Assembly (NCBI RefSeq): GCF_014696925.1
Contig: NZ_JACJQY010000048.1
Coordinates: 1 to 41,282 of the forward strand
Direction of reading: 5' to 3'
Length of the DNA: 41,282 nucleotides
Origin: Phormidium tenue FACHB-1050
GTDB lineage: Bacteria; Cyanobacteriota; Cyanobacteriia; Pseudanabaenales; Pseudanabaenaceae
Below, piece after piece: positions 1-41,282 of this stretch. Every line of letters starts with the position of its first letter. Position 1 is the first letter of the stretch. The notes under the pieces are model-generated. The model was not told the origin of the DNA. It saw only the letters and a program-made list of their open reading frames with translations, and ran no database searches. A program made the position numbers and the translations under genes.

Positions 1-3000
1 AAATTTTGCAGCGACATGATTCTCTAAGATCGATCTTTCCAGTAATCGACGGTTTACCAGTTCAGCAGATTTTGCCATTACAATTCTTACCTTTAAGAAC
101 TATAAATCTTCTGACTCTAACGGAAAATGACCAAACAGAAAAAACTCATCAATTAGCAAGGGAAGAAGCACAACGACCTTTTGATCTGACAAAAGATTTG
201 CTTATCCGTTCAACCTTATTGCAATTAGGAGAAACCTCAAACGTTCTACTCTTAACAACACATCATATTGTTTCCGATGATTGGTCGCTCAGAATATTGC
301 AAAAGGAGCTGTCTGTAATCTATACAGCATTTCGGCAGGGTCGGATTTCTCCACTAAAAGAGCTAGACATTCAGTACGTTGACTATGTGTATTGGCAGCA
401 GAAACGACTGAACGAGAAATTTCTTGATCAGCAATTAGTCTATTGGGAAAAACAATTAGCCTATGCACCACCGATATTAGACTTCCCAACCGATCGTCCT
501 CGTACAGTAACTCAAACCTACCAAGGTGAGACTGAGTTCTTTATACTTGATGTAGAACTCACACGTCAAGTCAAAATCCTTAGTCAACGTACAGGTATAA
601 CCCTGTTTATGTTGCTATTATCAGCTTTTGCAATTTTGCTTTCACGCTATAGTAGGCAACAAGACGTGGTGATTGGATCTCCAATTGCTAATCGTAACCG
701 AAAGGAACTGGAGTCCTTGATTGGCTGTTTTATTAATCTTCTGGCTTTACGAATTGATTTGACTGGTGACCCCACTTTTACAGAGCTTATTCAGAGGGTA
801 AAGGATGTTTCTCTTGGTGCTTATGCACACCAAGAACTTCCATTCGATAAATTAGTAGAAAAGCTATGCCCTAGTCGTAGTTTTAGCTATTCGCCAATAT
901 TCCAAGTAATGTTTGTATTGCAAAATGCTCCTGTAGAAATCTCAGAGCCTGTAGATTTAAAGCTAATTCCTCTGAATTCAGAGACAGGAACAGCACAATA
1001 CGATCTCACTCTGATGATGGAGGAGACGGAAATTGGGTTGAGTGGTCATTTTGAATACAACAGCGGACTATTTGATCGACTAACCATCAAACGATTGATT
1101 AGTCATTTCCAAATTTTACTAGAAAGCATTGTTGCTAATCCTAAACAGTTGATTTCTCAACTGCCAATACTAACTGAAAGAGAAAAGCTACAATTATTAG
1201 TTGAGTGGAATGACACTAGCACAGATTATCCTCAGGACAGATGTATTCACCATTTGTTTGAGGAGCAAGTGGAACGAACTCCCGATGCGATCGCTGTTTC
1301 CTTCCAAGACCAGAACCTAACTTATCGAGAACTAAATAGCCGAGCCAATCAACTTGCCCATTACTTACAGAATCTTGGCGTAAAGCCAAATGTATTGGTT
1401 GGTATTTGCATAGAACGCTCCCTAGAAATGATGGTGGGCTTATTGGGAATACTCAAAGCAGGTGGAGCATATGTGCCTTTAGATCCCAACTATCCTCAAG
1501 AAAGAATTGAGTATATGATTGCGGATGCTCAAATGCCAGTGCTGTTAACTCAATCTAAGTGGAAAATCCAAGAACATCAAGCTCAAGTTATTTGTCTTGA
1601 TTCAGACTGGGAAAAAATCGCTTATCAAAATCCAGACAATCCTGCTCCCATAAATGACAACCAACATGTAGCCTATGTCATTTATACCTCTGGCTCCACA
1701 GGTAAGCCGAAAGGAGTGATGATTGGTCAGAAAGCATTAGTCAGCTTTGTGCAAACAGCTATCGCTGAATATAAAATATCAGAAAGCGATCGCGTACTCC
1801 AGTTTGCCTCAATTAACTTTGATGCGGCAGTTGAAGAGATTTTTCCCTCTTTGTGTACGGGTGCTACTTTGGTATTGCGTACCGACAAGATGCTGTCTGA
1901 CTTACGAACATTTTTTCAAGCATGTGAGGATTTGCGTCTAAGTGTGTTAGATCTGCCAACAGCATACTGGCATCAGTTAGCTGCGGAGCTAGCAAGCACA
2001 AATGAATCTTTTCCAGAATCTTTGCGGTTAGTTATTATTGGAGGAGAAAAGGTACTGCTCGAACCAGTTAGAGATTGGCAGCAGTATGTTACTAAATCTG
2101 GAAAAGGCGATCGCTTACAACTGATTAATACCTATGGACCCACGGAAACGACTGTCGTAGCTACGCTCTATCGAATCCCAAACACATTCTCAAACATTAG
2201 CGAAGTTCCAATTGGTCGCCCTCTAGCCCATCTCCAAACTTATATCCTCGATTCACAATTACAACCAGTTCCCATAGGAGTAACTGGAGAACTACACATA
2301 GGTGGAGATAGCTTGGCAATAGGCTATCTCAATCGTCCAGACCTAACAGATGAGAAATTCATCCCTAATCCTTTCAGTTCACAATCAGGCAGCCGTCTTT
2401 ACAAAACTGGCGACTTAGCGCGTTATCTATCAGATGGCAACATTGAATACCTTGGACGCATTGATAACCAAGTCAAAATCCGTGGTTTCCGTATTGAGTT
2501 AGGCGAAGTAGAGACAGCCCTCTCTCAACATCCTCATCTCCGAGCAACTATTGTTACAACAAGAGAGGATACCCCAGGCGATAAACGCCTTGTTGCCTAT
2601 GTTGTTACAGAAGATCAAACTCAAGACATCGATCTTAGAGCTTTTCTAAAAGAGCGGCTACCGAGTTACATGATACCAAGTGCATTTGTCTTCTTAGAGG
2701 AAATGCCGATCACCCCTAATGGTAAAATAGATTATCGCAGCTTACCTGCACCAGATACATCTAGTACGCAATTAGAAAAGAATTTTGTCCCTCCCCGTAA
2801 TTCGACAGAAGAGACTCTCGCCAAGATTTGGTCTTACATATTAGGTGTGGAACGGGTTGGTATTAATGATAATTTCTTTGAGTTGGGTGGACATTCTTTA
2901 TTGTCAGTACGACTGATATCAGAAATTGAGAAGGCTTTTAATTATCAGATACCTCTGTCGTCATTATTCAAAATCAGTACCATAGCTGAAATTGCGGATC

Positions 3001-3926
3001 TAATTAGTTCTCAGCCTCAGGAGACAACCATTGAAAAAGAAAGTTCTTTAGGTTTAAATCTTGATGACTATAGAGCTTTAATTTCCCATAGTGCAGGTAA
3101 AACTGGCTTGCGTTTGGGTAAGCGTGGACTAATCATCAATACTTTGCCAGATGTGCAAACTACGTCTAAGCCTTTTATATGGATTGGGGAAGGGAGAACT
3201 AGCAAAAAACTTAAACTTAATCGCCCTGTCTATGTAATGCCTGGTGCTAGTCTTTCAGTATCAATGAATTCTCATGATAACTACATCTCTACGATTTCAA
3301 CTTTGTTAGTGGATGAGTTGTTGAGTGCCCAACCTGTTGGGTCTTATTCTTTGGGAGGTTGGTGCTACAACGGTCTGGTTGCCTTAGAAATGGCTCAACA
3401 GTTACGCGCTATGGGTAAGCAAGTTGATTTAGTATCACTCATTGATACTCCCGGAAAATCAAAGATTTTTGAATTTACTAACAAGGTAAACTCTTCTCTA
3501 GGTACTCTCAGATTTCATTTGTTTCAGATCTCTAAGTTATCTCTTAAAGATAAGTGGCATTACATCAAATCTAGGGTTAAGCGTTCACAGCCTGATTCTA
3601 ATAATTTAAAGACGGAAACGAAGAAGGAAAAATTTAAGTTTGATCAAGAGGCTGTAGATGTGCTGGGCAAAGCTGGAGATGACTATGAGCCTAAACATTA
3701 CTCTGGAAAGATTTTGTTGGTCATTGGGAATGAGCAGGTTGTTCATGGTCAGAAAGATATCAAGCACTTTGATCTTTCTTGGTTATTTCCTACCTTTGGT
3801 TGGGGTAATTTGTTTCAGGGTAAAGTTCATCTAGCTAAGATTAAATGCGATCACCTTGAGTTAATGGAAGAGCCTTTTTGTCAAGAAGTAGGTCAAACTA
3901 TTCAGACGATAGAGGATGAGAGTTGA
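1..3926 (+). CDS. Non-ribosomal peptide synthetase, terminal module C-A-T-TE (5' partial)
   Basis: The reading frame is already open at the left edge, with first full codon at 3, so the N-terminus lies outside the window. Domains by residue (counted from the codon at 6): condensation about 1-400 with HHIVSDDWS at 86-94; adenylation about 410-930 with YTSGSTGKPKG near 560, TYGPTETT, YKTGDLARY and NGKIDY; carrier domain with FFELGGHSLLS and phosphopantetheine Ser 964; thioesterase about 1080-1306. Aligning by eye to GrsA gives a pocket code D-A-E-D-I-G-T-V-V-K, with two acidic residues, which suggests a basic residue such as lysine (inference). The thioesterase has GGWCYNG instead of the usual GGWSFGG, so the nucleophile is Cys 1120; Asp 1147 and His 1283 could complete a triad. 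The module would load, condense and release the last residue of a peptide. Upstream modules are not visible, so the product cannot be named. Confidence 0.95.
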   Translation, partial: ILQRHDSLRSIFPVIDGLPVQQILPLQFLPLRTINLLTLTENDQTEKTHQLAREEAQRPFDLTKDLLIRSTLLQLGETSNVLLLTTHHIVSDDWSLRILQKELSVIYTAFRQGRISPLKELDIQYVDYVYWQQKRLNEKFLDQQLVYWEKQLAYAPPILDFPTDRPRTVTQTYQGETEFFILDVELTRQVKILSQRTGITLFMLLLSAFAILLSRYSRQQDVVIGSPIANRNRKELESLIGCFINLLALRIDLTGDPTFTELIQRVKDVSLGAYAHQELPFDKLVEKLCPSRSFSYSPIFQVMFVLQNAPVEISEPVDLKLIPLNSETGTAQYDLTLMMEETEIGLSGHFEYNSGLFDRLTIKRLISHFQILLESIVANPKQLISQLPILTEREKLQLLVEWNDTSTDYPQDRCIHHLFEEQVERTPDAIAVSFQDQNLTYRELNSRANQLAHYLQNLGVKPNVLVGICIERSLEMMVGLLGILKAGGAYVPLDPNYPQERIEYMIADAQMPVLLTQSKWKIQEHQAQVICLDSDWEKIAYQNPDNPAPINDNQHVAYVIYTSGSTGKPKGVMIGQKALVSFVQTAIAEYKISESDRVLQFASINFDAAVEEIFPSLCTGATLVLRTDKMLSDLRTFFQACEDLRLSVLDLPTAYWHQLAAELASTNESFPESLRLVIIGGEKVLLEPVRDWQQYVTKSGKGDRLQLINTYGPTETTVVATLYRIPNTFSNISEVPIGRPLAHLQTYILDSQLQPVPIGVTGELHIGGDSLAIGYLNRPDLTDEKFIPNPFSSQSGSRLYKTGDLARYLSDGNIEYLGRIDNQVKIRGFRIELGEVETALSQHPHLRATIVTTREDTPGDKRLVAYVVTEDQTQDIDLRAFLKERLPSYMIPSAFVFLEEMPITPNGKIDYRSLPAPDTSSTQLEKNFVPPRNSTEETLAKIWSYILGVERVGINDNFFELGGHSLLSVRLISEIEKAFNYQIPLSSLFKISTIAEIADLISSQPQETTIEKESSLGLNLDDYRALISHSAGKTGLRLGKRGLIINTLPDVQTTSKPFIWIGEGRTSKKLKLNRPVYVMPGASLSVSMNSHDNYISTISTLLVDELLSAQPVGSYSLGGWCYNGLVALEMAQQLRAMGKQVDLVSLIDTPGKSKIFEFTNKVNSSLGTLRFHLFQISKLSLKDKWHYIKSRVKRSQPDSNNLKTETKKEKFKFDQEAVDVLGKAGDDYEPKHYSGKILLVIGNEQVVHGQKDIKHFDLSWLFPTFGWGNLFQGKVHLAKIKCDHLELMEEPFCQEVGQTIQTIEDES

Positions 3927-3957
3927 GTTATCGCTTAAAGTTAAAAAAAACAAAGTT

Positions 3958-3981
3958 AAAAAACGCCCTAGGGCGTTTTTT
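3958..3981 (+). terminator. Intrinsic terminator after the NRPS
   Basis: A perfect 24-bp palindrome, AAAAAACGCCCT followed by AGGGCGTTTTTT, starts 31 bp after the NRPS stop. It folds into a GC stem with an A tract before and a T tract after, as expected of a Rho-independent terminator. The symmetry lets it work on both strands. Confidence 0.8.
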
Positions 3982-3984
3982 AGC

Positions 3985-4095
3985 TATAGCAAAGCAAGTT
4001 TTGCTTAGGACATAAAACCCAAGAATCGAGTGGCGGCGCTTCGCGCCGCCACTCGATTCTTGGGTTTTGGTTTGTACTAGCTAACTCTTTTTTTT
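3985..4095. repeat. Dispersed palindromic element, copy 1 (111 bp)
   Basis: It begins TATAGCAAAGCAAG, holds a perfect 55-bp hairpin at 4014-4068 (26-bp arms, TTC loop, core GCGGCGCTTCGCGCCGC), and ends in CTAACTC plus a T run. A nearly identical copy lies at 19887-19996. It sits between the convergent NRPS and SppA genes. It looks like a non-autonomous mobile palindrome (MITE- or REP-like); no transposase is linked to it here. Confidence 0.85.
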
Positions 4096-4100
4096 CTGTA

Positions 4101-4901
4101 TTATTGCCACATCCAGAGAGGCATTCCACTGGTTTCTGCTTCAAATTGGAGTCGGGCGATCGCACTGTCAGAACCACTAGGCAAGAATTTACTGGCAAAG
4201 GATTTTGGTGGCTTAATTGTAAAAACTTTAGTGGTTTTGGGATCAAGTCCCACTAGTTCGGCAGCATAGCGTCTTGCATCTTCTTCAGTGCCAATGCGAT
4301 CAACTAAACCCAATTCAACAGCTTGCTCACCTGTGAATACTCGTCCATCGGCGAACGATCGCACTGTAGCGGGGCTAAGTTTCCTACCTTCGGCTACGGT
4401 TTCCACAAACTGGTTGTAGCTGCTGTCGATTAACGATTGCAAGATCACTCTTTCTTCGGGAGTGATTTCGCGATCAAAGGAGAGAATATCTTTGTACGCG
4501 CCAGATTTGATTACTTTAAAGGAAACGCCAATCTTATCAAGTAATTTTTCGATATTGTTGCCGCGCAAAATTACGCCGATGCTACCTGTAATTGTGCCAG
4601 CATTAGAAATGATGTAATCTGCGCCAACACCAATATATACGCCGCCACTCGCGGAAATATTGCCAAAACTAGCAACTACTTTTACTTTTTCTCGTAGTCG
4701 CTTGAGAGCGGCATATATTTCTTGAGAGTCGCCGACGGTTCCCCCAGGACTGTCAATCCGAAGTAATAGCGCGGGAAATTTCTGCTCCTCCACAAATTCA
4801 AGAGCTTCAAGAACTCGAGTCCTTGTGCCTGACCCGATCGCCCCCGTGATTTCAATACGTGCGATTTTTTTGCGAAATTTGCGTTTTAAAAAGCCGAACA
4901 T
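4101..4901 (-). CDS. sppA: Signal peptide peptidase SppA, short form
   Basis: The 266-aa protein belongs to the S49 serine protease family, which cleaves residual signal peptides and, in cyanobacteria, has been linked to thylakoid and phycobilisome protein turnover. Visible features are RIDSPGGTVGDS, the nucleophile region GNISASGGVYIG, and GAYKDILSFDREITPEER, which carries the probable general-base lysine. This is the single-domain form of about 36 kDa or less rather than the duplicated 67-kDa type. The N-terminus starts MFGFLKRKFRKK and shows no clear membrane helix, so the protein may be soluble or peripheral. The ATG at 4901 begins directly before the conserved beta strand. It is convergent with the NRPS. 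Confidence 0.88.
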   Translation of the reverse strand: MFGFLKRKFRKKIARIEITGAIGSGTRTRVLEALEFVEEQKFPALLLRIDSPGGTVGDSQEIYAALKRLREKVKVVASFGNISASGGVYIGVGADYIISNAGTITGSIGVILRGNNIEKLLDKIGVSFKVIKSGAYKDILSFDREITPEERVILQSLIDSSYNQFVETVAEGRKLSPATVRSFADGRVFTGEQAVELGLVDRIGTEEDARRYAAELVGLDPKTTKVFTIKPPKSFASKFLPSGSDSAIARLQFEAETSGMPLWMWQ

Positions 4902-5189
4902 TAAATTATGAGTTGTGTTTTTGATTTGACTTTTACCATCTTAGCTTCTTACCGCAAATGATTGTCTGCACTGGATTTCTGCCAATACAAAGTAGCTTAA
5001 GCTACAAAAAATTACGAAAGGAGATGTCGTTCTGTTCATAGGGAAATATCTATATGGTAAAGGTAGGCGACGCTTTGCATTGCCTACTTTTACTATTTTT
5101 GGTTTTTGAGAATAGCTAAAAACCAATGATCAAAAGCTGTATCCTAAATATATTCAAGCTAAACATTTCGCAATATATTAAAACCCCAA
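4902..5189. other. Divergent spacer between sppA and the GT2 gene
   Basis: This 288-bp spacer should contain the promoters of two divergent genes. Two symmetric elements are visible: the perfect 14-bp palindrome GTAGCTTAAGCTAC at 4992-5005, and a hairpin at 5059-5090 with arms GTAGGC and GCCTAC and an interior rich in GC-TTT-GC. The second resembles the palindrome family found elsewhere in the window. I see no convincing gene here. Confidence 0.5.
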
Positions 5190-6551
5190 ATGCACGAGAC
5201 GGACTTTCGTAGCAGCCTTCAGACAGGAGGCGATCGCCGCAGACTCAAAACGATCATTGTGTTGACAATTGTCTATGGATTGACAGTTGGGATGCATTTT
5301 GCCCCTTGGAGTCGCTGGCTGCTGTTAGGGTTATTTAGTATTCAGGCTTTGCGGTTGATATTTGCGCCGCCTGCGATCGCACCAGCAGCTAATCACAAAA
5401 TCGATGCAGAAAAAGATTCAGATCAAGATTTACCATTTTTCTCACTGCTAGCATCGGCAAAAAATGAAGAAGCCGTAATTGGTAATTTAGTTAAAAATTT
5501 GTGCCAGCTCGATTATCAAAGCGATCGCTTTGAGGTCTGGATTGTTGATGACAATAGCAGCGATCGCACGCCTGAAGTTTTAGAATTACTGAAGCAGAAA
5601 TATCCACAATTAAAGACTCTGCGACGTGGTGATGATGCTCAGGGGGGAAAGTCGGGCGCTTTAAATCAAGTTTTAAGTTTAACGAAAGGCGATCTTATTG
5701 GTGTGTTTGATGCTGATGCCCAAGTACCTGCGGATGTGTTGCGATCGCTTGTACCCGTATTCCAACAACCAAAAGTTGGGGCTGTCCAGTTACGCAAGGC
5801 GATCGCCAATGCCTCTGAGAACTGGTGGACAGCAGGACAGTCAGCCGAAATGGCTCTGGATTGGTGTTTGCAGGATTTACGAATTCGGGTTGGCGGTGTG
5901 GGGGAATTGCGCGGCAATGGTCAATTTGTGCGCCTTACCGCCCTCAAAGACTGCGGTAGTTGGAATGAGCAAACTATTACGGATGATCTTGACCTCACGA
6001 TCCGACTGCATTTATGTCAATGGGATATTGCTTGTTTAAATTTCCCTGCGGTACAGGAAGAAGGTGTGGTGACAGCAAAACAGCTATGGCATCAGCGCAA
6101 TCGTTGGGCTGAAGGTGGCTTCCAACGCTATCTGGATTATGCGAATCTATTGCTAAGTGGACGCATGGGATTCTTAAAAACCTTTGATGCTTCACTGTTC
6201 TATATCAATCAATATTTACTAACCGTTGCCTTTATTCCCGATACGATCGCGGCGATTGTACTAAGACATAACCCGATGTTGCCTGCGATCGCGGGTTTTT
6301 CCCTTGCTTTAAGCTCAGTAACTATGGCTTTTGGACTGCGACGGGCTTATCAAATGTCATGGCGATCGGCGATCTGGCAAACGGTTTCTGGCATGATTTA
6401 TATGCTGCATTGGATTCCTGTGATTGCCAGTGTGACGCTGAGAATGTGCGTTCTTCCGAAGCGTTTAAAATGGGTAAAAACCCAACACCAAGGTGCGGGA
6501 GAGAATTTATTGGCTGATATCGAACTTCAAGAGATAGAAAACCATGCATGA
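5190..6551 (+). CDS. mgdA: GT2 glycosyltransferase, probable monoglucosyldiacylglycerol synthase
   Basis: The 453-aa membrane glycosyltransferase has two hydrophobic segments near residues 21-60, a cytosolic GT2 catalytic domain, and several hydrophobic segments after about residue 330. Motifs are VDDNSSD near 119-125, DADA at 174-177, TDDLD at 264-268 and QRNRW at 302-306, the processive-type D,D,D,QxxRW set. The N-terminal pattern and RGNGQFVR closely resemble, from memory, the cyanobacterial enzyme Sll1377, which makes glucosyl-diacylglycerol, the precursor of thylakoid galactolipids. Another lipid or polysaccharide GT2 remains possible. The ATG at 5190 has no strong ribosome binding site. 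Its stop overlaps the next gene by 8 nt, suggesting translational coupling. Confidence 0.78.
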   Translation: MHETDFRSSLQTGGDRRRLKTIIVLTIVYGLTVGMHFAPWSRWLLLGLFSIQALRLIFAPPAIAPAANHKIDAEKDSDQDLPFFSLLASAKNEEAVIGNLVKNLCQLDYQSDRFEVWIVDDNSSDRTPEVLELLKQKYPQLKTLRRGDDAQGGKSGALNQVLSLTKGDLIGVFDADAQVPADVLRSLVPVFQQPKVGAVQLRKAIANASENWWTAGQSAEMALDWCLQDLRIRVGGVGELRGNGQFVRLTALKDCGSWNEQTITDDLDLTIRLHLCQWDIACLNFPAVQEEGVVTAKQLWHQRNRWAEGGFQRYLDYANLLLSGRMGFLKTFDASLFYINQYLLTVAFIPDTIAAIVLRHNPMLPAIAGFSLALSSVTMAFGLRRAYQMSWRSAIWQTVSGMIYMLHWIPVIASVTLRMCVLPKRLKWVKTQHQGAGENLLADIELQEIENHA

Positions 6552-7719
6552 TTGGATTGTAATCGGTGGAGGAATCACAGGTATATCGCTGAGCTATGAA
6601 CTGCAAAAGGCTGGCTTTTCGGTATTGCTAATTGAGCAGCATCAACAACTTCAGGGTGGCAGTAGTCTTGGCTATGGGGGCATCTCATACTGGGCTGGCT
6701 CAACGGCTCTCACGCAACAACTTTGCCAAGAGGGAATTACTAGACAACGAGAACTTTCCCATGAGCTAGGCATGGATACGGAGTTTCGTGAGATTGATTT
6801 GCTATTGACTCTCGAACCTGACGCAGATTCAGAAGCTATTCTCGCGCAATATGCTAATTGCATGATTCCCTCGACTTTGCTCAACGCACAGGAAGCCGTT
6901 GAGCGCGAGCCGCAATTAAATGTTAATGGAATTGGTGGAGCTTTACTGCTGCCCCATGCTCACATTAATTTAAATTGTTTTGTTAAGGCTCATCAGCAAG
7001 CAATCCAAAAATTGGGCGGCGAAATTATTTACACTAAAGTCAATCAAATCTTAATTGAGGGCAATCGCGTCGCTGGTGTAACTACAGAACAGGGAGAATT
7101 TCGCAGTGAACGGGTAGCTGTTTGTGCAGGAGGCTTATCTCGCGCTCTACTTAAAGCATCAGGGATTCACGCCAGAATCTATTACACCCATGCCGAAGCG
7201 ATTGAGACAGAACCAGTTGATCTCGAATTGAGATCGATGGTAATGCCTGCGGATACTAAGCGCTATGAATTAGAAGGAGCAACTAAGGACATTGATCAAG
7301 ATGCTATTTGGGATGTGGCTGGGCATGAGCTATTACCTCCTTCGATTGATGCTGGAGCGATTCAGTTTTGCGATCGCCGCATTAGATTTGGTCAACTTAG
7401 CCGCGTTTTAACTGATCCTTACGCAGCGATCGATCCCATTGAAAGTGAATTGGCTATTCGTGCTTATGTCAGTAAAGTTCTACCCAAAGTTGGTGAGTTA
7501 AAGGGCAAATGGCGAAATTGTTTGGTTGCTTTTAGTAGTGACAATTTACCGCTAGTTGGTTCACTAAAGGAATACGAAAACCTCCATCTATTCTCTGGAT
7601 TCACTAGTCCAACTGTTTATGTACCGACTCTATCGAGAAGGTTTGCAGAACATGCGAAGGGTAAAGCTGATGAGATCATTGACGCACTCTCTCCTCAAAG
7701 ATTTTCAGCAATTGCTTAA
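6544..7719 (+). CDS. FAD-dependent oxidoreductase, DAO family
   Basis: The 391-aa protein starts MHDWIVIGGGITGISLSYEL, a Rossmann dinucleotide fold with GxGxxG at residues 8-13, followed by an acidic end of strand two (LLIEQ). The layout is that of the glycine/D-amino-acid oxidase (DadA/ThiO/glycerol-3-phosphate dehydrogenase) superfamily, with a C-terminal FAD contact near SDNLPLVGSLKEYENLHLFSGF. The substrate cannot be read from the sequence. The start ATG overlaps the end of the GT2 gene by 8 nt, so the two are probably one operon, although no shared pathway is obvious. Confidence 0.8.
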   Translation: MHDWIVIGGGITGISLSYELQKAGFSVLLIEQHQQLQGGSSLGYGGISYWAGSTALTQQLCQEGITRQRELSHELGMDTEFREIDLLLTLEPDADSEAILAQYANCMIPSTLLNAQEAVEREPQLNVNGIGGALLLPHAHINLNCFVKAHQQAIQKLGGEIIYTKVNQILIEGNRVAGVTTEQGEFRSERVAVCAGGLSRALLKASGIHARIYYTHAEAIETEPVDLELRSMVMPADTKRYELEGATKDIDQDAIWDVAGHELLPPSIDAGAIQFCDRRIRFGQLSRVLTDPYAAIDPIESELAIRAYVSKVLPKVGELKGKWRNCLVAFSSDNLPLVGSLKEYENLHLFSGFTSPTVYVPTLSRRFAEHAKGKADEIIDALSPQRFSAIA

Positions 7720-7742
7720 CTTATAGCATTCTGAGCTATAGC

Positions 7743-7797
7743 AAAGTCCAAAATAAAAGTAGCGGCGCTTCGCGCCGCTACTTTTATTTTGGACTTT
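7743..7797. repeat. 55-bp perfect palindrome of the dispersed family
   Basis: AAAGTCCAAAATAAAAG begins a 26-bp arm that pairs perfectly with the other arm across a TTC loop. The core GCGGCGCTTCGCGCCGC matches copy 1 at 4014-4068 but the outer arm sequence differs. It is preceded by GCTATAGCAAAG, shared with the other copies. It lies between the convergent oxidoreductase and SDR genes and could also terminate transcription. Confidence 0.85.
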
Positions 7798-7868
7798 GGT
7801 TTTATACCAATTCACGAAAGTGTTGCCACACTTTTGTGAATCGAAAACCAAACCCAGTAAGGGTTTTA

Positions 7869-7901
7869 AAAACATAAAATGGCTACGCCATTTTGTGTTT
7901 T
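7869..7901. repeat. 33-bp imperfect palindrome
   Basis: Arms AAAACATAAAATGGC and GCCATTTTGTGTTTT surround a TAC loop with one mismatch. It ends just before the stop of the SDR gene and may end its transcription. Confidence 0.65.
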
Positions 7902-7905
7902 GGTT

Positions 7906-8841
7906 TTACTTAACCTCAGCAAGCAAATTCGCTAGACGGGGATATTTAGAAGCTAGACCAAAGGTTTCGGGAGAGACGACATCATAGGTAAAGTGGCGCT
8001 GGGCAATGCAAAAACGATCCCACTCAGCAACTTCAATGCGGAATAGTTTGATCACCGTATCCACTAGCCACGGAGTTAATTCAAACTGCCAGCCAACTTT
8101 TAAATTTAAATGTTCGCAAAATTGTGAGATTAAATCCTGAACAGTTAAACGCTGCATTCCTAAGACTAGACGGGCTGGAGATGACGGGACTGAAGGAGCA
8201 GTGAGCAAATGCGTAACGATTTGAGCAATATCGATCGCATGGATAAAATGGAAACTACCATCGGTTTTTAAAAATCTCGCATAAGGCACATATTTGAGAA
8301 TGTCCTTGAGCCCCTTAGATAGATGGGAATAGGGTTTGTCAGCCGTACCACCAAAAACAAGAGTAGGGAATACAGTAATTAGGCGATCTCGAATAATTGA
8401 ATTTTCTAAAGTCTCTAGACAAGAGTGCTTTGAGGCAATGTAAGCTGTGCCAATTTCCCCTGCTTCTTGAATAATTTGATTATGAGAATCGAGAATGCTG
8501 GCGGTAGAGAAATAGATTGCCCGTTCGCATACCTGTGGATCGAGCATTGAAAATAGTTCAATGGTTTTGTCCCGATTAACCACAAATGCTTCTTCTCCCC
8601 CCCAACCTGCGGCTGTACTCACCACAAATTCCATTGTCCGAAGCAAGTCTTTATGATTGCCGATATTCTGCATGGAGTCTTCGATCACATGCACATTCGG
8701 GCGATCGCTAAGGTTGATTTGCAATTTATTGCGATCGCGTACTAGCAGATATAGCTCATAGTCAGTTTTTGCTAAGAGTTCTTCAATCAAATAATGTCCA
8801 ACACAACCACTCGCACCTGTAATAAAAACTTTTTTTGGCAT
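7906..8841 (-). CDS. NAD(P)-dependent epimerase/dehydratase-like SDR protein
   Basis: This 311-aa extended short-chain dehydrogenase starts MPKKVFITGASGCVGHYLIE, the GxxGxxG cofactor loop of an NAD-binding Rossmann fold. A serine in FSTAS (111-115) and YIASK (Y134, K138) give the Ser-Tyr-Lys active site. The family covers sugar-nucleotide epimerases, dehydratases and reductases; the C-terminal half, which sets the substrate, is not one I recognise. It is a single gene, 75 bp from the next upstream gene on the same strand. Confidence 0.82.
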   Translation of the reverse strand: MPKKVFITGASGCVGHYLIEELLAKTDYELYLLVRDRNKLQINLSDRPNVHVIEDSMQNIGNHKDLLRTMEFVVSTAAGWGGEEAFVVNRDKTIELFSMLDPQVCERAIYFSTASILDSHNQIIQEAGEIGTAYIASKHSCLETLENSIIRDRLITVFPTLVFGGTADKPYSHLSKGLKDILKYVPYARFLKTDGSFHFIHAIDIAQIVTHLLTAPSVPSSPARLVLGMQRLTVQDLISQFCEHLNLKVGWQFELTPWLVDTVIKLFRIEVAEWDRFCIAQRHFTYDVVSPETFGLASKYPRLANLLAEVK

Positions 8842-8915
8842 TCTCTTAATAACTCTTAGATTTTAATAATGGGTAATCAAGACCTTGCATAGCAAAGACT
8901 TGATTTCTGGCTTGA

Positions 8916-9869
8916 TTAATAACGTGAAAGCTCTATATATCCTTCAGGACAAGTTGGATTAGAAGTTAGTTTGAATTTGGGAGGCATTTTACGGGTTGGC
9001 TTTTGACTTTCACAGATGAGAGAGCGCGAAGTATCCTCCTCTATTTCAGGTAACTTTGTGATATAAACTAAGCCCACATAGGATTTCAAATTGTCTTCTT
9101 TAGACAAAGCTATGCTTTGTACTGCTTTTTTGCTATCCAAAACCACAATTTGATATTTGTAGTTCTCGGATTCAGCTCCGATTCCTAAGCCTAGATCATT
9201 TAGTTTGTTAGTAAAGTACTCTTTTTCTAAAAAGAAAGCTTGATGACCTCGATTTATAGCTCCAATATATGTTTTGGCTTCACTTTGCCGTGCAAGAGCT
9301 GCGGGAGAAGCTGAACTTGGAAATTCGATATTGGCATCAAGTTTGGAGTCAGTGGAAATGCGAGTTAGTCGAAACATATTCGGCATCAGCACAGTACCGA
9401 CAATATTAGGTAAATTCCCTGAGTAGTTTGTATACTGCATCGCCGCAGGCATAAATAATTGCTGGAGAATTAATTGACCTTTCGAGTTAAACGAAAAAGT
9501 TGTTCGGGAACCAAAACTACCCTGAAAAACATCTAGATATGTCTGTCCATCCAAAGAATTAATTTGATATTCTGCTTTAACTCCGATCTTTCTGATGGGA
9601 TGAATTAGAAATATATTCCCATCAGGTGTGAATACCACAGTGAGTGGCTCTGAATCGTTATTAGGAGTTGTTAATTGCCATGTGCCAATCAGTTGCTTGG
9701 CTTCATTAGATAACTCACTTGTCTCAGTAGCGATCGCCTGACTGAGGGGCGCGAAACTATCGCGGGGCATGGCAAATAATGCAGTATTCACACCACTAGC
9801 GATCGCGAGGGTGATAGTTAATTTGGTAAGCCAGCGATGGGATGAGTTTTTAAAGATAGGATATTGCAT
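8916..9869 (-). CDS. Secreted protein with type IV pilin-like G/H C-terminal domain
   Basis: The 317-aa protein has a signal-peptide-like N-terminus: basic residues at about 12-16, then a hydrophobic stretch TITLAIASGVNTALFA. Residues about 55-175 form a beta-rich region beginning KQLIGTWQLTT, like lipocalin-type or DUF-type lipid-binding N-terminal modules. After about 190, EAKTYIGAINRGHQAFFLEK and LGLGIGAESENYKYQIVV resemble the cyanobacterial pilin G/H-like domain, here without its usual prepilin methylation helix. Its function is unknown; an extracytoplasmic location is the safest inference. The ATG at 9869 starts directly before the signal peptide. Confidence 0.7.
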   Translation of the reverse strand: MQYPIFKNSSHRWLTKLTITLAIASGVNTALFAMPRDSFAPLSQAIATETSELSNEAKQLIGTWQLTTPNNDSEPLTVVFTPDGNIFLIHPIRKIGVKAEYQINSLDGQTYLDVFQGSFGSRTTFSFNSKGQLILQQLFMPAAMQYTNYSGNLPNIVGTVLMPNMFRLTRISTDSKLDANIEFPSSASPAALARQSEAKTYIGAINRGHQAFFLEKEYFTNKLNDLGLGIGAESENYKYQIVVLDSKKAVQSIALSKEDNLKSYVGLVYITKLPEIEEDTSRSLICESQKPTRKMPPKFKLTSNPTCPEGYIELSRY

Positions 9870-10254
9870 AAGTACTAAGTATATCTAAAGACCAGTGCTT
9901 GCCAAATAATTTTACTCTTTTTGACGAAAGGACATGGCTATTTAGGTACATCAGTTTTGCGTAATGAAGCTATAGCTTTACATCTTTGAGATCGCCTATT
10001 TTCGTCAGATATACTAACTATTTAAAGCTATTACTCTAAACTTCATCTCAAAACAGCGATCGCATCAAGCCTCAATATGGAGAAATTTATCATTCTTATT
10101 TCTGAATGGTGATAGTAGTGAAGAGTCGAATTTGTGGTTAGCTTGCCCCATTTGTAATCGTCTTAAAGCTGTCAAGATATTGCCCATTAAACATCAGTTT
10201 GTAAAATAAAATTTTTATAGCAGCTATAATGAGTTTGATGAAATTCAAGAGGGT
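9870..10254. other. Spacer with HIP1-type repeat and nuclease remnant
   Basis: This 385-bp spacer holds ATCGCCTATTT at 9991 and AAACAGCGATCGC at 10051-10063, the two halves of the repeat unit found in tandem at 38943-40299, here separated by extra sequence. It then carries an HNH nuclease remnant up to 10209. A short AAGAGG-like ribosome binding site precedes the antitoxin at 10255. Confidence 0.5.
10081..10209 (+). pseudogene. HNH endonuclease remnant
   Basis: From 10108 to the TAA at 10207-10209 the frame reads GDSSEESNLWLACPICNRLK and continues AVKILPIKHQFVK. This resembles the core of cyanobacterial HNH endonucleases (usual form SNLWLACxxCNxxKG), including the two cysteines. Upstream, the expected His-containing half is out of frame around 10081-10107 and no start codon or full domain is present. 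I read it as the decayed 3' part of a nuclease gene. The upstream limit is approximate. Confidence 0.55.
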
Positions 10255-10656
10255 ATGATCATGAGTACTCCAATTTTAGAAACAAATCTAACTGTTAGCT
10301 CAGTAGTGAAATCAGCAGTAAATGTATTTGTAAAAAGTGAAGCTAACGGCAAGGTTAGTGCTATGGTCTTGGGCTTGCCAGAATATCGCGTAGAAAGTGG
10401 CGATCGCCAATCTGCTCTTGCTGATTTACAAAAACTAGTTACAGCGAAGCTTATAGGCGCTGAAGTTGTTTCATTAGAAATCGAAATCCCTCAACCTGAA
10501 AATCCTTGGCTCCGTTTCGCAGGAATTTTTAAGGACGACCTATCTTTTGATCGAATGCAAGAAGATATAGCTGAGTATCGTCGCGAAAAGGATGCTGAGT
10601 TAGAGAACTACTATCATCAAATTGAGATGGAAGAATCTAAGGAACAGGTTCTATGA
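10255..10656 (+). CDS. Antitoxin partner of PIN-domain toxin
   Basis: This 133-aa protein precedes and overlaps a PIN-domain gene by 4 nt (ATGA), the usual antitoxin-toxin arrangement. The end, with ENPWLRFAGIFKDD and an acidic helix (EYRREKDAELENYY), matches the toxin-binding tail seen in cyanobacterial antitoxins of VapC-like toxins. The N-terminal half, with KSEANGKVSAMVLGLPEYRV, may be the DNA-binding or dimerisation part, but I do not recognise the fold. An alternative ATG lies at 10261. AAGAGGG just upstream may be the ribosome binding site. Confidence 0.68.
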   Translation: MIMSTPILETNLTVSSVVKSAVNVFVKSEANGKVSAMVLGLPEYRVESGDRQSALADLQKLVTAKLIGAEVVSLEIEIPQPENPWLRFAGIFKDDLSFDRMQEDIAEYRREKDAELENYYHQIEMEESKEQVL

Positions 10657-11072
10657 CTTTATGGATTCTTGACACCGATCACATATCTTTGTATCAGCGA
10701 GGAGAGCTGAATGTCATTAATCGCCTGAGTTCAGCTAATCCCAAAAATCTAGCGGTTACGGTTATTTCGCTTGAGGAACAAATGTACGGAAGACTCAGTG
10801 AAATTAAGAAGGCTACTTCCGCTATTTCTTTGATAACTGCTTATTCGAGATTAGAAATCACTCTGGACTATTTCAAAAGTGTCCAAGTTTTGCCATTTGA
10901 CCAAAATGCTCATACATCTTTTGAGAGTTTGATACGTCAAAAGTTGCGAGTTGGAACTCAAGATTTACGCATTGCGGCGATTGCTTTGTCTGTAAATGGA
11001 ATAGTCGTAACTCGCAATCAAAAGGATTTTGGTAAAGTGCCAAATCTGCAAGTAGAAAATTGGGCAGTTTAA
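10653..11072 (+). CDS. PIN-domain toxin, VapC-like ribonuclease
   Basis: The 139-aa protein begins MTLWILDTDHISLYQRG. PIN-domain acidic residues are visible: D7 (LDTD), E41 (VISLEE), D104 (TQDLRIAAIAL) and D125 (QKDF), which would bind Mg for RNA cleavage. IVVTRNQKDFGKVPNLQVENW is the typical C-terminal end of the family. It overlaps the antitoxin gene by 4 nt. Its RNA target cannot be inferred. Confidence 0.87.
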   Translation: MTLWILDTDHISLYQRGELNVINRLSSANPKNLAVTVISLEEQMYGRLSEIKKATSAISLITAYSRLEITLDYFKSVQVLPFDQNAHTSFESLIRQKLRVGTQDLRIAAIALSVNGIVVTRNQKDFGKVPNLQVENWAV

Positions 11073-11108
11073 CAGACAAAAATAGAAACGCGATCGCCTT
11101 TTTCTTCT

Positions 11109-13067
11109 TCAGCCGTTTTCCATCTCAGCAAAATGTTCCATCAGCGATCGGTGGATAAATATATAGCCGCCACCAACTTTTTGGAGAAATAGTTTGTCGC
11201 TTGCCCAATCGAGGAATTTGGCATAATTCCAAGGGATGAATCCTTTGAAATATAGAATCAATCGCAATGTAAAGTGCTGAAGAACCGCTTGCCCCCCAAA
11301 ACGTAGTACGCTAACCAGAATAACCACTAGTTGAGCAAATTTCCTAGGAAATTCTTCACTAATTAAGGCTTCTAAAATCAAGCTAATTATTACACTGACT
11401 AAACCGTAAGCTAAGGCACGTATAGCTGACTTTCTAATACTTTGATTTGGGTAAATTTTTACCTCAACTTCCGAACCGATTAGCCCCTTATTCAGACCAA
11501 TACTCAGTCCTAAAATTAACCCAAGTATAGATCCAAAGAGTAGACTAGTTATAAACCAAGGTATAAAACCAATATTAAATCCACCAATTAAACCAAAACG
11601 ACCAACCACAAAATAGATTCCAATAGAACCACAAAGTAGACCACCTATTAGTCCTCCTGTTAGACAAATACTCAACCATTTTATAAAGTTTGTTTTAAAT
11701 TCTTTCCAATTCCATACAACTGTTTCAACAGGTTTAATATCTGAAGTAAGGAATTTAATAGTTATTGCCCACCAGAATAAAGCACTGAGCCAATCCCCTA
11801 ATTGACTAAAAAATCTATAACCTCCTCCCCAAGATCCCCACTCAGACAAACTACCAAGAAATAAAGCAGTGATTAAAAAACTCATAACGAAATAAGGAAT
11901 GAGATTACGATCTTTGCCCTGTATCCACCAGTCAGGTTGTATCTTTTCAATTAGAAAAATAGTTTGAGAATATCTAACCATTTGCTGTGATATACATATC
12001 AACCAACGTGTTACATATTGTCGAGAATAAGCTTGTTTCGCTTGAGATTTATAACTTGGATGATACGCTTTTGGTCTTGAACCCTGAAATATGCGATTGA
12101 TATAGTCATCAAATAATTGTTTCTTACGATTTGAAGCAATTGTACTTACAGGAATATCTGCAAACTCAATTCCCTGATAAGCAAGCACCATGATATTGAG
12201 TAACAAAGGAGATTGAGCTAGCTCTTGAAGTGTCTCATCCTCTATTAGCAATGTTTTTAACAAAGTCAGATTAAACTGAAGGCGATCCAGATAATTGCGA
12301 ATTTGATCAGCAGTGAGAGGTTGCAGAACAAGAGCAGATTGCAGTTTTAACTGATGCCCCATTTCCGCATAATCCCTCACCCGACAACACACCACCATCT
12401 CAGTTGCTTGCTCCTGCTGAAAAAAATTCAACGCCGTCATACAAGCATTACGCTTTTCTAAATCCCGAATTTCATCCAAACCATCCAATAACAGCAATAA
12501 TTCCTGATTCTCTACCCACATCTGCCCGATCTTACGATTTACCTGATACTTACTATTCAGTTCCTCAACAATCCATTTAGCAATAGTCTGTTTTTCCGCC
12601 GCCCAAGAAGAAAGATTTAACACCACAGGAATACGACGATCTATCTCCTCTTCCGCACGAGTAATTAAATCCCTTGCCAATTGCAGCAAAGTAATCGTTT
12701 TCCCCGACCCTGGTTCACCCAAAATTAGCAGCGTCCCACCTTCTCCCAACTTATCAAATACGTCAATTGCAGGTGTACCCGCTGGTAAAGGTTGACAGGA
12801 CTTGTCTGGATTAATCAGATCTAAATTCCAAGGAGAAGCAACGGCACTAGGACGATTCTCTAATCCGAGAACAATGGAAATCTGCTCGTGCAGCGACTTC
12901 TCTAAAACACCCTCAACCCAAGCAGTTCTAACGTTATTCAATAGCGCTTTGCGATTGCGTAACTCCTGCCGCGACATTTCGCTATCCAAACGGATTTGTC
13001 CAACGTTAACCGTTCCACCTTGGACGAGAATGCCTATTTTTTCTGCGAACTTACCGAACTGATTCAC
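11109..13067 (-). CDS. NACHT-family STAND ATPase (NLR-like) with N-terminal signalling motif
   Basis: The 652-aa protein has three parts. Residues 6-25 carry KFAEKIGILVQGGTVNVGQI, which matches the C-terminus of the upstream gene product. Residues about 100-330 form a NACHT P-loop ATPase with GEPGSGKT at 117-124 and LLLLLDGLDEI near 190-200. Residues about 385-610 hold several hydrophobic helices (for example YFVMSFLITALFLG), so a membrane domain replaces the repeat sensor typical of NLRs. The end, FLQKVGGGYIFIHRSLMEHF, is a common tail of cyanobacterial NACHT proteins. It follows the small gene by 27 bp, in the same direction. NACHT proteins generally act as switches in immunity or cell death; that role here is an inference. 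Confidence 0.85.
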   Translation of the reverse strand: MNQFGKFAEKIGILVQGGTVNVGQIRLDSEMSRQELRNRKALLNNVRTAWVEGVLEKSLHEQISIVLGLENRPSAVASPWNLDLINPDKSCQPLPAGTPAIDVFDKLGEGGTLLILGEPGSGKTITLLQLARDLITRAEEEIDRRIPVVLNLSSWAAEKQTIAKWIVEELNSKYQVNRKIGQMWVENQELLLLLDGLDEIRDLEKRNACMTALNFFQQEQATEMVVCCRVRDYAEMGHQLKLQSALVLQPLTADQIRNYLDRLQFNLTLLKTLLIEDETLQELAQSPLLLNIMVLAYQGIEFADIPVSTIASNRKKQLFDDYINRIFQGSRPKAYHPSYKSQAKQAYSRQYVTRWLICISQQMVRYSQTIFLIEKIQPDWWIQGKDRNLIPYFVMSFLITALFLGSLSEWGSWGGGYRFFSQLGDWLSALFWWAITIKFLTSDIKPVETVVWNWKEFKTNFIKWLSICLTGGLIGGLLCGSIGIYFVVGRFGLIGGFNIGFIPWFITSLLFGSILGLILGLSIGLNKGLIGSEVEVKIYPNQSIRKSAIRALAYGLVSVIISLILEALISEEFPRKFAQLVVILVSVLRFGGQAVLQHFTLRLILYFKGFIPWNYAKFLDWASDKLFLQKVGGGYIFIHRSLMEHFAEMENG

Positions 13068-13094
13068 AATAAATAGTGATGTTTAGAGATAAAT

Positions 13095-13526
13095 TTAGAA
13101 GCTAAAAGTTTGAATTTCAACCTTTCCACCTTGAACGACTAAACCGATCTTTTCAGCCAGCTTAGCGTTATTTTGAATTAAAGTTGGTTCATCTTTAACA
13201 GCCTTTGCTGTTTCCTGTATTTTCTGCAATAAATCAGGATCAGCTTTCACAGCCGCCTCAACTGCCAGAATTGCCTTAGACACCTCATCATCAGTCTTAG
13301 CGACAGTTTCCAACTCTGACACCGCCAGTTTAAAATCTGCTGATGCCTCAGCTTGAGCGATCGCCTCAGTCTTAGCCAGTGGCTTTTTCTTCAGTAAATT
13401 CATCAAATTTCCGATTTGGTTGCTAACCGCCTCCCCCAGCTTGTCCCCAGTCTTTTCAAAAGCTTTTTTGAGAATTAACGTCCCAACGGAGATCGCGGCT
13501 GTAGTCAGTTCCATAAAAAATCCCAA
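13095..13526 (-). CDS. Small helical protein with C-terminal motif shared with the NACHT protein
   Basis: The 143-aa protein starts with a hydrophobic helix (ELTTAAISVGTLILKKAFEK), continues as an alpha-helical region rich in Ala, Glu and Lys, and ends KLAEKIGLVVQGGKVEIQTF plus SF. The last 22 residues match residues 6-20 of the NACHT protein encoded 27 bp downstream. This layout fits Bell-type effectors (a membrane-active helical domain with a C-terminal amyloid-like motif) that pair with NLRs, though the Bell assignment is tentative. Proteins like this are common hypotheticals in cyanobacteria, from memory. Met 5 (MELTTAAIS) is an equally likely start. Confidence 0.72.
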   Translation of the reverse strand: MGFFMELTTAAISVGTLILKKAFEKTGDKLGEAVSNQIGNLMNLLKKKPLAKTEAIAQAEASADFKLAVSELETVAKTDDEVSKAILAVEAAVKADPDLLQKIQETAKAVKDEPTLIQNNAKLAEKIGLVVQGGKVEIQTFSF

Positions 13527-13682
13527 TATTTTGATGTTAATGTCTTATTGCAAAAATTTTACCTTGAAATCTTGAAATTATTCTGAGCGATCTCCATTTA
13601 CTTTCAGTGAGATTAAAGGGGCGATCGCCCATAAGCAAGCTTGCTACAATGAACACAACTCACAATCTCCAAATCATAGCCA

Positions 13683-14024
13683 ATGCAAATTATCCTAGAA
13701 GTCCCTGATCGCTTCGGCGAAAAACTACAACGATTAGGCGATAAACTCCCTGAAACCTTAGATCGATTACTTCAAGACATTCCCACCACAGAAACGATCT
13801 CTTATCAAGATGATCGCCAAATTGTCGAACTTCTAGCAAGTCAACCCAGTCCTGAAGCAATCCTCGCTATCCGTCCCACACCAGCCTTACAAGTGCGGAT
13901 GAGCGAACTACTCGAACGCAACAAATCTGGAAGCCTCTCTCGAACTGAAGAAGCCGAACTTGATCGCTACTTACTCTTAGAGCATTGGGTAAGATTAGCT
14001 AAAGCCCATGCATATAAACAATAG
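13683..14024 (+). CDS. Antitoxin-like hypothetical protein
   Basis: This 113-aa acidic protein has LLERNKSGSLSRTEEAELDR and YLLLEHWVRLAKAHA, a pattern common in short cyanobacterial proteins that usually sit next to a toxin or HNH-nuclease gene. No partner follows: the next gene, 14079-16703, is convergent and unrelated. It may be a solitary antitoxin left after loss of its partner; the HNH remnant at 10081-10209 shows that such genes have decayed nearby. The ATG at 13683 has no strong ribosome binding site. Confidence 0.6.
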   Translation: MQIILEVPDRFGEKLQRLGDKLPETLDRLLQDIPTTETISYQDDRQIVELLASQPSPEAILAIRPTPALQVRMSELLERNKSGSLSRTEEAELDRYLLLEHWVRLAKAHAYKQ

Positions 14025-14078
14025 TATTGGGAAATATCCAGTAATCTAAGAACTTCTTAAAGAATGAGAAAGGGAAAC

Positions 14079-16703
14079 TTAAATTACCTCATTTACAGGG
14101 AAGCGATCAATCATTTGTGCAGCTTGCTTAGCGGCTTGATAGATTTGCGACGGCAAATTGGGAACATGGGGAATTTGATATAACAAATCTATGGTGCGCC
14201 GCATTAAACGAACAATATCGCCTTCGTCAAGGTTGGTGTTCTGGCATAGCTCAAACCATTCCATTCCCAAAGCCCATTGCTCCACTAAGCCTGTTAATTC
14301 ATAATCCAGCCATGCAGGAATATCTACTAAATGGCGGCGTTGGACTGGCATCAACTCGCGGCGGCGATCGCGTAATCCATCGAGAGCATCTTCAACGGTG
14401 GGAGATAGCCCGAACTTGATCCAGTTGTCGGGGCGACTATTTTCGCTAACGATCGCCGCGCAGACAGTGGCGAGATGGTGGGGGGCAAGGTTATCTAATT
14501 CGCCAGACATTAGGCATATGGCTAGCCACAGTTCGTTTTCACCCCGCAGCGCTGCTACGACTTTACCTTTGTCGGTGGGTTGCGTATCTTCAAGGCAGCC
14601 ATAGAATTGCAAGATGTTAACGAGGCTCATAAATTCTTGCCAATGTCTTTGTCGGCGTTCATTGACCACTTTTTGCTGAAACTCAATTTGGCGTTGCAAT
14701 TGATCCAGACGATTTACTTTTTTGAAAACTGCACCGCGATCGCTCATTTTCGAGACAGGATGTTGATTCATCTCTGACTCGATCGCCATCACTCGCGATT
14801 GCTGTTTAATCACTTCAGGAGCCAGTTCTGGATCTGGTAAGGGCGTAATTTTTTGGGCGATCGCGAAACTAGTTTCATCACCATCGATCGACTGTCCTGG
14901 TCTTAAGGGCAGTTTTGCGGGATATTCGATGTCACCATCCAACAATAAATCACTGCCAACTTGGACGATATCTTTGTAGCCGACCGTATACCAACGATTA
15001 TCACGACCGAGACAAACAAACCAAGGGAATTGTCCAGAGCCTTGAACTTTGGCTGCGAGAACGGTATGAATAATTAAACCTTTATTGGTACGAATCGTGA
15101 GTGGGGAACCCGATAGCAAATAGGGTGCGTAAGAAGCCAAATCATTTAAGCGCATCTCTTCTGCTTGTTGAGCCAGCATTTTCAGGAGTCGCTTTTCCTC
15201 ACGGAGGCGATCGCGCAATTTGTCATAGACTTCCAACTGCTTCAAATCAATGTTCGCCAGATCATGCTCTAGCTTAGCGATTTGTTCCATTACCGATTCT
15301 AGGTTCTGGATTTGAGGCGCAAGATTTAGGTCGGCAAGATATTGCCCAAAACTTCGCTCAACTAGATCTCTCGCTTGATCGAGTGAGTGGGTTTGCAGCA
15401 GATTCATTACCATTCCGTAACTTGGCGCAAATTGACTAACTAGTGGATCAGCGCTAGAAGTTGCAAGATGAGCAGCTTCCTTTGCGCCTTCAAAGGGAGT
15501 CTGCACGGTAACAACATAGCCAACCTTATCCATGCCACGTCGTCCCGCTCTCCCTGCCATTTGCAGAAACTCTGAGGCATTAAGTAGCCGATGTCCGCGA
15601 TCGGTGCGCTTGGAAATACTAGAGATTACGGTGGTTCTCGCAGGCATATTAATTCCCGCCGCTAGAGTTTCCGTAGCAAATACAACTTTAATCAAACCTT
15701 GCTGAAACAACTCCTCTACAAATCCTTTCCATGCGGGTAAAATTCCTGCATGGTGAGCGGCAATACCACGATAGAGAGCATCAATATGAGCGGGCTTACC
15801 AATCTCAGGATTAGCGGCGATAAACGCATCAATTTGTGGCTTTAGTCTCAGTGATTCTTCTGCATTAACAAGGGAAACATTGCCCAAATCTGTAACCGAT
15901 TTGTCGCATCCACGACGGCTGAAGATAAAGTAAATTGCTGGCAGCATATCACGCTGACGTAGATGTGAAATTACGGCTCCGATGGGCGGGACAATTTTAT
16001 GCCTTTCTTCTTTGGATGGCGGCTTATTGGTAAGCGGTTTTAGGCGAGGATTAATCTTTTGGTTGGAACTGTCCAGTAAAGGAAAAAAGCCTTTGTTATT
16101 ACAGAAAGAATGCTCAAGGGGAACAGGACGAAAATCGGAATAGATTAACTCCGTATCACCATGCACTTTGTGAATCCAGTCGGTTAGTTGTTGGCTATTT
16201 GCTACGGTTGCTGAAAGCGCGACTAACTGCACTTCCGCAGGACAATACACAATCGACTCTTCCCATACGGTTCCCCTCTGGCGATCGTTCATATAGTGGC
16301 ATTCATCTAGTACCACCACTTCCACATCCGTAAGCGAAGTGCCAACTTCACCAATTGGTGTGCCATAAAGCATATTCCGAAAAATTTCGGTAGTCATTAC
16401 TAAAATCGGCGCGTCACGGTTTACAGATGTATCACCCGTTAGCAAACCAACATTATCATCGCCAAACTGATGCCGAAAATCGCGTAACTTTTGATTAGAG
16501 AGAGCCTTGAGTGGTGTGGTATAAAAAACTCGGCGATGGTCTGCCAATGCAGCATGAATTGCATATTCGCCAATTAAGGTTTTACCTGAACCAGTTGGTG
16601 CACAAACAACGACCGACTTACCTGCTTGCAAGGCGGCGATCGCCTGTAATTGAAACGGGTCAAGTTCAAAGGGATATAGTTCTTGTGGGTCTATTGCTTG
16701 CAC
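14079..16703 (-). CDS. Ski2-like superfamily II RNA helicase (DSHCT-type)
   Basis: The 874-aa ATP-dependent helicase has APTGSGKT at residues 35-42, DECH at 133-136, SAT in VALSATVAN, IYFIFSRRGCD, and motif VI MAGRAGRRGMD. The region after about 480 includes coiled segments and a C-terminal DSHCT-like helical domain (WALGMEWFELCQNTNLDEGD). This is the Ski2/Mtr4 group, used for RNA unwinding and turnover; plant chloroplasts have a homologue (ISE2). ATG at 16703 lies just before the conserved start of the helicase domain. It is divergent from modA, sharing a 376-bp spacer. Confidence 0.92.
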   Translation of the reverse strand: MQAIDPQELYPFELDPFQLQAIAALQAGKSVVVCAPTGSGKTLIGEYAIHAALADHRRVFYTTPLKALSNQKLRDFRHQFGDDNVGLLTGDTSVNRDAPILVMTTEIFRNMLYGTPIGEVGTSLTDVEVVVLDECHYMNDRQRGTVWEESIVYCPAEVQLVALSATVANSQQLTDWIHKVHGDTELIYSDFRPVPLEHSFCNNKGFFPLLDSSNQKINPRLKPLTNKPPSKEERHKIVPPIGAVISHLRQRDMLPAIYFIFSRRGCDKSVTDLGNVSLVNAEESLRLKPQIDAFIAANPEIGKPAHIDALYRGIAAHHAGILPAWKGFVEELFQQGLIKVVFATETLAAGINMPARTTVISSISKRTDRGHRLLNASEFLQMAGRAGRRGMDKVGYVVTVQTPFEGAKEAAHLATSSADPLVSQFAPSYGMVMNLLQTHSLDQARDLVERSFGQYLADLNLAPQIQNLESVMEQIAKLEHDLANIDLKQLEVYDKLRDRLREEKRLLKMLAQQAEEMRLNDLASYAPYLLSGSPLTIRTNKGLIIHTVLAAKVQGSGQFPWFVCLGRDNRWYTVGYKDIVQVGSDLLLDGDIEYPAKLPLRPGQSIDGDETSFAIAQKITPLPDPELAPEVIKQQSRVMAIESEMNQHPVSKMSDRGAVFKKVNRLDQLQRQIEFQQKVVNERRQRHWQEFMSLVNILQFYGCLEDTQPTDKGKVVAALRGENELWLAICLMSGELDNLAPHHLATVCAAIVSENSRPDNWIKFGLSPTVEDALDGLRDRRRELMPVQRRHLVDIPAWLDYELTGLVEQWALGMEWFELCQNTNLDEGDIVRLMRRTIDLLYQIPHVPNLPSQIYQAAKQAAQMIDRFPVNEVI

Positions 16704-17079
16704 GCAGGTCTGCCTGAGTAAATATACTTGTAATTTAGAGTAGCAATTATGATGAAATGCTGATCTAATCTTCTATAGTAGCCTATTGCTAGAAGTTGCG
16801 AGAATAACCATAGGATGATCGCCTCTCAATTTGCCTTCAACAGCGATCGCTCTTTTACTGTCTTCCTACCAAATGACTATAGCAATCCTATTTTATTTGT
16901 GAGATTAAATGGTTTGAGAGAGTGCAGCCCATTTAAGATTGCTGTATAGCAATGCAAATTTGTATAAATATTTGTATAAACAACTGTGTACATATACATA
17001 TGTATAAGGTTATACAATCATCTTTCAATGTATGAAGGAACTGTTTATTTATAGTTCTTTTACTCTATTAGAGTTTTCC
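16704..17079. other. Divergent spacer between helicase gene and modA
   Basis: Three kinds of repeat are visible. A HIP1-type unit lies at 16818-16850 (ATCGCC then AACAGCGATCGC). An imperfect inverted pair lies at 16877-16949 (CTATAGCAATC against GATTGCTGTATAG), like a short MITE. TTGTATAA-type repeats and palindromes occupy 16960-17017, just before modA, and may be regulatory. Confidence 0.6.
16960..17017 (+). promoter_or_regulatory. Symmetric TTGTATAA repeats upstream of modA, candidate operator
   Basis: TTGTATAA occurs at 16960-16967 and 16972-16979 and its inverse TTATACAA at 17010-17017. TATACATATGTATA at 16993-17006 is a perfect palindrome, and TGTATAA-GG-TTATACA spans 17001-17016. Such a cluster 60-120 bp before a molybdate uptake operon suits a ModE-like or other dimeric regulator. 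No regulator gene is visible here and the motif is not one I can name. Confidence 0.45.
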
Positions 17080-17910
17080 ATGAACAAAAAAAAGGTCATC
17101 ACCTTCCTTTCTCTGATCGTTGTCACCCTATGCGCGATCACAGGATGCATCTCGCCAACAATCGAACAGACAAGTAAACCTGTAGCCAATCAATCAGCAG
17201 TTCCTTCAGTCAAACAAGAGAACATCCAATTAACGGTTTCGGCAGCAGTTAGTCTCAAGGAAGCATTGGGCGAAATTACACCTTTATACAGCAAGGCTAA
17301 ATCTAATGTTGCCATTCGCAATAATTTTGGCAGTTCAGGCGACTTACAACAACAAATCGTAAATGGTGCTCCCGTTGATGTCTTTATTTCTGCGGCATCC
17401 AAACAAATGGATGAATTGCAGAAAAAAGACTTAATCGTTGCTGATACCCGCCGCGATTTATTAAGTAATCGCTTGGTATTAATTGTACCAGAGGATAAGA
17501 GTGATGCTAGTGATTTGAAAGACTTAACCAATGCTAATATCGAACGAATTGCGATCGGCGATCCCCGTAGTGTTCCCGTAGGTCAATATGCCGAACAAGC
17601 TCTGACTAAATTGGATTTATTACAAGAAGTCCAATCAAAACTTGTCTTAGGAAACAATGTGCGTCAAGTACTGCAATTTGTCGAGTCTGGCAATGCTCAA
17701 GCAGGAATTGTCTACGCAACCGATGCAAAAACTTCCACTAAAGTTAAGGTAGTACAAATCATTGATGCTAAACTTCACAAACCGATCGTCTATCCAATCG
17801 CTGTTTTGCAAAAAAGCTCCAATCAAGAAAGCGCCAAATCCTATCTAGAGTATCTATCCAGCGAACCAGTCAAGACTATTTTTGAGAAATATGGATTTAG
17901 CAGCCTTTGA
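17080..17910 (+). CDS. modA: Molybdate ABC transporter substrate-binding lipoprotein
   Basis: The 276-aa lipoprotein binds molybdate (or tungstate) outside the cytoplasmic membrane and passes it to ModB. The signal peptide MNKKKVITFLSLIVVTLCA is followed by a lipobox ending ITGC at Cys 23. Family features are LTVSAAVSLKEALGEITPLY, NNFGSSGDLQQQI, GAPVDVFISAA, GDPRSVPVGQYA and GIVYATDA. The open frame reaches back to 17032, but the ATG at 17080 starts exactly at the signal peptide. The end overlaps modBC by 20 nt. Confidence 0.93.
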   Translation: MNKKKVITFLSLIVVTLCAITGCISPTIEQTSKPVANQSAVPSVKQENIQLTVSAAVSLKEALGEITPLYSKAKSNVAIRNNFGSSGDLQQQIVNGAPVDVFISAASKQMDELQKKDLIVADTRRDLLSNRLVLIVPEDKSDASDLKDLTNANIERIAIGDPRSVPVGQYAEQALTKLDLLQEVQSKLVLGNNVRQVLQFVESGNAQAGIVYATDAKTSTKVKVVQIIDAKLHKPIVYPIAVLQKSSNQESAKSYLEYLSSEPVKTIFEKYGFSSL

Positions 17911-19735
17911 TTTCTCTCCATTTTGGATATCCCTAAAGGTGGCAATTACTGCCATCTTTTTTACGTTCTTTTTAGGAATTGTGGCAGCTTATAGTCTCCT
18001 TGAATATCGTGGTAAATGGAAATCAGTACTTGATAGCATTTTTCTTGCGCCATTGGTGTTACCACCTACTGTCGTTGGCTTTCTCTTACTCCAACTATTT
18101 GGACAATATGGCTGGCTAGGCAAATTTCTACAACTCTTCCGTTTCAATATCATTTTCACTTGGTATGCAGGCGTAGTCGCAGCAGTCGTTGTTACCTTTC
18201 CACTCATGTATAAGACAGCTCAAGGAGCCTTCGAGCAGGTAGATGGGAATTTAATTCGAGCCGCGAAAACCCTTGGGGCTTCTGAATTTCGAGCCTTTTG
18301 GCAAATAGCCTTACCCCTCGCCTTCCCAGGAATTTTAGCAGGAGCGGTGCTTGCCTTTGCTAGAGGCTTAGGTGAATTTGGCGCGACCCTAATGTTAGCG
18401 GGTAATATTCCCAAGCAAACCACCACCATTCCCCTCGCCATTTATGCCGCCGTCCAAGCAGGGGATAATCAAGAAGCTTGGCTCTGGACAGCGATTATTT
18501 TATCAATGTCGTTTTCAGCGATCGCCATTGCTAATCTCTGGTCAAATAAGAGAGAAAGGAAAAAGGAAAAAGGAAAAAGGAAAAAGGAAAAAATTCAATC
18601 CTCGATTACCAAACCACCATTACCAAACCATCATTACCAATCCCCAATTACTAATCCTCAAAAAGGCTTATTCATCAATATCACCAAACAGTTACCTGAG
18701 TTTGATTTGCAAATTACTTTACACTGTGTTGATCAATCAATCGGCATTTTGGGGGCATCAGGTACAGGTAAAAGTATGCTGCTCAAGTGCATTGCAGGGA
18801 TGGAAACTCCATCAAGTGGGCGGATTGTAGTTAATGGGAAGATTTTATTTGATAGTACTAACAATATTAATTTACCTAGTCGCGATCGCCATATTGGTTT
18901 TCTATTCCAAAATTACGCACTATTTCCACATCTAACGGTCGCACAAAATATTGCCTTTGGTTTGCCAAAGGAATTACCATCATTACAAATTAAACAAAAA
19001 GTTTCTGAGCAATTACATAGCATTGAGCTACAGGGATTTGGCGATCGCTATCCCCATCAACTTTCTGGTGGACAGCAGCAAAGAGTTGCTCTAGCAAGAG
19101 CGCTAGTTAGTCAACCTGAAATCCTTCTGCTTGATGAACCATTTTCGGCTTTAGATACCCATCTGCGTAGCCAAATGGAACGAGAGCTAATTTCGGCGCT
19201 TAGCAATTATCAGGGGCTAACGCTATTTGTCACTCACAACATTGAGGAAGCCTACCGCATCTGTACAAATCTGTTGATTTTAGATCATGGTCAAGTCATG
19301 CGATATGGGAAGAAGTCAGATGTTCTCGAAAATCCCTCAAATCTGGAAACAGCGAGGCTGACGGGCTGCAAAAACTTTTCACGAATAAACCTGATTGCAC
19401 CTCATTATGTCGAAGCGATCGATTGGGATTGTAATCTCCAAGTTAACTATGATGCTACAAACCTGACAACACACATAGGCACTCGCGCCCACCATATTAC
19501 ATTTTTAGAAAATTCAGTCAAAAGTGATTTACCAAATACGATTCCCTGTTGGTTAGTTCGCACTACAGAAACACCTCATCGTATGACCTTATATATTAAG
19601 TTAAATGCTCCTCCCAATCATGATTGGGATTATCATCTACAAGCAGAAGTATTTAAAGAGAGATGGCTTATTCTCAAGGAATATTCTCAACCGTGGCAAG
19701 CTTGTTTTGATCCTAATCAACTTTTTTTAGTCTAA
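17891..19735 (+). CDS. modBC: Fused molybdate transporter permease and ATPase ModBC
   Basis: This protein of about 614 aa joins the permease ModB (residues about 1-215, several membrane helices and the EAA loop region GASEFRAFWQIALPLAFPG) to the ATPase ModC. ModC shows GASGTGKS, LSGGQQQRVALARAL, ILLLDEPFSALD and VTHNIEEAY, then a TOBE-like C-terminal region from about 480. The fusion is known in cyanobacteria. The join is unusual: the linker RERKKEKGKRKKEK is encoded by five 7-bp repeats and the following NHHYQSPITNPQ region by four 14-bp repeats. ATG at 17891 is preferred over the TTG at 17882; it overlaps modA by 20 nt, so the two are probably co-translated. Confidence 0.93.
   Translation: MDLAAFDFSPFWISLKVAITAIFFTFFLGIVAAYSLLEYRGKWKSVLDSIFLAPLVLPPTVVGFLLLQLFGQYGWLGKFLQLFRFNIIFTWYAGVVAAVVVTFPLMYKTAQGAFEQVDGNLIRAAKTLGASEFRAFWQIALPLAFPGILAGAVLAFARGLGEFGATLMLAGNIPKQTTTIPLAIYAAVQAGDNQEAWLWTAIILSMSFSAIAIANLWSNKRERKKEKGKRKKEKIQSSITKPPLPNHHYQSPITNPQKGLFINITKQLPEFDLQITLHCVDQSIGILGASGTGKSMLLKCIAGMETPSSGRIVVNGKILFDSTNNINLPSRDRHIGFLFQNYALFPHLTVAQNIAFGLPKELPSLQIKQKVSEQLHSIELQGFGDRYPHQLSGGQQQRVALARALVSQPEILLLDEPFSALDTHLRSQMERELISALSNYQGLTLFVTHNIEEAYRICTNLLILDHGQVMRYGKKSDVLENPSNLETARLTGCKNFSRINLIAPHYVEAIDWDCNLQVNYDATNLTTHIGTRAHHITFLENSVKSDLPNTIPCWLVRTTETPHRMTLYIKLNAPPNHDWDYHLQAEVFKERWLILKEYSQPWQACFDPNQLFLV
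18558..18592 (+). repeat. Five tandem copies of a 7-bp repeat GGAAAAA inside modBC
   Basis: GGAAAAA is repeated five times without a break in the modBC linker. Because 7 is not a multiple of 3, each gain or loss of one copy shifts the downstream ModC frame. Short tandemly repeated heptamers of this type are known in cyanobacteria, usually between genes. Confidence 0.9.
18605..18660 (+). repeat. Four tandem copies of a 14-bp repeat in modBC
   Basis: The units ATTACCAAACCACC, ATTACCAAACCATC, ATTACCAATCCCCA and ATTACTAATCCTCA follow directly. They are typical of cyanobacterial intergenic short repeats but here form part of the linker before the ModC ATPase. Confidence 0.85.
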
Positions 19736-19819
19736 TACCAAAGAACAAAATGGCGTATTGTTCTTTTAAAACCCTGATGGGTTTGGCTTTTATCGCTATC
19801 GCCATTCTTGTTAGGACAT

Positions 19820-19874
19820 AAAACCCAAATAGTGTGAGGCGGCGCGAAGCGCCGCCTCACACTATTTGGGTTTT
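19820..19874. repeat. 55-bp perfect palindrome of the dispersed family
   Basis: Starts AAAACCCAAATAGTGTG; two 26-bp arms around a GAA loop pair perfectly. The core GGCGGCGCGAAGCGCCGCC is the same as copy 1 with its loop inverted. It is preceded by TTAGGACATAAAACCC, shared with copy 1. Confidence 0.85.
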
Positions 19875-19886
19875 GATTTGTCCTGA

Positions 19887-19996
19887 TATAGCAAAGCAAG
19901 TTTTGCTTAGGACGTAAAACCCAAGAATCGAGTGGCGGCACGAAGCGCCGCCACTCGATTCTTGGGTTTTGGTTTGTACTAGCTAACTCTTTTTTT
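19887..19996. repeat. Dispersed palindromic element, copy 2 (110 bp)
   Basis: Nearly identical to 3985-4095, including both flanks. Its 55-bp hairpin at 19916-19970 has the same outer arms, but the core reads GGCGGCACGAAGCGCCGCC, with the loop in the opposite orientation and one mispair. Its ends, TATAGCAAAG and TTTTTTTGCTATA, form a short terminal inverted repeat. Confidence 0.88.
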
Positions 19997-20025
19997 GCTA
20001 TATGACTAGTCATTTTAGAACAATG

Positions 20026-20113
20026 GGACTTACGCAAAATCACCGTGAAACAGCGGTTTCACGTAGGGGCAATTCATGAATTGCCTCTACGTTAGGTTCT
20101 TTTGCATAAGTCC
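20026..20113. repeat. 88-bp MITE-like inverted-repeat element
   Basis: The ends are GGACTTACGCAAAA and TTTTGCATAAGTCC (13 of 14 paired). Inside are two hairpins: GTGAAACAGCGGTTTCAC at 20045-20062 and GTAGGGGCAATTC paired with GAATTGCCTCTAC at 20063-20090. This type of element is familiar between cyanobacterial genes. Confidence 0.75.
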
Positions 20114-20123
20114 TAAACAAGTT

Positions 20124-20176
20124 AAAATCCAAAATAGAATGGCGGCGCGAAGCTCCGCCATTCTATTTTGGATTTT
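20124..20176. repeat. 53-bp palindrome of the dispersed family
   Basis: AAAATCCAAAATAGAATGG begins a 25-bp arm; one mispair interrupts pairing at the core GGCGGCGCGAAGCTCCGCC. It lies 28 bp before the stop of thf1 and differs in its outer arms from the other copies. Confidence 0.8.
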
Positions 20177-20204
20177 AAAATGGAAGGCTTTGCCTTCTAT
20201 TTTT

Positions 20205-20921
20205 TTATGTATTTTCGTTAGTTTCTGTAGAAGCGGCACTGATTGAAGCAGTTTCTTTCTGAGCGCGTTTTTTGCGTTCAGCTTCCACCATGTCCGCAAT
20301 CATTTGACGAGCTTGCTCAATCTTGTCGAGATTGGAGCGATATAGGTCAATATCTTTGAGTAAGCGATCGCTACCAAATTTCAGCGTTTCACCTACTAAT
20401 TTGATCACTTCTTCACGCTTCGTACTATCAGCAATATCGTCAGGATCGCTAATTTCTAGCAATGCGTATAGCCCTACACCCAGCAAGCGACTATATTTGA
20501 AGTTTTCTTTATTAGCAATCGTCTTTAATTGTCCAGACAAAGGCTCAAGGTTGATGCCAGAGTCTAAGCTGGTCAACAGGGTTTTAATTTCTTGAGGCGA
20601 TCGCGTGGCTAGGTCGCTCAGAGTTGTCGCATCTTGGCGAATGCGATCAGAGTCAAACTGAAGCGCCGAACACAATGCATGAAATACTGCAAAGCGATCA
20701 GTCTCAGGCTTGTAACCCACTGTAAAGCGATCGAAAGTAGTCACAAAACCTAATGCAAAAATTGCGTCATATACAAATGTTTGATTGACTTTCAGTAGAT
20801 GGATTTCCACCAAAAGCTCATCCACAACCCGTCTATAGACTTGATTGACTGGCTTGGGAAAAGCTAAATAAAAATCTTTTTTAGTATCAGAAACAGTACG
20901 AACGGTATTCACAGTCAACAA
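20205..20921 (-). CDS. thf1: Thylakoid formation protein Thf1 / Psb29
   Basis: The 238-aa protein is conserved in cyanobacteria and chloroplasts, where it supports photosystem II biogenesis and FtsH-dependent repair and affects thylakoid formation. The N-terminus has NTVRTVSDTKKDFYLAFPKP and YRRVVDELLVEIHLL, and the middle has LGFVTTFDRFTVGYKPE, all typical of the family. The last 40 residues are a charged helix with coiled-coil character. Length agrees with the family. It stands as a single gene with palindromic repeats beyond its 3' end. Confidence 0.95.
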   Translation of the reverse strand: MLTVNTVRTVSDTKKDFYLAFPKPVNQVYRRVVDELLVEIHLLKVNQTFVYDAIFALGFVTTFDRFTVGYKPETDRFAVFHALCSALQFDSDRIRQDATTLSDLATRSPQEIKTLLTSLDSGINLEPLSGQLKTIANKENFKYSRLLGVGLYALLEISDPDDIADSTKREEVIKLVGETLKFGSDRLLKDIDLYRSNLDKIEQARQMIADMVEAERKKRAQKETASISAASTETNENT

Positions 20922-21007
20922 AACCTAAAGACAAGATAGTTCAAATTATCATCGCACAGTTAGCCATAGCATCAGTCTATCGCTGTAAATAAATTTGCTG
21001 TATAGCT

Positions 21008-21054
21008 CCAAAAAGGCAAATGGCAGCGTATCGCGCCACCATTTGTCTTTTTGG
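21008..21054. repeat. Imperfect palindrome upstream of the acyl-CoA synthetase gene
   Basis: CCAAAAAGGCAAATGG and CCATTTGTCTTTTTGG pair around a core AGCGTATCGCGCC, with a few mismatches. It appears to be a decayed member of the palindrome family, in the divergent spacer 20922-21147. Confidence 0.65.
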
Positions 21055-21147
21055 GTTTTATGTTTGATAAAATTATGGGCAGCAGCAGAAGGCTCTATCC
21101 CTTGACATAGGCGATCGCCACATTAAAAATTTTAGGTAAATCCAGTC

Positions 21148-22647
21148 ATGAATTTAGCTCGGCTAATTTCCGAAACCGCAGCAAAATATGCTGACAAACC
21201 AGCGATCGTATTTGGAGGCAAAACTTGGACTTACCGAGATTTCGATCAGCAAGTCCAGAGTTATGCCGCTCACCTCGATCGCTTAGGTATCAAAAAAGGC
21301 GATCGCGTCGCAGTCCAACTACCAAAATGCATCGAATTTTTATTTTTTCATTTTGCGATTCTTTCCATCGGTGCGATCACCTTACCACTCAATCCCGACT
21401 ATCGCCCTGAAGAAATTGACTATTTCTTGACGGATTCAGGTAGTTCTTTATATGTGACCACTCGCGATATTTTTAACAAAGTAAAATCGACAATTCAGCA
21501 TTTATCAGAATTAAAACTCTTATTAAAGGAAGAAGCAATTCCGCCGATGGCGGAATTGCTTCTTCCCAAATACGCCGCAGGTGGTGATGATATTGCCATG
21601 ATCTGCTACACATCAGGCACAACGGGACGCTGTAAAGGTGCAGCAATTTCCCATCACAATCTCATCGCCAACATGAAAGCCCTACATAAAGCATGGGAAT
21701 GGAGCGATCATGATATTCTGCTCCATGTCTTGCCGCTATTTCATGTACACGGCTTGAATGTGGCTACTCTAGGATGTCTCTACGCAGGCGCAACTATGAT
21801 CATGTTCGAGAAATTTGAACCACGCCGCGTTTGGGAAACTTTAACATCATCAAATTGCACCCTATTCATGGGCGTTCCCACCATTTATCAACGACTAATC
21901 AATGAATGGGAAAAACTAGAACCTCAGCCAAATTTGCAGAGTATGCGCCTATTTGTTTCTGGCTCCGCACCCCTCAGCGATCAACAGTTCTATCAATTTG
22001 AAAACATCACAGGTTTTCGCATTCTTGAACGTTATGGCATGACGGAAACAGGAATGAATGCCTCCAATCATATTGATTCAGAGCATCGCAAAGCTAAGAG
22101 TGTGGGATTTCCTTTGGATGGCGTAGAAATTCGGATTGTTAATCGTGGTGGGGAGGATGCAGCGATCGCTGATGTCGGTGAAGTATGGATTCGTGGCGCA
22201 AATGTCTTTCAATGCTATTGGGGTATGCCTGATAAAACGGCTGAATCATTTACGGACGGATGGTTTCATACGGGCGATCTGGGCTTTCAAGATCCCGATG
22301 ACCATAACAGGCTGTACTTAGTCGGTCGCGCTAAGGAGCTAATTATTACAGGTGGATTTAATGTCTATCCTAAAGAAATCGAGAATGTTCTAGAATCCCA
22401 CGAAGCTGTCAAAGAATCAGCAGTGGTAGGATTACCAGATGCTGATTTTGGCGAAAAAGTTGTCGCCGCGATCGCCCTTAAAGAGGCATTTACAATTCCC
22501 GATGAAGAGTTAATTACCCATTGCAAAAGTCGCCTTGCCACCTACAAATGTCCTAAGCAAATATTTTTTGTCGCTGAACTTCCCCGCAATGCTATGGGAA
22601 AAATCCAGAAAAATATCTTAGTCCAACAAATTAGCACTTTGCCGTAG
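21148..22647 (+). CDS. Class I acyl-CoA synthetase, MatB-like (malonyl-CoA synthetase-like)
   Basis: The 499-aa AMP-forming ligase activates a carboxylic acid to acyl-AMP and then a CoA thioester. Motifs are CYTSGTTGRCKGA near 153-165, HVLPLFHVHGLNV, ERYGMTETGMNASN near 294-307, GWFHTGDLG near 371, GGFNVYPKEIENVLE and the catalytic lysine in AMGKIQK near 485. GMTETGMNASN and FHVHGL resemble malonyl- or methylmalonyl-CoA synthetase (MatB); a medium- or long-chain acid is also possible. Residues 127-140 (EEAIPPMAELLLP region) are encoded by a 39-bp perfect palindrome in the loop before the P-loop motif, a possible in-frame insertion. Confidence 0.85.
   Translation: MNLARLISETAAKYADKPAIVFGGKTWTYRDFDQQVQSYAAHLDRLGIKKGDRVAVQLPKCIEFLFFHFAILSIGAITLPLNPDYRPEEIDYFLTDSGSSLYVTTRDIFNKVKSTIQHLSELKLLLKEEAIPPMAELLLPKYAAGGDDIAMICYTSGTTGRCKGAAISHHNLIANMKALHKAWEWSDHDILLHVLPLFHVHGLNVATLGCLYAGATMIMFEKFEPRRVWETLTSSNCTLFMGVPTIYQRLINEWEKLEPQPNLQSMRLFVSGSAPLSDQQFYQFENITGFRILERYGMTETGMNASNHIDSEHRKAKSVGFPLDGVEIRIVNRGGEDAAIADVGEVWIRGANVFQCYWGMPDKTAESFTDGWFHTGDLGFQDPDDHNRLYLVGRAKELIITGGFNVYPKEIENVLESHEAVKESAVVGLPDADFGEKVVAAIALKEAFTIPDEELITHCKSRLATYKCPKQIFFVAELPRNAMGKIQKNILVQQISTLP
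21528..21566. repeat. Perfect 39-bp palindrome inside a coding sequence
   Basis: GGAAGAAGCAATTCCGCC pairs perfectly with GGCGGAATTGCTTCTTCC across a GAT loop. It lies within the acyl-CoA synthetase frame, which stays open. Its 39-bp length is a multiple of 3. Confidence 0.9.
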
Positions 22648-22666
22648 ATTTTTGATGTCGTGACTT

Positions 22667-22718
22667 AACCGCAACAAAAAGTAGGCTGTAGCGCTACAGC
22701 CTACTTTTTGTTGCGGTT
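22667..22718. terminator. 52-bp perfect palindrome between convergent genes
   Basis: AACCGCAACAAAAAGTAGG begins a 26-bp arm that is exactly self-complementary with no loop bases. It lies just past the acyl-CoA synthetase stop and overlaps the last codons of the REC-DUF3685 gene. A T run in the right arm would suit termination in either direction; it may also be a palindrome-family member. Confidence 0.75.
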
Positions 22719-24494
22719 TTCTTGCCAAGCATTGCCAATTCCTTGCACCACACCGCGCCCAATCAAACCAATGCCCCGACCAATCACATTGGTTAACACA
22801 TACACAAATCCACTACCAATAAAAGCGATCGCCGATTTCAATCTTGGCGCGATCGCATCTTGTAATTCCAGTACCAAAGTAACAGCAAGTTGCACCCCTT
22901 CTAGCTGTTGTAGCTCCTGATTGCGAGGGGTGTATATAGTTATTCTTTTGATGCCGCGATCGGCAAAGGTCAGCAAAACATGACGACTCTCAAAGATTAA
23001 TTGAGGTTCAGCAATATACTTCTCTAAGCGATATTTCCAAGATAAATCATTGCGAAATCGTTCGATTTCACGAGTAGCTAATAAGTTATAGCGATAGAAA
23101 TTATGTTTGATTTCTTCAATATTTGCAAAATTATTTAAGAGGGGTTGAGTTACGGCATTAGCAATTTGAATAATTAAATTATCCAAGATCATCTCCACCC
23201 TCTGCATTGCTTCAGGTGTCCCGATAGCGGCGCTAGAGTCGTCGATGACTAATTCTGTCTCAAACAATAGATGGGATAGTAAATTATCAAACTGGGGAAT
23301 TTTATCTAGAAATTCTGTCTGTACGATCTCTTCATCCTTGAGTAAAACATCCACAACATTAACTTCAGAATCAATATTATTCAGCACATAATATTTGCCA
23401 AAAAAATTAATTATCGTTTCCTGCCAAATACTTTTTAAAATATCAGGTATTTTCAGTTCTAATTGTGATGGTTGAATTTGAGAAAACCGTAAATCAGTGA
23501 TGATTTGTTCGATTTGGCGCAAAGCAATATATAGAAGTTGTCGCTTTTTCTCATCTTTCAAAATATCAATTTCTAAAGGAGTTTTACTTATATTTAATAA
23601 GCTAGATTGTAGTTTGTTAACCGTTTTGTCCCATAGACTTGCTTGGACAGCTAGAGCATTATTTCTGGATTGCGCCTCTGTTTGATCTTGGGCTGTGTTG
23701 TTAGCTTTTGTAGTTGTGCGATCGCTTATTTCCCCATCAAAAACAGTGTATTTTTCGTCCAGATTAGAAACCGTATTTGCTGGTGGCATAGCTGGTTCTG
23801 TTTGTTGTCCCCATAACCGATTCACTAACCAACGCGCCGCTTGTAATTCTCTAGCCTGTCCCGCTAAAATCATTTTGGTAATCTGATCGCTAATCTGGTC
23901 ACTATTGGTATTGGCTAAATTTGCCTTGACTTCAGCTAACACCCGATCAATGCCCCGTATTCCCGACAAATAGAAATTACGCTTGACGATCGCTACCACA
24001 GTTTGCTCAGGTAGATTTCGCATTAAGCGATTAGCTTGGTTAGAGAGCTGGCTAACAAGTCTTTGGAGATCGTCTAGATACTGATTTCCTGAAGCAACTA
24101 GGCGAATCGCGGTTATTAATTCATCGGGATTATTGCCCTTCAGGCAATATCCCTCAACACCAGCGAGTAAAACCATTTCCACTAGCTCAGACGGCTGTGG
24201 AGAACTCAATACCAAAATTGGCAATTGGGGATATTCAGACTTTAAACGCTGACACAGTTCTAAACCAGATTGCCGATCAATTGCTGCTGATTCCGAATTT
24301 TTTGCGTTTATATTTAGATCGAGAATGACTAAATCAAGATCTCCTGCTCCTTGCAAAAACTCTACGGCTTCAGCCACCGTCTCTGCTTCAGCCACCACTT
24401 CCAACTCTGAAAATTGTGCCAACCATGATCGCATTCCCATCCGAAAAATGCGATCTCCATCTATCAAAAGTAATCTATATATCTCGTCACTCAT
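22701..24494 (-). CDS. Response regulator with C-terminal DUF3685 (Ycf55-like)
   Basis: The 597-aa protein has an N-terminal receiver domain: the acidic pair in LLIDGDRIF (D12, D14), phosphoacceptor D59 in LVILDLNI, and a lysine in GYCLKGNNPDE. An insert of about 12 residues (NAKNSESAAIDR) follows D59. There is no DNA-binding helix-turn-helix. The long C-terminal region resembles DUF3685 and the red-algal plastid Ycf55 protein and ends in a hydrophobic glycine-rich hairpin (FVYVLTNVIGRGIGLIGRG), which may contact a membrane. Function is unknown. The upstream gene on this strand is the HTH protein at 24565. Confidence 0.8.
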   Translation of the reverse strand: MSDEIYRLLLIDGDRIFRMGMRSWLAQFSELEVVAEAETVAEAVEFLQGAGDLDLVILDLNINAKNSESAAIDRQSGLELCQRLKSEYPQLPILVLSSPQPSELVEMVLLAGVEGYCLKGNNPDELITAIRLVASGNQYLDDLQRLVSQLSNQANRLMRNLPEQTVVAIVKRNFYLSGIRGIDRVLAEVKANLANTNSDQISDQITKMILAGQARELQAARWLVNRLWGQQTEPAMPPANTVSNLDEKYTVFDGEISDRTTTKANNTAQDQTEAQSRNNALAVQASLWDKTVNKLQSSLLNISKTPLEIDILKDEKKRQLLYIALRQIEQIITDLRFSQIQPSQLELKIPDILKSIWQETIINFFGKYYVLNNIDSEVNVVDVLLKDEEIVQTEFLDKIPQFDNLLSHLLFETELVIDDSSAAIGTPEAMQRVEMILDNLIIQIANAVTQPLLNNFANIEEIKHNFYRYNLLATREIERFRNDLSWKYRLEKYIAEPQLIFESRHVLLTFADRGIKRITIYTPRNQELQQLEGVQLAVTLVLELQDAIAPRLKSAIAFIGSGFVYVLTNVIGRGIGLIGRGVVQGIGNAWQENRNKK

Positions 24495-24564
24495 TAGGCA
24501 GTTTCATAATAAGTGAAGGATTTAAAGTTACCGTATTCATGTTTTTAGCTTACTAGTTGACAAA

Positions 24565-24897
24565 TTAATAAAATGGAGAACTGATTACTTTGCCAATCTC
24601 TTGAGGAGTTGCGCCAATTTCTAATAACGTATTAATGATCAGATCCAAAGATGAAGAAGGATCGCCTGATTCCATTTTAGCAACCCTAGACTGGCTAGAC
24701 TTAATTTTCTTTGCAAGAGCTTGTTGTGTTAATTTATTTTTAGTTCTTAACTCTTTGAGATAGTGACTAAGAGATAGCCTCATCTCAATAAACGCTGACT
24801 CTTGGGGAGTTAATCCTAAAAATTCATCTACAGTGCCACATTGCCAACCATCGGCTTCTAATCGGCGGCGTTTTTCTAAATCCATAAGTTTACTCAT
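24565..24897 (-). CDS. XRE-family helix-turn-helix antitoxin, HigA-like
   Basis: The 110-aa protein has a helix-turn-helix near residues 48-85, with LRTKNKLTQQALAKKIKSSQ and SRVAKMESGD, typical of XRE and HigA repressors. The N-terminal 45 residues, including LGLTPQESAFIE, are common in these HigA-type antitoxins. It lies 88 bp after the toxin gene in the same direction, toxin first as in higBA. It would neutralise the toxin and repress the operon. Confidence 0.8.
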   Translation of the reverse strand: MSKLMDLEKRRRLEADGWQCGTVDEFLGLTPQESAFIEMRLSLSHYLKELRTKNKLTQQALAKKIKSSQSRVAKMESGDPSSSLDLIINTLLEIGATPQEIGKVISSPFY

Positions 24898-24985
24898 AAT
24901 ATTATGTGTAAAGTTGTTAGATTAAAGAGAATCAAGTGTTTGATCTCGAATCTCTTCAATTTAACAATTAAGTCTGACCTAAAAT

Positions 24986-25309
24986 TTAAGCATCATCATA
25001 ACGTTTCATACGTCTTTGGCAGTTATCAATAACTTGCTTAGGTGTTTTTGGCGTTTTTTTATTGAAGACTTCTAAAATTAGGATGACATCTACATCAATA
25101 CGATAGACAATCCGCCAATTACTTTCTCCATCTGCGATACGCAATTCATGGCAGTGTTTACCAATACTAGGCATAGGGCGTGAGAAAGGTAGCGATAGAA
25201 TTTCTCCTCTTTGGAGTTTTTTGAGTAAAAATCCTGCCTCACGTCTTGCTACCGCAGAAAAAGGAGGCGTTTTGATTTCTCCACTAAGCCAAAATAATTT
25301 TTTATTCAT
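24986..25309 (-). CDS. RelE/HigB-type toxin (Gp49-like)
   Basis: Starting at the ATG 25309 (MNKKLFWLSGEIKTPPFS) the protein has 107 aa. Family motifs are AGFLLKKLQRGE, SRPMPSIGKHCHELRI, WRIVYRIDVD and FNKKTPKTPKQVI. This is the phage-derived Gp49-like/HigB branch of RelE mRNA interferases. The frame extends upstream to a GTG at 25390, but those 27 residues do not resemble the family. The partner is the XRE protein 88 bp downstream. Confidence 0.82.
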   Translation of the reverse strand: MNKKLFWLSGEIKTPPFSAVARREAGFLLKKLQRGEILSLPFSRPMPSIGKHCHELRIADGESNWRIVYRIDVDVILILEVFNKKTPKTPKQVIDNCQRRMKRYDDA

Positions 25310-25630
25310 TCTATTGTTTTCTATGAGTAGGACACATGAGAATTTTGTTGAAAGTAGTGCAAAGCAATATTTCCAACAACGATCAATCACTGTTTAAAGA
25401 ACTATTTGTGTATTACTCATTTGAAAATTTTTATACATTTGCATTTATAGATTTCATGCTCACATATGAAATAAAATGAATTTTTCTTGTGTTTATTTTG
25501 AATAGTGTAGAAATTAAGCATAGCTATTTAATTTACCTTTATTACATTATGTCAAAATGGACATAATTGCAATATCAAAGTCAGAATCTCAGCCTAAAGT
25601 TCTATCTGCGTAGATTGAACTTGTATTGAC

Positions 25631-26926
25631 TCAAATAAATGGCAAAAAGATGGTCAGGATTTCACCATCGTAGGCAGCGCTTGTAGAATGCATTCTGACG
25701 GTTAGCTTTCCCCCAAGAGCTTTGAGCAAAGTCTTCGTAGTTGGTAAACTCAAACTTAAGGTTCCAGTCTCAGGTTGTAGCATCAGCCATTGTCCTACTG
25801 CCTTAAGTAAAGGCAAGTCACCCCCACCTTGTCGCGTTACTTGTGATTGAAACTGTAACTTTAGATACTCACCCGCACTGGTGAGGACAAGCTGAATATG
25901 GCTATCAGGGGGAAAACTGCGAACTAGGCGATCAATGAGTCCATTGAGAACTTGAGAGAGCAGGAGAGCATTACTCAAAATCGCAGGAATTTCCGTCGGT
26001 AATATCATTTCTAAAGAGATCTGTCGCCGTCCCGCATGGTCTTGCCAACGCATAAATCCATCACTTAAGATTTCCTCGATTTGGGTTGCTTCCAACATAA
26101 TGGCGTAACTATCGAGTTGGGCAGCTTCAAAAATCAAATTAAATCTTTCGATCTGCTCCGTACATTCCGCATCAACTCGATCTAATCGCGCTTTTACTTC
26201 TGCCGAAATATCCTTGCGTCGCTTTAGCGATCGCACCAACATACGGATCGTCGTCAGCGGAGTTCGCACCTCATGGGTAATCGCTTTGATGATATCAACT
26301 TCTTGGATTTCAGGGATCGCTAACTCTTGATGAATTGAAGATTGTGCCATCAAAATTGTGCCAAATCTTGCCATGACTTGATAGGGCGGCAAGGTAAGAG
26401 GAAATTGTTGCAGCTTTGTTTGTAATAAATTTTGTTGATCAGTACGCCGAATTCGCAGTAGAAGGACAGCGATCGCCGCTTGAATAGCTACAGGATGCAG
26501 AGACCAAGTACAACTATGACTTTTTGCAGAGGCTAGAATTACAACACTAAAAAATTCTGTGACTAAAATGCAAAACCATTCTTGATTAAGGGGATCAGCT
26601 TTGGGGATCGAGACAACTTGAGTGTTGCTAATCGGTAAAGAACCAGTGGGAAATAGTGAGGATTTACTGGTAGTAAATACCCAAGTTTGTAATTCGGGTT
26701 GGCGATAAACTGCATTCGGAAAAATATATGGATGATGAGTTAGCAAAAGTCCTTTAATCGGTTGATGCATCGAAAATTGCTGGAGAACGGCAATCAGCTT
26801 ATACCAAAATTCCTTTGCATCAGTTTGATGCAACTCTTCAACAAACTCACGGGTTTGCAAATCTTGATGCAGTGCTTCGTATATTGTTGCCAATCCTGTC
26901 GCCAATGTTTCGTCATCCTCAAGCAA
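25631..26926 (-). CDS. Histidine kinase-like protein with a degenerate ATPase domain
   Basis: The 431-aa protein has an uncharacterised N-terminal region, perhaps GAF-like, then a HisKA dimerisation helix with His 218 in ITHEVRTPLTTIRML. The C-terminal part should be a HATPase, but the D-x-G-x-G and G-x-G lid motifs are missing; it reads SLPTTKTLLKALGGKLTV instead. It may be a non-autophosphorylating scaffold or use another kinase. The start is a TTG at 26926 with a stop 18 nt upstream. An inverted-repeat element at 26941-27077 sits immediately before it, so the N-terminus may have been altered. Confidence 0.75.
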   Translation of the reverse strand: MLEDDETLATGLATIYEALHQDLQTREFVEELHQTDAKEFWYKLIAVLQQFSMHQPIKGLLLTHHPYIFPNAVYRQPELQTWVFTTSKSSLFPTGSLPISNTQVVSIPKADPLNQEWFCILVTEFFSVVILASAKSHSCTWSLHPVAIQAAIAVLLLRIRRTDQQNLLQTKLQQFPLTLPPYQVMARFGTILMAQSSIHQELAIPEIQEVDIIKAITHEVRTPLTTIRMLVRSLKRRKDISAEVKARLDRVDAECTEQIERFNLIFEAAQLDSYAIMLEATQIEEILSDGFMRWQDHAGRRQISLEMILPTEIPAILSNALLLSQVLNGLIDRLVRSFPPDSHIQLVLTSAGEYLKLQFQSQVTRQGGGDLPLLKAVGQWLMLQPETGTLSLSLPTTKTLLKALGGKLTVRMHSTSAAYDGEILTIFLPFI

Positions 26927-26940
26927 GCTAGTTATATCGT

Positions 26941-27077
26941 TTTAAGAAACTGCACTTAAGCCAATAATAGGAGTAGGAGCAGGTTTAGTTGATAATTTGA
27001 CCATATATAGCAGAGTCATCAGTAAAACCTGCCCCTACAGCCAATGTAAAAAATGCAATCAGTGCAGTTTCCTAAAA
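26941..27077. repeat. MITE-like inverted-repeat element between two genes
   Basis: Outer ends GAAACTGCACT (26946-26956) and AGTGCAGTTTC (27061-27071) are exact complements; inner arms GTAGGAGCAGGTTT (26973-26986) and AAACCTGCCCCTAC (27025-27038) pair with one mismatch. It fills nearly the whole gap between psb27 and the downstream kinase on the same strand. Confidence 0.75.
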
Positions 27078-27083
27078 ATAAAA

Positions 27084-27602
27084 TTACCGACCTTGAGTTA
27101 GCGCAGTTTCAGCACGATCAAACTCTTGTAACAAGCGATCGCGAACCTTCGCAGGTACAGCCCGCTTAACCGAGCCGTTGTAATATCCTGCCAAAGTATT
27201 CAATGCTGTTAGCATTGTTGTATAAGAATACAAACCACTCTTTTCGCGATCAGCCCGATAACGGGATACATAGGCATTGATTTTGTATCTTGCTGATGTC
27301 TTAACCGCAGCACGATTTTCAGCATCTTCTGGCAGATTAATCGCTTCTCGCAACATTTTGATCGTGTCAGTTGTATCAGTGAGATAATTACCAGTCAAAC
27401 CTGCATTAACCAGCGTTTGTATTTCTTTAGTGGACAATACTTCGCCCTTTTTAGCAAACAGAGCCGCATTTGCTTCTGGTGTAAAACTGCTAAGTACCAC
27501 TAGGGAAGCCAATGTAAAAGCGATCGCCGAACGACATAAGCCTTGTAAAGAAACTTTTAAAACTTTTAAAGACTTAAATAAAGACTCGTATTTTGCCTTC
27601 AT
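27084..27602 (-). CDS. psb27: Photosystem II assembly protein Psb27
   Basis: The 172-aa lumenal assembly factor binds CP43 of immature photosystem II before the Mn cluster forms. Mature features are LTGNYLTDTTDTIKMLREAI, INAYVSRYRAD, SGLYSYTTMLTALNTLAGYY and a C-terminal LLQEFDRAETAL. The N-terminus has a long signal region ending LSSFTPEANA before ALFAK. Cyanobacterial Psb27 usually carries a lipobox Cys at this point; here no Cys follows the hydrophobic core, so a signal-peptidase-I cleavage at ANA is more likely and the protein would be free in the lumen. The ATG at 27602 is followed by a charged leader. Confidence 0.93.
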   Translation of the reverse strand: MKAKYESLFKSLKVLKVSLQGLCRSAIAFTLASLVVLSSFTPEANAALFAKKGEVLSTKEIQTLVNAGLTGNYLTDTTDTIKMLREAINLPEDAENRAAVKTSARYKINAYVSRYRADREKSGLYSYTTMLTALNTLAGYYNGSVKRAVPAKVRDRLLQEFDRAETALTQGR

Positions 27603-27940
27603 ATTTATAAAAATACATATTTGTTGTCCCCTTAATCTTATGGCTTTTCGGGCAACCTCCCCTAGTATCCAAAGGAGGGGATCGCAATGTTATGGTTTCG
27701 TGACATTGCGATCCCCTCTAAAATTTGCCAAGGTGATCGCCACAACAATTACAGGTATTTGGTTTTAGCTAAGTATTTGTACTAAAAACAGGGAATAAGC
27801 TTGTCTAAACCAATAGAAGATAACCCTTTCAGCCATTGACCTTCTCCGAAAATTTGGCAGAATGTACTTAGCTACAGACCGAAACCTCAGTTCAGTGCAA
27901 CTGAGGCAGATACCATTAAAAGCAGTTGGAGGTTAATTGT
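27603..27940. other. Divergent spacer with two hairpins
   Basis: This 338-bp spacer lies between psb27 and the DUF4912 gene. A hairpin at 27675-27718 has 16-bp arms (GAGGGGATCGCAATGT) and a 12-nt loop. A second at 27885-27906 (CCTCAGTT and AACTGAGG) lies in the likely leader of the DUF4912 gene. The ribosome binding site GGAGG is at 27928-27932. No coding sequence is visible. Confidence 0.65.
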
Positions 27941-29224
27941 ATGGCGAGGGAACGTCCTCCCCTAGAAGAAATGACCTTGCGTCAGCTTCGCAAAGTAGCA
28001 GCAGAGCTAGAGATTTCTCGTTACAGTCGAATGCGAAAATCCCAGCTACTTGCTGATATTCAAACTATTCTTACGGCTCAAGGTGCAGCCTCAACCCAAG
28101 CAGATCGTAGTAACTCGGAGACACAGGAAATCGTGGAAGCATCAAAGTTTAATGTGGGTAGTGAAGAAACAGAAGAAAACCTAGAATCACTTGCTGCCAT
28201 TGATCAAAGTATCGGTGATTTACCAAGTGGTTATGGCGAAAGTCGTATCGTTCTATTACCTCGTGATCCCCAATGGGCTTACGTGTATTGGGATGTGCCT
28301 AATTCTCAGAAGGAAGAATTACGTCGCCAAGGTGGACAGCAGTTGGCTCTACGTCTATATGATGCCACTGATGTCAATTTGGATTACCAAACTCCTAATA
28401 ACCTACAGGAATACAACAGCGATGAACTCGCTCGCGAATGGTACTTACCCATTCCAATTAGCGATCGCGACTATGTAGCGGAACTTGGTTATCGTTGTGC
28501 CGATGGTCGTTGGTTAGTACTAACTCGCTCCAAGGTTGTTCATGTTCCCCCAGTATTCCCATCAGAATGGGTAGAAGACAACTTTATTACTGTACCTTGG
28601 GATCAAACACTCAAGGGTCAAACCTTCTTCACTTTGGTTCCTCCAGCTAAGAAGGTTGCTCCTGCTCCCGAAGAAACAGCTACTACCAGCAGCGATACTT
28701 CCTACGACGAAATCTTCAATATTGCCCGTGAAGCTGAAGTTCAAAGAATCTCTGGCTCTCTCTATGGCTCTATGCAGCATGAGTCGGGAATTGGTATGGC
28801 TCCTGAGTCTATTAGCTCCTACGTCTTCCCCTCTGGTGCAGGATTGTTTGCAGGTGCGGCAGGTGCAATCAGTGCTAGCGGCATTAACTACTCTGGCATT
28901 GGCATGTCCAGCTATAGTTTCTTCTCTAGTGAAGCTCCCATCCGTCCTCGCCAATTCTGGTTAGTTGCTGATGCTGAATTGATTGTCTATGGTGCAACTG
29001 AGCCTGACGCTTCTGTTACCATTGGCGGTCGTCCGATTAAGCTCAATGCTGACGGCACATTCCGCTTCCATACTTCTTTCCAAGATGGTATCCAAGACTA
29101 TCCAATCTTTGCAGTTGCTGCGGATGGCGAACAAAATCGAGCCATTCACATGAAGTTCGAGCGTCAAACCCTTGAGCGCCGCACTAATACCAAAGAGGAA
29201 GCTATTCCTGAATGGATTAGTTAA
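27941..29224 (+). CDS. DUF4912 protein with N-terminal SAP/Rho-N-like domain
   Basis: From the ATG at 27941 (MARERPPLEEMTLRQLRK) the protein has 427 aa. GGAGG lies 8 nt before this ATG, so the upstream TTG at 27926 is not used. Residues about 10-40 form a Rho-N/SAP-like helix pair (LRKVAAELEISRYSRMRKSQ), a possible nucleic-acid-binding part. The DUF4912 region begins near RIVLLPRDPQWAYVYWDVP and ends in SVTIGGRPIKLNADGTFRFH. Between them are low-complexity Gly/Ser-rich stretches. The family is common in cyanobacteria; function unknown. Confidence 0.85.
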   Translation: MARERPPLEEMTLRQLRKVAAELEISRYSRMRKSQLLADIQTILTAQGAASTQADRSNSETQEIVEASKFNVGSEETEENLESLAAIDQSIGDLPSGYGESRIVLLPRDPQWAYVYWDVPNSQKEELRRQGGQQLALRLYDATDVNLDYQTPNNLQEYNSDELAREWYLPIPISDRDYVAELGYRCADGRWLVLTRSKVVHVPPVFPSEWVEDNFITVPWDQTLKGQTFFTLVPPAKKVAPAPEETATTSSDTSYDEIFNIAREAEVQRISGSLYGSMQHESGIGMAPESISSYVFPSGAGLFAGAAGAISASGINYSGIGMSSYSFFSSEAPIRPRQFWLVADAELIVYGATEPDASVTIGGRPIKLNADGTFRFHTSFQDGIQDYPIFAVAADGEQNRAIHMKFERQTLERRTNTKEEAIPEWIS

Positions 29225-29232
29225 AGCTACCT

Positions 29233-29275
29233 ATAAAACAAAAAAGCCCCGCATTGCGGGGCTTTTTTGTTTTAT
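29233..29275. terminator. Bidirectional terminator
   Basis: A 20-bp arm ATAAAACAAAAAAGCCCCGC pairs perfectly with the opposite arm across ATT. A tracts and T tracts flank the GC stem on both sides, serving the convergent DUF4912 and histidine kinase genes; the kinase stop codon lies inside the right arm. Confidence 0.88.
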
Positions 29276-30402
29276 GCCGATCGCTTGAGCGTCACGGCAA
29301 AAGTACTTCCCTTGCCCACTTGGCTAATCACATGAATACTTCCTTCCATTTTCTGCACCAATTCATTGGCGATCGCTAGCCCTAGTCCCGTACCAGAAAT
29401 ATCGCCATCCGCTTGTCTACCGCGAAAACTACGTTCAAATAGCCTTGGTAAGTCAGCATCAGGAATTCCTACACCTGTGTCTTGAACATAGATGTAAACT
29501 GAGTCAGGCTTCACATCTGCACCCAGCAATACATAGCCACGTTCAGGGGTGTATTTAAGGGCATTCTCTACCAAATTACCGATCGCTTCTCTTAGTCCTG
29601 ATTCATTGCCTAATACTTTGGGTAAATGAGATGGAATATTAGATAGAAACTGAATATTGCGATCTTGAGCGATCGCACTGGCAAAATTAGCGATCGCTTC
29701 CAAAATGCCATTTAGATCTACAGGTGCAATATCTATAGTTGCCGCAGGTAATAAGGCTTTTTCATGTTCGGTTTGCGGTAGTAGCAATGGCGCAGGGCGA
29801 TCAGCTTCACTAAGCAGATCTTGAATATGCTGAGTTTCGCGCAAAATCCCCGTGACAAATTTTTGATTAGGATCTGACTCAACAATGCGCCGTGATAAAA
29901 GTTGAGCAAAAGTGCGAATGGCCGTCAGAGGATTGCGAAGTTGATGTAATAAAGAAGCAAAAAAATTGCTTTGCTCTTCATAATGGCGCTGTTGGTTAGC
30001 GACTAACCATTGATTGCGACGGTCTAAAGCACAGGCGATCGCTAAAGTATTAGCAATTTGTTGAATTTGTGATTGTTCGTATTCCTGCCAGTCACGATCA
30101 TCTCTTCCTGTCATCAAAAATCCTAAAATAGCCTCCTCATAAATCAAGGGCAGTACAAAGCGGCGTTGTTTTACCAAACCACTACTCCCTATGGATAACA
30201 TTGGCAAAGTTTCAGGGAAAGCTTCTGGCAGAGCCATTAAACCATCTTCAGGAAATACAGCAACCTCAATTAGATTAGTAGGCATCCCATCCGCCACATT
30301 TTCAGTGATATAGATAGCACTAGCAACTGCACCCAAACTTTGGGTCAGTAAAATGATTTGCGATCGGGCTAGGGCGATCAGGTCGGGACTGGCGGATAGC
30401 AT
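29272..30402 (-). CDS. GAF-domain sensor histidine kinase
   Basis: The 376-aa soluble kinase has an N-terminal GAF-like sensor (about residues 10-130), a HisKA domain with His 153 in LLHQLRNPLTAIRTFAQLL, and a complete HATPase: NLVENALKYTP, DTGVGIP and GTGLGLAIANELV. No membrane segments are present, so it senses a cytoplasmic cue. Neighbours give no matching regulator. ATG at 30402 is assumed. Confidence 0.88.
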   Translation of the reverse strand: MLSASPDLIALARSQIILLTQSLGAVASAIYITENVADGMPTNLIEVAVFPEDGLMALPEAFPETLPMLSIGSSGLVKQRRFVLPLIYEEAILGFLMTGRDDRDWQEYEQSQIQQIANTLAIACALDRRNQWLVANQQRHYEEQSNFFASLLHQLRNPLTAIRTFAQLLSRRIVESDPNQKFVTGILRETQHIQDLLSEADRPAPLLLPQTEHEKALLPAATIDIAPVDLNGILEAIANFASAIAQDRNIQFLSNIPSHLPKVLGNESGLREAIGNLVENALKYTPERGYVLLGADVKPDSVYIYVQDTGVGIPDADLPRLFERSFRGRQADGDISGTGLGLAIANELVQKMEGSIHVISQVGKGSTFAVTLKRSA

Positions 30403-30614
30403 GGAAAAATAATTGCCAAGATGTTCATAGTATAGAGTCCTATGTAAATCTCAGTATAGCTCTCCCATAAATTAATAATAATGCAAAACCTAATTTACCA
30501 AGAAATAATTCTAATGTATTAATGAATACTTTGCCCCAGCAAAAAAAGTCGTAATCTGTAAGTAAGTGTCTTTAGCAGATCTTATCTACGTAGATCTTTT
30601 GGGTGCGGTCAGCT

Positions 30615-30962
30615 ATGTTAAAAGCTGTCGGCTTGGCTTTTGTATGGGGGGCTTTTTCTATACTTGTAGATTATGAAGAGATACTTCTAGATAAATCCAA
30701 GGAGCAGCTAACACAATCTAAAAGAACACTTTTAGGAACAAAAGTTAATCATTTTTTGTTTAATGAAATTGCTAAGGCTGATGTTTTATATGCAATTGAT
30801 AGTTATAAAAATGTATATTTCAATCCAAGAATAAATATTAACTCTAAGGTGCAATTCAATCTAGACACAGTTAGCGATCGCCAAGTTGCCATTAAGGTTG
30901 CCAACGATCTCAATCGGTTTATGGGTTTGCCCGAAGAAGAAGATCCTGTAGTTAAGGTATAG
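30615..30962 (+). CDS. Hypothetical protein upstream of dxs
   Basis: The 115-aa protein starts at ATG 30615 (MLKAVGLAFVWGAFSILVDY) after a GTG at 30603. The first 20 residues could be a membrane helix. The C-terminus SDRQVAIKVANDLNRFMGLP is amphipathic. I do not recognise the family. The stop lies 91 bp before dxs, in the same direction. The gene may be lineage-specific. Confidence 0.5.
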   Translation: MLKAVGLAFVWGAFSILVDYEEILLDKSKEQLTQSKRTLLGTKVNHFLFNEIAKADVLYAIDSYKNVYFNPRININSKVQFNLDTVSDRQVAIKVANDLNRFMGLPEEEDPVVKV

Positions 30963-31053
30963 GTAGTAACTAGCGATCGCATTGAACGTTTGGGGGGTGC
31001 GCTTCAGTTACACTAGAGGGAGTCATTTTATAAAAAATCATAAAAAAATACAT

Positions 31054-32973
31054 ATGCGGTTAAGTGATGTTACTCACCCCAATCAATTGCATGGTCTAAC
31101 GATTTCGCAATTGGAGTCTATAGCAAAGGAAATTCGGCAAAAACATTTAGAAACGATCGCCGCCACAGGTGGACATCTTGGTCCTGGGCTAGGCGTAGTC
31201 GAGCTAACTCTCGCTTTATATCAAACTCTCGATTTAGATCGCGATAAAGTTGTATGGGATGTGGGACATCAAGCCTATCCCCATAAACTGATCACAGGAC
31301 GTTATAAAAATTTCCATACCTTGCGTCAAAAGGATGGGATTGCAGGTTATCTCAATCGTCGTGAAAGTGAATTTGATCATTTCGGTGCAGGACATGCTTC
31401 GACCAGTATTTCGGCGGCTCTGGGGATGGCGATCGCCCGTGATTTGCAAGGCGAAAATTACAAGACTGTAGCAATCATCGGTGATGGCTCCTTGACAGGT
31501 GGCATGGCTCTTGAAGCAATTAACCATGCAGGACATCTTCCCAAAACTAATTTATTAGTTGTCCTCAATGACAATGAAATGTCAATTTCGGCAAATGTCG
31601 GCGCAATTCCTAAGTACCTGAATAAAATGCGCCTCAGCCCACCGATGAAATTCATCACTAACAATCTCGAAGGACAAATTCGCAATATTCCCTTTGTTGG
31701 CGAACAAATCAGTCCTGAGATTGAGCGCATCAAGGACAATCTCAAGATTGTGACCATGGTGCAAAACAAAGTAGGAGCCGTATTTGAAGAACTCGGCTTT
31801 ACTTACATTGGTCCCGTCGATGGACACAATCTCAAAGAGTTAATCGACACTTTCAAGATGGCGCATACGCTCACTGGGCCCGTGATGGTTCATGTTAGTA
31901 CTACCAAGGGTAAAGGCTATAGCTATGCTGAAGCTGATCGCGTTGGCTATCACGCCCAAAACTCCTTTGACCTCGCTACAGGCAAGGCGAAGCCATCCAC
32001 TTCTAGCAAACCCAAACCTCCTAGCTACTCCAAAGTTTTTGCCGATACGCTGATCAAACTTGCTGAGCATGACAAGCGCATCGTAGCCATTACTGCCGCC
32101 ATGTCTACAGGTACAGGTTTAGACAAATTCCAAGCCGCATTGCCCAATCAATTTATCGATGTTGGTATTGCCGAACAGCACGCGCTCACCGTCGCCGCAG
32201 GTATGGCTTGTGAAGGAATGCGCCCTGTAGCCGCAATTTATTCCACCTTCTTGCAACGCGGTTTTGACCAGATCATCCACGATATTTGTATCCAAGACCT
32301 ACCTGTTTTTCTCTGTCTTGATCGCGCAGGTATTGTCGGAGCCGATGGACCTACTCACCAAGGGATGTATGACATCGCCTATCTGCGCTGTATTCCCAAC
32401 ATGGTGCTGATGGCTCCTAAGGATGAAGCCGAAATGCAGAACATGATTGTCACTGGTTTAACTCACAATGGCCCGAGTGCCATGCGTTATCCTCGTGGTA
32501 ACGGTGTAGGCGCACCATTGCAAGATGAGGACATCGAGCCATTACCAATCGGCAAAGCCGAAGTATTGCGCGAAGGTAAGGATGTTTTGTTACTCGCCTA
32601 TGGCTCCATGGTTTATCCTTCGCTACAGGTTGCAGAACTTCTGAATGAGCATGGTATTAGCGCCACGGTCGTTAATGCCAGATTTGCAAAACCCCTAGAT
32701 ACAGAGCTAATCCTGCCCCTTGCTCAAAAAATTGGTAAGGTGGTCACCCTTGAAGAAGGTTGCCTGATGGGCGGTTTTGGTAGCGCTGTTCTAGAAGCGT
32801 TGAATGATGCAAATGTGCTAGCCCCTGTTTACCGTATCGGAGTTCCCGATATTCTCGTTGAACATGCTTCGCCAGAGCAGTCATTTAATTCTCTTGGTTT
32901 ATCTAGTGGTCAAATCTGCGATCGCATTCTTAACCAATTTGCTTTCAATAAACAAACTGTAATTAGCCAGTAA
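31054..32973 (+). CDS. dxs: 1-deoxy-D-xylulose-5-phosphate synthase
   Basis: The 639-aa thiamine-diphosphate enzyme condenses pyruvate and glyceraldehyde-3-phosphate, the first step of the MEP isoprenoid pathway, which feeds carotenoids and chlorophyll side chains. Motifs are [51 protein letters not shown] with LNDNEMSIS for ThDP-Mg binding, and [20 protein letters not shown] 31054 ([15 protein letters not shown]) is the usual start; the upstream 24 codons are non-homologous. A terminator follows. Confidence 0.97.
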
Positions 32974-32974
32974 T

Positions 32975-33005
32975 AAAAAAGGCGGTGCATTGCGCCGCCT
33001 TTTTT
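32975..33005 (+). terminator. Intrinsic terminator after dxs
   Basis: AAAAAAGGCGGTGC and GCGCCGCCTTTTTT pair across ATT with one G-U-type mispair, directly after the dxs stop. The symmetric A and T tracts also serve the convergent methyltransferase gene. Confidence 0.88.
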
Positions 33006-33026
33006 GTTTTGGGTTTTGTTTTGGGT

Positions 33027-33884
33027 TTAGCGAGTAGCTAAAAAGTATATAGAAGAGCGCTCCACAGGATTGAGACTATAGTCTAGAAAAACTACATCAC
33101 TAAAACCAATACGGGTTAGCAAAATTTTAATTTCTTCAGGCGTGTAATATCGAATCCTCATCATGGTTAGTTCAGAATAAGGGCGCTCTGATTGGACTTT
33201 CCAAGTACCTTCCATCCATGCATCAAGTTCGTTTGGGCGAGTCAAGTCTGGAAACTGGATTAAGGCCCTGCCATTTGGCTTGAGAATACGATAAAACTCG
33301 TGAAAGAATGTTACGGCATGAACTTTCTCAATATGCTGAATACATTCAATCGAATAAACGAAAGTTAGTGATTGATCAGGAATGATTTTTAGATCTAGCC
33401 CTGAACTTCTAATATATGAAACATTTTTAACATCACGATTGAGTTCTTCCGCAACTCTGATGATCGCTTGACTGACATCCACTCCGATCGCGCGTTTACA
33501 AAATTTACCCACTGCACCAACAATTAAGCCATGTCCACAGCCAAATTCTAGTACCTCGTCATCAGGCTGGATCAATTTCGCTAAGACATCATTAGCAATT
33601 TCAGCACGGGAAATGCGAAGTTGGGAGAGTAATTCTTCGTATTCTCCAGGAAGAAAATAGAACTTGTTTTGAGGGTAAAGATAGTGCGGCGAACTACTGA
33701 GAAATTTTTTGGTTAAAAATGCGCGGGTTGAACTCCCTCCCATTTTCCACATTAAGTCAATCAATCCATTCCATCTTAGATAATCGTAGTCTCCCTTTTC
33801 TGCTTTTAGTGGTTTGAATAGAAGATTATATAGGTTGGTAATAAACTTGATTGAACGTAACTTTTTGACATTGCTTAGCTGCAT
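33027..33884 (-). CDS. SAM-dependent methyltransferase, class I
   Basis: The 285-aa protein has the SAM-binding strand VLEFGCGHGLIVGAVG, an acidic end of the second strand (IGVDVSQAII), and SLTFVYSIECIQHI followed by FYRILKPNGRALIQF, all typical of Methyltransf_11-type enzymes. The first 100 residues, with WRAF-type aromatic patches, are specific and unknown. The substrate could be a lipid, quinone or small molecule. It is followed across a terminator by the convergent dxs gene. Confidence 0.82.
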   Translation of the reverse strand: MQLSNVKKLRSIKFITNLYNLLFKPLKAEKGDYDYLRWNGLIDLMWKMGGSSTRAFLTKKFLSSSPHYLYPQNKFYFLPGEYEELLSQLRISRAEIANDVLAKLIQPDDEVLEFGCGHGLIVGAVGKFCKRAIGVDVSQAIIRVAEELNRDVKNVSYIRSSGLDLKIIPDQSLTFVYSIECIQHIEKVHAVTFFHEFYRILKPNGRALIQFPDLTRPNELDAWMEGTWKVQSERPYSELTMMRIRYYTPEEIKILLTRIGFSDVVFLDYSLNPVERSSIYFLATR

Positions 33885-33963
33885 ACTTCTGATCCTATAC
33901 CTTCAAAACTATGGAGAAGTAGTGGAAATTTTAGAGTGATTGTACCAGAGTTAATCTCAGCTT

Positions 33964-35175
33964 TTACTGATTTTTTGGTCTCAGGATGCCAAACACTGAA
34001 GTATAACCATGTAAAAATGTCGTACCTCCGACGGGACCAATTTCACCAGAGCAGAAAAATCCGCCAAAGGGAATTAAGCCAAGATGTTTTTGCAGAATCT
34101 CCGAGTCAAAGTTTGGTTTGTCATATAGCCTCTCGCCACGTCCCATGCAAGAAAACATTAAAGCTGCGGTAGGAGAAATATTAGGAGCCTCCAACCTCAA
34201 CTGATTGGTGTAATTGATCAAAGCTTCCTCTAGATCTTCAGCGGAGGCTTTGCCATCACGTAAATGTAGTTGGATTCTCTGCCCAGGACGCATCCGATCG
34301 CCAACGGCGATCGCCCCAGATCGCGGATCAACACCAATAATATTGCGAATTAAGAAATCGCCCTGTGATGGGTTTGCCTTAAACTCATTCATCACCACCC
34401 CAATAAATAGTGAATGCTGAGCCAATTCGCGATCGCTTGGGTTTAAATCGCCCACAGTATCTTGCAATAAGGTTAAAGGTGGCTTTCCTTCCAAGCCTAA
34501 TATTAAATTGCGTTCACATTCAGAAACCTGCAATATTTTGCCAATGGGGCGGCAACCCTGCGCGACTACAGGATCAATAGTCACATCTCCCCATAGAGCC
34601 ACCCCTAACAAGCCCGTGCGATAAAGCTTATATGTACCCGCTTTATGGAAGCAAAACAAGGCGTTTGCACCCATGCCACCACTACTTGCTAAGCCCCCAA
34701 CCTTGACGGCATTGGGATAAGCGAAATCTAGCCCTTGGATTAAGTCATTAATCGGAAATGAAAATGGATCACCCACCAACACAAAGCTAGGTGAAACTGC
34801 GGGGTCAACATCCGTTAACTTTTCCCAACGATCAGGAGGACTATCAAGATCTGGCAACAGATGATCGTCAAGGTGAAATACCTTTGCCTCTGCATTAGGT
34901 AAGTGTCCCACTAGTAAAGCGATCGCAGGTTTATCTTCAAACTCTTGACCATTACCGACGATTCCCCCACCCGAGCAACCAATTAATTTTTGGATCGGCA
35001 ATTTTTCCGCTAGCAAAGGTAACAAACGCGGATAGTCACTAGCAAAAGCAGTGGAAACAAACAAAAAGCCTAAATCAAGCGATCGATCGCCAAGTAAAGC
35101 AAATATTTGCTGTGACAGATCCTGTACCGCAGCTTCTAAAGATATTTTTGTCGAAAGACTAGTAACCCACTTCAT
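33964..35175 (-). CDS. FIST-domain protein (FIST-N and FIST-C)
   Basis: The 403-aa protein has FIST-N features (FLFVSTAFASDYPRLLPLL, KLIGCSGGGIVGNG) and FIST-C features (MFSCMGRGERLYD, FGGFFCSGEIGPVGG). FIST domains are proposed small-ligand sensors, often fused to or next to signalling proteins; this one stands alone. ATG 35175 precedes the conserved N-terminus. Confidence 0.88.
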   Translation of the reverse strand: MKWVTSLSTKISLEAAVQDLSQQIFALLGDRSLDLGFLFVSTAFASDYPRLLPLLAEKLPIQKLIGCSGGGIVGNGQEFEDKPAIALLVGHLPNAEAKVFHLDDHLLPDLDSPPDRWEKLTDVDPAVSPSFVLVGDPFSFPINDLIQGLDFAYPNAVKVGGLASSGGMGANALFCFHKAGTYKLYRTGLLGVALWGDVTIDPVVAQGCRPIGKILQVSECERNLILGLEGKPPLTLLQDTVGDLNPSDRELAQHSLFIGVVMNEFKANPSQGDFLIRNIIGVDPRSGAIAVGDRMRPGQRIQLHLRDGKASAEDLEEALINYTNQLRLEAPNISPTAALMFSCMGRGERLYDKPNFDSEILQKHLGLIPFGGFFCSGEIGPVGGTTFLHGYTSVFGILRPKNQ

Positions 35176-35617
35176 AGACCTAGCCCTACATCAACTTTAC
35201 TTCCAGACATTTCTTTATAAATTGCTTGCAAGGGTTTTAGACAAACCCCAATATTTAATCTTTGTATTTGAGCTTTTTTTGCGCTTAATATCTAAGCATA
35301 GTATCTAAGCTTACATCGCAGCGACCTACTTCCGACTTTTTCTATAGTGCGATCGCTGAAAAATCAAAATCTAATAAAGAAGACGCAGCACTTTGCGCCG
35401 CTTCTTCTTTACTAGGTTTTATGTCCTAGCAATCGTAAAGAACGCCCAATGTGGCATTTATATAGAGTAAGACTTGGTAAGGCGCTGAAAGCACAGTAAA
35501 ATAATTTCGGTAACTGTCCAAAGGATAGGTTGCCAAGTTTAAGTTATATATAGTTTACAAACTTTACAAATACGTTACCGATACATTTATTAAAGACAAA
35601 TTAACGGAGAAAACAAC
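35176..35617. other. Divergent spacer upstream of apcF
   Basis: This 442-bp spacer separates the FIST gene from apcF. An imperfect palindrome at about 35372-35414 (TAATAAAGAAG against CTTCTTCTTTACTA) resembles the dispersed family. The AT-rich stretch TTATATATAGTTTACA near 35541-35556 may hold the apcF promoter, but no clear -35 element is evident. GGAG at 35606-35609 is the apcF ribosome binding site. I see no gene. Confidence 0.55.
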
Positions 35618-36115
35618 ATGCAGGATGCAATTACCAGCCTGATCGGTTCTTATGATGCAACTGGTAAATATTTTGACCGCGATGCCATGGATACCCTCAA
35701 ATCCTATTTTGCCACTGGCACAGCCCGTTTAGCTGCCTCTGCGGCAATCACAGCAAACGCTGCTTCACTTGTGCGTAAGGCTGGATCTCAGTTATTTGAA
35801 GAAGTCCCTGATCTAATCCGTCCAGGTGGTAACGCTTACACAACTCGTCGTTTTGCAGCTTGCTTGCGTGATTTAGATTACTATTTGCGTTATGCCTCCT
35901 ATGCTCTTGTTGCAGGCAACAATGATGTTCTCGATGAAAGAGTATTACAAGGCTTGCGTGACACGTATAGCTCTCTGGGTGTACCCATTGGACCAACTGT
36001 CCAAGGTATTCAGATCCTCAAGCAACTGGTTTTTGATTTAGTGGGTGAAAGTGCTGATTGGCTTGCAGCACCTTTTGACTATATGACTCGCGAACTGAGC
36101 GAAAAAAACATCTAA
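35618..36115 (+). CDS. apcF: Allophycocyanin beta-18 subunit ApcF
   Basis: The 165-aa phycobiliprotein beta subunit belongs to the phycobilisome core, where the beta-18 subunit occupies the terminal-emitter trimers. Cys 82 in ACLRDLDYYLRYA binds phycocyanobilin, and Asn 72 in PGGNAYTTRR is the methylated residue. MQDAITSLIGSYDATGKYFD, QLFEEVPDLIRPGG and the C-terminal FDYMTRELSEKN match ApcF rather than ApcB. It is separate from other apc genes. A GGAG motif lies 8 nt before the ATG, and a strong hairpin terminator overlaps the stop codon. Confidence 0.93.
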   Translation: MQDAITSLIGSYDATGKYFDRDAMDTLKSYFATGTARLAASAAITANAASLVRKAGSQLFEEVPDLIRPGGNAYTTRRFAACLRDLDYYLRYASYALVAGNNDVLDERVLQGLRDTYSSLGVPIGPTVQGIQILKQLVFDLVGESADWLAAPFDYMTRELSEKNI

Positions 36116-36150
36116 CTAAAAAAGGGCGCGAAGCGCCCTTTTTTAGTTAG
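36112..36150 (+). terminator. Terminator overlapping the apcF stop
   Basis: CTAACTAAAAAAGGGCGC pairs perfectly with GCGCCCTTTTTTAGTTAG across GAA. The apcF stop codon TAA (36113-36115) lies in the left arm. The core GGGCGCGAAGCGCCC resembles the palindrome family core. Confidence 0.85.
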
Positions 36151-36225
36151 ATATAATTCTTCAAAATGATTTAAGATTGTTAATAATCGAAACAAGCTCG
36201 ATTTAGTCTAGGAGAGAATTTAAAT

Positions 36226-37305
36226 ATGGCTTTAGTACCAATGCGCCTGCTGCTCGATCATGCAGCTGAAAACGGATATGGCATCCCTGCATTTAATGTA
36301 AACAACATGGAGCAAATCCAGTCGATCATGCAGGCTGCTAATGAGACCAACAGCCCTGTGATCCTACAAGCTTCCCGTGGCGCACGCAATTACGCGGGCG
36401 AAAATTTTCTACGTCACTTGATTTTGGCAGCAGCCGAAACCTATCCTCATCTCCCCATCGTGATGCACCAAGATCACGGTAATGCCCCTGCAACTTGCTT
36501 CTCGGCAATTCAAAATGGCTTTACCAGTGTGATGATGGATGGCTCATTGGAAGCTGATGCTAAGACACCTGCTAGCTACGAATACAACGTAGAAGTAACT
36601 TCTAAAGTTGTCGAAGTTGCCCATGCTTTTGGTGCAAGCGTCGAAGGCGAACTAGGTTGCTTAGGTTCCCTTGAAACTGGTAAGGGTGAAGCTGAAGATG
36701 GACATGGATTTGAAGGTGCGTTGGATCATTCACAACTTCTTACCGATCCTGACGAAGCTGCTGACTTCGTTGAGCGTACTCAGGTTGATGCTCTTGCAGT
36801 AGCGATCGGTACTAGCCACGGTGCTTATAAGTTTACTCGCAAGCCTACTGGCGAAATTCTTGCCATCAGCCGTATCGAAGAAATTCATAATCGCTTGCCT
36901 AATACCCACCTTGTTATGCATGGTTCTTCTTCAGTTCCTGAAGATCTACTTGCCATGATCAATGAGTTTGGTGGCGCAATTCCTGAAACCTACGGTGTAC
37001 CTGTTGAAGAAATTCAAAAGGGAATCAAGTGCGGTGTGCGTAAGGTCAATATCGACACTGATTGTCGTCTTGCCATTACTGCGGCTGTACGTGAAGCATT
37101 GTTTAAGAATCCTAAGGAATTCGATCCACGTCACTTCTTGAAGCCTTCGATCAAGTACATGCAAAAAGTATGTGCCGATCGCTATGTTCAGTTTGAATCT
37201 GCTGGTCAAGCTAGCAAGATCAAGCAAGTTAGTGTTTATGATTTTGTTGGTAAGTATGCTAAGGGCGAATTGAAGCAAGTTAGCCGTCAAGCTGTTAAAG
37301 CTTAA
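36226..37305 (+). CDS. fbaA: Fructose-bisphosphate aldolase class II, Calvin-cycle type
   Basis: The 359-aa metal-dependent aldolase catalyses reversible cleavage of fructose-1,6-bisphosphate (and sedoheptulose bisphosphate) in the Calvin cycle and glycolysis. Zinc ligands are visible in MHQDHGN, ELGCLGS and MHGSSSVP, with [16 protein letters not shown] holding the substrate loop. Length agrees with cyanobacterial FbaA. GGAGAG at 36212-36217 precedes the ATG. It follows apcF after a terminator, so it is probably a separate unit. Confidence 0.96.
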
Positions 37306-37317
37306 ACATTAAAAAAA

Positions 37318-37362
37318 CAAGAATTGTTGTGGCTAAGCAAAGCTATGCAGCAACAATTCTTG
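37318..37362 (+). terminator. Hairpin after fbaA
   Basis: CAAGAATTGTTG pairs exactly with CAACAATTCTTG, with a partly paired inner loop containing GCTAAGCAAAGC. It starts 13 bp after the aldolase stop and may end its transcript; its wide loop is atypical. Confidence 0.55.
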
Positions 37363-37392
37363 GGTTAAAAGCAAAGCTTTTTACAAAAAATA

Positions 37393-37429
37393 CAAAATAT
37401 AAGGGGCGCATTGCGCCCCTTATATTTTG
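37393..37429. repeat. 37-bp perfect palindrome
   Basis: CAAAATATAAGGGGCGC pairs perfectly with GCGCCCCTTATATTTTG across ATT, just before the REC-GAF gene. It may be a terminator for the previous unit or a member of the dispersed family. Confidence 0.75.
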
Positions 37430-37474
37430 ATAGCATTGCTATACTTACAGTCGGTATTCAACCTACTTTTGCTC

Positions 37475-38383
37475 ATGACTTCTTCTTTGTTTTCTGTTAT
37501 TGAACCAAATAAAACAAATCCCAAAAAGCCAAAGCTTTTGGTCGTAGATGATGAGCAAGATAACCTTGATTTGCTATATCGCACCTTTCGCAGAGAATTT
37601 ACGGTATTTCGAGCAGACAGTGGAATCAAGGCGTTAGAGATTCTGGAGAATGAAGGGGAGATGGCCGCCATCATTTCTGATCAGCGAATGCCTGAAATGA
37701 ATGGAACCGAGTTTCTCAGCCGCACTGTTTCCGATTTTCCTGATACGGTGCGGATTGTGCTGACAGGATATACAGATATTACAGATTTGATTGATGCGAT
37801 CAATTCGGGGCAGGTTCATAAATACATTACGAAGCCTTGGGAGCCAGACCAATTGAAGTTGGTTGTGTCAGAGGCGACCCATACCTATGACTTACTGAAG
37901 CAACGTTCTGATGAGCTAAGCCGATCGCAAGCCCAGAATGCTCTGTTGTCTGTAATTGTGGCGATCGCCCAAAAATCGAAACAGATATCTGGATGTATGC
38001 TGCCTTTAGCTAATGCATTTTGGCAAAATTTTGGTGCAGATGGGGTGATCTTACAGTTGGTTGAGCAAGATGCTTTGAGCGACACTCAAGCTATATGCGG
38101 TGATTATCTTTGGGATTTGGCTACCGATCCTTTAGTGCAGATGGCGATCGCCTCGAAAAAATCTCAAATTTCTCTAGCACCTGACCAACAAGCCGATTCA
38201 GATCAACCATGCAAAACTAATTTGGCGATCGCAATTACTTTCCGTGAACAGATTTTGGGTATATTGGCGATGCGTTGGTGTAAGGCAAATGCTTTGAGCC
38301 TTGATGATGTTGAGGTAATTCAGAAATGTGCCGATCAATTAGCGATTGCCCTAACTTGTATTCGTCATTATGAAAGACTCTGA
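37475..38383 (+). CDS. Response regulator with REC and GAF-like domains
   Basis: From ATG 37475 (MTSSLFSVIEPNKTNP) the protein has 302 aa. The receiver domain shows LLVVDDEQDN, phosphoacceptor Asp in IISDQRMPEMNG, VLTGYTD and TKPWEPDQLK. A helix and a GAF-like C-terminal domain follow (LAIAITFREQILGILAMRW). There is no HTH or HD output domain. The open frame reaches back to 37427, but that leader is not conserved. The last 14 nt overlap the next gene, so the two products may act together. Confidence 0.85.
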   Translation: MTSSLFSVIEPNKTNPKKPKLLVVDDEQDNLDLLYRTFRREFTVFRADSGIKALEILENEGEMAAIISDQRMPEMNGTEFLSRTVSDFPDTVRIVLTGYTDITDLIDAINSGQVHKYITKPWEPDQLKLVVSEATHTYDLLKQRSDELSRSQAQNALLSVIVAIAQKSKQISGCMLPLANAFWQNFGADGVILQLVEQDALSDTQAICGDYLWDLATDPLVQMAIASKKSQISLAPDQQADSDQPCKTNLAIAITFREQILGILAMRWCKANALSLDDVEVIQKCADQLAIALTCIRHYERL

Positions 38384-38804
38384 AACTCTTTTGGCTTTAG
38401 CGATCGCGATCGCCAATCAAGCCCATGCAGGACAACTGGATAAGGCAGGAAAGCCCTACATTTTACATCCCTTAACGGTGATGGCACAGATGGATACGCT
38501 CGAAAGTAAAATCGTGGCAGTTTTGCATGATGCGATCGAGGATTCTGATCTAAAAATTGAGGATTTAGTTGAGCAAGGTTTTCCTGAATTTATTACCGAT
38601 GCGATCGCGGCGATTACTAAACTTGAGGGTGAGCCTTATGAGGTTTATATTTTGCGGGTAAAGTCTAATGCGATCGCTCGAAAAGTCAAGATTGCTGACG
38701 TGACTCACAATATGGATATCAGTCGGATTGCTAATCCTACAGAAAGAGATTTTCAGCGTTTAGAGAAATATCAAAAAGTACTCCAAGAGTTACAACAAGA
38801 GTAA
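38370..38804 (+). CDS. Small HD-domain (p)ppGpp hydrolase-like protein
   Basis: The 144-aa protein matches the N-terminal hydrolase domain of RelA/SpoT enzymes and small alarmone hydrolases. Metal-binding residues are His 19 (NQAHAGQLDKAGKPYILHP), His 53 and Asp 54 (LHDAIED) and Asp 110 (VKIADVTHN). No synthetase domain is present. It could hydrolyse (p)ppGpp or a related nucleotide. It overlaps the REC-GAF gene by 14 nt, which suggests control by phosphorylation. Confidence 0.82.
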   Translation: MKDSETLLALAIAIANQAHAGQLDKAGKPYILHPLTVMAQMDTLESKIVAVLHDAIEDSDLKIEDLVEQGFPEFITDAIAAITKLEGEPYEVYILRVKSNAIARKVKIADVTHNMDISRIANPTERDFQRLEKYQKVLQELQQE

Positions 38805-38942
38805 AACCAATTTTGCGATCAACCCCAAATCAAGAGATTTTTTAGCTCGATCATTGTTGTCAAAGCACTTAATTCAGATCTAATTTAATGATGACTGATC
38901 TTTTTTTGCGATCGCAATTTCTTTGATTGTTCATAAATATCT

Positions 38943-39030
38943 ATCGCCCATTTCCTCAAACCAAACAGCGATTGTTCCTCACCACCCGTAAACCCGATCG
39001 CAAATTCCCCTCATCAAACAGCGATCGCAA
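38943..39030. repeat. HIP1-containing tandem repeat, block 1
   Basis: Two units 54 bp apart, starting ATCGCCCATTTCCTCAA and ATCGCAAATTCCCCTCA, each followed by CAAACAGCGAT. It ends 13 bp beyond the 3' end of the broken toxin gene. The remaining 38805-38942 shows no gene. Confidence 0.75.
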
Positions 39031-39042
39031 TTACTGTTTAGT

Positions 39043-39309
39043 CTATGCGTCGTAATGTCCACCAATAGCGATGATGTATATATTTTCGTCATCAAAGCTA
39101 TAAACTAGCCGATCTTTGTCAGATATGCGTCGAGAATAATATCCAGCTAATTCTTACTTCAATGCTTCAGGTTTTCCAGTTCCTTGAGTGGGATCGCCTT
39201 TTTGCATTTCTTTGAGAATATTGAATAGTTTTTTGTGAATGGGTTTATTTGTTTCTCTCAAATATTCGTATGTTTGCAGGGTGTCTTCATGAAATACGAC
39301 TGAGCGTAT
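39043..39309 (-). pseudogene. YoeB/Txe-type toxin, inactivated
   Basis: Read on the minus strand, the 89-codon frame gives SVVFHEDTLQTYEYLRE near the start, GDPTQGTGKPEALK, then a TAA at 39156-39154, and continues ELAGYYSRRISDKDRLVYSF and IGGHYDA. This matches the whole length of Txe/YoeB ribosome-dependent mRNA interferases. Two lesions are visible: the expected start codon at 39309-39307 is ATA, and codon 52 is a stop (usually His or Tyr). The active-site end with SRRI and the C-terminal HY survive only after the stop. Its antitoxin gene is intact and overlaps it. Confidence 0.82.
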
Positions 39310-39505
39310 GATGCTTCTGTTTGTGGGTTTCGATTAGTAATTGAATTTGTGTAATTAGTTCTGGATTTTTTAGGATATAGTCGAAATCGAGAGATAGATT
39401 TGCTTGGTTAGGGTTCGATTTTTTAGAATTATGCTTGAACTGCCTGATCTGCTGCATTAAGCGCGGGTTACTCAGAACATATTCGGTTTCTTGATGAGTA
39501 TCCAT
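39287..39505 (-). CDS. Antitoxin of the broken YoeB/Txe locus
   Basis: The 72-aa protein begins MDTHQETEYVLSNPRLMQQI and has an internal echo of that stretch (YILKNPELITQIQLL), as in short antitoxins that pair with Txe/YoeB toxins. Its end overlaps the toxin reading frame by 23 nt, the normal arrangement. The frame is intact although the toxin is dead, so it may persist as an anti-addiction gene or a regulator. Confidence 0.65.
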   Translation of the reverse strand: MDTHQETEYVLSNPRLMQQIRQFKHNSKKSNPNQANLSLDFDYILKNPELITQIQLLIETHKQKHHTLSRIS

Positions 39506-39570
39506 AAGTCTTAGTAAGGTTTATAGTCTACGATTACATTTCTAGCATACCTCTGATACTTTGTTGGATA

Positions 39571-39741
39571 GCGATCGCCTCCTCAACGCCCACAAAACCT
39601 GATCGCCTATTTCCTCAACATCAAACAGCGATCGCCCCTTCACCATTCACAAAAACCAATCGCCTATTCCCTCAAATCAAACAGCGATCGCCACTCATCA
39701 CCCATAAATGAGATCGTCTATTTCCCATATCAACCAACAAT
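39571..39741. repeat. HIP1-containing tandem repeat, block 2
   Basis: Units start at 39602, 39659 and 39713 (57 and 54 bp apart), with a partial unit before them. Each holds ATCGYCTATTYCC, then usually CAAACAGCGATCGCC and a C/A-rich tail ending in CACAAAAACC-like sequence. It fills the gap between the two toxin-antitoxin loci. Confidence 0.8.
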
Positions 39742-39744
39742 AAT

Positions 39745-40002
39745 TTAGTAGTGGAAGCGGCATGCGAGAATTCTGATTTTATCGTCTAAAACTTCATAAA
39801 CTAGACGATGTTCTTGATCGATACGGCGTGACCAGCAACCAGATAGATCGTGTTTTAGAGCTTCGGGTTGTCCTGTTCCTTCAAATGGATTACGTTGGAC
39901 TTCACGAATCAGTTTGATGATTTTTAAAGCTTTTTTACGATCATTTTCAACCCACCAAGCTAAGTCCTCAAAAGCATCTGCATCAAATTCCAAGTTTTTC
40001 AC
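39745..40002 (-). CDS. YoeB/Txe-type toxin, intact
   Basis: From the GTG at 40002 (MKNLEFDADAFEDLAWW) the protein has 85 aa. YoeB features are complete: NPFEGTGQPEALKHDLSG, CWSRRIDQEHRLVYEV, and the C-terminal ILACRFHY. YoeB toxins cut mRNA on the ribosome. The open frame extends to an ATG at 40026 (MESLWNLP), which is less typical. It overlaps the antitoxin gene by 20 nt from the GTG or 44 nt from the ATG. Confidence 0.87.
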   Translation of the reverse strand: MKNLEFDADAFEDLAWWVENDRKKALKIIKLIREVQRNPFEGTGQPEALKHDLSGCWSRRIDQEHRLVYEVLDDKIRILACRFHY

Positions 40003-40198
40003 AGGCAGATTCCAAAGAGATTCCATCTTGTCGTTTTCTGGCTTTAAGCAGTCTTTCTTTCATTGCTGGACTGCTAAGTAAATATGCTGTTTCTCTTTCT
40101 GCCATTAGTTCTTGCCAGAAGGCAATGGGGACAACTACAGAAACTGTTTGTCCTTCTGAATCACAGATGTATTGTAATGCGTTAGTCATAGCAGTCAA
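39983..40198 (-). CDS. Antitoxin of the intact YoeB/Txe locus
   Basis: The 71-aa protein has a Phd/YefM-like N-terminus (LQYICDSEGQTVSVVVPIAFWQEL) and the helix ETAYLLSSPAMKERLLKARK, the toxin-binding tail. A second ATG is at codon 4. It overlaps the toxin start, as is usual for yefM-yoeB pairs, and would also repress the operon. Confidence 0.82.
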   Translation of the reverse strand: MTAMTNALQYICDSEGQTVSVVVPIAFWQELMAERETAYLLSSPAMKERLLKARKRQDGISLESACEKLGI

Positions 40199-40230
40199 TA
40201 TAACTTACTTGATTAATCATAATTATAACT

Positions 40231-40299
40231 GATCGCCCCGTCATCACCCAAAACCCGATCGCCTACTCCCCCAACATCAAACAGCGATCCAACAATTGT
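40231..40299. repeat. HIP1-containing tandem repeat, block 3
   Basis: A unit pair GATCGCCCCGTCATCACCC and GATCGCCTACTCCCCCAAC, followed by ATCAAACAGCGATCC. It lies directly upstream of the antitoxin at 40198 and downstream of the PLD-like gene. Confidence 0.75.
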
Positions 40300-40335
40300 A
40301 AATCTTGATCGTGTTGGGTTATATTAAATTTTTTC

Positions 40336-41193
40336 CTAGTAGATTGGATTCTCAAATAATTGTATTAGTTTTTCGATGATATGAGTTTCTGTAGTGCGAA
40401 TTCCAACTTCTAATATAGGATCAGAATCACCAGAAGTTAAAAAGTTATGGCTAGTAATCATTGCAAATTGATGATCACATACTAAATATTTCTCATGCGT
40501 TCCCCTTGGTTGTGTAAGTTTAAATTGGTCAGGATAGCCTTTCTCAAATTTTTCTAAACTTGAAATTGCGCTATATTTCCATCGGGCACTATTAGCAATA
40601 AAATCATTTCTAGTAATTGATCGATTACGGATTTTCTGTTTGGAAACTTCATCTTCTGGATATCCCCATCCTATAGAAATAGTTACATTTTTTTGCAGAA
40701 GTAATTGCATCTTATGCATCATTTTGCTATTTATAACTGTTTCGCAAAGCCAAGGACAAACTAAGATAAGTTGATTACGGCAAAGCTCTAATGCCTCATA
40801 TAAAATCTTTTTTGATCCTTTACGACCAACTACTAAAGTAGTATTTGGAGACTTAAGATTTATTTTACTGTTTAACTCAATCAACCAATGTTCTAGATTT
40901 TGATTAAAATCTACTGATGGATTTTGTAATTCTTCTAGATTTTTCGATATATCAATAAGCTTATCTGATAGAACTTTAATATTAGAAAAACCTTCTTCTA
41001 TGTCGTCACATATAGATTCTTCCAATAAAATAAGCCTTTGCATTAAATTATCTGATTTAACTTCTAGTGAATCTATACGAAATGAATCTTCAGTCTGACG
41101 ATTTCTAAAAGAATTTAACAGGGTTTTGAGATCTTCTAGTTCATTTGAGTTGTGTATTGTGATGTCATCGAATCTTTTTTCGTAATTGCTCAA
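40336..41193 (-). CDS. Coiled-coil protein with a PLD-like domain
   Basis: The 285-aa protein has an N-terminal helical, probably coiled-coil region (about 1-110) and a C-terminal phospholipase-D-like domain. HxKxxxxD is clear: H233, K235 and D240 in HEKYLVCD, followed by N250. Only one such motif is present, so the active site would need a dimer, as in single-motif PLD nucleases. A strand ILVCPWLC precedes it. It could be a DNA or RNA nuclease of a defence system, but no partner is visible. ATG at 41193. Confidence 0.72.
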   Translation of the reverse strand: MSNYEKRFDDITIHNSNELEDLKTLLNSFRNRQTEDSFRIDSLEVKSDNLMQRLILLEESICDDIEEGFSNIKVLSDKLIDISKNLEELQNPSVDFNQNLEHWLIELNSKINLKSPNTTLVVGRKGSKKILYEALELCRNQLILVCPWLCETVINSKMMHKMQLLLQKNVTISIGWGYPEDEVSKQKIRNRSITRNDFIANSARWKYSAISSLEKFEKGYPDQFKLTQPRGTHEKYLVCDHQFAMITSHNFLTSGDSDPILEVGIRTTETHIIEKLIQLFENPIY

Positions 41194-41237
41194 CGTAGGA
41201 AAATTGACAAAAAGGCAAAAGCTGATAAATTAAAGAA

Positions 41238-41282
41238 ATGAAGGAACTACCCAACCTAAAAGACCTAACAGACGAGGCAAAA
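41238..41282 (+). CDS. 5' end of a possible IS66-type transposase (partial)
   Basis: The ATG at 41238 opens a frame MKELPNLKDLTDEAK that runs off the right edge. From memory, this resembles the start of cyanobacterial IS66 transposases (a LPxLxxLTxEAKD pattern). Only 15 residues are visible, so this is tentative. No insertion-sequence terminal repeat can be identified. Confidence 0.35.
   Translation, partial: MKELPNLKDLTDEAK

Follow-up and report, generated by a model that had tools for sequence, protein, structure and literature searches.

We consider it likely that the window, a stretch of 41,282 nucleotides, holds the termination module of a small two-module nonribosomal peptide synthetase (NRPS) in a Pseudanabaena, orthologous to P. 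galeata OA858_03905. Upstream, the missing part would be an A-T module that loads a non-amino (probably aryl) acid. The thioesterase (TE) that ends the line has a Cys nucleophile and would release its product through a nucleophile other than the beta-hydroxyl of the last residue.

The open reading frame (window 3-3926) is open at its left end, where it meets the contig edge, and has no internal stop in 1,307 codons. It encodes an intact C(partial)-A-PCP-TE terminal module. In its 1,307-residue translation (P0001), Pfam places Condensation at residues 1-399 (model positions 51-456 of 456, leaving about 50 residues missing), AMP-binding at 419-776, AMP-binding_C at 835-908, PP-binding at 938-1001 and Thioesterase (PF00975) at 1095-1290 (41.3 bits, above the curated cut-off of 26.4), the PCP lying directly before the TE. 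On the plus strand, the condensation domain spans nt 3-1199, with its HHIVSD motif at residues 87-92 and some 50 N-terminal residues off the contig edge (Pfam and sequence); the adenylation domain spans 1257-2726, the PCP (carrier) domain 2814-3005 with the pantetheine Ser965 at 2895-2897, and the TE domain 3069-3923. On the minus strand follows a 266-residue gene (4101-4901), named by eye as signal-peptide-peptidase-like, which adjoins the TE-bearing gene in convergent orientation at 6 of 14 loci examined, two of the 14 being short contigs.

The same neighbour gene and the same module-2 code are found at OA858_03905 of P. galeata CCNP1313 (G022, L074), where the architecture is A-T-C-A-T-TE. 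Judged by this shared locus and module, the window gene is its orthologue, but it carries the other TE type. Over window nt 1-2995, a span reaching to the PCP end, the window and P. galeata genes share 94.5% DNA identity; past position 2995 (plus strand), protein identity in the linker and TE drops to about 37%. The window TE is of type A, whereas that of P. galeata is of type B, a second Cys subtype. From nt 4834 onwards, the P. galeata gene matches the TE end of that organism's other NRPS/PKS cluster at 92% DNA identity. By these comparisons, TE subtypes A and B have replaced one another in a gene that is otherwise 94.5% identical: the release domain was swapped in nature. The available part of PMC11356792 does not discuss the TE nucleophile, and neither 'homogentis-' nor 'dioxygenase' occurs in its main text.

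Exchange has also reached the adenylation domain. Contig C87 of this genome begins with the same 101 bases as the window (1-101, plus strand; first mismatch at base 102), an assembly break at a repeat. The A-core stretch (1517-2235, plus strand) is unlike that of the C87 paralogue, whose code is DALWLGGTFK, and has only a 49-base match inside; the flanking DNA is 88% and 79% identical to the C87 copy. On this pattern of identity, the A core has been exchanged between two copies in one genome. The C87 copy adjoins a transposase-like ORF, and with the contig edge and the patchy distribution (8 of the 25 other genomes from the genus) it could suggest a decaying fragment that has lost its function. 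We find that reading hardly credible: the frame is unbroken, the triad and PCP Ser are intact, the C87 copy retains its triad and an intact orthologue occupies the same site in P. galeata.

What lies upstream must be sought in relatives. Most likely, the unassembled part is a module of the A-T type that loads a non-amino acid, with the predicted code SIFHSGICMK. No SIFHSG A domain is present in the assembly of the window genome, which has only three Condensation matches in all. Contig C20 of this genome carries a 4-hydroxyphenylpyruvate dioxygenase gene and breaks off at ATGTTGATCCA, the point at which the NRPS starts in relatives. As the upstream module is absent from the assembly, the two-module reading is drawn from orthology and these contig ends.

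A close 4-hydroxyphenylpyruvate dioxygenase (at least 88% identity) occurs in 4 of 38 family genomes; three of these four, and no others of the 38, have the SIFHSG A domain, and the remaining one is the window genome, with its contig broken at that spot. G036, a genome outside the family, has both. Two observations count against a link between dioxygenase and loading. In P. galeata the dioxygenase is distant from the SIFHSG synthetase (1.53 versus 0.85 Mb), and another seven family genomes show weaker, mostly partial dioxygenase matches (33-61% identity) and lack a SIFHSG A domain. As to the identity of the enzyme, it scores 409 bits against an NCBIfam 4HPPD cut-off of 277 and keeps the GNF motif, the Phe of which separates HPPD from hydroxymandelate synthase; a literature search on this discriminator returned no relevant paper. 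Among solved structures the HPPD chain 1t47 matches best (2e-107), and 2r5v, which we take to be a hydroxymandelate synthase, gives 1e-45. By score, best match and motif, we rejected hydroxymandelate synthase as its identity. A literature search found, in the parts of the sources available, no precedent for homogentisic acid with adenylation domains.

The expected loading code also stands by itself before a TE. The A(SIFHSGICMK)-T-TE protein of G036 (L085) combines the code expected upstream of the window with a Cys TE (GLCIGG there) and a dioxygenase in the genome. It differs in being a single module, in having a TE outside the family and in having its dioxygenase on another contig. Further A-T-TE relatives are one unbroken copy within the TE family (G009) and one in G013 that is split into two ORFs; the layouts of L067 and L085 were read without Pfam, and the L085 PCP by eye.

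The earlier note had recognised a Cys/Asp/His triad in the TE, numbered 1120, 1147 and 1283 from a TTG at nt 6, and alignment bears this out. In P0001 the residues are Cys1121 in the nucleophile elbow GGWCYNG (3363-3365, plus strand), Asp1148 at position I in LIDTP (3444-3446, plus) and His1284 in CDHLEL (3852-3854, plus). The domain belongs to a lineage-specific Pseudanabaenaceae family of 16 TEs, ten of type A and six others, defined by the conserved blocks G..G...RGLI at the N terminus, PFxWIG, the Cys elbow and SWxxPxxG. The window TE fits all of them (YRALL..G..G...KRGLII, a PFxWIG strand and DLSWLFPYxGW). Cys and His are each present in 16 of 16 aligned domains, and the Asp column holds 15 Asp and one Glu; the site is therefore conserved. 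A chance or private change to Cys is rejected by the same invariance. A scan of genome contigs with the single window TE recovered no relatives; the TE alignment recovered eight loci, from Pseudanabaena or an uncultured cyanobacterium.

Phylogeny sets this family apart. In the TE tree, made by a quick method without bootstrap and with long branches for L034, L026 and L035, an SH-aLRT of 98 separates the 16 family domains, together with L026 and L035, from 37 others, and one of 90 supports the 16 alone. The earlier note had allowed that its TE might group with ordinary hydrolytic enzymes as a conservative Cys change; in this tree the family is instead a clade separate from other TEs. L026 is a diverged member of the family, and in L035 a Gln occupies the expected site of the position I Asp. 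The nucleophile is Cys in 14 of 39 other cyanobacterial TE matches and Ser in 25 (13 of 38 are Cys without L026), in a sample of best-scoring matches, the genome's own C51 and G036 that leans towards the query and in which three loci off the elbow pattern were assigned by eye (L026 and L034 as Cys, L005 as Ser). At least six changes between Cys and Ser are needed on the tree.

Does the Cys nucleophile signal a strained ring, as the earlier note proposed? The Cys TE it described stands, and so, as probable, does its basic last residue; the step from Cys to ring does not, given a position I Asp in 15 of the 16 TEs and the frequency of Cys elsewhere. The ObiF and SulM TEs, which form a beta-lactone and a beta-lactam, share with the window TE a Cys nucleophile and the alpha/beta-hydrolase TE fold. 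However, their catalytic Asp is described at position II (ObiF1 has Gly1173 at position I and no triad Asp there), whereas here it is at position I, and the elbow and the predicted last residue also differ. The family elbow is W/N/Y-Cys-Y/F, and the SulM-type Gln-Cys-Asn is absent from the 16 aligned domains. Moving the Asp of ObiF to position I in a double mutant is reported to lower activity about fivefold relative to the single mutant D1254A. The GxCxG of a fungal paper refers to SAT domains.

The position I layout is instead that of EntF and AB3403. AB3403 of Acinetobacter baumannii (PDB 4zxh) is likewise C-A-T-TE with Cys in GGWC; its Cys, position I Asp and His align with those of the window TE in the profile alignment, and it is the top match both by sequence and by Foldseek. 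It differs in sharing only 22-24% TE identity, and the family N-terminal block does not align to it by sequence. The SulM paper names it as the one other NRPS TE with Cys whose structure has been solved; AB3403 itself is uncharacterised. A model of the window TE (pLDDT 82) has the alpha/beta-hydrolase TE fold, and the Foldseek and VIA-align matches listed are thioesterases. VIA-align gives Z of about 20 to Pks13, 7crn, NocB and AB3403; among the 50 matches listed, AB3403 scores 19.8 and SulM 17.1-17.2, and ObiF is absent from these 50, which carries no weight as evidence.

The residue presented to the TE also bears on ring formation. The pocket code DAEDIGTVVK was recovered as the earlier note had read it, by an extraction that returned DAWTIAAICK for the GrsA control. 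From the code alone, the last residue loaded is probably Arg or Lys. Nine residues of the code are printed for module 2 of OA858_03905, with Arg predicted (Table 1, PMC11356792). A literature search found no precedent for DAEDIGTVVK by code string, nor for DAEDIG together with lysine and an adenylation domain. Across terminal modules that bear family TEs, codes resemble those for basic residues, Val, Pro, Gly and Thr, and ring closure through a beta-hydroxyl therefore cannot be their general outcome; in this survey the pattern missed the L071 terminal A domain, the L063_4116 code has a gap, and the split A ORF of G013 stops (by eye) before the A10 lysine, so that the final K of its code is unsafe.

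Some features do favour attack of a beta-nucleophile of the last residue on the Cys thioester, giving a beta-lactone or beta-lactam. L069, with a type A TE, has the terminal code DFWNIGMVHK, which resembles a Thr code. DVENIGGVT of type B terminal modules is printed as Thr/Val (PMC11356792). A Glu lies just past the strand where position II is expected, as placed without a structure, in 8 of 10 type A domains including the window's, and in none of the six others; a second acid eight residues further on is retained in 14 of 16, and no Asp is conserved at the expected position II. Set against these are the position I acid, the missing Gln-Cys-Asn, a last residue probably with no beta-hydroxyl, and sister TEs serving Val-, Pro- and Gly-like codes. 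We rejected a beta-lactone deduced from Cys alone, and regard strained-ring release as very unlikely.

How, then, is the chain released? The loading unit would be a non-amino, probably aryl, acid, plausibly a product of the co-occurring dioxygenase, and the line would put out an aryl-acyl-(Arg/Lys) conjugate. The chain would move from the PCP onto Cys1121 by thiol-thioester exchange and leave by a nucleophile other than the beta-hydroxyl of the last residue. If that nucleophile were water, the TE would free a linear aryl-acyl-arginine or -lysine acid, as befits an EntF/AB3403-type triad, a small two-module line and a TE that serves unrelated terminal residues and so needs no special nucleophile. 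Yet the A-T-TE relatives would then run futile cycles, and conversion of Cys to Ser in ObiF, whose triad differs, is reported to give exclusive hydrolysis, suggesting that a Cys may be retained to keep water out.

Alternatively, the Cys thioester would be attacked by a side-chain amine, by a phenol on the loading unit or by an amine or alcohol from outside, in cyclisation or transfer. The invariant Cys, the A-T-TE architectures and the cyclising TEs 7crn and surfactin TE 1jmk among the structural neighbours are consistent with this; but hydrolysing NocB (an epimerase-hydrolase by title) is also among those neighbours, no acceptor gene is tied to the locus and no side-chain nucleophile is common to all lines. 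We slightly favour a non-water nucleophile, at a little under an even chance, over plain hydrolysis, which is nearly as plausible, because the A-T-TE relatives would otherwise activate an acid merely to hydrolyse it. That argument is weak: the copies are few, and carrier-bound tailoring would make hydrolysis useful.

The family offers 16 natural cases of Cys with a position I Asp (Glu in one). In the window and P. galeata synthetases, a shared chain-making module is joined to different Cys TEs; comparison of their products would show what the TE adds, and bears on whether a Cys nucleophile alone predicts ring formation. For genome mining, the family warns against Cys as a beta-lactone marker, Cys alone not being diagnostic. 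More speculatively, and against the odds as we judge them, Pseudanabaena may keep a private set of Cys TEs (types A and B) as interchangeable cassettes, in which crossovers at the PCP would place a different Cys TE on an unchanged chain-making module and alter the product purely through how it is released. The position I Asp TEs would then perform non-hydrolytic acyl transfer, even on a single aryl acid in A-T-TE proteins, fed by a dedicated 4-hydroxyphenylpyruvate dioxygenase with homogentisate as the building block.

The open reading frame at positions 3-3926 of the window encodes 1307 residues with no stop, in the order C, A, PCP, TE. Its C domain begins at model position 51, and the contig (C43; the genome comprises 5.6 Mb in 89 contigs) is open at its left end. 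The earlier note had read a thioesterase elbow GGWCYNG and a Cys/Asp/His triad, and both are confirmed as Cys1121-Asp1148-His1284, its numbering having been off by one. Further along the window, named by eye, lie two short overlapping ORFs resembling an antitoxin and PIN-type toxin pair (10255-11072), a large P-loop (NACHT-like) protein whose C-terminal half contains several hydrophobic stretches (11109-13067), and a single ORF that appears to fuse a molybdate ABC permease and ATPase, after a ModA-like gene (17882-19735).

The window genome has three Condensation matches: the window module; a second NRPS copy on contig C87 (4.4 kb); and, on contig C51, a complete C-A-T-TE whose elbow GGFSFGS gives a Ser nucleophile. 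C87 and C43 start at the same point and their initial 101 bases are identical. At the protein level the C domains share 89% identity and the TEs 82%, but the A cores only 31%, with pocket codes DAEDIGTVVK (window) and DALWLGGTFK (C87). The difference between the copies is an A-core exchange, a type of event already described for NRPSs (PMC8097286, seen in part). Immediately after the second copy lies an ORF that looks by eye like a transposase (C87, 4131-4376).

How widely is this Cys thioesterase distributed? We sought relatives in 58 genomes, its own included. Full-length relatives, at 57-68% and 38-40% identity, occur in 8 of the 25 other genomes of the genus (G004, G005, G008, G009, G013, G016, G019 and G022) and in one of nine from other genera of the family (G027); G003 carries a more distant family member. 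A profile search of a contig database returned eight relatives, labelled Pseudanabaena or uncultured cyanobacterium. Outside this family, in a 386-genome sample of the phylum, no match among those listed exceeded 80.6 bits; three scored more than 75 bits, with identities of 26-32%.

In 16 aligned TE domains the Cys and His are invariant, and the triad acid at position I is Asp in 15 and Glu in one. Ten domains, the window's among them, have the type A elbow GGWCYNG (AGWCYNG in one), five the type B elbow GGNCYEG, and that of G027 reads GGYCFEG. A quick tree that also included 39 other TEs separates the 16, together with L026 and L035, from the 37 others (SH-aLRT 98); the 16 by themselves have a support of 90. 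L026, in G003, is a highly diverged relative with elbow GWCFDA, Glu at position I and a SWLFPSYGW block. L035, a 269-residue ORF of G180, forms the deepest branch adjoining the family and has elbow GFCFGG, with Gln in place of the expected Asp at position I. A Cys nucleophile is in itself not unusual, because 14 of the 39 other TEs, a set biased towards query-like TEs, have Cys (25 have Ser) and the tree requires at least six changes.

Pointing to Cys thioesterases such as that of the obafluorin synthetase, which release strained rings including beta-lactones, the earlier note suggested that the product could be released in an unusual way. In the portions of PMC11298585 and PMC6668435 consulted, ObiF and SulM pair Cys with Asp at position II and AB3403 pairs it with Asp at position I; moving the Asp to position I in a double mutant of ObiF lowered activity about fivefold relative to the D1254A single mutant. 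Whereas the triad Asp of ObiF and SulM stands at position II, that of the window's family stands at position I, which goes against the strained-ring claim on one defining structural feature. AB3403 is both the best sequence match and the best Foldseek match of the window TE, and all three triad residues align. VIA-align Z scores against entries for Pks13, 7crn/7dxo, NocB, AB3403 and EntF are 17.9-20.7. Position II is not devoid of acids nearby: just past the expected strand, Glu occurs in eight of ten type A domains, the window's included, with Gln in two and Lys or Arg in the six non-type-A domains, and eight residues further on 14 of the 16 have Asp or Glu. Either of these two sites (A1 positions 222 and 230, window 3732-3758) could possibly supply an alternative triad acid.

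The terminal codes of lines with this TE family resemble codes for basic residues, Val, Pro, Gly and Thr, so a ring derived from a beta-hydroxyl cannot be their shared chemistry. Among codes printed in the part of PMC11356792 seen, DAEDIGTVV is assigned to Arg, DALWLGGTF to Val and DVENIGGVT to Thr/Val. Judged from the residues, the active-site layout of this conserved Cys TE does not support the strained-ring inference about the product.

Relatives with A-T-TE architecture occur in G009, G013 and G036. G009 has an unbroken enzyme of 889 residues (L067); in G013 a second A-T-TE copy (L064, 4587-7438) is broken into two ORFs shortly before its A domain ends, and either a frameshift or a fault of the assembly may account for this. 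Purely hydrolytic release is almost as likely as transfer or cyclisation; in A-T-TE enzymes, however, hydrolysis would reverse the activation, except where the carrier-bound acid is first modified. This, with the invariant Cys, tilts us slightly towards transfer or cyclisation. G036 belongs to another family and shares the dioxygenase considered below; it encodes A(SIFHSGICMK)-T-TE (L085, contig C120, 6821-10216) with elbow GLCIGG, a Cys TE of another clade; by eye this enzyme has a shortened C-like N-terminus.

The orthologue of the window gene in P. galeata CCNP1313, which is genome G022 (L074, 1982 residues, A-T-C-A-T-TE) adjoins a signal-peptide-peptidase-like gene. Window residue 1 aligns to its residue 656, so an A-T module and about 50 residues should precede the window ORF. 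The upstream P. galeata A domain has the code SIFHSGICMK, with Ser at 235, a type taken as a hydroxy/carboxy-acid domain (PMC11356792, in part); it is absent from the assembled contigs of the window genome. Contig C20 of that genome ends with a 4-hydroxyphenylpyruvate dioxygenase gene (11835-12920) and terminates in ATGTTGATCCA; in G013 and G009 this end aligns, at 81-82%, to the junction between dioxygenase and synthetase. Among 38 family genomes, dioxygenase matches of at least 88% occur in the window genome, G009, G013 and P. galeata, the SIFHSG domain in the latter three, and weaker dioxygenase matches without that domain in seven more. In P. galeata the two genes are far apart, and in G036 they lie on different contigs; G037 has a 56% dioxygenase, but none of its A domains exceeds 40% identity to the SIFHSG domain. 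The dioxygenase scores above the NCBIfam HPPD cut-off and its closest solved structures are HPPDs, which makes homogentisate or a relative a candidate loading unit of the upstream module.

The P. galeata orthologue ends in a different release domain. That genome has two TE-bearing genes, with low ends at 842,738 and 1,530,477, identical to positions in the part of PMC11356792 seen. L074 and the window share 94.5% DNA identity over window nucleotides 1-2995, up to where the PCP ends, and the match goes no further; protein identity is 93% in C, 96% in the A core, 98% in the A C-terminus and 84% in the PCP, but 37% over linker and TE. From its nucleotide 4834 on, the P. galeata gene shares 92% identity with the end of that genome's second cluster. 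Since the two DNA matches overlap, the crossover lies in the PCP. Cyanobacterial lines that differ by a swapped termination domain, TE against reductase, have already been published (PMC12184294, in excerpt); the excerpt shows no TE-for-TE exchange, though such a case may exist. In Pseudanabaena, lineage-private Cys thioesterases have been exchanged as a unit.
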